Of a stretch of DNA of 34,545 nucleotides, positions 1-34,545 are shown in pieces. Both the position numbers and the translations under genes were made by a program. Below the pieces are notes generated by a model. That model searched no databases. It was not told where the DNA came from and worked only from the letters and a program-made list of their open reading frames with translations. How positions within the stretch are numbered: position 1 is the stretch's first letter; each line of letters starts with the position of its first letter. The DNA is from Gammaproteobacteria bacterium (GTDB taxonomy: Bacteria > Pseudomonadota > Gammaproteobacteria > GCA-002705445 > GCA-002716945), in assembly GCA_018670435.1 (NCBI GenBank), contig JABHRC010000017.1, positions 1 to 34,545 of the forward strand, read 5' to 3'.

Positions 1-2
1 AT

Positions 3-446
3 ATATTGTGGAAGTATGCGGGAGGGGTTACTGGATATATTAATAAACATAAATTTATTACTCTGTATAATGGAGGTAAAAAAGATGGCCTCTGTATGCG
101 TCTCATGCGTCATCTAGATCATGATTATAAAATACCCAAACTAGAATACGTTGAAACTAGTTGTGTAAGAGAATTTCAAGTAGGTAAGCCTTCTACTGGT
201 TTTGAATCTTATAACTATAATATGCAATTACGTACACTAGAAGCATATGAAAAAGATAAAGAAAAGATAATGGGTTTAGTTAATAAGTCTGTTGATATGT
301 GTGTAAATCATTATTCAGATAAACTTAGTATAAGATCTGGAAAGCCAGAAGCTACCTGTAAAGACATTAAAATCAAACAACGAGGGAAAGTTGAAGAGAT
401 GGGTCTTAAGTATCTAAATAATGAATATACATATGATGTCAAATAA
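3..446 (+). CDS. Hypothetical protein, 5'-truncated by window edge
   Basis: The reading frame is open to the left edge of the window. The first possible start (TTG at 6) has no visible ribosome site, so the gene very probably begins upstream and only about 148 C-terminal codons are seen. The visible part is basic and tyrosine-rich, with scattered cysteines (near residues 31, 53, 99 and 119 of the visible frame) and no membrane segment. I recognise no family. It lies in the variable-looking left end of the window, convergent with the small lipoprotein gene 27 bases away. Function unknown. Confidence 0.5.
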   Translation: MLWKYAGGVTGYINKHKFITLYNGGKKDGLCMRLMRHLDHDYKIPKLEYVETSCVREFQVGKPSTGFESYNYNMQLRTLEAYEKDKEKIMGLVNKSVDMCVNHYSDKLSIRSGKPEATCKDIKIKQRGKVEEMGLKYLNNEYTYDVK

Positions 447-473
447 TGTTAAAAAAATATAACGATCAGGTTA

Positions 474-758
474 TTATTTACATTTAATTAACATGCTACG
501 GTATTCTTTGGTTGTAGAATTTGTAAATGAGCTGAATACAACAGGTATGCCTGTAGACTCTGTGTTAACAGTGGTTAGATCTTCTAAAATGTTATAACCT
601 GTTGCCCCACATGCTTCACTGGCTTGAGCGTAACATGAAGACATTTTAGCTTTCTCACACTGAAATGCAAAACCTGTTTCACCTGAAGGTAAATGTACTA
701 ATGTTGCTTTTGCGCAGCTGGCTAAAATTATTAATGGCAAGTATTTAAATATATTCAT
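474..758 (-). CDS. Small secreted lipoprotein, unknown function
   Basis: A 94-residue protein with a short basic start, a hydrophobic stretch and a lipobox L-A-S-C with the lipidated cysteine at residue 15. It is therefore predicted to be cleaved by signal peptidase II and anchored in the outer or inner membrane. The mature part has three further cysteines near residues 34, 42 and 50, followed by a Gly-Tyr-Asn-Ile turn, and a last cysteine at 93. This spacing resembles many small gammaproteobacterial lipoproteins of unknown role. The gene stands alone, convergent with the truncated gene on its right-hand end. The family is not recognised; the lipoprotein prediction is the firm part. Confidence 0.65.
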   Translation of the reverse strand: MNIFKYLPLIILASCAKATLVHLPSGETGFAFQCEKAKMSSCYAQASEACGATGYNILEDLTTVNTESTGIPVVFSSFTNSTTKEYRSMLIKCK

Positions 759-1142
759 CGATTAAGCCTTTAATCTTAATTGTAAGATTATTCTTATGAT
801 ATCAATTCTAATACTTTATTATGATAAATGTCTATGTAATATTAAAGATAATGGTGGAGATGGCGAGAAATAAGCTTACCGAAAAAATCAGTCACATTGG
901 CTTCTAAGCCAAAATAATAGTACCTACGTAAACACTCACACGTTATAATATATTCGAATCTAAAGTTAAGAATTTCTCAGTAATTTTAGGTTGTTATGGG
1001 TATATGCATGGGTATTGAGACACTTTAACACTAGAAAGCGATAATATCACTAGGAATGAGGGGAGATGTTAAGTTCACCCTTGACCATTCATACATAATT
1101 AGTGTAGTTTTTGTTTGATGATTTATAGGTTAATATCATACT
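759..1142. other. 384-bp intergenic region, no intact gene
   Basis: This is the only stretch over 300 bases without a gene. It holds a short perfect inverted repeat (897-912, 7-bp arms around CT). It also holds a short open frame starting at 852 whose first residues (M-V-E-M-A-R-N-K-L-T-E-K-I) loosely resemble the start of P4-type integrases, broken after 18 codons. A candidate promoter lies at its right end. I could not fold a convincing tRNA, tmRNA or other known RNA here. Confidence 0.5.
1081..1110 (+). promoter_or_regulatory. Candidate promoter for the ccm operon
   Basis: TTGACC at 1081-1086 matches the -35 consensus at five of six positions. An 18-base spacer leads to TAGTTT at 1105-1110, a poor -10. 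It precedes ccmD by about 30 bases, the right place for the ccmDEFGHI promoter, but the -10 is weak and AT-rich DNA gives many chance matches. Confidence 0.3.
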
Positions 1143-1268
1143 ATGAACAATTATTTTATTTATATCTTTTCATCATATGCAATAGTGATTACTTTTATGA
1201 TCATTAATTTATTCTTGCTATATAGACAATTTAATAATATTAAGACTAATCTGAAGAAGATAAATTGA
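1143..1268 (+). CDS. ccmD: Heme exporter/maturation protein CcmD
   Basis: A 41-residue protein with one hydrophobic segment (about residues 5-27), then a basic, polar tail (Y-R-Q-F...K-T-N-L-K-K). CcmD is a small single-pass membrane protein that helps release the heme-loaded chaperone CcmE from the CcmABC complex. Family members are short and poorly conserved, typically one transmembrane helix followed by a Tyr-Arg and charged tail, which is what is seen here. It starts at ATG 1143 and ends four bases before ccmE, the usual ccmD-ccmE order. It is shorter than E. coli CcmD (69 residues). Identification rests on topology and position rather than on sequence identity. Confidence 0.75.
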   Translation: MNNYFIYIFSSYAIVITFMIINLFLLYRQFNNIKTNLKKIN

Positions 1269-1272
1269 TTAT

Positions 1273-1734
1273 ATGAAAAAGAGAACTCTTAGAATTTATT
1301 ATGTATCTTTTATCCTAGTAGCTTTAAGTATTATTTTTTTCTTATTCATTAAAACTTTCAATGAAAATTTATTGTTTTATAGAAGCCCGTCCCAGATTAC
1401 TGCTGGTGAATTTCCACAAGATTATATATTTAGAGTCGGCGGTGTTGTATTAGATGGCACTTTAGTAAAAAGTAAAACCTCAACAAATGTAAAATTTGCT
1501 ATAACTGATTATGAAAAAAAAGTTGATATTAGCTATAATGGAATACTTCCAGATCTATTTAGAGAAGGCCAGGGTGTAGTAATCAGAGGAAGACTTGGTG
1601 CAGATGGTGTTTTTTATGCAGAAGAGGTGTTAGCAAAGCATGATGAAACATATATGCCTCCAGAAGTTGCAGATAGTTTAAAAATGAAGAAAAAAACTAT
1701 AGAAGATACTACTAAATCTATGAGTATTTATTAA
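1273..1734 (+). CDS. ccmE: Cytochrome c-type biogenesis heme chaperone CcmE
   Basis: CcmE is the periplasmic heme chaperone that covalently binds heme b and hands it to CcmF for ligation to apocytochrome c. The 153-residue protein has an N-terminal membrane anchor (about residues 9-27) and an OB-fold beta-barrel. The heme-binding motif H-D-E-T-Y has His123 as the covalent ligand and Tyr127 as axial ligand, followed by M-P-P-E. Upstream is the conserved F-R-V-G-G and the G-V-V-I-R-G-R-L strand. It sits between ccmD and ccmF with a 4-base gap on each side. The C-terminal tail is short and lysine-rich. Family assignment is secure. Confidence 0.97.
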   Translation: MKKRTLRIYYVSFILVALSIIFFLFIKTFNENLLFYRSPSQITAGEFPQDYIFRVGGVVLDGTLVKSKTSTNVKFAITDYEKKVDISYNGILPDLFREGQGVVIRGRLGADGVFYAEEVLAKHDETYMPPEVADSLKMKKKTIEDTTKSMSIY

Positions 1735-1738
1735 TGAC

Positions 1739-3664
1739 ATGATTTCTTATATAGGATCTTTTCTAATATTGTTGGCTCTTTTAAATGCAAGTTTATTAGT
1801 TTTATCTAAACCTGTGTTATCAAAAATAACTTCTGGTTATGATGCACTTATTCTATCAACATCAAAACTCCAATTCCCATTAGTCCTAATAGCTTTTATT
1901 TGTTTAATTATATCTTTTGTAGATGATGATTTTTCATTGAAATACATTTCTTCTAATTCAAATTCCGCTCTACCTTTTTTTTATAAAATATCAGCCACTT
2001 GGGCAGGACATGAAGGCTCAATGCTTCTATGGTGTTTGATATTAAGTTTCTGGACATTTATGGCAAGCATATATAGTAAATCCCTAGATATACAGTTTAG
2101 GATTAAATTTTTATCTGTGATGGGTTTTCTTAATTTAGGATTTTTACTTTTTTTAGTATTTACCTCAAACCCTTTTGAAAAAAACATTTCTATACCAATT
2201 GACGGCAAAGATTTAAATCCTTTATTACAAGACTTTGGTTTAATTGTCCATCCTCCAATGCTTTATATGGGATATGTAGGTTTATCTGTTGTCTTCAGTT
2301 TTGCTGTTACTTGTCTATTGCAAAATGATTTTAAAAAAGAATGGGCAAGATGGATAAGACCTTGGGCATTAATGTCATGGAGCTTCTTAACGCTAGGTAT
2401 AGCACTAGGTAGTTGGTGGGCATACTATGAATTGGGTTGGGGCGGTTGGTGGTTCTGGGATCCTGTTGAAAACGCATCATTTATGCCATGGCTTATAACT
2501 ACCGCATTAATCCATTCATTAATAACATGTGAACAAAAATCAATGTTCAAAAATTGGACAATACTGCTTTCAATAATGGCATTTTCATTAAGTTTGTTGG
2601 GGACGTTTTTGGTAAGATCTGGAATTCTTATTTCTGTACATTCATTTGCAAATGATCCAGCAAGAGGTGCCTTCATATTATTATTCTTGACCATAGTTGT
2701 TGGTGGTTCACTTTTAATTTATTTTAGAAACTCACCCAAGATTAAAGATAATATTTCATTTGATTTTTTTTCGAGAGAGAGTTTCTTTTTAATAAATAAT
2801 ATCTTACTTGTAACGGCAACATTTACAATATTATTGGGAACCATGTACCCATTATTTCTAGATTTGCTTGGTCTAGAAAAGATATCTGTTGGAGTTCCAT
2901 ATTATAATGCAGTTTTTCTTCCAATCATGACACCGCTAGCTCTTCTTGCAGGTTATATACCTATACTTTTTCTTTCTAAAAATAAAGATAAAAAATATTT
3001 AATCAACCACTTATTTATGAGCTTATTAGTTATATTATTCTTATCTTTTTTTAGTATGATATTTTTTGATAATTTTAACTTTAGTACATTATTAGGAGTA
3101 TTTATATTTATTTGGATATCATTCAATATTATATATGATTTGATTAAAAGATATTATGTTTCTAATACAAGAAATGTATTTTTTATAAATATAGGCATGA
3201 CGCTTGCCCATCTTGGATTAGCAGTTTTTATTTTAGGTGCAACAATTGTCGAAAATAATAAGATTGAAAAAGAAATTGTTGCAAAGATTGGTGAAACAAT
3301 AAAAATTAAAAACTATGCATTTAAATTTACAAATTTAAGTCAATATGAAGGACCTAATTATACAGGTATAAAAGCTCAATTTTTAGTATATGAAAACAAT
3401 ACATTGATCACGGAGCTTTATCCTGAAAAAAGAATATATGCTTCTAACGACATGCCAATGACAGAAGCTGGTATAGATCCAGGTTTAAGCAGAGACTTAT
3501 ATATTACCCTGGGGAGCTTGATAAATGATGATGTATGGTCTATCAGAATATATCACAAGCCTTTTATTAGATTGATATGGTTGGGTGCTTTGATGATGGT
3601 TTTGGGTGGAGTTTTAAGTGTTCTTTCTAAAAGAAAAAGAATGAAGATAGCTCCTTTAAGGTGA
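1739..3664 (+). CDS. ccmF: Heme lyase CcmF
   Basis: CcmF is the large inner-membrane component of the cytochrome c heme lyase, which attaches heme from CcmE to the CxxCH motif. The 641-residue length is normal for the family (E. coli 647). Visible are many transmembrane segments and the tryptophan-rich WWD motif W-G-G-W-W-F-W-D-P-V-E-N-A-S. Conserved histidines occur in the H-E-G-S, H-P-P-M-L-Y, A-L-I-H-S and V-H-S-F-A contexts, plus one in a late helix (M-T-L-A-H-L-G). The large periplasmic loop before the last helix is present. Its stop overlaps the ccmG start by four bases, suggesting translational coupling. Confidence 0.98.
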   Translation: MISYIGSFLILLALLNASLLVLSKPVLSKITSGYDALILSTSKLQFPLVLIAFICLIISFVDDDFSLKYISSNSNSALPFFYKISATWAGHEGSMLLWCLILSFWTFMASIYSKSLDIQFRIKFLSVMGFLNLGFLLFLVFTSNPFEKNISIPIDGKDLNPLLQDFGLIVHPPMLYMGYVGLSVVFSFAVTCLLQNDFKKEWARWIRPWALMSWSFLTLGIALGSWWAYYELGWGGWWFWDPVENASFMPWLITTALIHSLITCEQKSMFKNWTILLSIMAFSLSLLGTFLVRSGILISVHSFANDPARGAFILLFLTIVVGGSLLIYFRNSPKIKDNISFDFFSRESFFLINNILLVTATFTILLGTMYPLFLDLLGLEKISVGVPYYNAVFLPIMTPLALLAGYIPILFLSKNKDKKYLINHLFMSLLVILFLSFFSMIFFDNFNFSTLLGVFIFIWISFNIIYDLIKRYYVSNTRNVFFINIGMTLAHLGLAVFILGATIVENNKIEKEIVAKIGETIKIKNYAFKFTNLSQYEGPNYTGIKAQFLVYENNTLITELYPEKRIYASNDMPMTEAGIDPGLSRDLYITLGSLINDDVWSIRIYHKPFIRLIWLGALMMVLGGVLSVLSKRKRMKIAPLR

Positions 3665-4194
3665 AAAGAGTGAAGATTAAAATACCCTTGATTATTTTTA
3701 TTTTTTTTATATCTATCCTTTTTTTTGGACTATTTATAGAAACTAAACTTATTCAGTCACCCTTAATAGGTAAAAAATTACCAAATTATGAATTAGTGGA
3801 ACTTAACACTGGCTATAAATCTGATATACGCATGCTTCCTAGAGAGACATTCTTATTAAATATATGGGCTAGTTGGTGTTTGGAATGTATTCGAGAACAT
3901 AATACATTGACAATTATTAATGAAGATAAGAAATTAAAGATAGTTGGTGTAAATTATAAAGATAAGAGAGAGGATGCTCTTGGCTGGTTATCAATTTATG
4001 GTAATCCATATATTTACAATATTTATGATTATACTGGTGAGCTTGGTTTAGACTTAGGAGTATATGGAGTACCAGAAACATTTTTAGTAGATAAAAATAG
4101 AGTAATTAGAGCAAAGTACATTGGTGCTATCACTAATGATATTTATCAACAAGAAATAATTCCAATGATTGAGAAAATAAATGAAGATGATTAA
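3661..4194 (+). CDS. ccmG: Thiol:disulfide interchange protein CcmG/DsbE
   Basis: CcmG is a membrane-tethered periplasmic thioredoxin that keeps apocytochrome c cysteines reduced before heme attachment. The 177-residue protein starts at GTG 3661, overlapping the ccmF stop. An N-terminal helix (about residues 8-25) anchors it. The active site W-A-S-W-C-L-E-C has Cys73 and Cys76, and the cis-proline loop Y-G-V-P-E-T-F-L-V-D follows, typical of DsbE rather than ordinary thioredoxin. It overlaps ccmH by 14 bases. No upstream ATG exists in frame, so GTG is the best start. Confidence 0.96.
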   Translation: MKRVKIKIPLIIFIFFISILFFGLFIETKLIQSPLIGKKLPNYELVELNTGYKSDIRMLPRETFLLNIWASWCLECIREHNTLTIINEDKKLKIVGVNYKDKREDALGWLSIYGNPYIYNIYDYTGELGLDLGVYGVPETFLVDKNRVIRAKYIGAITNDIYQQEIIPMIEKINEDD

Positions 4195-4555
4195 GTATTT
4201 TATATATTCTGGAATATGCCTATTATTCATGCAATCAATAGCAACAGCTGATACAAAGTTAAATGATGCACTTTATAATCAAATGATAACCGAAATAAGA
4301 TGTATGGTCTGTCAGAATCAAAATATTGCTGAGTCTGAAGCCCCGCTTGCAATTGATCTAAGAAATAAGGTAAGAGAGATGGTGGATGAAGGAAAGGACG
4401 AAGATTATATTAAAAAGTATATGTCAGAGAGATATAGTGATTTCATATTATATGAGCCTTCATTCTCTCCTAGAAATTTAATATTATGGATTGGCCCATT
4501 TTTATTCTTAGCGATTATTAGTTATTATTTTTTCCGGAGAAGTTTTAAGAAATGA
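4181..4555 (+). CDS. ccmH: Cytochrome c maturation protein CcmH (CycL type)
   Basis: CcmH is a small membrane-anchored thiol oxidoreductase that exchanges disulfides with apocytochrome c. The 124-residue protein has a signal peptide (about residues 1-23, A-T-A before D-T). The conserved R-C-M-V-C-Q-N-Q-N-I-A motif carries Cys41 and Cys44, and a three-helix domain leads to a C-terminal transmembrane helix (about 99-117). It is the short form without the TPR domain, which is encoded separately by the next gene, as in Rhodobacter and Pseudomonas and unlike the fused E. coli protein. Overlaps: 14 bases with ccmG and ATGA with ccmI. Confidence 0.97.
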   Translation: MKMIKYFIYSGICLLFMQSIATADTKLNDALYNQMITEIRCMVCQNQNIAESEAPLAIDLRNKVREMVDEGKDEDYIKKYMSERYSDFILYEPSFSPRNLILWIGPFLFLAIISYYFFRRSFKK

Positions 4556-5514
4556 TTTATTTAATTTTATTATTCATATCATTTTTATATTTTTTACTCT
4601 TATATAAAAATATTGGTGAAAAAATCACGCTGTCAAAAAAAACTATAGGCATGAATCTAATTTTCATAGGGTTGTTTATTATATCAACTATACTTTTTTT
4701 TAAAGACTCAGGGGTATTAAATAAACAAGAGTATGATGAAATACTAACCAAGCATTTAAAAATTAGAAATAATATTCTGACCATTAAAAAAAATATACCT
4801 GTTCTTAAAACAAAGTTATCAAAAGATCCAGATTATTATCAAGGCTGGGTTATGCTAGCTAAGTCTTATATTATTATAGATAAACTTTTATTATCTGCTG
4901 ATGCCTATGAGAAGGCGATACTAATTAAACCTAATGATAATTTAATTTTAGAAGAATATATAAGTGTCTTAAGAAGAATTGACCCTAAGTCAAATAGAAT
5001 TAAAATAATAAAAACTTTTGATAAGCTCATCTTATTAAATTCATCAGATATCACTATTTATAATATGAAATTAAATTATTCAATAGAAATTAATGATGCC
5101 AGTCTAACAAAAGAAATTTTAAATAATGTTATTGATAACAAATTAATTAAAGACAAGGATCCTTACATCCAGGCATTAAAACAGTTAAATGCATCGTCAA
5201 ATAAATTCTCTTTTGAAATAATGTTATCTGATAAAATGTTTGTGTATTTAAAATCAATGCCTCATACATTTTTTATTCTTAGAGACAAGATGAGCGGACC
5301 ACCTTTTGCAGTGAAAAAAATTATATCATCTGATCTTAGTAGGAAAATAATTATATCATCTGAAAATAAAATGATTAAGGGTATGAATCTCCCAGGAAAT
5401 GTTACATTAGTAATCAAAGGCAGCAAGGATGACTTTGTTAATGATAATATGGATGAGTTATATAGATCAGAAGTTTTAAACCTTCTGTCTAGTACGTATT
5501 ACGAGGTCAATTAA
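4552..5514 (+). CDS. ccmI: Cytochrome c maturation TPR protein CcmI (CycH)
   Basis: CcmI captures apocytochrome c in the periplasm and delivers it to the CcmFH lyase. The 320-residue protein has two N-terminal membrane helices (about residues 2-18 and 33-50) enclosing a short basic loop. A TPR region follows around residues 95-135, with the characteristic W-V-M-L-A-K-S-Y...A-Y-E-K-A-I pattern, and then a divergent C-terminal domain that corresponds in position to the apocytochrome-binding part. A short in-frame duplication (two near-identical K-I-I-S-S units near residues 258-270) lies in the C-terminal part. It ends 4 bases inside the convergent trhO gene. Confidence 0.9.
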   Translation: MIYLILLFISFLYFLLLYKNIGEKITLSKKTIGMNLIFIGLFIISTILFFKDSGVLNKQEYDEILTKHLKIRNNILTIKKNIPVLKTKLSKDPDYYQGWVMLAKSYIIIDKLLLSADAYEKAILIKPNDNLILEEYISVLRRIDPKSNRIKIIKTFDKLILLNSSDITIYNMKLNYSIEINDASLTKEILNNVIDNKLIKDKDPYIQALKQLNASSNKFSFEIMLSDKMFVYLKSMPHTFFILRDKMSGPPFAVKKIISSDLSRKIIISSENKMIKGMNLPGNVTLVIKGSKDDFVNDNMDELYRSEVLNLLSSTYYEVN

Positions 5515-6209
5515 AAGGTTATCCTATCATCAAAAACGAAACAATCGCCTTCCCATTTCCCCTTATTCTTATTTTTATCTAAATAATTAATGATTCCTCC
5601 TTTGAGTTGAAAAATATTTTTAAAACCAAGTTTATTTAGAGCTATGCTTGCTTTTTCGCATCTAATTCCTCCAGTGCAAAAAATAGCAACATTTTTTTCT
5701 TTATCAAGATCCTTTGCATCTTCTAGTGACTGTTCTAGATCACTAAAGTTGACGAGGTTAAGACTCTCTGAATCTTTAAATGTGCCCATTAGATATTCAA
5801 ATCTATTTCTCATATCAATTATAAGAGGTTTATTTTCCAATAATTCATCCCATTCTTTCGGCTCAAGCGATCTATTCTTGGAAATGTCTTGCTCTGATGC
5901 ACAAAAGCCTACTTTAATGATTTCATCTTTTACTTTAACTTTTAATTTAGTAAATGCTTTGGCATTAACTTTTGACTCATTAATATGTATATCTTTTATA
6001 TCTAGTAGTTTAAATACATATTTTTTGGCTAACTCAATATTATTTTTTGAACCACATATATTTACATTAATTCCTTCATTGGCTATGAGTATCGTTCCTA
6101 ATATATTTAAATTATCAAGATAATTAAATATATCAAATCTAATTCTTTCAGTATTCTTAATCTGAGTGAACTTATAAAAACTAATTATTCTATCTATTTT
6201 TTCATGCAT
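5511..6209 (-). CDS. trhO: tRNA U34 hydroxylase TrhO (rhodanese-domain, UPF0176), short form
   Basis: TrhO uses oxygen to hydroxylate uridine 34 of certain tRNAs to 5-hydroxyuridine. The 232-residue protein has the N-terminal UPF0176 domain (about 1-100, with A-N-E-G-I-N) and a rhodanese domain (about 120-215). The rhodanese domain contains I-D-M-R-N-R-F-E and the active-site loop F-C-T-G-G-I-R-C with Cys178 and Cys184. It ends just after the conserved G-D-C-F-V-F-D-D-R segment, so the C-terminal cysteine-containing extension found in E. coli TrhO (about 350 residues) is missing. The gene overlaps the upstream O-methyltransferase by 16 bases. Together they suggest a two-step tRNA wobble modification. 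Confidence 0.92.
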   Translation of the reverse strand: MHEKIDRIISFYKFTQIKNTERIRFDIFNYLDNLNILGTILIANEGINVNICGSKNNIELAKKYVFKLLDIKDIHINESKVNAKAFTKLKVKVKDEIIKVGFCASEQDISKNRSLEPKEWDELLENKPLIIDMRNRFEYLMGTFKDSESLNLVNFSDLEQSLEDAKDLDKEKNVAIFCTGGIRCEKASIALNKLGFKNIFQLKGGIINYLDKNKNKGKWEGDCFVFDDRITF

Positions 6210-6862
6210 AATGTCATTCCATCATAAATTGATATAAGACAGTGATCTACTCTGATATCTTTCGATATAAAATCATTAAGTGACTTAATAGATTTAGTGC
6301 TTGATGAATTATCATTTGTATTGAGTACCTTGCCTTTCCAAATTGTATTGTCAATAATTATAATCCCACCTGACCTAATTAGTTTCAAAGATTTTTCATA
6401 ATAATCTAAATAGTTATTTTTGTCAGCATCTATGAATACTAAATCAAAAGTATTTTCAAGATTATTGGAAATAAAGCCATCTAATGTATCTATCGCATCT
6501 CCCAAAACTAGATCAATTTTATTATTTAGTTTAGATTTATTCCAATATTTTTCTGCAATACTTGTAAACTCTCTAGATTTATCTAGGGCAAATAATTTCC
6601 CATTTTTAGACATACCCTCGGCTATGCATATTGAGCTATAACCCGTAAACACACCTATTTCAATACATTTGGTGAATTGCCCTATTGAGCATATCATTTG
6701 AATTAGTGCACCTTGCGCTGCACCAATTTGCATTATAGAAATATCTCCAAGTTTAGCCGTCTCATCTCGTAATTCTCTTAAGATAGCAGATTCTTTATAT
6801 CCGACTAAATCTAAATATGATCGTAGTTTATTCGGATCTAGCTGAGTATCTTTATGCTTCAT
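6194..6862 (-). CDS. Class I SAM O-methyltransferase, TrmR/COMT family
   Basis: A 222-residue metal-dependent O-methyltransferase of the catechol/caffeoyl-CoA family (family 3). The SAM loop is I-E-I-G-V-F-T-G-Y-S-S (67-77). The metal ligands appear as Asp145 in F-I-D-A-D-K and Asp171-Asn172 in I-I-D-N. The same family contains Bacillus TrmR (YrrM), which methylates 5-hydroxyuridine 34 of tRNA to 5-methoxyuridine. Here the gene overlaps trhO, whose product makes 5-hydroxyuridine, so TrmR is the most likely role. That is inference from the neighbour; a small-molecule methyltransferase for the adjacent cluster is the alternative. Its start abuts the stop of the YceI gene with no gap. Confidence 0.88.
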   Translation of the reverse strand: MKHKDTQLDPNKLRSYLDLVGYKESAILRELRDETAKLGDISIMQIGAAQGALIQMICSIGQFTKCIEIGVFTGYSSICIAEGMSKNGKLFALDKSREFTSIAEKYWNKSKLNNKIDLVLGDAIDTLDGFISNNLENTFDLVFIDADKNNYLDYYEKSLKLIRSGGIIIIDNTIWKGKVLNTNDNSSSTKSIKSLNDFISKDIRVDHCLISIYDGMTLCMKK

Positions 6863-7447
6863 CTATTGCTTGATTGCTTCAAATTCTATTATTAAATCTA
6901 TTTGATTACCAACCCCATTTTCACCTACCGCATAATCCATACCAAAATCTGTACGATTAAAGCTAGCTGTTGCAGACACGCCCATAACGATTGGTTTTAT
7001 GAATCCAAATGGATATTTTTCAATTTTATTAATAACAGCATGCAGAGTAATTTTTTTTGATATACCTAGCAATGTTAATTCTCCAGTAACCTTATTAGGG
7101 TTCATATTTAAATTATTATTATCTGCGATAAATCTCATTGTAGGAAATTTAACTACATCAAGGAAATCAGGACTTCTTAAATGTGCATCTCTTTTCTCAT
7201 GATTTGTAAATACGCTTGAGGTATCAATAATAATCTCTACATTTGAAAGTAAATTTTTACCTTTATCATAGTTAAATGAGCCGCTTACTTTTTTAAACAT
7301 ACCGAGTGTTTTTGCATAGCCAGCATGTTCCACCATGAACCCTAAGCTAAAATGAGATTCATCTATTACATAATTATTATTTTCAGCATTCACAACTTGC
7401 ATGAAGACCATACTTATAATTAAAATTAATATATTATATTTTTTCAT
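6863..7447 (-). CDS. YceI-family periplasmic protein (isoprenoid-binding lipocalin fold)
   Basis: I chose the ATG at 7447, preceded by an AGAGA ribosome site. From there the 194-residue protein begins with a clean signal peptide (1-21, ending V-V-N-A). A longer reading from 7504 would bury the signal. The mature domain shows YceI features: Y-V-I-D-E-S-H-F-S-L-G-F, F-K-K-V-S-G-S-F-N-Y-D, H-L-R-S-P-D-F-L-D, and the late F-N-R-T-D-F-G-M-D-Y. Family members bind polyisoprenoid chains in a beta-barrel; exact roles are mostly unknown. It overlaps the CDP-alcohol phosphotransferase gene by 14 bases, so it may bind a lipid product or carrier of that enzyme. Confidence 0.93.
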   Translation of the reverse strand: MKKYNILILIISMVFMQVVNAENNNYVIDESHFSLGFMVEHAGYAKTLGMFKKVSGSFNYDKGKNLLSNVEIIIDTSSVFTNHEKRDAHLRSPDFLDVVKFPTMRFIADNNNLNMNPNKVTGELTLLGISKKITLHAVINKIEKYPFGFIKPIVMGVSATASFNRTDFGMDYAVGENGVGNQIDLIIEFEAIKQ

Positions 7448-8162
7448 ATTTATCTCTGTTATATAACCAAAGTATATCCTTTGCAAATGAAAAAGTAATG
7501 ACAAATAGTGATGACAATACTAAATAATCTAATGATATGTCTTTGATATAATGACTGTGGCAGACTATTAATAAGCAAGTTGATACTACGCAGCTAAGTT
7601 TTCTATAATAACTCTCGGGAAGTTTATATTTAACCCATGCATATTTTATTGATAGCAATATAAATATATACCTATAAAGAGGGATAAAGAAAACTAAAAG
7701 ATTAATATCTTTATTTAGATATAGAGAAATACATAGTACAAGTATCAAGAATGTATCAGCATCTTGATCAAATAACTCACCAAAATTACTTTGCTCATTA
7801 AGTTTTCTTGCAATGTAACCATCTATACCATCAAAACATAGGGATATAAAAGCTAATAAAATAAAATAGTCCTCAAGATAAAACTTATTAAAAATACCTT
7901 GATTGAATGGAGAATTTATTGCTATAGATAGAAGAATTATTGATATAATTACCCTTAAATAAGTCACTCCAGATGCATATGTAAATTTATTTTCTTTAAA
8001 AGAATTAAATATATAAAATATAAGAGCTGAAATAAGTGAAAACATTAAAGTATTTTGTAGTACTATTAATAGTGTTAGATCTTTACCCAAAATAAAACTA
8101 AGTAGTATTAGTAGAGATAAATATGCTTTCAAGATAACTTTTAGCGTATAAGTATTAATCAT
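7434..8162 (-). CDS. CDP-alcohol phosphatidyltransferase family membrane enzyme
   Basis: Members move a phospho-alcohol group between a CDP-linked donor and an acceptor alcohol in the membrane. The 242-residue protein is highly hydrophobic, with about six or seven helices. It carries the complete family signature: Asp111, Asp114-Gly115, Ala118-Arg119, Gly128, Asp132 and Asp136, with the exact spacing DxxDGxxARx8GxxxDxxxD. It has extra N-terminal helices (residues 1-52) before the usual catalytic core and is not an obvious PgsA or PssA. It is divergent from the dehydrogenase gene with about 20 bases between starts, and may make or use the lipid part of that cluster's product (inference). Confidence 0.9.
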   Translation of the reverse strand: MINTYTLKVILKAYLSLLILLSFILGKDLTLLIVLQNTLMFSLISALIFYIFNSFKENKFTYASGVTYLRVIISIILLSIAINSPFNQGIFNKFYLEDYFILLAFISLCFDGIDGYIARKLNEQSNFGELFDQDADTFLILVLCISLYLNKDINLLVFFIPLYRYIFILLSIKYAWVKYKLPESYYRKLSCVVSTCLLIVCHSHYIKDISLDYLVLSSLFVITFSFAKDILWLYNRDKYEKI

Positions 8163-8182
8163 AATTGATATTTAAGTGTAAT

Positions 8183-9166
8183 ATGAAAAAAATAAACACA
8201 CAATCATTCTGGATAAAGAAGAAAAATGATAGCTATATCAAAAATCATAATATTGATCTGCCTAATGGAAAAGAGCTACTGATTAAGACGGTATATAGTG
8301 GCATAAGTTATGGCACGGAGAAAATTGTTTATGCTGGATCCGTCCCTAAAAGTCAGAAGGAATTAATGAGATGTCCATACCAAGAAGGAAGCTTTGGCTC
8401 AGATGTTAAATATGGGTATATGAATATTGGTATGGTCATGGATGGATCACCTGATTTTAAAGGTAAATATGTTTATACATTATTCCCTCATCAAAAAGAC
8501 TATGTGCTGGATGAGTCTGAGGTGACTTTGATCCCAGAATCAATTCCATTAAAAAGATGTTTATTAACAGCGAACATGGAGACTGTAATTAATGGCATGT
8601 GGGATACACTTCCATCATGTGGTGATAAAATATTAGTAGTAGGTTCAGGGGTTGTCGGTTTTTTAATGGCCTATTTACTAAAAACTATTCCTGGTTGCGA
8701 AATATTACTAGTTGATAGTGATGCAAAAAAAAGTAAATTTTCTAAAATGTTTGATATTAATTTTAAAACTACAATTCCAAGCAATTATAAAGCAAATATT
8801 ATTTACGAATGTTCGGGCAATGCTGATATTATAAATAGTTTGAGCAAGCATGTAATGGATGAGGCAACCATATGCATATTAAGCTGGTATGGAGATAACA
8901 CATCTAAAGTCAAGTTTGGTGAAGAATTTCTTTCAAAGAGGATAAAATTTATTTTTTCTCAAGTTTCCAAAGTTTCTCATAATAGAAATAAATACTGGGA
9001 TAATATAAAGAGAAGAGAATTAGCAATTAGCATGTTAAATGATGATAGATTAGATCATCTAATAGAACAAAAGATGATAGATTTTAGCAAGCTTCCTACG
9101 TTTTTTTCTAAGACAGTAAAGGATAAGGGCTTTTTTTGTAAAGTTGTAAATTATGGAAGTAAATAA
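8183..9166 (+). CDS. Medium-chain dehydrogenase/reductase, zinc-site-less, unknown substrate
   Basis: From the ATG at 8183 (a TTG at 8165 is the longer alternative) the product is 327 residues. A GroES-like N-terminal part carries Y-S-G-I-S-Y-G-T-E, and a Rossmann NAD(P)-binding segment V-V-G-S-G-V-V-G-F lies at about 152-160, with L-L-V-D-S-D after it. The usual catalytic-zinc Cys in the G-I-C-G position is replaced by Ser, so classical zinc alcohol dehydrogenase chemistry is unlikely. The motifs M-R-C-P-Y-Q-E-G, V-K-Y-G-Y and L-S-W-Y-G-D match, from memory, a subfamily that in alphaproteobacteria also sits beside a PTPS-like gene. First gene of a tight operon. Confidence 0.88.
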   Translation: MKKINTQSFWIKKKNDSYIKNHNIDLPNGKELLIKTVYSGISYGTEKIVYAGSVPKSQKELMRCPYQEGSFGSDVKYGYMNIGMVMDGSPDFKGKYVYTLFPHQKDYVLDESEVTLIPESIPLKRCLLTANMETVINGMWDTLPSCGDKILVVGSGVVGFLMAYLLKTIPGCEILLVDSDAKKSKFSKMFDINFKTTIPSNYKANIIYECSGNADIINSLSKHVMDEATICILSWYGDNTSKVKFGEEFLSKRIKFIFSQVSKVSHNRNKYWDNIKRRELAISMLNDDRLDHLIEQKMIDFSKLPTFFSKTVKDKGFFCKVVNYGSK

Positions 9167-9168
9167 CT

Positions 9169-9567
9169 ATGTATGAAGTAACTGTAAGAGATAATTTATT
9201 TATTGCTCATAGCCTGAAAGATGATTTTTTTGGACCCGCAAAAAATCTTCATGGCGCAACTTATGTTATTGATTTAATTATAAGAAGCCATCAAATGACA
9301 GACAAGAATGTTGTTATAGATATCGGGCTTGCATCAGACTTGTTAAGTAAATGTATCAAGGTCTATAATTATAAAAATCTTGATGATTTTGAATTATTTT
9401 CTGGAATTATAACAACGACAGAGTTTATGGCTAAACAATTAACTACAGATTTTATAGACTCATTGAATGAAGAGAAATTTGATATAACTAAATTATATTC
9501 TATCAAGATGATTTTAAATGAGTCTCACATTGCTTCAGCATCTTATGAACAAAAAATTAATGAATGA
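9169..9567 (+). CDS. QueD/6-pyruvoyl-tetrahydropterin synthase-fold protein without catalytic triad
   Basis: A 132-residue protein with the T-fold pattern of QueD/PTPS: F-I-A-H-S-L near the start, L-H-G-A-T-Y, V-V-I-D-I-G, T-T-T-E-F-M-A and a final glutamate in N-E-S-H (Glu118). Of the three zinc histidines, His14 and His28 remain but the third is Ala30 (HGA instead of HGH). The catalytic cysteine position is Ala24, and the Asp-His pair is replaced by Asn67-Tyr68. The canonical enzyme elsewhere in the window (29389-29757) keeps all of these. The protein therefore probably binds a pterin-like ligand or catalyses a different reaction. It starts two bases after the dehydrogenase and overlaps the glycosyltransferase by four. 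Confidence 0.85.
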   Translation: MYEVTVRDNLFIAHSLKDDFFGPAKNLHGATYVIDLIIRSHQMTDKNVVIDIGLASDLLSKCIKVYNYKNLDDFELFSGIITTTEFMAKQLTTDFIDSLNEEKFDITKLYSIKMILNESHIASASYEQKINE

Positions 9568-10562
9568 GAAAGATATATTTCATTTATCCTGAGTTTGGTA
9601 GTACTATTACTGGTGGTACATTATATGATGTTCAGTTATGCAAATATTTAAAAAAGATATTTATCTATCATCATAGTATTGCTGTTAATTGTGATATATC
9701 TAACATTAAACTTTATAGTAAGATTAAATCAATACCAAAAAATTCTATTATAGTAGTAGATGGATATTTAGCTAATAGAATCAAAGATATACTAAAAAAA
9801 TATAAAAATATCAACCTCTTGGTACATCATCCATGCTCTCTTGAAGATCCTTATAGCAGATCATCTAATCTTAGATTATTCTTCAATGAAAGATTAGCTT
9901 TTAGTCAAGCTAATAAAATTACGACTGTAAGTAAATATATGAAATCTAAAATTAGTAAATATTTAAATAACTACTCTAATGTAAGCGTAGTTTATCCTGG
10001 TATAAGGGAATGTTTTTTTAACTCTAAAGACATAACTAAATCAAAAAATATTCTCTCGATTGGTAATATAATTCCAAGAAAAGGTTATGAGTGGTTAATC
10101 AATTCATTAAGTATCCTAGAATTTGACTGGCATTTAAATATTATAGGTAGTTATAATATTGATAACGATTACTTTCAGAGTCTAACTGCTTTAATTAAGA
10201 AAAAAAATCTGGAAAAAAAAATTACATTTTTAGGATCAGTTGAAACAGACATAATGTTGGATTATTTACATAAATCAAAACTATTTATACTTTCAACTCA
10301 TTATGAAGGTTTTGGTATGGCATTACTTGAATCGTCTATTTTTGGTATTAAAGTAATTACAACAGACTTGCCAGTATTGAGGGAGATATTAAGAAATAGA
10401 GATGCTGATTTTATTGAAGAGGGTAATATTCATTCATTAGCAGAAAGCATAGAGTATAATTTTAATAATACTTACCCTCAGCCTATGATATCTAGCATAG
10501 ATAAATATGGCTGGAAGAGGGCAGCTAGAAATTTTAAAACGGTGTTATATGGAAAAAGATAG
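9564..10562 (+). CDS. Family 4 glycosyltransferase (GT-B)
   Basis: A 332-residue retaining glycosyltransferase. The N-terminal acceptor domain opens with Y-P-E-F-G-S...T-G-G-T (residues 8-19). The donor domain begins at S-I-G-N-I-I-P-R-K-G (165-174) and has the E-x7-E signature with Glu248 and Glu256 in Y-E-G-F-G-M-A-L-L-E, which binds the nucleotide-sugar. There is no membrane segment. The sugar donor and acceptor cannot be read from the sequence. It is translationally coupled to the PTPS-like gene (ATGA) and overlaps the methyltransferase by 14 bases, so it most likely glycosylates the cluster's product rather than lipopolysaccharide, though the latter is possible. Confidence 0.93.
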   Translation: MRKIYFIYPEFGSTITGGTLYDVQLCKYLKKIFIYHHSIAVNCDISNIKLYSKIKSIPKNSIIVVDGYLANRIKDILKKYKNINLLVHHPCSLEDPYSRSSNLRLFFNERLAFSQANKITTVSKYMKSKISKYLNNYSNVSVVYPGIRECFFNSKDITKSKNILSIGNIIPRKGYEWLINSLSILEFDWHLNIIGSYNIDNDYFQSLTALIKKKNLEKKITFLGSVETDIMLDYLHKSKLFILSTHYEGFGMALLESSIFGIKVITTDLPVLREILRNRDADFIEEGNIHSLAESIEYNFNNTYPQPMISSIDKYGWKRAARNFKTVLYGKR

Positions 10563-11421
10563 ATTCTCATTATCATGGATCAAGATGCGAGAAAATTATG
10601 ATATAAAATCTCGTAGTGACTTATTGCAGAATCAATATAAAAAAGATAAGTCGTTTTTTAAAAATATTATAGACTTAGGATCTGGTAATGGATCCTTTTT
10701 AAGATATTGCCATAAGAAGAAACTTATTTTTGATAAAATGGTCCTACTAGACTATGACCCTAAGCTTTTAAGAAACTTTTATGCTACCACTTATAAGTAC
10801 TTAGGTGGATCAAAGTATAGTCTTCTAAAAATAAATCCTACAAGGTATGAATTAAAAAAAAAGGATGTCATTAAGGCTGAAAGTATTCGATTAATTAATG
10901 CAAATATCTTAGAATCATTGGATATCCTTGATAAATATGATCTCATTAGCTTATCTGCTATATCTGATATTCTGCCAATATCTTTTATTAAAAAATTTTT
11001 AAATAATATTGGTAAAAATAAGATTATATATCTATCTATATGTTTCGATGGTGATATTAAATGGCACATTAAGCATAGGTATGATAAATATATCATTTCA
11101 ATGTTTAATAGAAATCAGGAAGCAGATAAAGGCTCTGGTTATGCCATAGGCTCCAAAAGTATTAAACTTATAAAAGAATATTGCATTAAAAATAAATATA
11201 CAGTAGCCATAAAAGATTCATCATGGAGATTAAACTCTTACAATGATGAAAATAAAAAATTTCAAAGAATGTATTTAGATACAATTTACAGGCCTTTGAA
11301 AAACGATAATACTACTGATAAAGATATGCTTCTTGAATGGAAAAAGGTGAAGTTAAAAGAAATTATGGCTGGTAAATCTAAAGTCACTGTAGGACATAAA
11401 GACATTCTGATTGAAACATAA
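10549..11421 (+). CDS. SAM-dependent methyltransferase of the orphan cluster
   Basis: I chose the ATG at 10549, within the end of the glycosyltransferase gene, rather than the longer reading from 10507, because the predicted protein then starts directly with the conserved-looking S-L-S-W-I-K-M-R-E segment. The 290-residue protein has the class I SAM motif I-I-D-L-G-S-G-N-G-S (40-49), then L-L-D-Y-D-P as motif II. A long C-terminal domain contains F-N-R-N-Q-E-A-D-K-G and a T-V-G-H-K-D-I-L ending. The last two motifs recall the methyltransferase found in the alphaproteobacterial version of this cluster (memory, not searched). Substrate unknown. Its stop overlaps the next start (TAATG). Confidence 0.85.
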   Translation: MEKDRFSLSWIKMRENYDIKSRSDLLQNQYKKDKSFFKNIIDLGSGNGSFLRYCHKKKLIFDKMVLLDYDPKLLRNFYATTYKYLGGSKYSLLKINPTRYELKKKDVIKAESIRLINANILESLDILDKYDLISLSAISDILPISFIKKFLNNIGKNKIIYLSICFDGDIKWHIKHRYDKYIISMFNRNQEADKGSGYAIGSKSIKLIKEYCIKNKYTVAIKDSSWRLNSYNDENKKFQRMYLDTIYRPLKNDNTTDKDMLLEWKKVKLKEIMAGKSKVTVGHKDILIET

Positions 11422-12314
11422 TGAATATTAAGGACGCCCTTAAATATCTTCTTTCTATGATAATAATTTATTATATTGTAACCAATTACGGTATAAATAT
11501 ATTTAATATCTTATCTATCATTGATATATGGTACATTATCTTGATTATATTAATAAGCATTGTCCAGCATTTATTATCTGCATATAGGTGGATGTATATT
11601 TCCAAGATTACTAATCATGATATCAGTTTTAGTAACTCTATAAGGTTTTACTATATCTCTACATTTATGAATAATATTCTTCCAAGTGGCATTATGGGTG
11701 ATATGTTTCGCATATACCATACAACTGAGAATAAAAGTGAAATATTAAAAATGGGAAAGTCAGTACAATCTGTTGTATTTGAAAGATTATCTGGACAAAT
11801 AATGTTACTTGCTTTTTTTATAGTCTCCTTAACACTTTATTTTTTTATTAACCAAAAATATGTGGCTTTCTTTTACTTATTATTTCCCTCCATCTTAATA
11901 TTTTTTTTATTTAAATATTTTCTTAATAAAAAAATTAAACAAATATTTGATGGAAAAAATATAGCTCATAATCTTACTGCAGTTTTTTCAGGCATGGTTT
12001 TTTGGAGACATTTAACTCTTTCTTTTTTTGTTGTATGCTCCTATATATTGATATATGTTATATCTGCAATATCGTTAGGGTTGAATATAGATTATTTTGC
12101 ATTCATGGTTTTTTCTCCTATAATTCTTTTTTCCATGACTTTGCCTATTAGTATTGGTGGTTGGGGTATACGGGAATTAACAGCCCTTTTACTTTCATTG
12201 CTTCTTGGCCTATCTGCATCTGCAAGTATAAGTGTGTCAATAATATATGGGATTTTGAATTTATTATGTTCTCTGCCAGGACTATATTTCTTTCTGAAGA
12301 TTAAATTAACATAG
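11421..12314 (+). CDS. UPF0104/LPG-synthase-TM family integral membrane protein (flippase-like)
   Basis: A 297-residue protein with about seven or eight membrane helices. Family motifs are S-A-Y-R-W-M-Y near the second helix, F-M-N-N-I-L-P-S-G-I-M-G-D-M-F-R in the middle and P-I-S-I-G-G-W-G-I-R-E-L late in the chain. This domain is the membrane half of MprF lysyl-phosphatidylglycerol synthase/flippase and also occurs alone, often beside glycosyltransferases, where a role in lipid or glycolipid translocation is proposed. No soluble synthase domain is present. As the last gene of the operon starting at 8183, it may flip a lipid-linked product. It converges on the RibD-like gene with a 9-base overlap. 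Confidence 0.9.
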   Translation: MNIKDALKYLLSMIIIYYIVTNYGINIFNILSIIDIWYIILIILISIVQHLLSAYRWMYISKITNHDISFSNSIRFYYISTFMNNILPSGIMGDMFRIYHTTENKSEILKMGKSVQSVVFERLSGQIMLLAFFIVSLTLYFFINQKYVAFFYLLFPSILIFFLFKYFLNKKIKQIFDGKNIAHNLTAVFSGMVFWRHLTLSFFVVCSYILIYVISAISLGLNIDYFAFMVFSPIILFSMTLPISIGGWGIRELTALLLSLLLGLSASASISVSIIYGILNLLCSLPGLYFFLKIKLT

Positions 12315-13175
12315 ATCAATATCACACAAAATATCACAACCCATTTTATGATAAGATACCTTATGCTCAATCAGTTCATTCAAAGAATCCTTCTTAGGAA
12401 TTATAAAGCTACTAATCCCTTTACCTAGTATTATAGGGCTAATACATAAATGTAACTTATTAAGCAGATTTTTTTCATAAAAACTTGAAATGGTTTTTCC
12501 TCCACCCTCTATAAATATTACCTTTTTATTCAATTTAGTCACTAATGATACTATATCTTTCTCATCAAACTGATTATCTGTCATTGGTAATTGAAATATA
12601 TTATGATCACTTGATCTTAAATTATCATTTATTATTTTATAAGCATTTTCATCTTGATTGGTAAATACATTATATTTTTTACCTAGTTTATTATTTTTAT
12701 CTAAAATAATTCTCATAGGACTCTTACCTTTAACTAATCTTGTTGTCAGAAAAGGATTATCTAGTCTAACAGTATTGTATCCTACGATAATTACATCTGA
12801 AATAGCTCTTAATGCATGTATATGAAAAAGGTTTTCCTTAGAACTTATATATTTTGATTCACCTGATTGGGTTGCTATAAAGCCATCAAGAGTTTGCGCC
12901 AGATGTCCTAGCAAATAAGTCTTTTTATTATTGAATATTATAGGAAGGTAGAGCTTAAAAAGATTGTTAGCATAATCATCTATTTTAAAATTATTATTAA
13001 TTACCTTTTTTTCCTGAATATCATACTCAAATCTATATTTAATCCCATTCAGGGATTTCTCTATAGATACCTGGGACTTATCATCAAGAAAATTAGCTTT
13101 AAAGTATTTAGCTTGTAAAATTAGTGACCATACAGATTTTTTTGTTATACTGAATTTATTAGATTTATTATGCAT
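12306..13175 (-). CDS. RibD C-terminal-type reductase with N-terminal extension
   Basis: A 289-residue member of the RibD_C/dihydrofolate-reductase-like fold, which in riboflavin synthesis reduces a phosphoribosylamino-pyrimidine to the ribityl form with NADPH. The domain covers about 87-289, with L-D-G-F-I-A, V-I-I-V-G-Y-N-T-V-R, D-N-P-F-L-T-T-R (139-146), F-I-E-G-G-G (222-226) and S-P-I-I-L-G-K-G (246-253). There is no cytidine-deaminase-like domain, so it is not a full RibD. The first 86 residues are an extension I do not recognise. It converges with the flippase-like gene and its start lies head-to-head with a small membrane protein gene. Probably a pathway-specific reductase of the adjacent cluster. 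Confidence 0.9.
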   Translation of the reverse strand: MHNKSNKFSITKKSVWSLILQAKYFKANFLDDKSQVSIEKSLNGIKYRFEYDIQEKKVINNNFKIDDYANNLFKLYLPIIFNNKKTYLLGHLAQTLDGFIATQSGESKYISSKENLFHIHALRAISDVIIVGYNTVRLDNPFLTTRLVKGKSPMRIILDKNNKLGKKYNVFTNQDENAYKIINDNLRSSDHNIFQLPMTDNQFDEKDIVSLVTKLNKKVIFIEGGGKTISSFYEKNLLNKLHLCISPIILGKGISSFIIPKKDSLNELIEHKVSYHKMGCDILCDIDLC

Positions 13176-13418
13176 AAAATTATGGGTTATTTAAAAAGTA
13201 CTATTATCAACATAATACACGGAGCATTAATCATTACTCCAGTAATAATATTTATTCATTTTACATATTACTATTTCTCTAATTATAGCCCAATTCCTTC
13301 AATATATTATTTCTATGCATCAATGGAATTAGGTCCTTTATATCTAGCTATAAATTTTTATATCATAGGTTTGCTAGGGAGATTCTTCAGCCAAAATCTT
13401 AGTTTTAATAATTTATAA
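13170..13418 (+). CDS. Small membrane protein, unknown function
   Basis: An 82-residue hydrophobic protein with two or three predicted helices (about 10-32, 40-70) and few charged residues. The ATG at 13170 shares the palindrome ATGCAT with the start of the divergent reductase gene. A second Met at 13182 (M-G-Y-L) would remove that overlap and may be the true start. It ends 6 bases inside hisI, which converges on it. No family recognised. Its position next to the RibD-like gene could mean a link to the orphan cluster, but the evidence is only proximity. Confidence 0.55.
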   Translation: MHKIMGYLKSTIINIIHGALIITPVIIFIHFTYYYFSNYSPIPSIYYFYASMELGPLYLAINFYIIGLLGRFFSQNLSFNNL

Positions 13419-13874
13419 TATAGTAGGATTTGGAGCATCTCCATATACATCGTCAGGATTAAATACTTTTTCTTTTTCAGTAAAGGTTAACTTTGCTTTT
13501 TTACCATCATATGTTATCTCTCGATAAAAGCATGAAAAATATCCAACATGGCAACTAGCATTAGCATCACCTGCAACAGTCACTTTAATCCATATGCAGT
13601 CTTGATCATCATCAATAAGTATATTGTCAACTTTTTGAACAAAACCACTAGTAGCGCCCTTATGCCAAATACATTTTCTGCTTCTACTATAGTAGTGAGC
13701 CTCACCTTTCTCAATTGTGAGTGTAAGAGCTTCAGCATTCATAAAAGCATGCATCAGTAAGATTCCTGTTTTGCTATCGGTGGTCACAACTGGTATAAAG
13801 CCATCAGAGTTAAACTTTGGGCTGAGACTAGTTCCTTCTTCTACTTCTTTAACTGATACTCTATCTTCAAACAT
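13413..13874 (-). CDS. hisI: Phosphoribosyl-AMP cyclohydrolase
   Basis: HisI opens the purine ring of phosphoribosyl-AMP in histidine biosynthesis. The 153-residue protein has all catalytic motifs: E-A-H-Y-Y-S-R-S-R and I-W-H-K-G-A-T-S-G (59-77), the metal-binding D-D-D-Q-D (88-92) followed by Cys93, and the zinc cysteines Cys108 and Cys115 in C-H-V-G-Y-F-S-C-F-Y-R. The separate HisE domain is not fused. It lies outside any his operon, as the third gene of a MOSC-zinc finger-hisI unit with gaps of 4 and 2 bases. Because it acts on a phosphoribosyl purine, a link to the neighbouring RibD-like gene is conceivable but not needed. Confidence 0.97.
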   Translation of the reverse strand: MFEDRVSVKEVEEGTSLSPKFNSDGFIPVVTTDSKTGILLMHAFMNAEALTLTIEKGEAHYYSRSRKCIWHKGATSGFVQKVDNILIDDDQDCIWIKVTVAGDANASCHVGYFSCFYREITYDGKKAKLTFTEKEKVFNPDDVYGDAPNPTIL

Positions 13875-13876
13875 AA

Positions 13877-14056
13877 TTATTTTTTCTTAACCATTGATTC
13901 TTGTATAAATCTTTTACCGCAATAATAACATTCTACGGCTCCATCTTCATCATTAACTTTTAAAAATATTTGTGGGTGTCTACCACTAACAGCATCTCCT
14001 GAACAAGTTATTGTTGTTATATTATCTTTTACTATCTTAATATTTGATATTTTCAT
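13877..14056 (-). CDS. Zinc-finger (CHCC type) protein, NDUFS6-like
   Basis: A 59-residue protein too short for many gene finders. It begins ATG at 14056 and ends two bases before hisI. The pattern is T-C-S-G-D (Cys18), G-R-H-P-Q-I-F-L (His27) and V-E-C-Y-Y-C-G-K-R-F (Cys43 and Cys46), which gives the C-H-C-C zinc ligand set of the zf-CHCC family. That family is related to the zinc-binding NDUFS6 subunit of mitochondrial complex I; in bacteria it is a small free-standing protein of uncertain role. The spacing to both neighbours (2 and 4 bases) and the intact motif make it a real gene. Role in complex I or in stress response cannot be decided here. Confidence 0.88.
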   Translation of the reverse strand: MKISNIKIVKDNITTITCSGDAVSGRHPQIFLKVNDEDGAVECYYCGKRFIQESMVKKK

Positions 14057-14060
14057 TTTA

Positions 14061-14720
14061 TTACAGAGAGCTATAGTCTCCTAGTTTCATTAACCTTTCC
14101 CTAAACCTTTCTTTAATTTCTTCTGTTAAATACTTTAAGTCTAATGCATGTTTCATTTTATCAATATTGCCTACATCTTTAAATAATATTTCTGAAACTT
14201 CATATATCGATAAACTATTACTTTCTTTTCTTATATGTTTTACATCATCATTTTTAGATATTTTTCCTGTTTCTAGTACTCGCATATATGAGCCTAACAA
14301 ACCACTTTGAGAAAACTTTTTTGGAAAATCTCTACTATTCATTTTTATGCCTATTTTATAACAAGGTATTCTTGGCTGAGAGATCTGAAAAACACAATCA
14401 CCAATCATTAATTCATCACCAATATATATTTCTCTCTCATTGAAATCATCAATCGTAAGATTTTCTCCAACTAATCCAAATTCATCATATTCTTGATTCA
14501 TTTCTTTTGACCAAGTTTGGTAATGTTTGTATGAGTAAGCATATACTGCTTTATCATATCCTCCATGCACCTTCATGTCAGCTTGTCTATCACCAACTAA
14601 ACCAACATCAGTAACCTCAATAGAACCTTCTATTGGTTTTTTATATATACTGGTGATAAGCTCTTTGCCATTAAAGATAATTTTTTTTGGCTCCGAAATA
14701 TTTATAGATAAAACTTTCAT
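14061..14720 (-). CDS. MOSC domain protein, YiiM-like
   Basis: A 219-residue MOSC protein. MOSC domains bind molybdopterin or catalyse sulfur and N-hydroxyl reductions; E. coli YiiM and YcbX reduce N-hydroxylated bases with molybdenum cofactor. Motifs are V-G-D-R-Q-A-D, K-V-H-G-G-Y-D-K-A-V-Y, G-L-V-G-E-N-L-T and R-I-P-C-Y-K, where Cys120 is the candidate cofactor ligand. A C-terminal helical segment (about 160-210) fits the three-helix domain of YiiM. The location just before a set of molybdopterin synthesis genes supports cofactor dependence. It is divergent from the EamA transporter with a 52-base gap. Confidence 0.93.
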   Translation of the reverse strand: MKVLSINISEPKKIIFNGKELITSIYKKPIEGSIEVTDVGLVGDRQADMKVHGGYDKAVYAYSYKHYQTWSKEMNQEYDEFGLVGENLTIDDFNEREIYIGDELMIGDCVFQISQPRIPCYKIGIKMNSRDFPKKFSQSGLLGSYMRVLETGKISKNDDVKHIRKESNSLSIYEVSEILFKDVGNIDKMKHALDLKYLTEEIKERFRERLMKLGDYSSL

Positions 14721-14745
14721 ATTTTAGGTAAAGTAATTATATAAT
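14716..14745 (+). promoter_or_regulatory. Candidate promoter for the EamA transporter gene
   Basis: TATAAT at 14740-14745 is a perfect -10, preceded 18 bases earlier by TTCATA (14716-14721), four of six matches to the -35. It is in the 52-base divergent gap upstream of the transporter start at 14773, with an AAGGA ribosome site in between. Confidence 0.45.
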
Positions 14746-14772
14746 CTCATTATAGAAAAAGGATAACTTAAG

Positions 14773-15678
14773 ATGAACCTATATACAACGAATTGGATAT
14801 TATTAATGCTTCTATCTGCTATTTGGGGAGGTGCGTTTACTCTTAATAAATTTGCCCTAGAAGCCTATAGTCCAGAGATATTAGTGACTGCACGTTTACT
14901 CATCGCCAGCATAATATTAGTTGGTTTTGTTTTAATAATTTCAAAAAAGATCAATATAGAATTTTCGAATTGGCGTTATTACTTCTTCATGAGCTTAGTA
15001 GGCATCGTGGCACCTTTCCTATTAATTTCACATGGACAAATTGGTATAGATAGTTCTTTAGCTGGCATCTTGATGTCAACAATGCCTATCTCTACATTGA
15101 TATTATCACATTTTTTCTTAGATGATGAAAATATGACAAAGAAAAAAATGATTGGTTTTTTAGTTGCATTTACAGGAATAATCATCTTAATAATGCCAGA
15201 TAAAAACGTAGTGGAAGATAATTTTATTGATGGAATTTATTCTGAATTAATGGTCATAGGAGGAGCCGTACTTTATTCATTTGCTGCGGTCTATGGAAAG
15301 AGATTCAAAATTACTAATCCGTTGAATGCGTCTACCGGTGTAATACTTTATTCAGCAATTATTATGGGCATATATATAATGTTAAACTTTGATTTAACAC
15401 CAAGTTCTTATGGTAACTCAGAACATTTAGCGGCAGTGATAATACTAGGAGTTTTTTGCACAGCTATCGCTACAATAATATACTTTCAAATACTACAATC
15501 ATCTGGAGCAACATTCATTTCTATAATGAACTATTTAATTCCTATTTGGGCAATATTATTTGGTGTGATTTTCTTCGAAGAAGATGTTTCATGGAATTAC
15601 TTTTTGGGTCTAATTATTGTGATATTTGGGATACAGTTAAGTCAAAATACAAGAAATCATGATGAATTTAAACCATGA
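14773..15678 (+). CDS. EamA/DMT family transporter
   Basis: A 301-residue membrane protein with ten predicted helices formed by two EamA repeats (about 8-140 and 155-295). The first begins with the typical L-S-A-I-W-G-G-A-F pattern, and the second repeat carries a P-I-W-A-I-L-F-G-V-I-F-F-E-E signature. Members export or import metabolites such as amino acids, nucleosides or riboflavin; the substrate cannot be predicted from sequence. It is transcribed away from the MOSC gene and precedes the DUF1244-molybdopterin genes by 59 bases. Confidence 0.93.
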   Translation: MNLYTTNWILLMLLSAIWGGAFTLNKFALEAYSPEILVTARLLIASIILVGFVLIISKKINIEFSNWRYYFFMSLVGIVAPFLLISHGQIGIDSSLAGILMSTMPISTLILSHFFLDDENMTKKKMIGFLVAFTGIIILIMPDKNVVEDNFIDGIYSELMVIGGAVLYSFAAVYGKRFKITNPLNASTGVILYSAIIMGIYIMLNFDLTPSSYGNSEHLAAVIILGVFCTAIATIIYFQILQSSGATFISIMNYLIPIWAILFGVIFFEEDVSWNYFLGLIIVIFGIQLSQNTRNHDEFKP

Positions 15679-15737
15679 AGGCTTTGGTTCATCTAATTTC
15701 ATGTTATATTTAAATCATAAACATAGTGAGGTGAAAC

Positions 15738-16052
15738 ATGTTATATGATGACAAGCTTGCGCTAGCTAAAAAGTTAAAAATAGAGTCTGCAACATTTCAG
15801 AAAATTCTTGATCACTTAAGAAATAATCCTGATGTGCAGAATATTGATATGATGAATCTGGCAAACTTTTGCCGTAATTGCATATCCAAATGGTATATGT
15901 CAGAAGCAGAAAAATTAGGTGAGAAATTAACTTATGATGAAGCTAGAGAATTAATTTATGGTATGCCTTATTCTGAATACAAAAAGAAGTATCAAAAGGA
16001 AGCAACCAAAGAACAACTTAAAAAATTTAATGAAGGTAAAAAAAATAAATAA
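15738..16052 (+). CDS. DUF1244 family protein
   Basis: A 104-residue soluble helical protein with the strongly conserved DUF1244 core: L-R-N-N-P-D-V-Q-N-I-D-M-M-N-L-A, F-C-R-N-C-I-S-K-W-Y (two cysteines at about 48 and 51) and Y-G-M-P-Y-S-E-Y-K. Function is not established; members are widespread in proteobacteria. A strong GAGGTG ribosome site precedes the ATG. Its 3' end overlaps moeB by 23 bases, suggesting co-expression with the molybdopterin genes. Confidence 0.92.
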   Translation: MLYDDKLALAKKLKIESATFQKILDHLRNNPDVQNIDMMNLANFCRNCISKWYMSEAEKLGEKLTYDEARELIYGMPYSEYKKKYQKEATKEQLKKFNEGKKNK

Positions 16053-16797
16053 ATATAGATTATCAAATAGTGACCTACTTAGGTATAACAAGCATATCCT
16101 TTTAGAAGAAATTGAAACAGATGGGCTTGAAATCTTGAAACAAAAGCATGTGGCGATAATTGGCCTTGGAGGACTCGGTTGTCCTCTTGCTCAATATCTA
16201 TCAACGTCAGGCATTGGTAAAATTACATTAATAGATAATGATAGAGTAGAGGAAACAAATCTTCAAAGACAGATATTATATACATCAACTGATATAGGTC
16301 TTTATAAAACTGATGTAGCGAGGAAAAGACTAGTCATAATGAACCCTGATTTGAATGTAGATAGCCAAAATGTAAACTTTTCAAGCGAATCAATTAATTT
16401 AGTAAAAGACGCAGATATTATTATTGATGCTACAGATAATTTTAAGTCAAGATCTACTATCAATCGGATATCACTAATTCTAAAAAAACCATTAGTTATG
16501 GGTGCTGCTATAAAAATGCAAGGACAAGTAGCAGTTTTCAGGAATGATTTATCTAATATGCCCTGCTATAATTGTCTTTATGATGATATAGACGATGAGA
16601 TAAACTCTTGCATAGATTTAGGAGTATTATCCATGCTAACTGGTGTTATAGGTTCCCTTCAAGCAACTGAAGTTATAAAAACCTTGTTGAATTTTGGTGA
16701 ATCTTTGGAAAGTAAATTATTATTAGTAGATTTGAAACATATGGGGTTTAGAACGATCAAGATTACTAAAGATAAGAAGTGCAAGATTTGTAATTAA
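16030..16797 (+). CDS. moeB: Molybdopterin-synthase adenylyltransferase MoeB (ThiF/HesA family)
   Basis: MoeB adenylates the C-terminal glycine of MoaD so that sulfur can be loaded onto it. I use the ATG at 16030, which gives 255 residues and the normal opening L-S-N-S-D-L-L-R-Y-N-K-H-I-L-L. The longer reading from 15958 only translates the neighbour's frame. Visible: nucleotide-binding G-L-G-G-L-G (45-50), L-I-D-N-D-R-V-E-E-T-N-L-Q-R-Q (67-81), D-A-T-D-N-F (133-138) and the zinc cysteine pairs 179/182 and 251/254. No rhodanese domain is fused. ThiF is the alternative for this family, but moaA, moaD and moaE nearby favour MoeB. moaA follows after one base. Confidence 0.92.
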   Translation: MKVKKINKYRLSNSDLLRYNKHILLEEIETDGLEILKQKHVAIIGLGGLGCPLAQYLSTSGIGKITLIDNDRVEETNLQRQILYTSTDIGLYKTDVARKRLVIMNPDLNVDSQNVNFSSESINLVKDADIIIDATDNFKSRSTINRISLILKKPLVMGAAIKMQGQVAVFRNDLSNMPCYNCLYDDIDDEINSCIDLGVLSMLTGVIGSLQATEVIKTLLNFGESLESKLLLVDLKHMGFRTIKITKDKKCKICN

Positions 16798-16798
16798 A

Positions 16799-17809
16799 AT
16801 GATTAAAGATAAACTACATAGACAATTTGAATACTTAAGAATCTCTGTTACTGATAAATGTAATTACAGATGTATATATTGCATGCCTAAAGATATCTTT
16901 GGAAGCAAGCATAAGTTTTTACAGAAAAATGAGTTGTTAACATATGAAGAAATAATAGAAGTTGCAAAAACTTTAAAACCATTTGGCTTGAAGAAAATTA
17001 GACTTACTGGAGGTGAACCACTTCTTAGAAAAAACTTAGAAGCTTTAGTTGGAGGTTTGAAAAAAGATGCTGAGATCGAAAAAGTTATGATTACAACGAA
17101 TGGATCTCTCTTAACCAAACAAAAAATAATTTCTTTGAAAAATAATGGTTTAGATTCAGTTACCCTAAGTTTAGATGCCTCATCACAAAAAATAGGTAAT
17201 ATAATGAATCCTATTAACAGTAACCATGCTTTAGTATCGGAGGCCATAGACAATGTTATTAGTGTATTTAATGAAATTAAAATAAACATGGTTGTCATAA
17301 AAGGGATTAATGACGGAGAAATAATTCCTATGCTTGATAAATTTCTAGATAAAAATATTGAATTAAGATTCATCGAGTATATGGATGTAGGAGAATCCAA
17401 TAATTGGTTATTAGGCAATGTATTTACTTCAAAAGAAACGATAGCTCTTATTAACAAACATTATTGTTTGACAAAGCTTACAGACTCCATAGATTCGACA
17501 TCTACAAAATGGACTATAAATGATCATGCTTTAAATATTGCTTTTATATCATCTATATCTAAACCGTTTTGCTCAGAATGTAACCGAGGTAGATTGTCAG
17601 CTAATGGAAATTTTTATACATGTCTATTTTCAAACAAACCTTATAGTTTCTCTAAATATTTTAAAAATAAAGATGGTGCTTTATCTTTTAATGATTATTT
17701 TACCAAAATCTGGTCAAATAGAGATGATCAATATTCTCAGCTCAGATTTATTAGTAAACTTGATAAAAGCAAAAGAAATAAAGTAGAAATGTCATATATT
17801 GGAGGATAA
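16799..17809 (+). CDS. moaA: GTP 3',8-cyclase MoaA
   Basis: MoaA is the radical SAM enzyme that, with MoaC, turns GTP into cyclic pyranopterin monophosphate, the first molybdopterin intermediate. The 336-residue protein has the N-terminal cluster C21-x3-C25-x2-C28, the L-T-G-G-E-P SAM motif (69-74) and the second GTP-binding cluster C258-x2-C261-x13-C275 (F-C-S-E-C-N-R-G-R-L-S). It ends with the functionally important double glycine (335-336). Length and motifs are canonical. moaC is not in this window and must be elsewhere if the pathway is complete. Confidence 0.97.
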   Translation: MIKDKLHRQFEYLRISVTDKCNYRCIYCMPKDIFGSKHKFLQKNELLTYEEIIEVAKTLKPFGLKKIRLTGGEPLLRKNLEALVGGLKKDAEIEKVMITTNGSLLTKQKIISLKNNGLDSVTLSLDASSQKIGNIMNPINSNHALVSEAIDNVISVFNEIKINMVVIKGINDGEIIPMLDKFLDKNIELRFIEYMDVGESNNWLLGNVFTSKETIALINKHYCLTKLTDSIDSTSTKWTINDHALNIAFISSISKPFCSECNRGRLSANGNFYTCLFSNKPYSFSKYFKNKDGALSFNDYFTKIWSNRDDQYSQLRFISKLDKSKRNKVEMSYIGG

Positions 17810-17869
17810 TATATTATATTTTTAGTTTGTTGAGTTGTAATATTAATTTTAGGAAGCTAATATTGCTAT

Positions 17870-18133
17870 ATGTATACAGCCATGAGTTATCTTTTTTATC
17901 TAGTAGCAATTATTGCTGGTTATATGGCTGCTTTTGATTTACTTGTCCAAGTGTTCCCAGATTATGGCTTTTTAGAACTAACTGCTGGATTTTTTGTTAC
18001 TGCCATGTTTTTTCCTTTGGTCCCACTTTACCCAGGAGTAAACAGTGGGGAATGGTTTTTGGCTATCATTTGTTATGTCTCTATAATGTTTGGAGTAATA
18101 GCGGGGAATCAAGCAAGAAAATCTAAGGCTTGA
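17870..18133 (+). CDS. Small membrane protein between moaA and moaD, unknown
   Basis: An 87-residue hydrophobic protein with about three helices (roughly 5-27, 33-53, 62-80) and a short basic tail (R-K-S-K). The ATG at 17870 has AGGAAG about a dozen bases upstream; a second Met at 17882 is possible. Features such as L-T-A-G-F-F-V-T-A and P-L-V-P-L-Y-P-G are not ones I can tie to a family. It sits inside the molybdopterin gene group on the same strand, with 60 bases before and 92 bases after it, so it may be an independent unit. Confidence 0.7.
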   Translation: MYTAMSYLFYLVAIIAGYMAAFDLLVQVFPDYGFLELTAGFFVTAMFFPLVPLYPGVNSGEWFLAIICYVSIMFGVIAGNQARKSKA

Positions 18134-18152
18134 GCATAATATTTGATGATTT

Positions 18153-18181
18153 TTGACTTTTTCAAAGCAAATTGTTAATTT
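18153..18181 (+). promoter_or_regulatory. Candidate promoter for moaD-moaE-argG
   Basis: TTGACT (18153-18158) is five of six to the -35; after 17 bases comes TAATTT (18176-18181) with an upstream TG making an extended -10. It lies 45 bases before the moaD start. Confidence 0.35.
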
Positions 18182-18225
18182 TGTTGATAATAAGTGTTTT
18201 TATAACTATGATACATAGGCAAATT

Positions 18226-18459
18226 ATGAAAATTTATGTTAAATATTTTGCCAGTGTTAGAGATATGATGGGTAAAGATTCAGAAGATCTTGAAATTGAG
18301 AGTAGCACCTCAGCTAATGAATTGTGGAAAAGCTTAACAGTTGATAAAAAAACTCCAGTCAGAGTATTAGTCGCTGTAAACCATGAGTATGTTGACAAAA
18401 ACTTTAATTTAAAAGATGGAGATGAAATTGCTTTTTTCCCTCCAGTTACAGGTGGTTAA
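18226..18459 (+). CDS. moaD: Molybdopterin synthase sulfur carrier subunit MoaD
   Basis: MoaD is the ubiquitin-like sulfur carrier of molybdopterin synthase. From the ATG at 18226 it has 77 residues, starting M-K-I-Y-V-K-Y-F-A-S-V-R and ending F-P-P-V-T-G-G. The terminal Gly-Gly is the site adenylated by MoeB and converted to thiocarboxylate. The longer reading from 18172 adds an unrelated hydrophobic leader and is rejected. moaE follows after two bases, as in most moa operons. Confidence 0.95.
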   Translation: MKIYVKYFASVRDMMGKDSEDLEIESSTSANELWKSLTVDKKTPVRVLVAVNHEYVDKNFNLKDGDEIAFFPPVTGG

Positions 18460-18461
18460 TA

Positions 18462-18920
18462 ATGAAAATTGAAATTATGAATGAAAAGTTCGACCCTTGG
18501 GAAGCATTGGTTGATTATAAAAAAAATGTTTTACTAAATGATTCTAGAATTGGAGCTACATCTGTTTTTGTAGGAACTGTGCGAGATTTTAATGATAATG
18601 AAGAAGTTGAAAATATGGAGTTAGAGCATTATCCGGGAATGACGGAAAAGTATCTTGAAGATATGGTTAACAGTGCAATTAAAAAATATAATATTATTGA
18701 TGGATTAGTTATTCATAGAGTCGGTTTACTAGAACCAACCGATCCTATAGTTGTTGTCGCTACATGGTCAGAACATAGAGAAAATGCGTTTAATGCAACC
18801 CGTGATATTATGGAGGCATTAAAAGCGCAGGCTCCTTTTTGGAAAAAAGAATCAACAAACAATGGTTTCAGATGGGTAAAACCTTCTGTTGAGCAAGAAG
18901 ATACCGCTAATGAAGTTTAA
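18462..18920 (+). CDS. moaE: Molybdopterin synthase catalytic subunit MoaE
   Basis: MoaE inserts the sulfurs from MoaD thiocarboxylate into precursor Z. The 152-residue protein has the family core V-F-V-G-T-V-R-D (36-42), L-E-H-Y-P-G-M (54-60), I-H-R-V-G-L-L (84-90), His105-Arg106 in W-S-E-H-R, and the active-site lysines Lys121 and Lys128 in A-P-F-W-K-K-E, aligned with E. coli Lys119 and Lys126. The C-terminus overlaps argG by 11 bases, coupling cofactor synthesis and an arginine gene in one transcript. Confidence 0.97.
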
Positions 18921-20106
18921 GAAAGTTGTCCTAGCATATTCTGGAGGATTAGATACTTCAGTGATTGCAAAATGGTTAATGGAAAAGTATGAGTGCGAAG
19001 TCATTACATTTACCGCTGATATAGGACAAGGTTCAGAAACAAAAGATGCAAAAATCAAAGCTAAAAAGCTCGGAATTAAAAAAATATATATAGAAGATTT
19101 ACAAGAAATATTTGTTAAGGATTATGTATATCCAATGTTTAGATCTAATGCTATATATGAAGGCGAATATTTTTTGGGAACGTCAATCGCTAGACCTCTA
19201 ATTAGTAAAAGATTAATAGAAATTGCTAAAAAAGAAGGAGCTGATGCAATATGTCATGGAGCTACTGGAAAAGGTAACGATCAAGTAAGATTTGAGCTAT
19301 CCGCATATGCATTGAATCCAAAAATTAAAATCATAGCGCCTTGGAGAGAGTGGGCCTATAACTCAAGAAAAGACTTAGTCAGATATGCTAGATTAAACAA
19401 AATAGCTATAGATTTTGATTTAGGAAAAAAAAGTCCATACTCCATGGATGCAAATGTATTGCATACTTCATATGAGGGTGGTGTTTTAGAAGACCCATGG
19501 AAAAGCCCAGAAGAGTCAATGTGGTTAAGAACTAAATCAATAGAGAAAGCAGCTAATAAGGCAGATATTTTAGAGCTGGAGTTTAAGGATGGAGATATTA
19601 TTAAGGTTAACAAGAAAGCTTTATCACCATTTAAAGTATTGAAGAAATTAAATGATTTAGCCGGTAAGCATGGGATTGGAAGAATAGATATTGTGGAAAA
19701 TCGATATGTTGGCATCAAATCAAGAGGTTGTTATGAAACGCCCGGGGGTACAATTTACCATAAAGCACATAAGGCAATGGAGTCTATAACAATAGATCGT
19801 GAACTTTTGCACTTAAAAGAAGATTTGTCTAATAGGTATACTAGACTTATATATAATGGCTATTGGTTTAGCCCGGAAAGAGAAAGTTTGCAAAAGTTGA
19901 TTAATGATTCACAGAAAAGAGTCACAGGCACAGTTAGGATCAAGATCTTAAAGGGTAACGTAATGGTGCTTGGGAGAAAATCACCTTTTTCGATATATAG
20001 TGAAGATTTATCTACTTTTGAGACTGATTCAGGTAACTATGATCAGAGAGATGCAGAGGGTTTTATTAAAGTTAATTCACTTAGATTAAGAAATAGACAG
20101 AAATAA
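18910..20106 (+). CDS. argG: Argininosuccinate synthase
   Basis: ArgG joins citrulline and aspartate with ATP to make argininosuccinate in arginine synthesis. I use the ATG at 18910 (398 residues) because the family starts just before [14 protein letters not shown]; the TTG at 18889 lies inside moaE. Visible: the ATP pyrophosphatase loop A-Y-S-G-G-L-D-T-S (9-17), [13 protein letters not shown] and the W-R-E-W segment. Length and motifs are canonical. It converges with the DUF3108 gene with a single base between stops. Confidence 0.98.
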
Positions 20107-20107
20107 T

Positions 20108-20830
20108 TTATTTATTAATTTCATTTAGTGTTGCGGTAAATTTTAAAGATTTCTTCCTATATTGCTCGACCTTTACTGGAATATAATTATAATCAACAGC
20201 ATACCATGTTAAAGTACTTCTTTTATTGTTCTCTATTAGTTTTTTAATAACTATTGTATTTGTCTGACCAAAAATTGTTTCAATGACATCATCTGAATGT
20301 AAGATAAAAGAATATTTTCTTACTCTTCCTTTATCAATAATACTATACTCATGTTCAAATATTCCTGATTTCATTTTATCTTGAAAATCAATTTGAACAG
20401 ACAATCTATCAAATGAATAAGGTATTTTAGCATGCTCATATTTCTCATTATTATTTACTGTATAAGCATATTTATTGTCTAAATCAAAAAATGTCTCTAT
20501 AACATTAATACTATCTTTTTTTTCTCTTACATATTTATAGGATATTGGCTTTATAACACCATTATTTTTTATATACTTTGTTGTTTCCAACCTATTATCC
20601 TTTTTGAGCTTAAAGATACCTGCTGAATTGCTCTTTATAGTAAATCTATAATCAAGACCCTCTTTAACTAGTGTTTGTTCGCTTACACCGAACTGTATAT
20701 CACCTTTATGTAAATTATATTTATGCTTTGAGATTATCAATCTTTCAGCATTCGCCATATTAGTAAATAGAAAAAAAGCAAATACTATATGTATATAATC
20801 AATTAGTCTGATAGATGTTCTATAGGACAT
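20108..20830 (-). CDS. DUF3108 periplasmic protein
   Basis: A 240-residue protein with a signal peptide (about residues 10-28, ending A-N-A). The mature, beta-rich domain has the DUF3108 pattern: an early Y-N-L-H-K-G-D-I-Q-F-G-V, S-N-S-A-G-I-F-K-L, a mid-region D-R-L-S-V-Q-I-D-F-Q and a late L-T-W-Y-A-V-D-Y-N-Y-I-P-V-K-V-E. Function is unknown; the gene follows purN in many gammaproteobacteria. The ATG at 20830 overlaps the 3' end of purN by 28 bases. No alternative start before the signal peptide exists. Confidence 0.88.
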   Translation of the reverse strand: MSYRTSIRLIDYIHIVFAFFLFTNMANAERLIISKHKYNLHKGDIQFGVSEQTLVKEGLDYRFTIKSNSAGIFKLKKDNRLETTKYIKNNGVIKPISYKYVREKKDSINVIETFFDLDNKYAYTVNNNEKYEHAKIPYSFDRLSVQIDFQDKMKSGIFEHEYSIIDKGRVRKYSFILHSDDVIETIFGQTNTIVIKKLIENNKRSTLTWYAVDYNYIPVKVEQYRKKSLKFTATLNEINK

Positions 20831-21435
20831 TCTAGTACCTCATTATCAAAAAAGCATTTATTATCAATTTGCTTGATATGATTTTCTACAAACCATTTTA
20901 TAGCTAGTGGAAAGATATTATATTCAATTTGATGAACTCTACTTTTTAGTGCATCTTCGTTATCATTTTCTTGTATTTCTGTTTTGCCTTGCACTATAAC
21001 CGGACCACCATCTAATTCTGATGTAACAAAATGAACTGATGCACCATGATATCTTTCTTTCGAGGCCAAAGCTTTTTTATGAGTATTTAGACCTTTAAAC
21101 TTTGGTAGTAATGATGGGTGAATATTAATAATTTTCCCATAATACTTTTCTACGAAAACTTTTGGCAATATTTTCATAAATCCCGACAGTATGATTAGAT
21201 CAACTTTATAATTATTCATTAGATGTAATAACTCATCAATATACTTATCTGATGTATTAATGACCAAGGTCTCTATTCCATTTTCTTTTGCCTTCTTAAG
21301 GCCTTTAGCTTCGTAATTATCTGATATAACCAAAACTATATCCATTTTTAAGTAATCAGATTTTATGTTATCAATTATATTCTGGAGATTACTTCCATTT
21401 CCAGATATAAATATTATTGATCTAAATCTACTCAT
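20803..21435 (-). CDS. purN: Phosphoribosylglycinamide formyltransferase PurN
   Basis: PurN transfers a formyl group from 10-formyltetrahydrofolate to GAR in purine synthesis. The 210-residue protein has S-G-N-G-S-N-L (11-17) for phosphate binding, I-N-I-H-P-S-L-L-P (103-111) with catalytic Asn104 and His106, and S-E-L-D-G-G-P-V-I with Asp142. These match E. coli Asn106, His108 and Asp144. It overlaps the end of purM by eight bases, the usual purM-purN order. Confidence 0.98.
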   Translation of the reverse strand: MSRFRSIIFISGNGSNLQNIIDNIKSDYLKMDIVLVISDNYEAKGLKKAKENGIETLVINTSDKYIDELLHLMNNYKVDLIILSGFMKILPKVFVEKYYGKIINIHPSLLPKFKGLNTHKKALASKERYHGASVHFVTSELDGGPVIVQGKTEIQENDNEDALKSRVHQIEYNIFPLAIKWFVENHIKQIDNKCFFDNEVLECPIEHLSD

Positions 21436-22465
21436 AAACTATATCTTGTGTATCCTCACGTTTATCAATGTAACCTATGATTCTTGGCTTATATTTTGTT
21501 TTCTTAAATATTTTACTAAATTTATTAACATCATTTTTATTAACTATGAGGACCATACCTATACCACAATTGAAAGTTTTCAACATTTCCTGCTCACTTA
21601 ACATAGATTTTTCTTGTACTAATTTAAATAGATCTGGAATTTTTATACTATCTTTGATTACATGAGCTGCATATTTATCTGGTATAACCCTGGGTAAATT
21701 TTCTGTTAAACCACCACCTGTTATATGAGCAGCCCCATGAATATTCAACTTATCTCTTAATAATTCAAATACATCAACATATAGCTTAGTAGGTTTTATT
21801 AGAGCTTTTCCTAAACTAGATTTTTTGAAACTCTGTTTTAATGATAACGATTTATTTTCTATCAATTTGTTTATTAGTGAAAACCCATTTGAGTGGAACC
21901 CAGTTGACTCAAAACCAATCAAGATATCACCTTTCTTAACTTTATTTTTTTGAATAATATCTTTTTTATCAACAACTCCAACACAGAAACCTGCTAAATC
22001 ATAATCTTTCTTATTATACATTCCAGGCATTTCAGCAGTTTCACCACCAATTAACGGAATCTTTATCGAATCACAAGACTTTTTAATTCCATTGATAACT
22101 TGAGTATGCAAATTTATATCAACTTTACTTGTTGCTAAATAATCTAAAAAAAATAAAGGTGTTGCTCCTGAAGTGATTACATCATTAACACACATTGCTA
22201 GTAAGTCTTGGCCTATATAACGATGCTCATTAAGTTTAGATGCTAATTTTAACTTAGTTCCAACACCATCTGTTCCACATACAATCACAGGATTTTTATA
22301 TTTCTTAATGTCTAAGGCATACAAGCTTGCAAACCCACCTATGCCAGCCAAGACATTAGAATCCTTATTTTTAGTCTTTTTAGAGATATTACCTATGAGT
22401 TTATCGGCATTTTTGATACTCACACCCGATTTTTCATAAGTTAGTTTGTTAATTTTTTTTTTCAT
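21428..22465 (-). CDS. purM: Phosphoribosylformylglycinamidine cyclo-ligase PurM
   Basis: PurM closes the imidazole ring to give aminoimidazole ribonucleotide using ATP. The 345-residue protein shows Y-E-K-S-G-V-S near the start, G-I-G-G-F, G-T-D-G-V-G-T-K-L, A-M-C-V-N-D, L-D-Y-L-A-T, G-G-E-T-A-E-M-P-G-M and the glycine-rich H-I-T-G-G-G-L-T-E-N-L-P. All are canonical for AIR synthetase. It is divergent from hda across a 52-base gap, an arrangement conserved in gammaproteobacteria. Confidence 0.98.
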   Translation of the reverse strand: MKKKINKLTYEKSGVSIKNADKLIGNISKKTKNKDSNVLAGIGGFASLYALDIKKYKNPVIVCGTDGVGTKLKLASKLNEHRYIGQDLLAMCVNDVITSGATPLFFLDYLATSKVDINLHTQVINGIKKSCDSIKIPLIGGETAEMPGMYNKKDYDLAGFCVGVVDKKDIIQKNKVKKGDILIGFESTGFHSNGFSLINKLIENKSLSLKQSFKKSSLGKALIKPTKLYVDVFELLRDKLNIHGAAHITGGGLTENLPRVIPDKYAAHVIKDSIKIPDLFKLVQEKSMLSEQEMLKTFNCGIGMVLIVNKNDVNKFSKIFKKTKYKPRIIGYIDKREDTQDIVYE

Positions 22466-22517
22466 GTTTAAATGATTTTGATTTGATTATATATTAATGT
22501 ATTAATTATATACTTTT

Positions 22518-23213
22518 ATGAAAGAAACTAAACTCAATAAAGAACAAATACCAATAAATTTCAGCTTTATTAATAACAAGAGCTTTGAAAATTTTGTTAT
22601 TGGTAAGGATAGTATTACCGTCAAGATCTTGCGGGAATTAACTATTTCTGATAGAGCTAGTATTATTTTTATTAGAGGAAATCATTCTAGTGGAAAGACT
22701 CATCTTTGTTTGGCAATGAATAATGCAACTAATAAAAATAGTTTCATCCTAAATAAAAAAATAATGCCATCAATAAACATTCAAAATATATCAAAATATA
22801 ATTTTCTTATAATTGATGATATAGATTGTTTGCTTGAAAATTTTTCTGATGAGGAAAGTATATTTACATTGATAAATGAATTTATTTTGATGAAAAAAAT
22901 CATAATTATAACCTCAACTAAAAAGGTTGATAAGATTATTTTTAAGATACCTGATTTAGCATCTAGGCTTAAATGGGATCAAATTCTTGAGATACCTGAG
23001 CTGAATGATGATGATAAAATAAAAGTTTTGCAAAAAAATGCATATGAAAGAGGTTGGAATCTCGAACCTAAAGTTTGCGACTACATAATGAATCATTATA
23101 AGAGAGATTTATATTTTTTATGCAATTGTGTAAAATTTATTGATGAGGCTTCATTATCTCTAAAGAAAAATGTAACTATACCATTCATTAAGAGAATTAT
23201 GGAATATCGGTAA
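22518..23213 (+). CDS. hda: DnaA-related regulatory protein Hda
   Basis: Hda, bound to the sliding clamp, triggers ATP hydrolysis on DnaA to prevent re-initiation. The 231-residue AAA+ protein has a clamp-binding-like motif Q-I-P-I-N-F (10-15), Walker A G-N-H-S-S-G-K-T (54-61), Walker B L-I-I-D-D-I-D (97-103) and the box VII segment P-D-L-A-S-R-L-K-W-D with the arginine finger Arg150. No DNA-binding domain IV is present, which separates it from DnaA. Its place opposite purM supports the call. It converges with wrbA with two bases between stops. Confidence 0.93.
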   Translation: MKETKLNKEQIPINFSFINNKSFENFVIGKDSITVKILRELTISDRASIIFIRGNHSSGKTHLCLAMNNATNKNSFILNKKIMPSINIQNISKYNFLIIDDIDCLLENFSDEESIFTLINEFILMKKIIIITSTKKVDKIIFKIPDLASRLKWDQILEIPELNDDDKIKVLQKNAYERGWNLEPKVCDYIMNHYKRDLYFLCNCVKFIDEASLSLKKNVTIPFIKRIMEYR

Positions 23214-23215
23214 TC

Positions 23216-23782
23216 TTATTGACTTAATTTCTTTGTTAACGTTGCTATTCTCTTACCAAAGCTTATACAGATTTCTTTTTCATCATCAGTTATCTCTTCA
23301 TCTGAATTAAACGAAACATGACTTGGACCATATGGCGTGCCCCCGCGCAACGTGCTATTGAGTTTTTTCTCACTGTATGGAACACCTGTTATAATTGCCC
23401 CATGATGAAGCAGGGGAAGCATCATACTCAGTAGTGTAGATTCCTGACCACCATGCATGCTAGACGTAGATGTGAATACCCCCGCAGGTTTTCCAGTTAA
23501 CGATCCATTAAACCATTCTGCTGTTGTTGTATCAATAAACGCCTTCATAGAGGCCGCCATGTTACCAAAATGTGTTGGGCTTCCAATTATAATACCTTTA
23601 CATTCATTAAGGTCTGACTTATCCACAACTACATCAGCATTTTTAATGTTATTACTGGATATATCAGTGACAGTACGAATTACAGATGTAACTCCATCTA
23701 CCATTTCCACTCCTCTAGCTATCAACCTGGCCATTTTTTTCGTTGAGCCATTTGTAGAATAATATATAATAAGAACATTCAT
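23216..23782 (-). CDS. wrbA: NAD(P)H:quinone oxidoreductase, WrbA family flavoprotein
   Basis: A 188-residue flavodoxin-like protein that reduces quinones by two electrons with FMN. The FMN phosphate loop Y-Y-S-T-N-G-S-T (7-14) is followed by G-S-P-T-H-F-G-N-M (67-75) and T-S-T-S-S-M-H-G-G-Q-E (109-119). The late G-G-T-P-Y-G-P-S-H-V segment is characteristic of WrbA. It is divergent from a small secreted protein with 20 bases between starts. Confidence 0.93.
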   Translation of the reverse strand: MNVLIIYYSTNGSTKKMARLIARGVEMVDGVTSVIRTVTDISSNNIKNADVVVDKSDLNECKGIIIGSPTHFGNMAASMKAFIDTTTAEWFNGSLTGKPAGVFTSTSSMHGGQESTLLSMMLPLLHHGAIITGVPYSEKKLNSTLRGGTPYGPSHVSFNSDEEITDDEKEICISFGKRIATLTKKLSQ

Positions 23783-23802
23783 TATAGTTCAGGATATTCT
23801 AT

Positions 23803-24141
23803 ATGAATGATAAAATAAAACCTTTTAAGAAGAATATTATGAATAGATTTTTAATTTTTTTGGTACTGATAATTTTTATTAGCCCAATACAAGCATCAAA
23901 TGATACAGAGCAATCATCAAAGCAATATATTTCCCAAGCCAAAAAAACATATAAGCAGGCTTTAAGGCTTAATAATGCCTGGAGAGATACAAGTAAAATA
24001 ATTAAAAAAGCCGAGAAAGCGCATTCTAAGAAGAATTATAAAATGTCAGTAGAACTTGCTAAAAAAGCTTTAAATCAGGCAAAGATGGCTATAGAGCAAT
24101 ATAATAAGCAAAAGGACTCTTATAGGTTTCTAGATAATTGA
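23803..24141 (+). CDS. Small secreted helical protein, SoxXA-binding-protein-like
   Basis: A 112-residue protein with a signal peptide (hydrophobic core about 16-28, cleavage after I-Q-A). It has a lysine- and alanine-rich helical mature part containing A-W-R-D-T-S-K-I-I-K-K-A-E-K-A and L-A-K-K-A-L-N-Q-A. That pattern recalls, from memory, small SoxXA-binding (SoxK) proteins of sulfur oxidizers, which help dock the SoxXA cytochromes. No sox gene is nearby, so this is tentative. The first ATG (23803) has an AGGA ribosome site at good spacing; a second Met at 23839 gives a tighter signal peptide. Confidence 0.6.
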   Translation: MNDKIKPFKKNIMNRFLIFLVLIIFISPIQASNDTEQSSKQYISQAKKTYKQALRLNNAWRDTSKIIKKAEKAHSKKNYKMSVELAKKALNQAKMAIEQYNKQKDSYRFLDN

Positions 24142-24146
24142 AAATC

Positions 24147-25403
24147 TTACTTAGTTATCTTACCTAAGATATCTTCGACGTTAATTTCTGATTTATCTTT
24201 TTCTGTTCTAGACTTGTAAGTGACAGTTTTATTTTTAGCTTCTTTTTTACCGATAATAATACTCTTCGGTATACCAATTAATTCCCAGTCTTTCATTTTA
24301 TTACCAAAGCTAGCATCTCTATCATCATAAATAATATTTAATTTAGAGCTTCTTAATGTTTCATATATTTCATTTGCATGAGATCTAACCTCATTATTTT
24401 TATGTCCATCTATTTCTACAATAACTGCTTCAAAAGGACTTATTGATTTTGGCCATATAATACCATTTGAGTCATGACTTTGTTCAATTGCAGCTGCAAC
24501 TATCCTTGTAACCCCAATCCCATAACATCCCATAAACATATCTACTGACTTTGATTCTTTCGTGGTTATCTTAGCTTTCATTTTTTCCGAATACTTTTGA
24601 CCTAGTTTGAATATATGACCAACCTCTATACCTTTTTTATGCATCAAGCCTGTCTTTTTTATTATTGATTCTAAACTATCTTCTGAGTATTTGATTTTTG
24701 CAATTTCTAAATTCATTCCATTTAACTTTTCATCTAATAGAAGATCATCTTCCCCGGTATCAGCTATTACATGAAACTCATTAGACTTATTACCTCCAAT
24801 ATTTCCACTGTCAGCATCCACCATTGTATAATCGAGCGTTAGTCTTTCAAAAATTTTTCTATAAGCCGCTTTATAAGATTCATATGTTATATCTAGACAG
24901 TCTTGAGTTTCATGAAATGAATAAGCATCTTTCATTATAAATTCCCTTGCTCTCATCACACCAAACCGTGGCCTAATTTCATCCCTAAATTTTGATGAAA
25001 TTTGAAAAAGATTTATTGGTAATTGCTTGTAACTAGATACATCTTTTTTAACTAAATCTGTAATTACTTCTTCAAATGTCGGGCCTAAGCAAAATTCTCT
25101 ATCATGTCTATCCTTAAACCTTAATAGTTCCGGACCATAATCATCCCATCTTCCAGATTCTTTCCATAATTCTGCAGGTTGTACAGATGGCATTAATATT
25201 TCCGAACACCCAATATCATTAAGTTCTTCACGTATAATTTGTTCTATTTTTTGAATTACTCTTAAGCCCATAGGGAGCCAAGAATATTGACCGGATGATA
25301 ATTTTCTAATCATTCCTGCCTTTATCATTAATTGATGACTTGTTACCTCTGCCTCAGATGGAATGTCTTTTTGGGTAAAAATTGGGAAATTAGATACTTT
25401 CAT
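24147..25403 (-). CDS. proS: Prolyl-tRNA synthetase, short type without editing insertion
   Basis: ProS charges tRNA-Pro. The 418-residue protein has class II motif 2 (F-R-D-E-I-R-P-R-F-G-V-M-R-A-R-E-F), K-D-A-Y-S-F-H, motif 3 (G-C-Y-G-I-G-V-T-R) and a C-terminal anticodon-binding domain (about 325-410). E. coli ProS has 572 residues because of a roughly 180-residue insertion between motifs 2 and 3 that deacylates Ala-tRNA-Pro. Here that region is replaced by a linker of about 55 residues (from about 215). The short form is typical of alphaproteobacteria and mitochondria. Free-standing editing proteins, if any, are not in this window. Confidence 0.96.
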   Translation of the reverse strand: MKVSNFPIFTQKDIPSEAEVTSHQLMIKAGMIRKLSSGQYSWLPMGLRVIQKIEQIIREELNDIGCSEILMPSVQPAELWKESGRWDDYGPELLRFKDRHDREFCLGPTFEEVITDLVKKDVSSYKQLPINLFQISSKFRDEIRPRFGVMRAREFIMKDAYSFHETQDCLDITYESYKAAYRKIFERLTLDYTMVDADSGNIGGNKSNEFHVIADTGEDDLLLDEKLNGMNLEIAKIKYSEDSLESIIKKTGLMHKKGIEVGHIFKLGQKYSEKMKAKITTKESKSVDMFMGCYGIGVTRIVAAAIEQSHDSNGIIWPKSISPFEAVIVEIDGHKNNEVRSHANEIYETLRSSKLNIIYDDRDASFGNKMKDWELIGIPKSIIIGKKEAKNKTVTYKSRTEKDKSEINVEDILGKITK

Positions 25404-25498
25404 CTTTAGATAGCTATATTATAAATTGATGTTTTAGTTTAACATGAATATTAGTATTATATATAAAGCAATTTAAATAGGTCTAGATTTAACAGGGT

Positions 25499-26560
25499 AT
25501 GTTCAGATTTTTCAAAGAGTGGTATGACAGTCATTTAACTGACCCAAACCAAGTAGCTCTAGCTCTAATTATATTATTTATTTCTCTGACTACTTATATA
25601 TTGTTGGCTACAGTAGCACCTATTTTAGTGGCTATTATACTTGCATATATGCTCGAAGGAATTGTACATCGTTTTACTGAAAATTATAGAATCAGAAGAA
25701 ATATTATAGTGTTATTTGTATATCTCTCTTTTCTTGCTGTCTCAATGATCATACTATTTTTAATATTCCCACTTATGATTGAGCAGCTTACCTTGTTTAT
25801 AAAATCATTACCCTCAATATTAGAAAAAGGAAAAACTTTTTTACTTAGTTTCACATCAACAGATAAAGGACTTATTAGCGCTAACCAATTAACAAATATT
25901 TTTTCAGTGTTAAACTCTGAAATAACTATGATGAGTGGCTCAATTGTATCCTATTCTTTGTCGTCAGCTGGAAGTATCATAGAAATAGTTATCTATATGC
26001 TTATCGTCCCTATATTGATATTTTTCTTACTTTTTGATAAAAAGGAAATTAATGCTTGGTTTAAAAAATTCTTTCCTGAAAAATTGGATTTATCAAAAAA
26101 AGCCTATGCAGAATTAGATTTAAAAATAGGAAACTATATTAGATGTAAGTTTATAGAAATCATTATTGTCTGGATAGCATCAACTTTGCTTTTTACAATT
26201 TTGGGGCTCAACTACTCCTTGATACTTGGTTTTCTCTGCGGCATATCGGTAATTATTCCATATGTTGGAGCTATCGCAGTGACTATACCAATATTGTTTG
26301 TTGGCTATTTTCAATGGGGAACATCTTCGGAGTTTTGGTATATCGTTTTTGCCCATATTTTAATACAAATTTTAGATGGAAACGTCGTAGTCCCTATATT
26401 ATTTTCTGATGCAGTAAACCTTCATCCACTTGCGATCCTAGTCTCAATTTTGTTTTTTGGTACAATATGGGGAATTTGGGGTGTCTTTTTTGCAATACCT
26501 TTGGCAGTATTAGTGAATACATTATTAAACATTTGGCCAAAAACTGAATATAAATCTTGA
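25499..26560 (+). CDS. perM: AI-2E family transporter, PerM-like
   Basis: A 353-residue membrane protein of the AI-2E/PerM family with about seven or eight helices: a hairpin near 18-45 and 58-82, then a soluble middle region and helices near 150-170, 205-230, 235-265 and 295-345. The C-terminal part has the conserved G-L-N-Y-S-L-I-L-G-F-L-C-G and I-P-Y-V-G-A runs. The N-terminal W-Y-D-S-H-L-T-D-P-N resembles E. coli PerM. The only usable start is the ATG at 25499, with a stop nine bases upstream in frame and an AGGG only one base before it, an unusually tight ribosome site. Substrate unknown. dapA follows. Confidence 0.88.
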   Translation: MFRFFKEWYDSHLTDPNQVALALIILFISLTTYILLATVAPILVAIILAYMLEGIVHRFTENYRIRRNIIVLFVYLSFLAVSMIILFLIFPLMIEQLTLFIKSLPSILEKGKTFLLSFTSTDKGLISANQLTNIFSVLNSEITMMSGSIVSYSLSSAGSIIEIVIYMLIVPILIFFLLFDKKEINAWFKKFFPEKLDLSKKAYAELDLKIGNYIRCKFIEIIIVWIASTLLFTILGLNYSLILGFLCGISVIIPYVGAIAVTIPILFVGYFQWGTSSEFWYIVFAHILIQILDGNVVVPILFSDAVNLHPLAILVSILFFGTIWGIWGVFFAIPLAVLVNTLLNIWPKTEYKS

Positions 26561-26576
26561 ATTAGAAGGAGTATGT

Positions 26577-27461
26577 ATGTTTAAAGGAAGTATGGTGGCT
26601 ATAGCAACGCCAATGAATGATGATGGCTCTCTGGATCATGAGTCCCTAGAAGGACTTATTGAATTTCATATTGAGAACAAAACGGATGCCATTATTTCTG
26701 TAGGTACTACTGGCGAATCTGCTACTTTGAATTTCAAAGAACACTCAGAAGTAATTAAATCAACTTTATCGATTGTTAACAAAAGAATACCGGTAATTGC
26801 TGGCTCTGGTGCTAACTCTACTAGCGAAGCTATTGAGCTAACTGAGAGGTCAAAAGAGCTCGGCGCAGATGGATGCTTGCTTGTTACCCCATATTATAAT
26901 AAACCTACTCAAAATGGTCTATATGAGCATTATAAAACTATAGCTGATGAGGTCAGTATTCCACAAATCTTATATAATGTGCCAGGTAGAACGTCAGTTG
27001 ATATGTTGCCAGATACAGTTTACAGATTATCGTCCCACCCTAATATTGTTGCTATTAAAGAGGCCTCTGGAAACCTCGAAAGATCAAAAGATCTTATTGA
27101 GAAATGTGCTGATAACATATCTATCTTTACTGGTGATGATAAAACATCAGTTAGAGATCTTTTGTTAGGATTTAAGGGTAATATTTCTGTCACAGCAAAT
27201 GTTGCACCGCTAGATATGCATAACATGTGTAAATTTGCTATGGAAGGTAATGCCGATGAAGCAAATATAATAAATTCTAAATTGGATACATTACATGATA
27301 ATCTTTTTATTGAATCTAATCCTATACCTGTAAAATGGGCTCTTCATAGAATGGGTTTAATTAAAAAAGGTATAAGATTGCCATTAACATGGTTAGATGA
27401 AAAATATGAAAATATTCTAGAAAAATCTTTGTACAATGCTGGTATAATAGCTAGAAATTAA
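26577..27461 (+). CDS. dapA: 4-hydroxy-tetrahydrodipicolinate synthase DapA
   Basis: DapA condenses pyruvate with aspartate semialdehyde in lysine and peptidoglycan precursor synthesis. The 294-residue protein has G-T-T-G-E-S (43-48, Thr44/Thr45), the catalytic Tyr133 and Arg138 in I-L-Y-N-V-P-G-R, and the Schiff-base Lys161 in A-I-K-E-A-S-G-N, all at E. coli positions. An AAGGAG site lies five bases upstream of the ATG, the strongest ribosome site on the plus strand here. bamC follows after six bases, a gammaproteobacterial arrangement. Confidence 0.98.
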   Translation: MFKGSMVAIATPMNDDGSLDHESLEGLIEFHIENKTDAIISVGTTGESATLNFKEHSEVIKSTLSIVNKRIPVIAGSGANSTSEAIELTERSKELGADGCLLVTPYYNKPTQNGLYEHYKTIADEVSIPQILYNVPGRTSVDMLPDTVYRLSSHPNIVAIKEASGNLERSKDLIEKCADNISIFTGDDKTSVRDLLLGFKGNISVTANVAPLDMHNMCKFAMEGNADEANIINSKLDTLHDNLFIESNPIPVKWALHRMGLIKKGIRLPLTWLDEKYENILEKSLYNAGIIARN

Positions 27462-27467
27462 AAAAAA

Positions 27468-28565
27468 ATGAAATCAAAATTACTACCTATATTAATAATT
27501 CTTCCGCTATTTACCATAAATGGCTGTTCTTCTATGACCGACTACGTTGGAAATATAATGTCTCCAGAGAGGGAAGACTTAGTTGTATACAAAACAGATA
27601 AGATTTATGATGACACGCAATTTGATTTGATAACTCCTCCAGATTTAATCAATCCAGGTTCCGGGGAAATTCTTGACATACCGAGTTATGCTGGGGAAAA
27701 GGGGATAGATGTTTTCACTGTAGATACCGAGCTTGATGGGATAAGTATTTTAAGATCTGGGAGAGATTCATTTATAAATGTTAATTCAACTGATAAAGAA
27801 TATATCTGGAAGAAACTCTCTGACTTTTGGTCCGAAGAGGGTTTTAGATTGACTAAAAAAGACTATACTCTTGGGATTATGAAAACAGGGTATTTAGAAA
27901 ATTTAAGTGAAGCTCAATTAGGCACTGTGCAGAGAATTGTTGGTAGGTATGTTCCCCTTCTTGTAGCTCCTGAAACACGAGATAGTTATAGCACGAGAGT
28001 TTTGTCAAAAGGTGATTCGTTGAATATTCTAATCACACATTATGGAAAAGAATTCATGTCTGATGGAGACACAGAGTTTAGGTGGCAAAATAGGGCTAGA
28101 GATCCCGAGTTTGAGAGTGAAATGATATCTAGGCTATATATATATCTTGGTGGTGATGAAGCTAAATCAAAAGGATATGCAGTAATTAAGTCTACAGGAG
28201 TCAGAAGTAAAGCCAGACTAAGTATAGATGAAAATGGATTTCATACTTTGTATGTTAACGATATTTATGAGAGAGTTTGGCCAGCTATTATAAAATCTTT
28301 GGATACCTATGGAATAAATATTTTAGATTCTAATCAAGAAGGAGGGGTTATCACGGTAGCTATTGGAAAAGAGGATACTAGTGAATCTTCAATATTAGAT
28401 TACTTGGCTTTCTGGAAATCTTCAACAAAAGCTAATTCATTCAATATAGTCATGGTTACCAAACAAGATGGCACCATGATTGAAATTCAAAATAATATGT
28501 TTGCGAATATCACTAATACTGCGACAGAAGAAGTAATCCGGGCGTTATATACAGATTTAAGATAA
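27468..28565 (+). CDS. bamC: Outer membrane assembly lipoprotein BamC
   Basis: BamC is a lipoprotein of the BAM complex that inserts beta-barrel proteins into the outer membrane. The 365-residue protein has a lipobox I-N-G-C with lipid Cys20, an extended N-terminal segment with L-I-T-P-P-D-L (which binds BamD in E. coli), and two helix-grip domains (about 85-210 and 235-365). The first contains E-Y-I-W-K-K-L-S-D-F-W and the second E-R-V-W-P-A-I. The gene starts just after dapA with an A-rich leader and no clear ribosome site. BamC is largely confined to beta/gammaproteobacteria, an anchor for the taxonomic guess. Confidence 0.93.
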   Translation: MKSKLLPILIILPLFTINGCSSMTDYVGNIMSPEREDLVVYKTDKIYDDTQFDLITPPDLINPGSGEILDIPSYAGEKGIDVFTVDTELDGISILRSGRDSFINVNSTDKEYIWKKLSDFWSEEGFRLTKKDYTLGIMKTGYLENLSEAQLGTVQRIVGRYVPLLVAPETRDSYSTRVLSKGDSLNILITHYGKEFMSDGDTEFRWQNRARDPEFESEMISRLYIYLGGDEAKSKGYAVIKSTGVRSKARLSIDENGFHTLYVNDIYERVWPAIIKSLDTYGINILDSNQEGGVITVAIGKEDTSESSILDYLAFWKSSTKANSFNIVMVTKQDGTMIEIQNNMFANITNTATEEVIRALYTDLR

Positions 28566-28566
28566 G

Positions 28567-29385
28567 TTAGTCTTTTATTTGGTGTATTTGAGCATATGCT
28601 GAATGATTATGTATAGATTCAAAGTTTTCAGACTCAACAGTATATTCACTTATCCTATCGTCATTAGAAAAATGTGCCGCAATGTCTCTAACCATGTCTT
28701 CTACAAATTTAGGATTATCATAAGCTAGTTCAGTCACATGCTTTTCATCTGGTCTTTTAAGTAAAGCATATAGCTCGGACGAAGCCTCCTTTTCCACAAT
28801 ATCTATAATTTCTTCAATCCAGATAAAGTCTTTAATACTTATGGTAACCGTTACATGAGATCTTTGATTATGAGCGCCATAGGCTGATATTTTTTTTGAG
28901 CATGGACACAAACTGGTCACAGGTACGAGAACTCTTACTTTCAGGTTTGAAACCTCATCTTTAACTTCACCAATAAAAGTTACAGTATAATCTAACAGAC
29001 TTTTTACTTTAGATGCTGGCGCAGTCTTATTTATAAAATAAGGGAATGTCATTTCAACATGACCTGACTCTGCTTCTAAAAGCACTAGCATTTCTGCTAT
29101 CATTTTTTTAAACGTATCCACAGTTATATGCTCATCATGATTATTTAGGATATGCACAAATCTGGACATATGAGTCCCTTTTAGATTATGAGGCAAGTTC
29201 ACATACATATTAAAATTAGCAACAGTTGTCTGCTCCTTTCCCGATCTCTGTTTAATGACCATTGGATGAAGTATGTCCTTTATACCAACTTTATTAATTG
29301 GTAAATTCCTTGTATCTTCTAGACCTTGAGTATCAGGTAAGTTTGATTTATTTAATTCTTTAATAGATTTTTTATTAGTAGCCAT
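28567..29385 (-). CDS. folE2: GTP cyclohydrolase IB (FolE2)
   Basis: FolE2 converts GTP to 7,8-dihydroneopterin triphosphate, the entry to folate and queuosine. The 272-residue protein has V-G-I-K-D-I near residue 32, [10 protein letters not shown], and the metal-site motif [18 protein letters not shown], with R-P-D-E-K-H-V-T near the end. The type IB enzyme is unrelated in sequence to FolE and works with metals other than zinc. It follows queD by three bases, so precursor and next enzyme are made together. It converges with bamC (one-base gap). Confidence 0.96.
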
Positions 29386-29388
29386 TAT

Positions 29389-29757
29389 TTATCCCGTGAA
29401 AGTTACTGCTGATTTATCCGTTTCCCATAGTTTTATTGATCTAACCTTTATTTGCTTATCATTCATTACTACAGTCAATTCTTTATGGATATACTGAGCA
29501 ATATTTTCAGCTGTTGGGTTGATTTCTTTAAATGGTTTCAAGTCATTCAAAAATTGGTGATCTAATTGATCCACAACACTTTTTGTCAAATTTCTTATTT
29601 CCTTGAAATCTATTACCATTCCAATATTATCTAGTTTATTTCCACAAACTTCAACTTCAACTTTCCAATTATGTCCATGCATTCTCTTACAGGCACCTTT
29701 ATGACCATTTAGGACATGTGCTGATGAAAATTCAACAAAAGTTGTTAAAGTGTAAAT
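29389..29757 (-). CDS. queD: 6-carboxytetrahydropterin synthase QueD, ATT start
   Basis: QueD turns dihydroneopterin triphosphate into 6-carboxytetrahydropterin for queuosine. An ATG start at 29682 would give only 97 residues and lose the first zinc histidine and the catalytic cysteine. The frame upstream stays open to the dxs stop, and homology begins at an ATT codon at 29755-29757, giving 122 residues beginning x-Y-T-L-T-T-F-V-E-F-S-S-A-H. A GGAG site lies eight bases before it. No ATG, GTG or TTG exists upstream. Ligands present: His14, His27 and His29 (zinc), Cys23, Asp66-His67 and Glu112 (catalysis). ATT initiation is the simplest reading; ATA at 29763 is a poorer alternative. Confidence 0.9.
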   Translation of the reverse strand: MYTLTTFVEFSSAHVLNGHKGACKRMHGHNWKVEVEVCGNKLDNIGMVIDFKEIRNLTKSVVDQLDHQFLNDLKPFKEINPTAENIAQYIHKELTVVMNDKQIKVRSIKLWETDKSAVTFTG

Positions 29758-29765
29758 ATCTATTT

Positions 29766-29769
29766 CTCC
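29766..29769 (-). promoter_or_regulatory. Ribosome binding site deciding the queD ATT start
   Basis: GGAG on the minus strand, eight bases before the ATT codon and four bases after the dxs stop. The spacing is ideal for initiation at ATT and too far upstream of the ATG at 29682 to serve it. Confidence 0.6.
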
Positions 29770-29772
29770 AGT

Positions 29773-31656
29773 TTATTTTTTATTAGTCATTTCTACCATG
29801 TTATGAACATGGTCATTAGTAGTTTTTTCAATGCCTAACTGATCGAGTCCTAATTCTGATAATATCTCTTCTTGACTGCCATGGGGTATTATCTTATCCG
29901 GAACACCTATCGTTATAAGGTTATTTTTTAATGAATACTTGACCATTACTTCATTAACAGCAGTTCCAGCGCCTCCTAGTATAACATTGTCTTCTACTGT
30001 AAATATATAATCATGAGTGTTGGAAATATCTATAATCATCTTTTCATCAAGAGGCTTTACAAATCTCATATCAACCACAGTTGCACCATTCTTTTTAGCT
30101 ACTTTTTTTACAATATTCAACAGTGTTCCAAAAACAAGATAAGCTATTTTATTTCCCTTCTGGACAATTTTAGCTTTTCCTATCTCTATGGTTGAATGGT
30201 CTAGGTTAATGTCTTGACCTTGACTATAACCTCTTGGATATCTAACTGCAGCTAAGCCATCATGCTTGAAACCTGTTGATAACATTTTCCACATTTCTAG
30301 TTCATTAGATGGAGTCATCAGAACTATTTTTGGAAGAATTCTTAGGAATGAAATATCATATATTCCTTGATGCGTCTCGCCATCTGCTCCTACTATGCCT
30401 GCTCTATCAATTGCTAGAAGTATATTTAAATCTTGTACAACAATATCATGTATTAATTGATCGTAAGCTCTTTGAAGAAAAGTTGAATATATTGCGATAA
30501 TTGGTTTCAAACCTCCACAAGTCATCCCTCCAGCTAATGTAATTGCATGCTGTTCTGCAATACCTACATCAAAATATCTTTCGGGGTATTTCTTTTCAAC
30601 CTCAACAAGCCCAGATCCTTCTCTCATTGCTGGTGTAATAACCACAAGTTTTTCATCTATGCTTGCAGCTTGATCTATCCATCTACTGAAAATTTGAGTA
30701 TATGTTAATTTATTATCAACTTTTTTACTTCTTGGTTTTCCAGTTTTAATATCAAATGGAGTTACGCCATGATATGAAATTGGATTTTGTTCAGCTAACT
30801 TATATCCTTTTCCTTTCTTTGTAATCACATGTAGAATTCTAGGACCTGTTTTATTTTTAAGATTTTTCAATACATCTATTAGCCCGTTAACATCATGCCC
30901 ATCTGTTGGACCATAGTATTTAAAACCTAGTTCTTCAAATAATAACCCCGGAGTTATGAGACCTTTTGCCTGATTTTCTACTTTTTTAGCTATATCTTCA
31001 ATTGCTTTTACCTTACTTAAAACTTTTTTACCACTTTCTTTGAAAGAGGAGAATGTTTTACCAGTTAGTATTTTAGTGAGATATTTATGAATAGCCCCAA
31101 CATTTGGGGAAATAGACATTTCGTTGTCATTTAGTATTACCAATATATCGGATTTAATTCCACCAGCATGACCAAGTGCTTCAAACGCCATTCCAGCCGT
31201 TAAACCTCCATCCCCAATTATTGCGATAATTTTATTATTTTGTTTATTTATTTTAGAGGCAATCTCATATCCTACTGCAGCACTGATAGATGTGCTTGAA
31301 TGCCCTGCTCCAAAAGAATCATACTCGCTTTCATTGCGTTTTAAGAAACCTGATATGCCATCTTTTTTCCTAAGGGATGACATTAAATTTTTTCTACCTG
31401 TCAATATCTTATGTGGATAACATTGATGGCCAATATCCCATACTAAAATATCTCTTGGTGTATCATATACATAATGTAAAGCTATTGTGATATCAACTGT
31501 TCCAAGACCAGCAGCTAAGTGACCTCCTGTCTTGGAAACAGATTCAATAATAAATTCTCTCAGCTCCTCTGATAGTACTAATATTTCATTTCTAGTGAGA
31601 CTTTTTAAGTTAGCAGGACTAGAAATCATATCGAGTATTTTATAATCTTCATTCAT
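29773..31656 (-). CDS. dxs: 1-deoxy-D-xylulose-5-phosphate synthase
   Basis: DXS joins pyruvate and glyceraldehyde-3-phosphate with thiamine diphosphate, the first step of the MEP isoprenoid pathway. The 627-residue length is normal. Visible: W-D-I-G-H-Q-C-Y-P-H-K (cofactor histidine), G-D-G-G-L-T-A-G-M-A (thiamine diphosphate/Mg motif), F-G-A-G-H-S-S-T-S, then F-D-V-G-I-A-E-Q-H-A with the conserved glutamate, and R-Y-P-R-G. It lies between xseB (two bases) and queD. The ispA gene that often sits between xseB and dxs is not here. Confidence 0.98.
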   Translation of the reverse strand: MNEDYKILDMISSPANLKSLTRNEILVLSEELREFIIESVSKTGGHLAAGLGTVDITIALHYVYDTPRDILVWDIGHQCYPHKILTGRKNLMSSLRKKDGISGFLKRNESEYDSFGAGHSSTSISAAVGYEIASKINKQNNKIIAIIGDGGLTAGMAFEALGHAGGIKSDILVILNDNEMSISPNVGAIHKYLTKILTGKTFSSFKESGKKVLSKVKAIEDIAKKVENQAKGLITPGLLFEELGFKYYGPTDGHDVNGLIDVLKNLKNKTGPRILHVITKKGKGYKLAEQNPISYHGVTPFDIKTGKPRSKKVDNKLTYTQIFSRWIDQAASIDEKLVVITPAMREGSGLVEVEKKYPERYFDVGIAEQHAITLAGGMTCGGLKPIIAIYSTFLQRAYDQLIHDIVVQDLNILLAIDRAGIVGADGETHQGIYDISFLRILPKIVLMTPSNELEMWKMLSTGFKHDGLAAVRYPRGYSQGQDINLDHSTIEIGKAKIVQKGNKIAYLVFGTLLNIVKKVAKKNGATVVDMRFVKPLDEKMIIDISNTHDYIFTVEDNVILGGAGTAVNEVMVKYSLKNNLITIGVPDKIIPHGSQEEILSELGLDQLGIEKTTNDHVHNMVEMTNKK

Positions 31657-31658
31657 TA

Positions 31659-31871
31659 TTATTTTTCTATATCATCCGTAACTTGTTTAATTTTCTGCTC
31701 TGCTTCTTCTAAGGCTTTTTGACATTTCTTAGATAATTCAACACCTAATTTATATTTATCAATAACTTCCTCTAAACTGAGATCTTTTGATTCAATTTCT
31801 TCTAATATTAACTGCATTGACTTTAAATCTTTTTCAAATGTTGATAAATTGCTTTTTAATTTTTTATTCAT
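31659..31871 (-). CDS. xseB: Exodeoxyribonuclease VII small subunit XseB
   Basis: XseB is the small helical subunit of exonuclease VII, which degrades single-stranded DNA with XseA. The 70-residue protein shows the family pattern F-E-K-D-L...L-E-E-I-E-S-K-D-L-S-L-E-E-V-I-D-K-Y-K-L-G split over two helices (about 10-30 and 34-64). The order xseB-dxs matches many gammaproteobacteria. Short, but the length and motif are normal. Confidence 0.93.
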   Translation of the reverse strand: MNKKLKSNLSTFEKDLKSMQLILEEIESKDLSLEEVIDKYKLGVELSKKCQKALEEAEQKIKQVTDDIEK

Positions 31872-31883
31872 GACTATATAGTA

Positions 31884-33131
31884 CTATTTTTTTGTTACCT
31901 TTACATTGTTTACGAAATTATTGCTGACTACAACCATTTCATATATAAAACCATCTTTTTCAAATATAATACCTTTAGATGGAATATCTTCTAAGCATTC
32001 CAATATATAACCATTGATTGTTTTTGCGATATTTTCGGAAATCTTCCATCCCAAAAGTTTATTTATTTCTCTAATCTGGATAGTACCATCTATGATATAT
32101 ACATTATTCTTAATTTTTATAATTCCCTTATATAGATCTTCATCTCTGTATTCACCTACAATCTCTTCAAGAATATCATCTAGTGTTACAACGCCTTTTA
32201 CATCACCATATTCATCTATAACGAAGCCAATTCTCTTTCTTTTTCTCTTAAACTCAATTAGTTGGCTTGTCAGAGATGTATCTTCTGGAATAAAGTAAGG
32301 AGGAGTAATATTACTTATTATTTTTTCTTTCGTAATACCTTCATCTGTAAGCATTTTAATTACATCTCTTTTATGAAGAAAACCTAAAAGCTTATTAAAC
32401 TCATTTTTATAAATTGGTATTCTTGAGTATTTACAATTTAGAATCTCGCTAGAAATTTTTTTAATATCATCATCAATATCAACTGCAACGAGAATATTTC
32501 TAGGTATCATAGCATCTTCGATTTTTACTTTCTCTAAATCGAGCATATTTACAATCATGTCTTCATGACTTTTTGGAATTCTTTTGCTTGATTCTTTTAC
32601 GATTAGCTTTATTTCATCCTTAGTTAATAACTCATGATTAGTATTTTCAGGTTTTATGCCAAATATCCTTAAAAGTACTTTCGCGATTAAATTAATAATT
32701 AAAACTATTGGGCTGAATAATTTCATTAGCGGATAAACTATCCATGATATAGGATATGCTATCTTGTCTGGATAAAGTGCAGCAAATGTTTTTGGAGTAA
32801 CTTCTGCAAAAATTAAGATCACTATTGTTAGCATCACAACTGATATAGCTACTCCTGCTTCCCCATATAACTGTATTGCTATTAATGTGCTTATTGCAGA
32901 TGCTAAAATATTAACAAAATTATTCATTAATAAAATTAAACCTAAAGTTTTATCCGGATTTGCAACTAAGAAGTGAACCCTGGCAGCAGATTTGTCTCCT
33001 GTCTTAAATTTATGTTTGAGTCTATATCTGTTGACACTCATTAATGATGTTTCTGCACCAGAAAAAAAAGCGGAAAGAATAAGCAGCATGAAGAGAATTA
33101 TAAATAGATTTTCAATTGTAATGTTAGTCAT
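31884..33131 (-). CDS. CNNM/CorC (HlyC) family protein with DUF21 and CBS domains
   Basis: A 415-residue inner-membrane protein. The DUF21/CNNM transmembrane domain (about 5-185) carries F-F-S-G-A-E-T-S-L-M-S and E-V-T-P-K-T; two CBS domains (about 200-325) and a C-terminal CorC_HlyC domain (about 335-412) follow. E. coli CorB (YfjD) has the same layout and is linked to magnesium and cobalt efflux; transport itself is unproven for most members. It is next to ypjD, as in E. coli, so CorB is the closest identity. The gene is 22 bases downstream of ypjD. Confidence 0.9.
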   Translation of the reverse strand: MTNITIENLFIILFMLLILSAFFSGAETSLMSVNRYRLKHKFKTGDKSAARVHFLVANPDKTLGLILLMNNFVNILASAISTLIAIQLYGEAGVAISVVMLTIVILIFAEVTPKTFAALYPDKIAYPISWIVYPLMKLFSPIVLIINLIAKVLLRIFGIKPENTNHELLTKDEIKLIVKESSKRIPKSHEDMIVNMLDLEKVKIEDAMIPRNILVAVDIDDDIKKISSEILNCKYSRIPIYKNEFNKLLGFLHKRDVIKMLTDEGITKEKIISNITPPYFIPEDTSLTSQLIEFKRKRKRIGFVIDEYGDVKGVVTLDDILEEIVGEYRDEDLYKGIIKIKNNVYIIDGTIQIREINKLLGWKISENIAKTINGYILECLEDIPSKGIIFEKDGFIYEMVVVSNNFVNNVKVTKK

Positions 33132-33153
33132 AATAAGTTGATTAGATTATATA

Positions 33154-33939
33154 TTAGTAAAGTTCAAAAAATAGTTTCGTTCCAAGATATGCTATAAGCA
33201 AGAAAGACATCCCGCTCAAAGTAAGGTTTGTAGCTTTCTTGCCCCTAACACCTTTGGAGAATCTACTATAGATTAGATATGAATATGTCATCCATGCAAT
33301 AATAGAAAACAATATCTTTTCTAGTAATCCAGGATGTTTATTCATGGTTACAAATGGAGCGCCGCTCAGTAATGACAATGTCAGCAGAATGAATCCAAAA
33401 ATTATTAAGTCAAACATTACTTTCTCCATCTTTTCTATTGATGGTAGTATCGTTATAAACAGTGAGCCTGAAACATCTTTGAGCTTCTTTTCTTGATAGC
33501 GTAATAATATTGCTTGTATAGCTCCTAGACCAAGGAAACCATAAGAGGTAATAGAAACTATAATATGTATTCTTAGGTCTGGATCTATGAGACCTAGGTT
33601 ACTACTGTCGTGATATATCATGGATATTAATATTACAATAGCAGTCAATGGTAGTAAGACTAACCCAAGATGTTTGATTGGTTTTGAAAACATGAACAAA
33701 AAAAACAAATAATTAACTATAAGAAAAGTTATCTCAAGTGAGGTGATAAAGTTAAATTTTTGGTAAACATTGTTGATGAGAGAGTAGGCATAGATACTAA
33801 ATAATAATAGACTTAAGAAGAAAATTACATCAAAAGAAGTTTTTTTGTAAAAGCTATACTCCTCATCAATCAGCACATATCTGATGCTTAGAGCTGATAA
33901 TGTATAACCAATTATAGTTAATATGCCTATTAGTTCCAT
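33154..33939 (-). CDS. ypjD: CcsA/CcmC-like membrane protein YpjD
   Basis: A 261-residue protein with about eight helices belonging to the cytochrome c assembly (CcsA/HemX) family. Visible features are the L-R-I-H-I-I-V-S-I-T-S-Y helix and the late M-N-K-H-P-G-L-L and G-V-R-G-K-K-A segments. The exact role of YpjD is unsettled and it is distinct from the ccm genes at the left of the window. In many gammaproteobacteria it is divergent from ffh; here it is divergent from rpsP across 228 bases. Confidence 0.88.
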   Translation of the reverse strand: MELIGILTIIGYTLSALSIRYVLIDEEYSFYKKTSFDVIFFLSLLLFSIYAYSLINNVYQKFNFITSLEITFLIVNYLFFLFMFSKPIKHLGLVLLPLTAIVILISMIYHDSSNLGLIDPDLRIHIIVSITSYGFLGLGAIQAILLRYQEKKLKDVSGSLFITILPSIEKMEKVMFDLIIFGFILLTLSLLSGAPFVTMNKHPGLLEKILFSIIAWMTYSYLIYSRFSKGVRGKKATNLTLSGMSFLLIAYLGTKLFFELY

Positions 33940-34103
33940 TTTATTATAGTCTGATCGATATATTATATTAGCTCATGCCTAGTAATTAGATAGCTAAAAT
34001 ATATTTTCATAATGAGATTAGTGGTCATTTATAAGATGATAGCAAATTTAATACATAAAAATAGCTTGATATATGATTATTGGCATATTTTCAATAAAAT
34101 AAC

Positions 34104-34132
34104 TAACTAGTTACTATAAGTAATGATATAAT
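34104..34132 (+). promoter_or_regulatory. Candidate rpsP promoter (extended -10)
   Basis: TGATATAAT at 34124-34132 is a perfect extended -10 (TGnTATAAT). The -35 region (TAACTA at 34104-34109) is poor, as is usual with extended -10 promoters. An AAGGAG ribosome site at 34149-34154 follows, thirteen bases before the ATG. Confidence 0.55.
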
Positions 34133-34167
34133 TTGGCTGTTTCTAATAAAGGAGATATTTAAAGATT

Positions 34168-34545
34168 ATGGTTAGAATTAGGTTATCAAGGGGCGGAGCT
34201 AGGAAAAGACCTTATTATCATATAGTGGTAATGGATCAGAGAGACAGGCGCGATGGGAGAAGCCTTGAGAGAATAGGTAGTTATGATCCTGCTCTAGAAA
34301 CACAAGATAGAATCAAAATTGATATCGAAAGACTAGATTATTGGGTTTCAAAAGGAGCTCAAATTAGTGAGCGAGTAAAATACCTCAAGAAATATTCCCT
34401 AGATCCTGAAAATGTTAAAACACGTCAAAAAGTAAAGGCTTTGCAATTAGAAAAAGCTAAACAAAAACGATTATCTAAAAAACAAGCAGAAGCTGCACCA
34501 GTTGAAGAAACTGTAGAAGCTGCACCAGTTGAAGAAACTGTAGAA
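34168..34545 (+). CDS. rpsP: 30S ribosomal protein S16, 3' end beyond window
   Basis: S16 is an assembly protein of the small ribosomal subunit. The core (residues 1 to about 85) is canonical: M-V-R-I-R-L-S-R-G-G-A-R-K-R-P-Y-Y, D-R-R-D-G-R-S-L-E-R-I-G-S-Y-D-P and the L-D-Y-W-V-S-K-G-A-Q segment. After this a lysine-rich linker leads to an acidic tail with two identical nine-residue units A-A-P-V-E-E-T-V-E, still open at residue 126. The family usually has 80-90 residues. The window ends inside the repeat, so the tail length is unknown. Confidence 0.97.
   Translation, partial: MVRIRLSRGGARKRPYYHIVVMDQRDRRDGRSLERIGSYDPALETQDRIKIDIERLDYWVSKGAQISERVKYLKKYSLDPENVKTRQKVKALQLEKAKQKRLSKKQAEAAPVEETVEAAPVEETVE
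34492..34545 (+). repeat. 27-bp exact tandem repeat in the rpsP tail
   Basis: Two identical 27-base copies (34492-34518 and 34519-34545) each encode A-A-P-V-E-E-T-V-E. The second copy ends exactly at the window edge, so more copies may follow. Perfect nucleotide identity suggests recent duplication. Confidence 0.9.

Follow-up and report, generated by a model that had tools for sequence, protein, structure and literature searches.

The window, by which we mean the whole stretch of 34,545 nucleotides of gammaproteobacterial DNA that was analysed, carries a queD gene whose frame offers no ATG, GTG or TTG ahead of its conserved His14, and the question raised by this locus is where translation of the gene begins and whether such a start belongs to one assembly or to a lineage. 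On the minus strand, dxs (29773..31656; TIGR00204, 833.5 bits), queD (29389..29757, 122 codons when counted from ATT) and folE2 (28567..29385; NF010200, 293.7 bits) stand in a row, dxs being the upstream gene of a probable operon and folE2 following queD after 3 nt. The ATT-started protein scored 111 bits against the QueD equivalog model TIGR03367, for which the cut-off is 89.25, and we assign the product on this basis as QueD, 6-carboxytetrahydropterin synthase, an enzyme of queuosine synthesis. The frame contains SSAH...CKRMHGH, i.e., the CxxxHGH motif together with an upstream histidine, both of which we take to have functional roles in QueD.

The dxs stop codon TAA (29773..29775, minus strand) is in frame with queD and precedes the ATT (29755..29757, minus strand) by 15 nt, and past this TAA the frame reads ACT GGA GAA ATA GAT ATT TAC ACT TTA. 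A Shine-Dalgarno (SD) core GGAG, read directly at 29766..29769 on the same strand, ends 8 nt before the ATT, and no ATG, GTG or TTG occurs between the in-frame stop and the codon of His14 (29716..29718), so that the ATT start, the spacing of GGAG and the absence of canonical codons before the conserved histidine are all as the original prediction had described them. The first canonical codon of the frame is the ATG of codon 26 (29680..29682), likely the wrong start that an automatic annotation would choose; the ORF opened by it (29389..29682, 97 aa) lacks both His14 and Cys23 (29689..29691) of the CxxxHGH motif, and its Pfam PTPS score is 116.9 bits versus 142.9 bits for the ATT-started protein. 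Judged from its frame, the window's queD can start only at a near-cognate codon, and the N-terminal peptide predicted for the ATT start is (M)YTLTTFVEFSSAHVLNGHK.

To place this start in its lineage, we compared 25 genomes of the order, all of one family and all from uncultured bacteria with small genomes. The queD start was readable in 23 of them, covering six genera, since one genome (G024) gave no queD match and another (G021) ended at a contig edge before the start. The results showed that the aligned start codon is ATT in 12 genomes, ATA in two and ATG in nine, with ATT or ATA in five of the six genera; the ATG carriers are G017 and, in genus g5, all eight genomes that could be read. The earlier proposal to compare the start region in related genomes gave ATT in all six other genomes of the window's genus, i.e., in all seven, and a combination of ATG in relatives with a read error at this site was not what the comparison returned, although ATG does occur elsewhere in the order in the proportion given above. 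In all 14 ATT/ATA genes no ATG, GTG or TTG lies between the in-frame stop, which is 1 to 11 codons upstream of the start, and His14, and ATT is the only near-cognate codon among those listed in four of the 14 (G003, G009, G015 and G019). Codon 14 is a histidine codon (CAT or CAC) in 23/23 genomes. Outside g5, codon 1 is ATN in 15 of the 15 genomes; codons -1 and -2 show no such constraint. Full-length relatives with 93% identity exist, and the protein differs by up to 36% among the 14 ATT/ATA species. Other queuosine genes occur in the same 25 genomes: tgt was found in 22 and queC exceeded its cut-off in 20, the window's genome being among them in both cases.

A run of codons free of canonical starts is by itself not rare and chance suffices for it, as the canonical start codons make up 4.1% of codons and a 30-codon run without one is expected about 28% of the time. 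The pattern goes beyond chance because the canonical codon is lacking in 14 out of 14 genes and the residues encoded ahead of the first one are conserved. For codons 2-25, the part of queD that a start at ATG26 leaves out, pN/pS was 0.056 over all pairs of the 7 genomes in the window's genus and 0.139 for the 14 ATT/ATA genomes, which marks strong selection at the protein level and shows that the stretch is translated. Together with the 14 ATT/ATA species, this selection on the N-terminus bears out the warning that a gene model opened at the first ATG would drop His14 and Cys23 and predict a dead protein. With regard to origin, 67 more distant queD loci were used as outgroups; apart from one truncated locus (L093), which was left out, in all 66 readable loci a canonical codon lies 20-32 codons upstream of the Cys, which indicates that ATG is ancestral. 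The tree requires two changes between ATG and non-ATG, and places a single origin of the ATT/ATA start at the base of a clade of 15 species, followed by a return to ATG in G017. By these alignments the near-cognate queD start is a conserved trait of that clade.

The ribosome binding site was then considered along with the start codon. SD duplex energies were computed with an assumed anti-SD tail, because the 16S 3' end GGTTGGATCACCTCCTT, with one mismatch allowed, was found in 0 of the 25 family assemblies (possible reasons are a variant tail, rRNA contigs absent from the assemblies, or stretches that were withheld), and 562 ATG genes of the relative G006 (median -2.3) served as reference. With this assumed tail, the SD of the window's queD has an energy of -6.4, stronger than 86% of the reference genes, and those of the 14 ATT/ATA queD genes range from -4.0 to -9.4, stronger than 71-98%. 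The eight g5 queD genes, all with ATG, have energies of -2.4 to +0.2, and G017 (ATG) retains its SD at -5.7. The distribution suggests that codon strength is exchanged for SD strength at queD, but on the tree the non-ATG start was gained once and lost once, so that the association of ATT with a strong SD counts as one independent contrast. A relaxed initiator tRNA was considered as a cause and dropped, the anticodon-stem core being ordinary: the core with its GGG/CCC stem was found exactly in 21 of the 25 genomes, and no match within 3 mismatches was obtained in G008, G015, G021 and G019. Folding of the window's queD start gave a z score of -1.70 for a 120-nt stretch and of -0.59 for a 60-nt stretch; alifold of 15 genomes found no common RNA structure around the start, and the relatives do not share the hairpin that the window's gene has at codons 4-10. 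With no conserved RNA structure, only the codon and the SD point to regulation.

To see how far other genes share this type of start, a scan from the stop to the conserved N-terminus was made between 780 kb of G006 and 800 kb of G007, one from the window's genus and one from another genus. It first flagged 262 ORF pairs, mostly antisense shadows; removal of the overlaps left 627 reciprocal-best genes, of which 30 were flagged at a looser cut, and judged by eye these were mostly conserved 5' regions ahead of a shared ATG. The clear cases were queD, infC and a sodium-dependent transporter, presumably of the NSS type, with ftsI as a possible one. At the top of the 627 genes stood queD, with 25 aligned residues (17 of them identical) that precede the first canonical codon of both genomes, and the transporter came second with 17 (14 identical); infC had 12 (6 identical). 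On this comparison near-cognate starts are rare but real in these bacteria, and old in three genes. The start of infC, behind GGAG, is ATA in 22 of the 23 family genomes and ATT in one (G002). As an internal control, the infC locus of the window's genome (L166, G000:C13:5659-6159) and its 22 relatives were near-cognate as expected, and the presence of such starts in the same genomes indicates that the translation machinery here uses these codons.

The transporter (L244, G006:C1:558330-559757; in the window's genome L247, G000:C8:11984-13411) carries ATT or ATA after a GGAG in all 21 family genomes in which the site is readable, the g5 genomes with their ATG in queD among them; G003 also has an ATG that overlaps the SD and could serve as start instead. 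Elsewhere in the class the transporter has a canonical codon in 27 of the 28 readable genes, which come from 29 new loci representing the best of the 62 genomes with a match. For ftsI (L292, G006:C1:399058 onward; L294, G000:C38:24922 onward), GGCAACAAGCTGAC is common to many genomes and a shared AAGGCAACAAGCTGACT, without ATG, precedes the conserved N-terminus in many; G013 has CAG in place of CTG, G008 has the CTG out of frame, and most g5 genomes were left unread by the pattern, so that a CTG start of ftsI is no more than a candidate. Cases flagged in one genome of the pair alone were judged by eye, and of these trxB and ftsI were followed through all genomes. The trxB gene has ATG in 21 of the 22 readable genomes and ATC in G007 only (L278, G007:C4:478171 onward), where GGAG lies upstream of it. 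A sialic-acid-synthase-like gene of G006 (named by eye; G006:C1:631449-632547, minus strand) has no canonical start, ATT or ATA being candidates, and its relative in G007 has ATG.

Taken together, we consider, with a probability of roughly 0.85, that SD-directed initiation with fMet at AUU or AUA gives full-length QueD from an intact gene. The position of the start, its conservation, the SD and the N-terminal selection come from sequence comparison. In the mechanism we propose, the SD just past the dxs stop would hold the 30S subunit at queD, and the ordinary initiator tRNA would pair imperfectly with AUU (with AUA in two relatives), so that the inserted residue is presumably fMet and the product would be full-length QueD with the N-terminus fMet-Tyr-Thr-Leu; ribosomes that end dxs, 1-23 nt upstream, probably add re-initiation. 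By analogy with the AUU/AUA sites of Staphylococcus aureus we infer that initiation at this AUU is weaker than at AUG, and infC and the Streptomyces gene sigR suggest by the same kind of analogy that IF3 represses it; given infC, pcnB, ccpN and sigR, attenuation together with IF3 sensitivity is likely. That such a start tunes queuosine supply, as had been suggested for this locus, is speculation, and the data do not single it out against drift with compensation; the strong SD of every ATT/ATA gene may just as well make up for the weak codon. Improbable in our judgement is a broader version, in which infC, queD, the transporter and perhaps CUG-started ftsI would form an IF3-controlled AUN set, so that the amount of IF3, which is itself translated from AUA, would set queuosine supply and transport along with translation capacity.

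The most serious competitor is neutral drift, in which ATG decayed to ATT or ATA in small AT-rich genomes where the SD and coupling to dxs suffice, and no regulation is involved; we give it a little less than an even chance. The single origin of the non-ATG start on the tree, the strong SD in all 14 genes with their short dxs gaps, and isolated cases such as the ATC of trxB in G007, which resemble decay, are in line with it. However, ATT/ATA was kept through 14 species despite the divergence of QueD among them, a single mutation would restore ATG and yet only G017 has done so, and infC and the transporter keep near-cognate codons in all readable genomes. Translational coupling, by which ribosomes terminating on dxs re-initiate so that the start codon of queD hardly matters, is possible as the main explanation, though we lean against it. 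The dxs stop is 1-23 nt before the queD start in the 14 non-ATG genomes, and in E. coli an SD is reported to lessen the hindrance of re-initiation by IF3 (PMC2268962). Against this, the queD genes of g5, which lie still nearer to dxs, abutting or overlapping it, have ATG without an SD, and the transporter has the same type of start, its region having been read in the 12 genomes where a stop closes its frame just upstream.

Three further explanations concern the reading of the locus itself. The ATA at 29763-29761, near-cognate and in frame upstream of the ATT, could be proposed as the true start, adding two residues to the protein, which is very unlikely as it is just 2 nt behind GGAG and the position holds ATA in only 4 of the 15 genomes outside g5, the others having ATC, GAT, AAG, AGT, GTA, GTT, AGG, AAC and even TAG; it was rejected as unconserved and too near the SD. 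A dxs-queD fusion through readthrough of the dxs stop has some appeal in the window, where the two genes share one frame with a single TAA between them, but the stops vary among TAA, TAG and TGA and across the 14 non-ATG genomes the gap takes each of the three frames, which refutes it as a general mechanism and leaves it scarcely credible. Finally, every sequence is described as coming from a metagenome or a single cell, so an error of sequencing or assembly, or a pseudogene in decay, has to be weighed; the probability of this is next to nil, since the frame is intact under the low within-genus pN/pS given above, and ATT recurs in 12 genomes that were assembled separately in several sequencing projects, which excludes a sequencing error.

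Compared with known systems, SD-directed initiation at AUU/AUA in queD is closest to that of infC, which in the same genomes likewise has a near-cognate AUN start (AUU, AUA or AUC in the known cases) behind a good SD. The two differ in that the product of infC is IF3, which itself is reported to discriminate against the codon in an autoregulatory manner (PMC5472188), while QueD is a metabolic enzyme. The statement that ATT starts are known mainly for infC holds as far as infC goes, and "mainly" is a little narrow in view of pcnB, ccpN, cvfC1, citZ and, with GTC, sigR. In S. aureus, ccpN (AUA), cvfC1 (AUU) and citZ (AUA) are reported to have conserved non-canonical starts with a strong SD, AUU/AUA reporters reaching, in poor medium, about 10% of the output obtained with AUG (PMC13009471). 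These genes share with queD both the conserved start and the strong SD, but they belong to another phylum, their starts were profiled with retapamulin while that of queD is read from genome comparison, and ccpN, unlike queD, encodes a regulator. E. coli pcnB, which is cited as a gene other than infC limited by its AUU start (Binns & Masters 2002, via PMC9410913), resembles queD in its start codon but is a different gene and does not encode a queuosine biosynthesis enzyme. Streptomyces sigR, again a gene other than infC with a non-canonical start, is described as repressed by IF3 in vivo (PMC5472188), but its codon is GTC and the purpose given there is stoichiometry with an anti-sigma factor. 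An excess of IF3 in E. coli is reported to leave canonical starts almost unaffected and to inhibit non-canonical ones (PMC2268962).

Among the titles and abstracts listed for queD and start codons, for AUU/ATT starts and infC, and for queD with folE2, none reports a non-canonical queD start, and by its conservation queD joins infC, pcnB, ccpN, cvfC1 and sigR as a further case of a conserved one. Very few bacterial genes with conserved AUU/AUA starts have been listed, and to these genome comparison, not profiling, adds a metabolic gene and a transporter. One practical consequence is that gene finders restricted to ATG, GTG and TTG would yield a QueD without His14 and Cys23 in these genomes, and queuosine synthesis may therefore be wrongly called absent or broken. 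The scan from stop to conserved N-terminus is transferable to other lineages, and the frequency of near-cognate starts becomes testable without cultures.

In relatives a weak second PTPS-like match was observed some 20 kb from queD. At about the corresponding place in the window there is a 132-aa ORF (9169-9567, plus strand), which adjoins dehydrogenase-like and glycosyltransferase-like genes (names given by eye) and may be a divergent PTPS-related protein.
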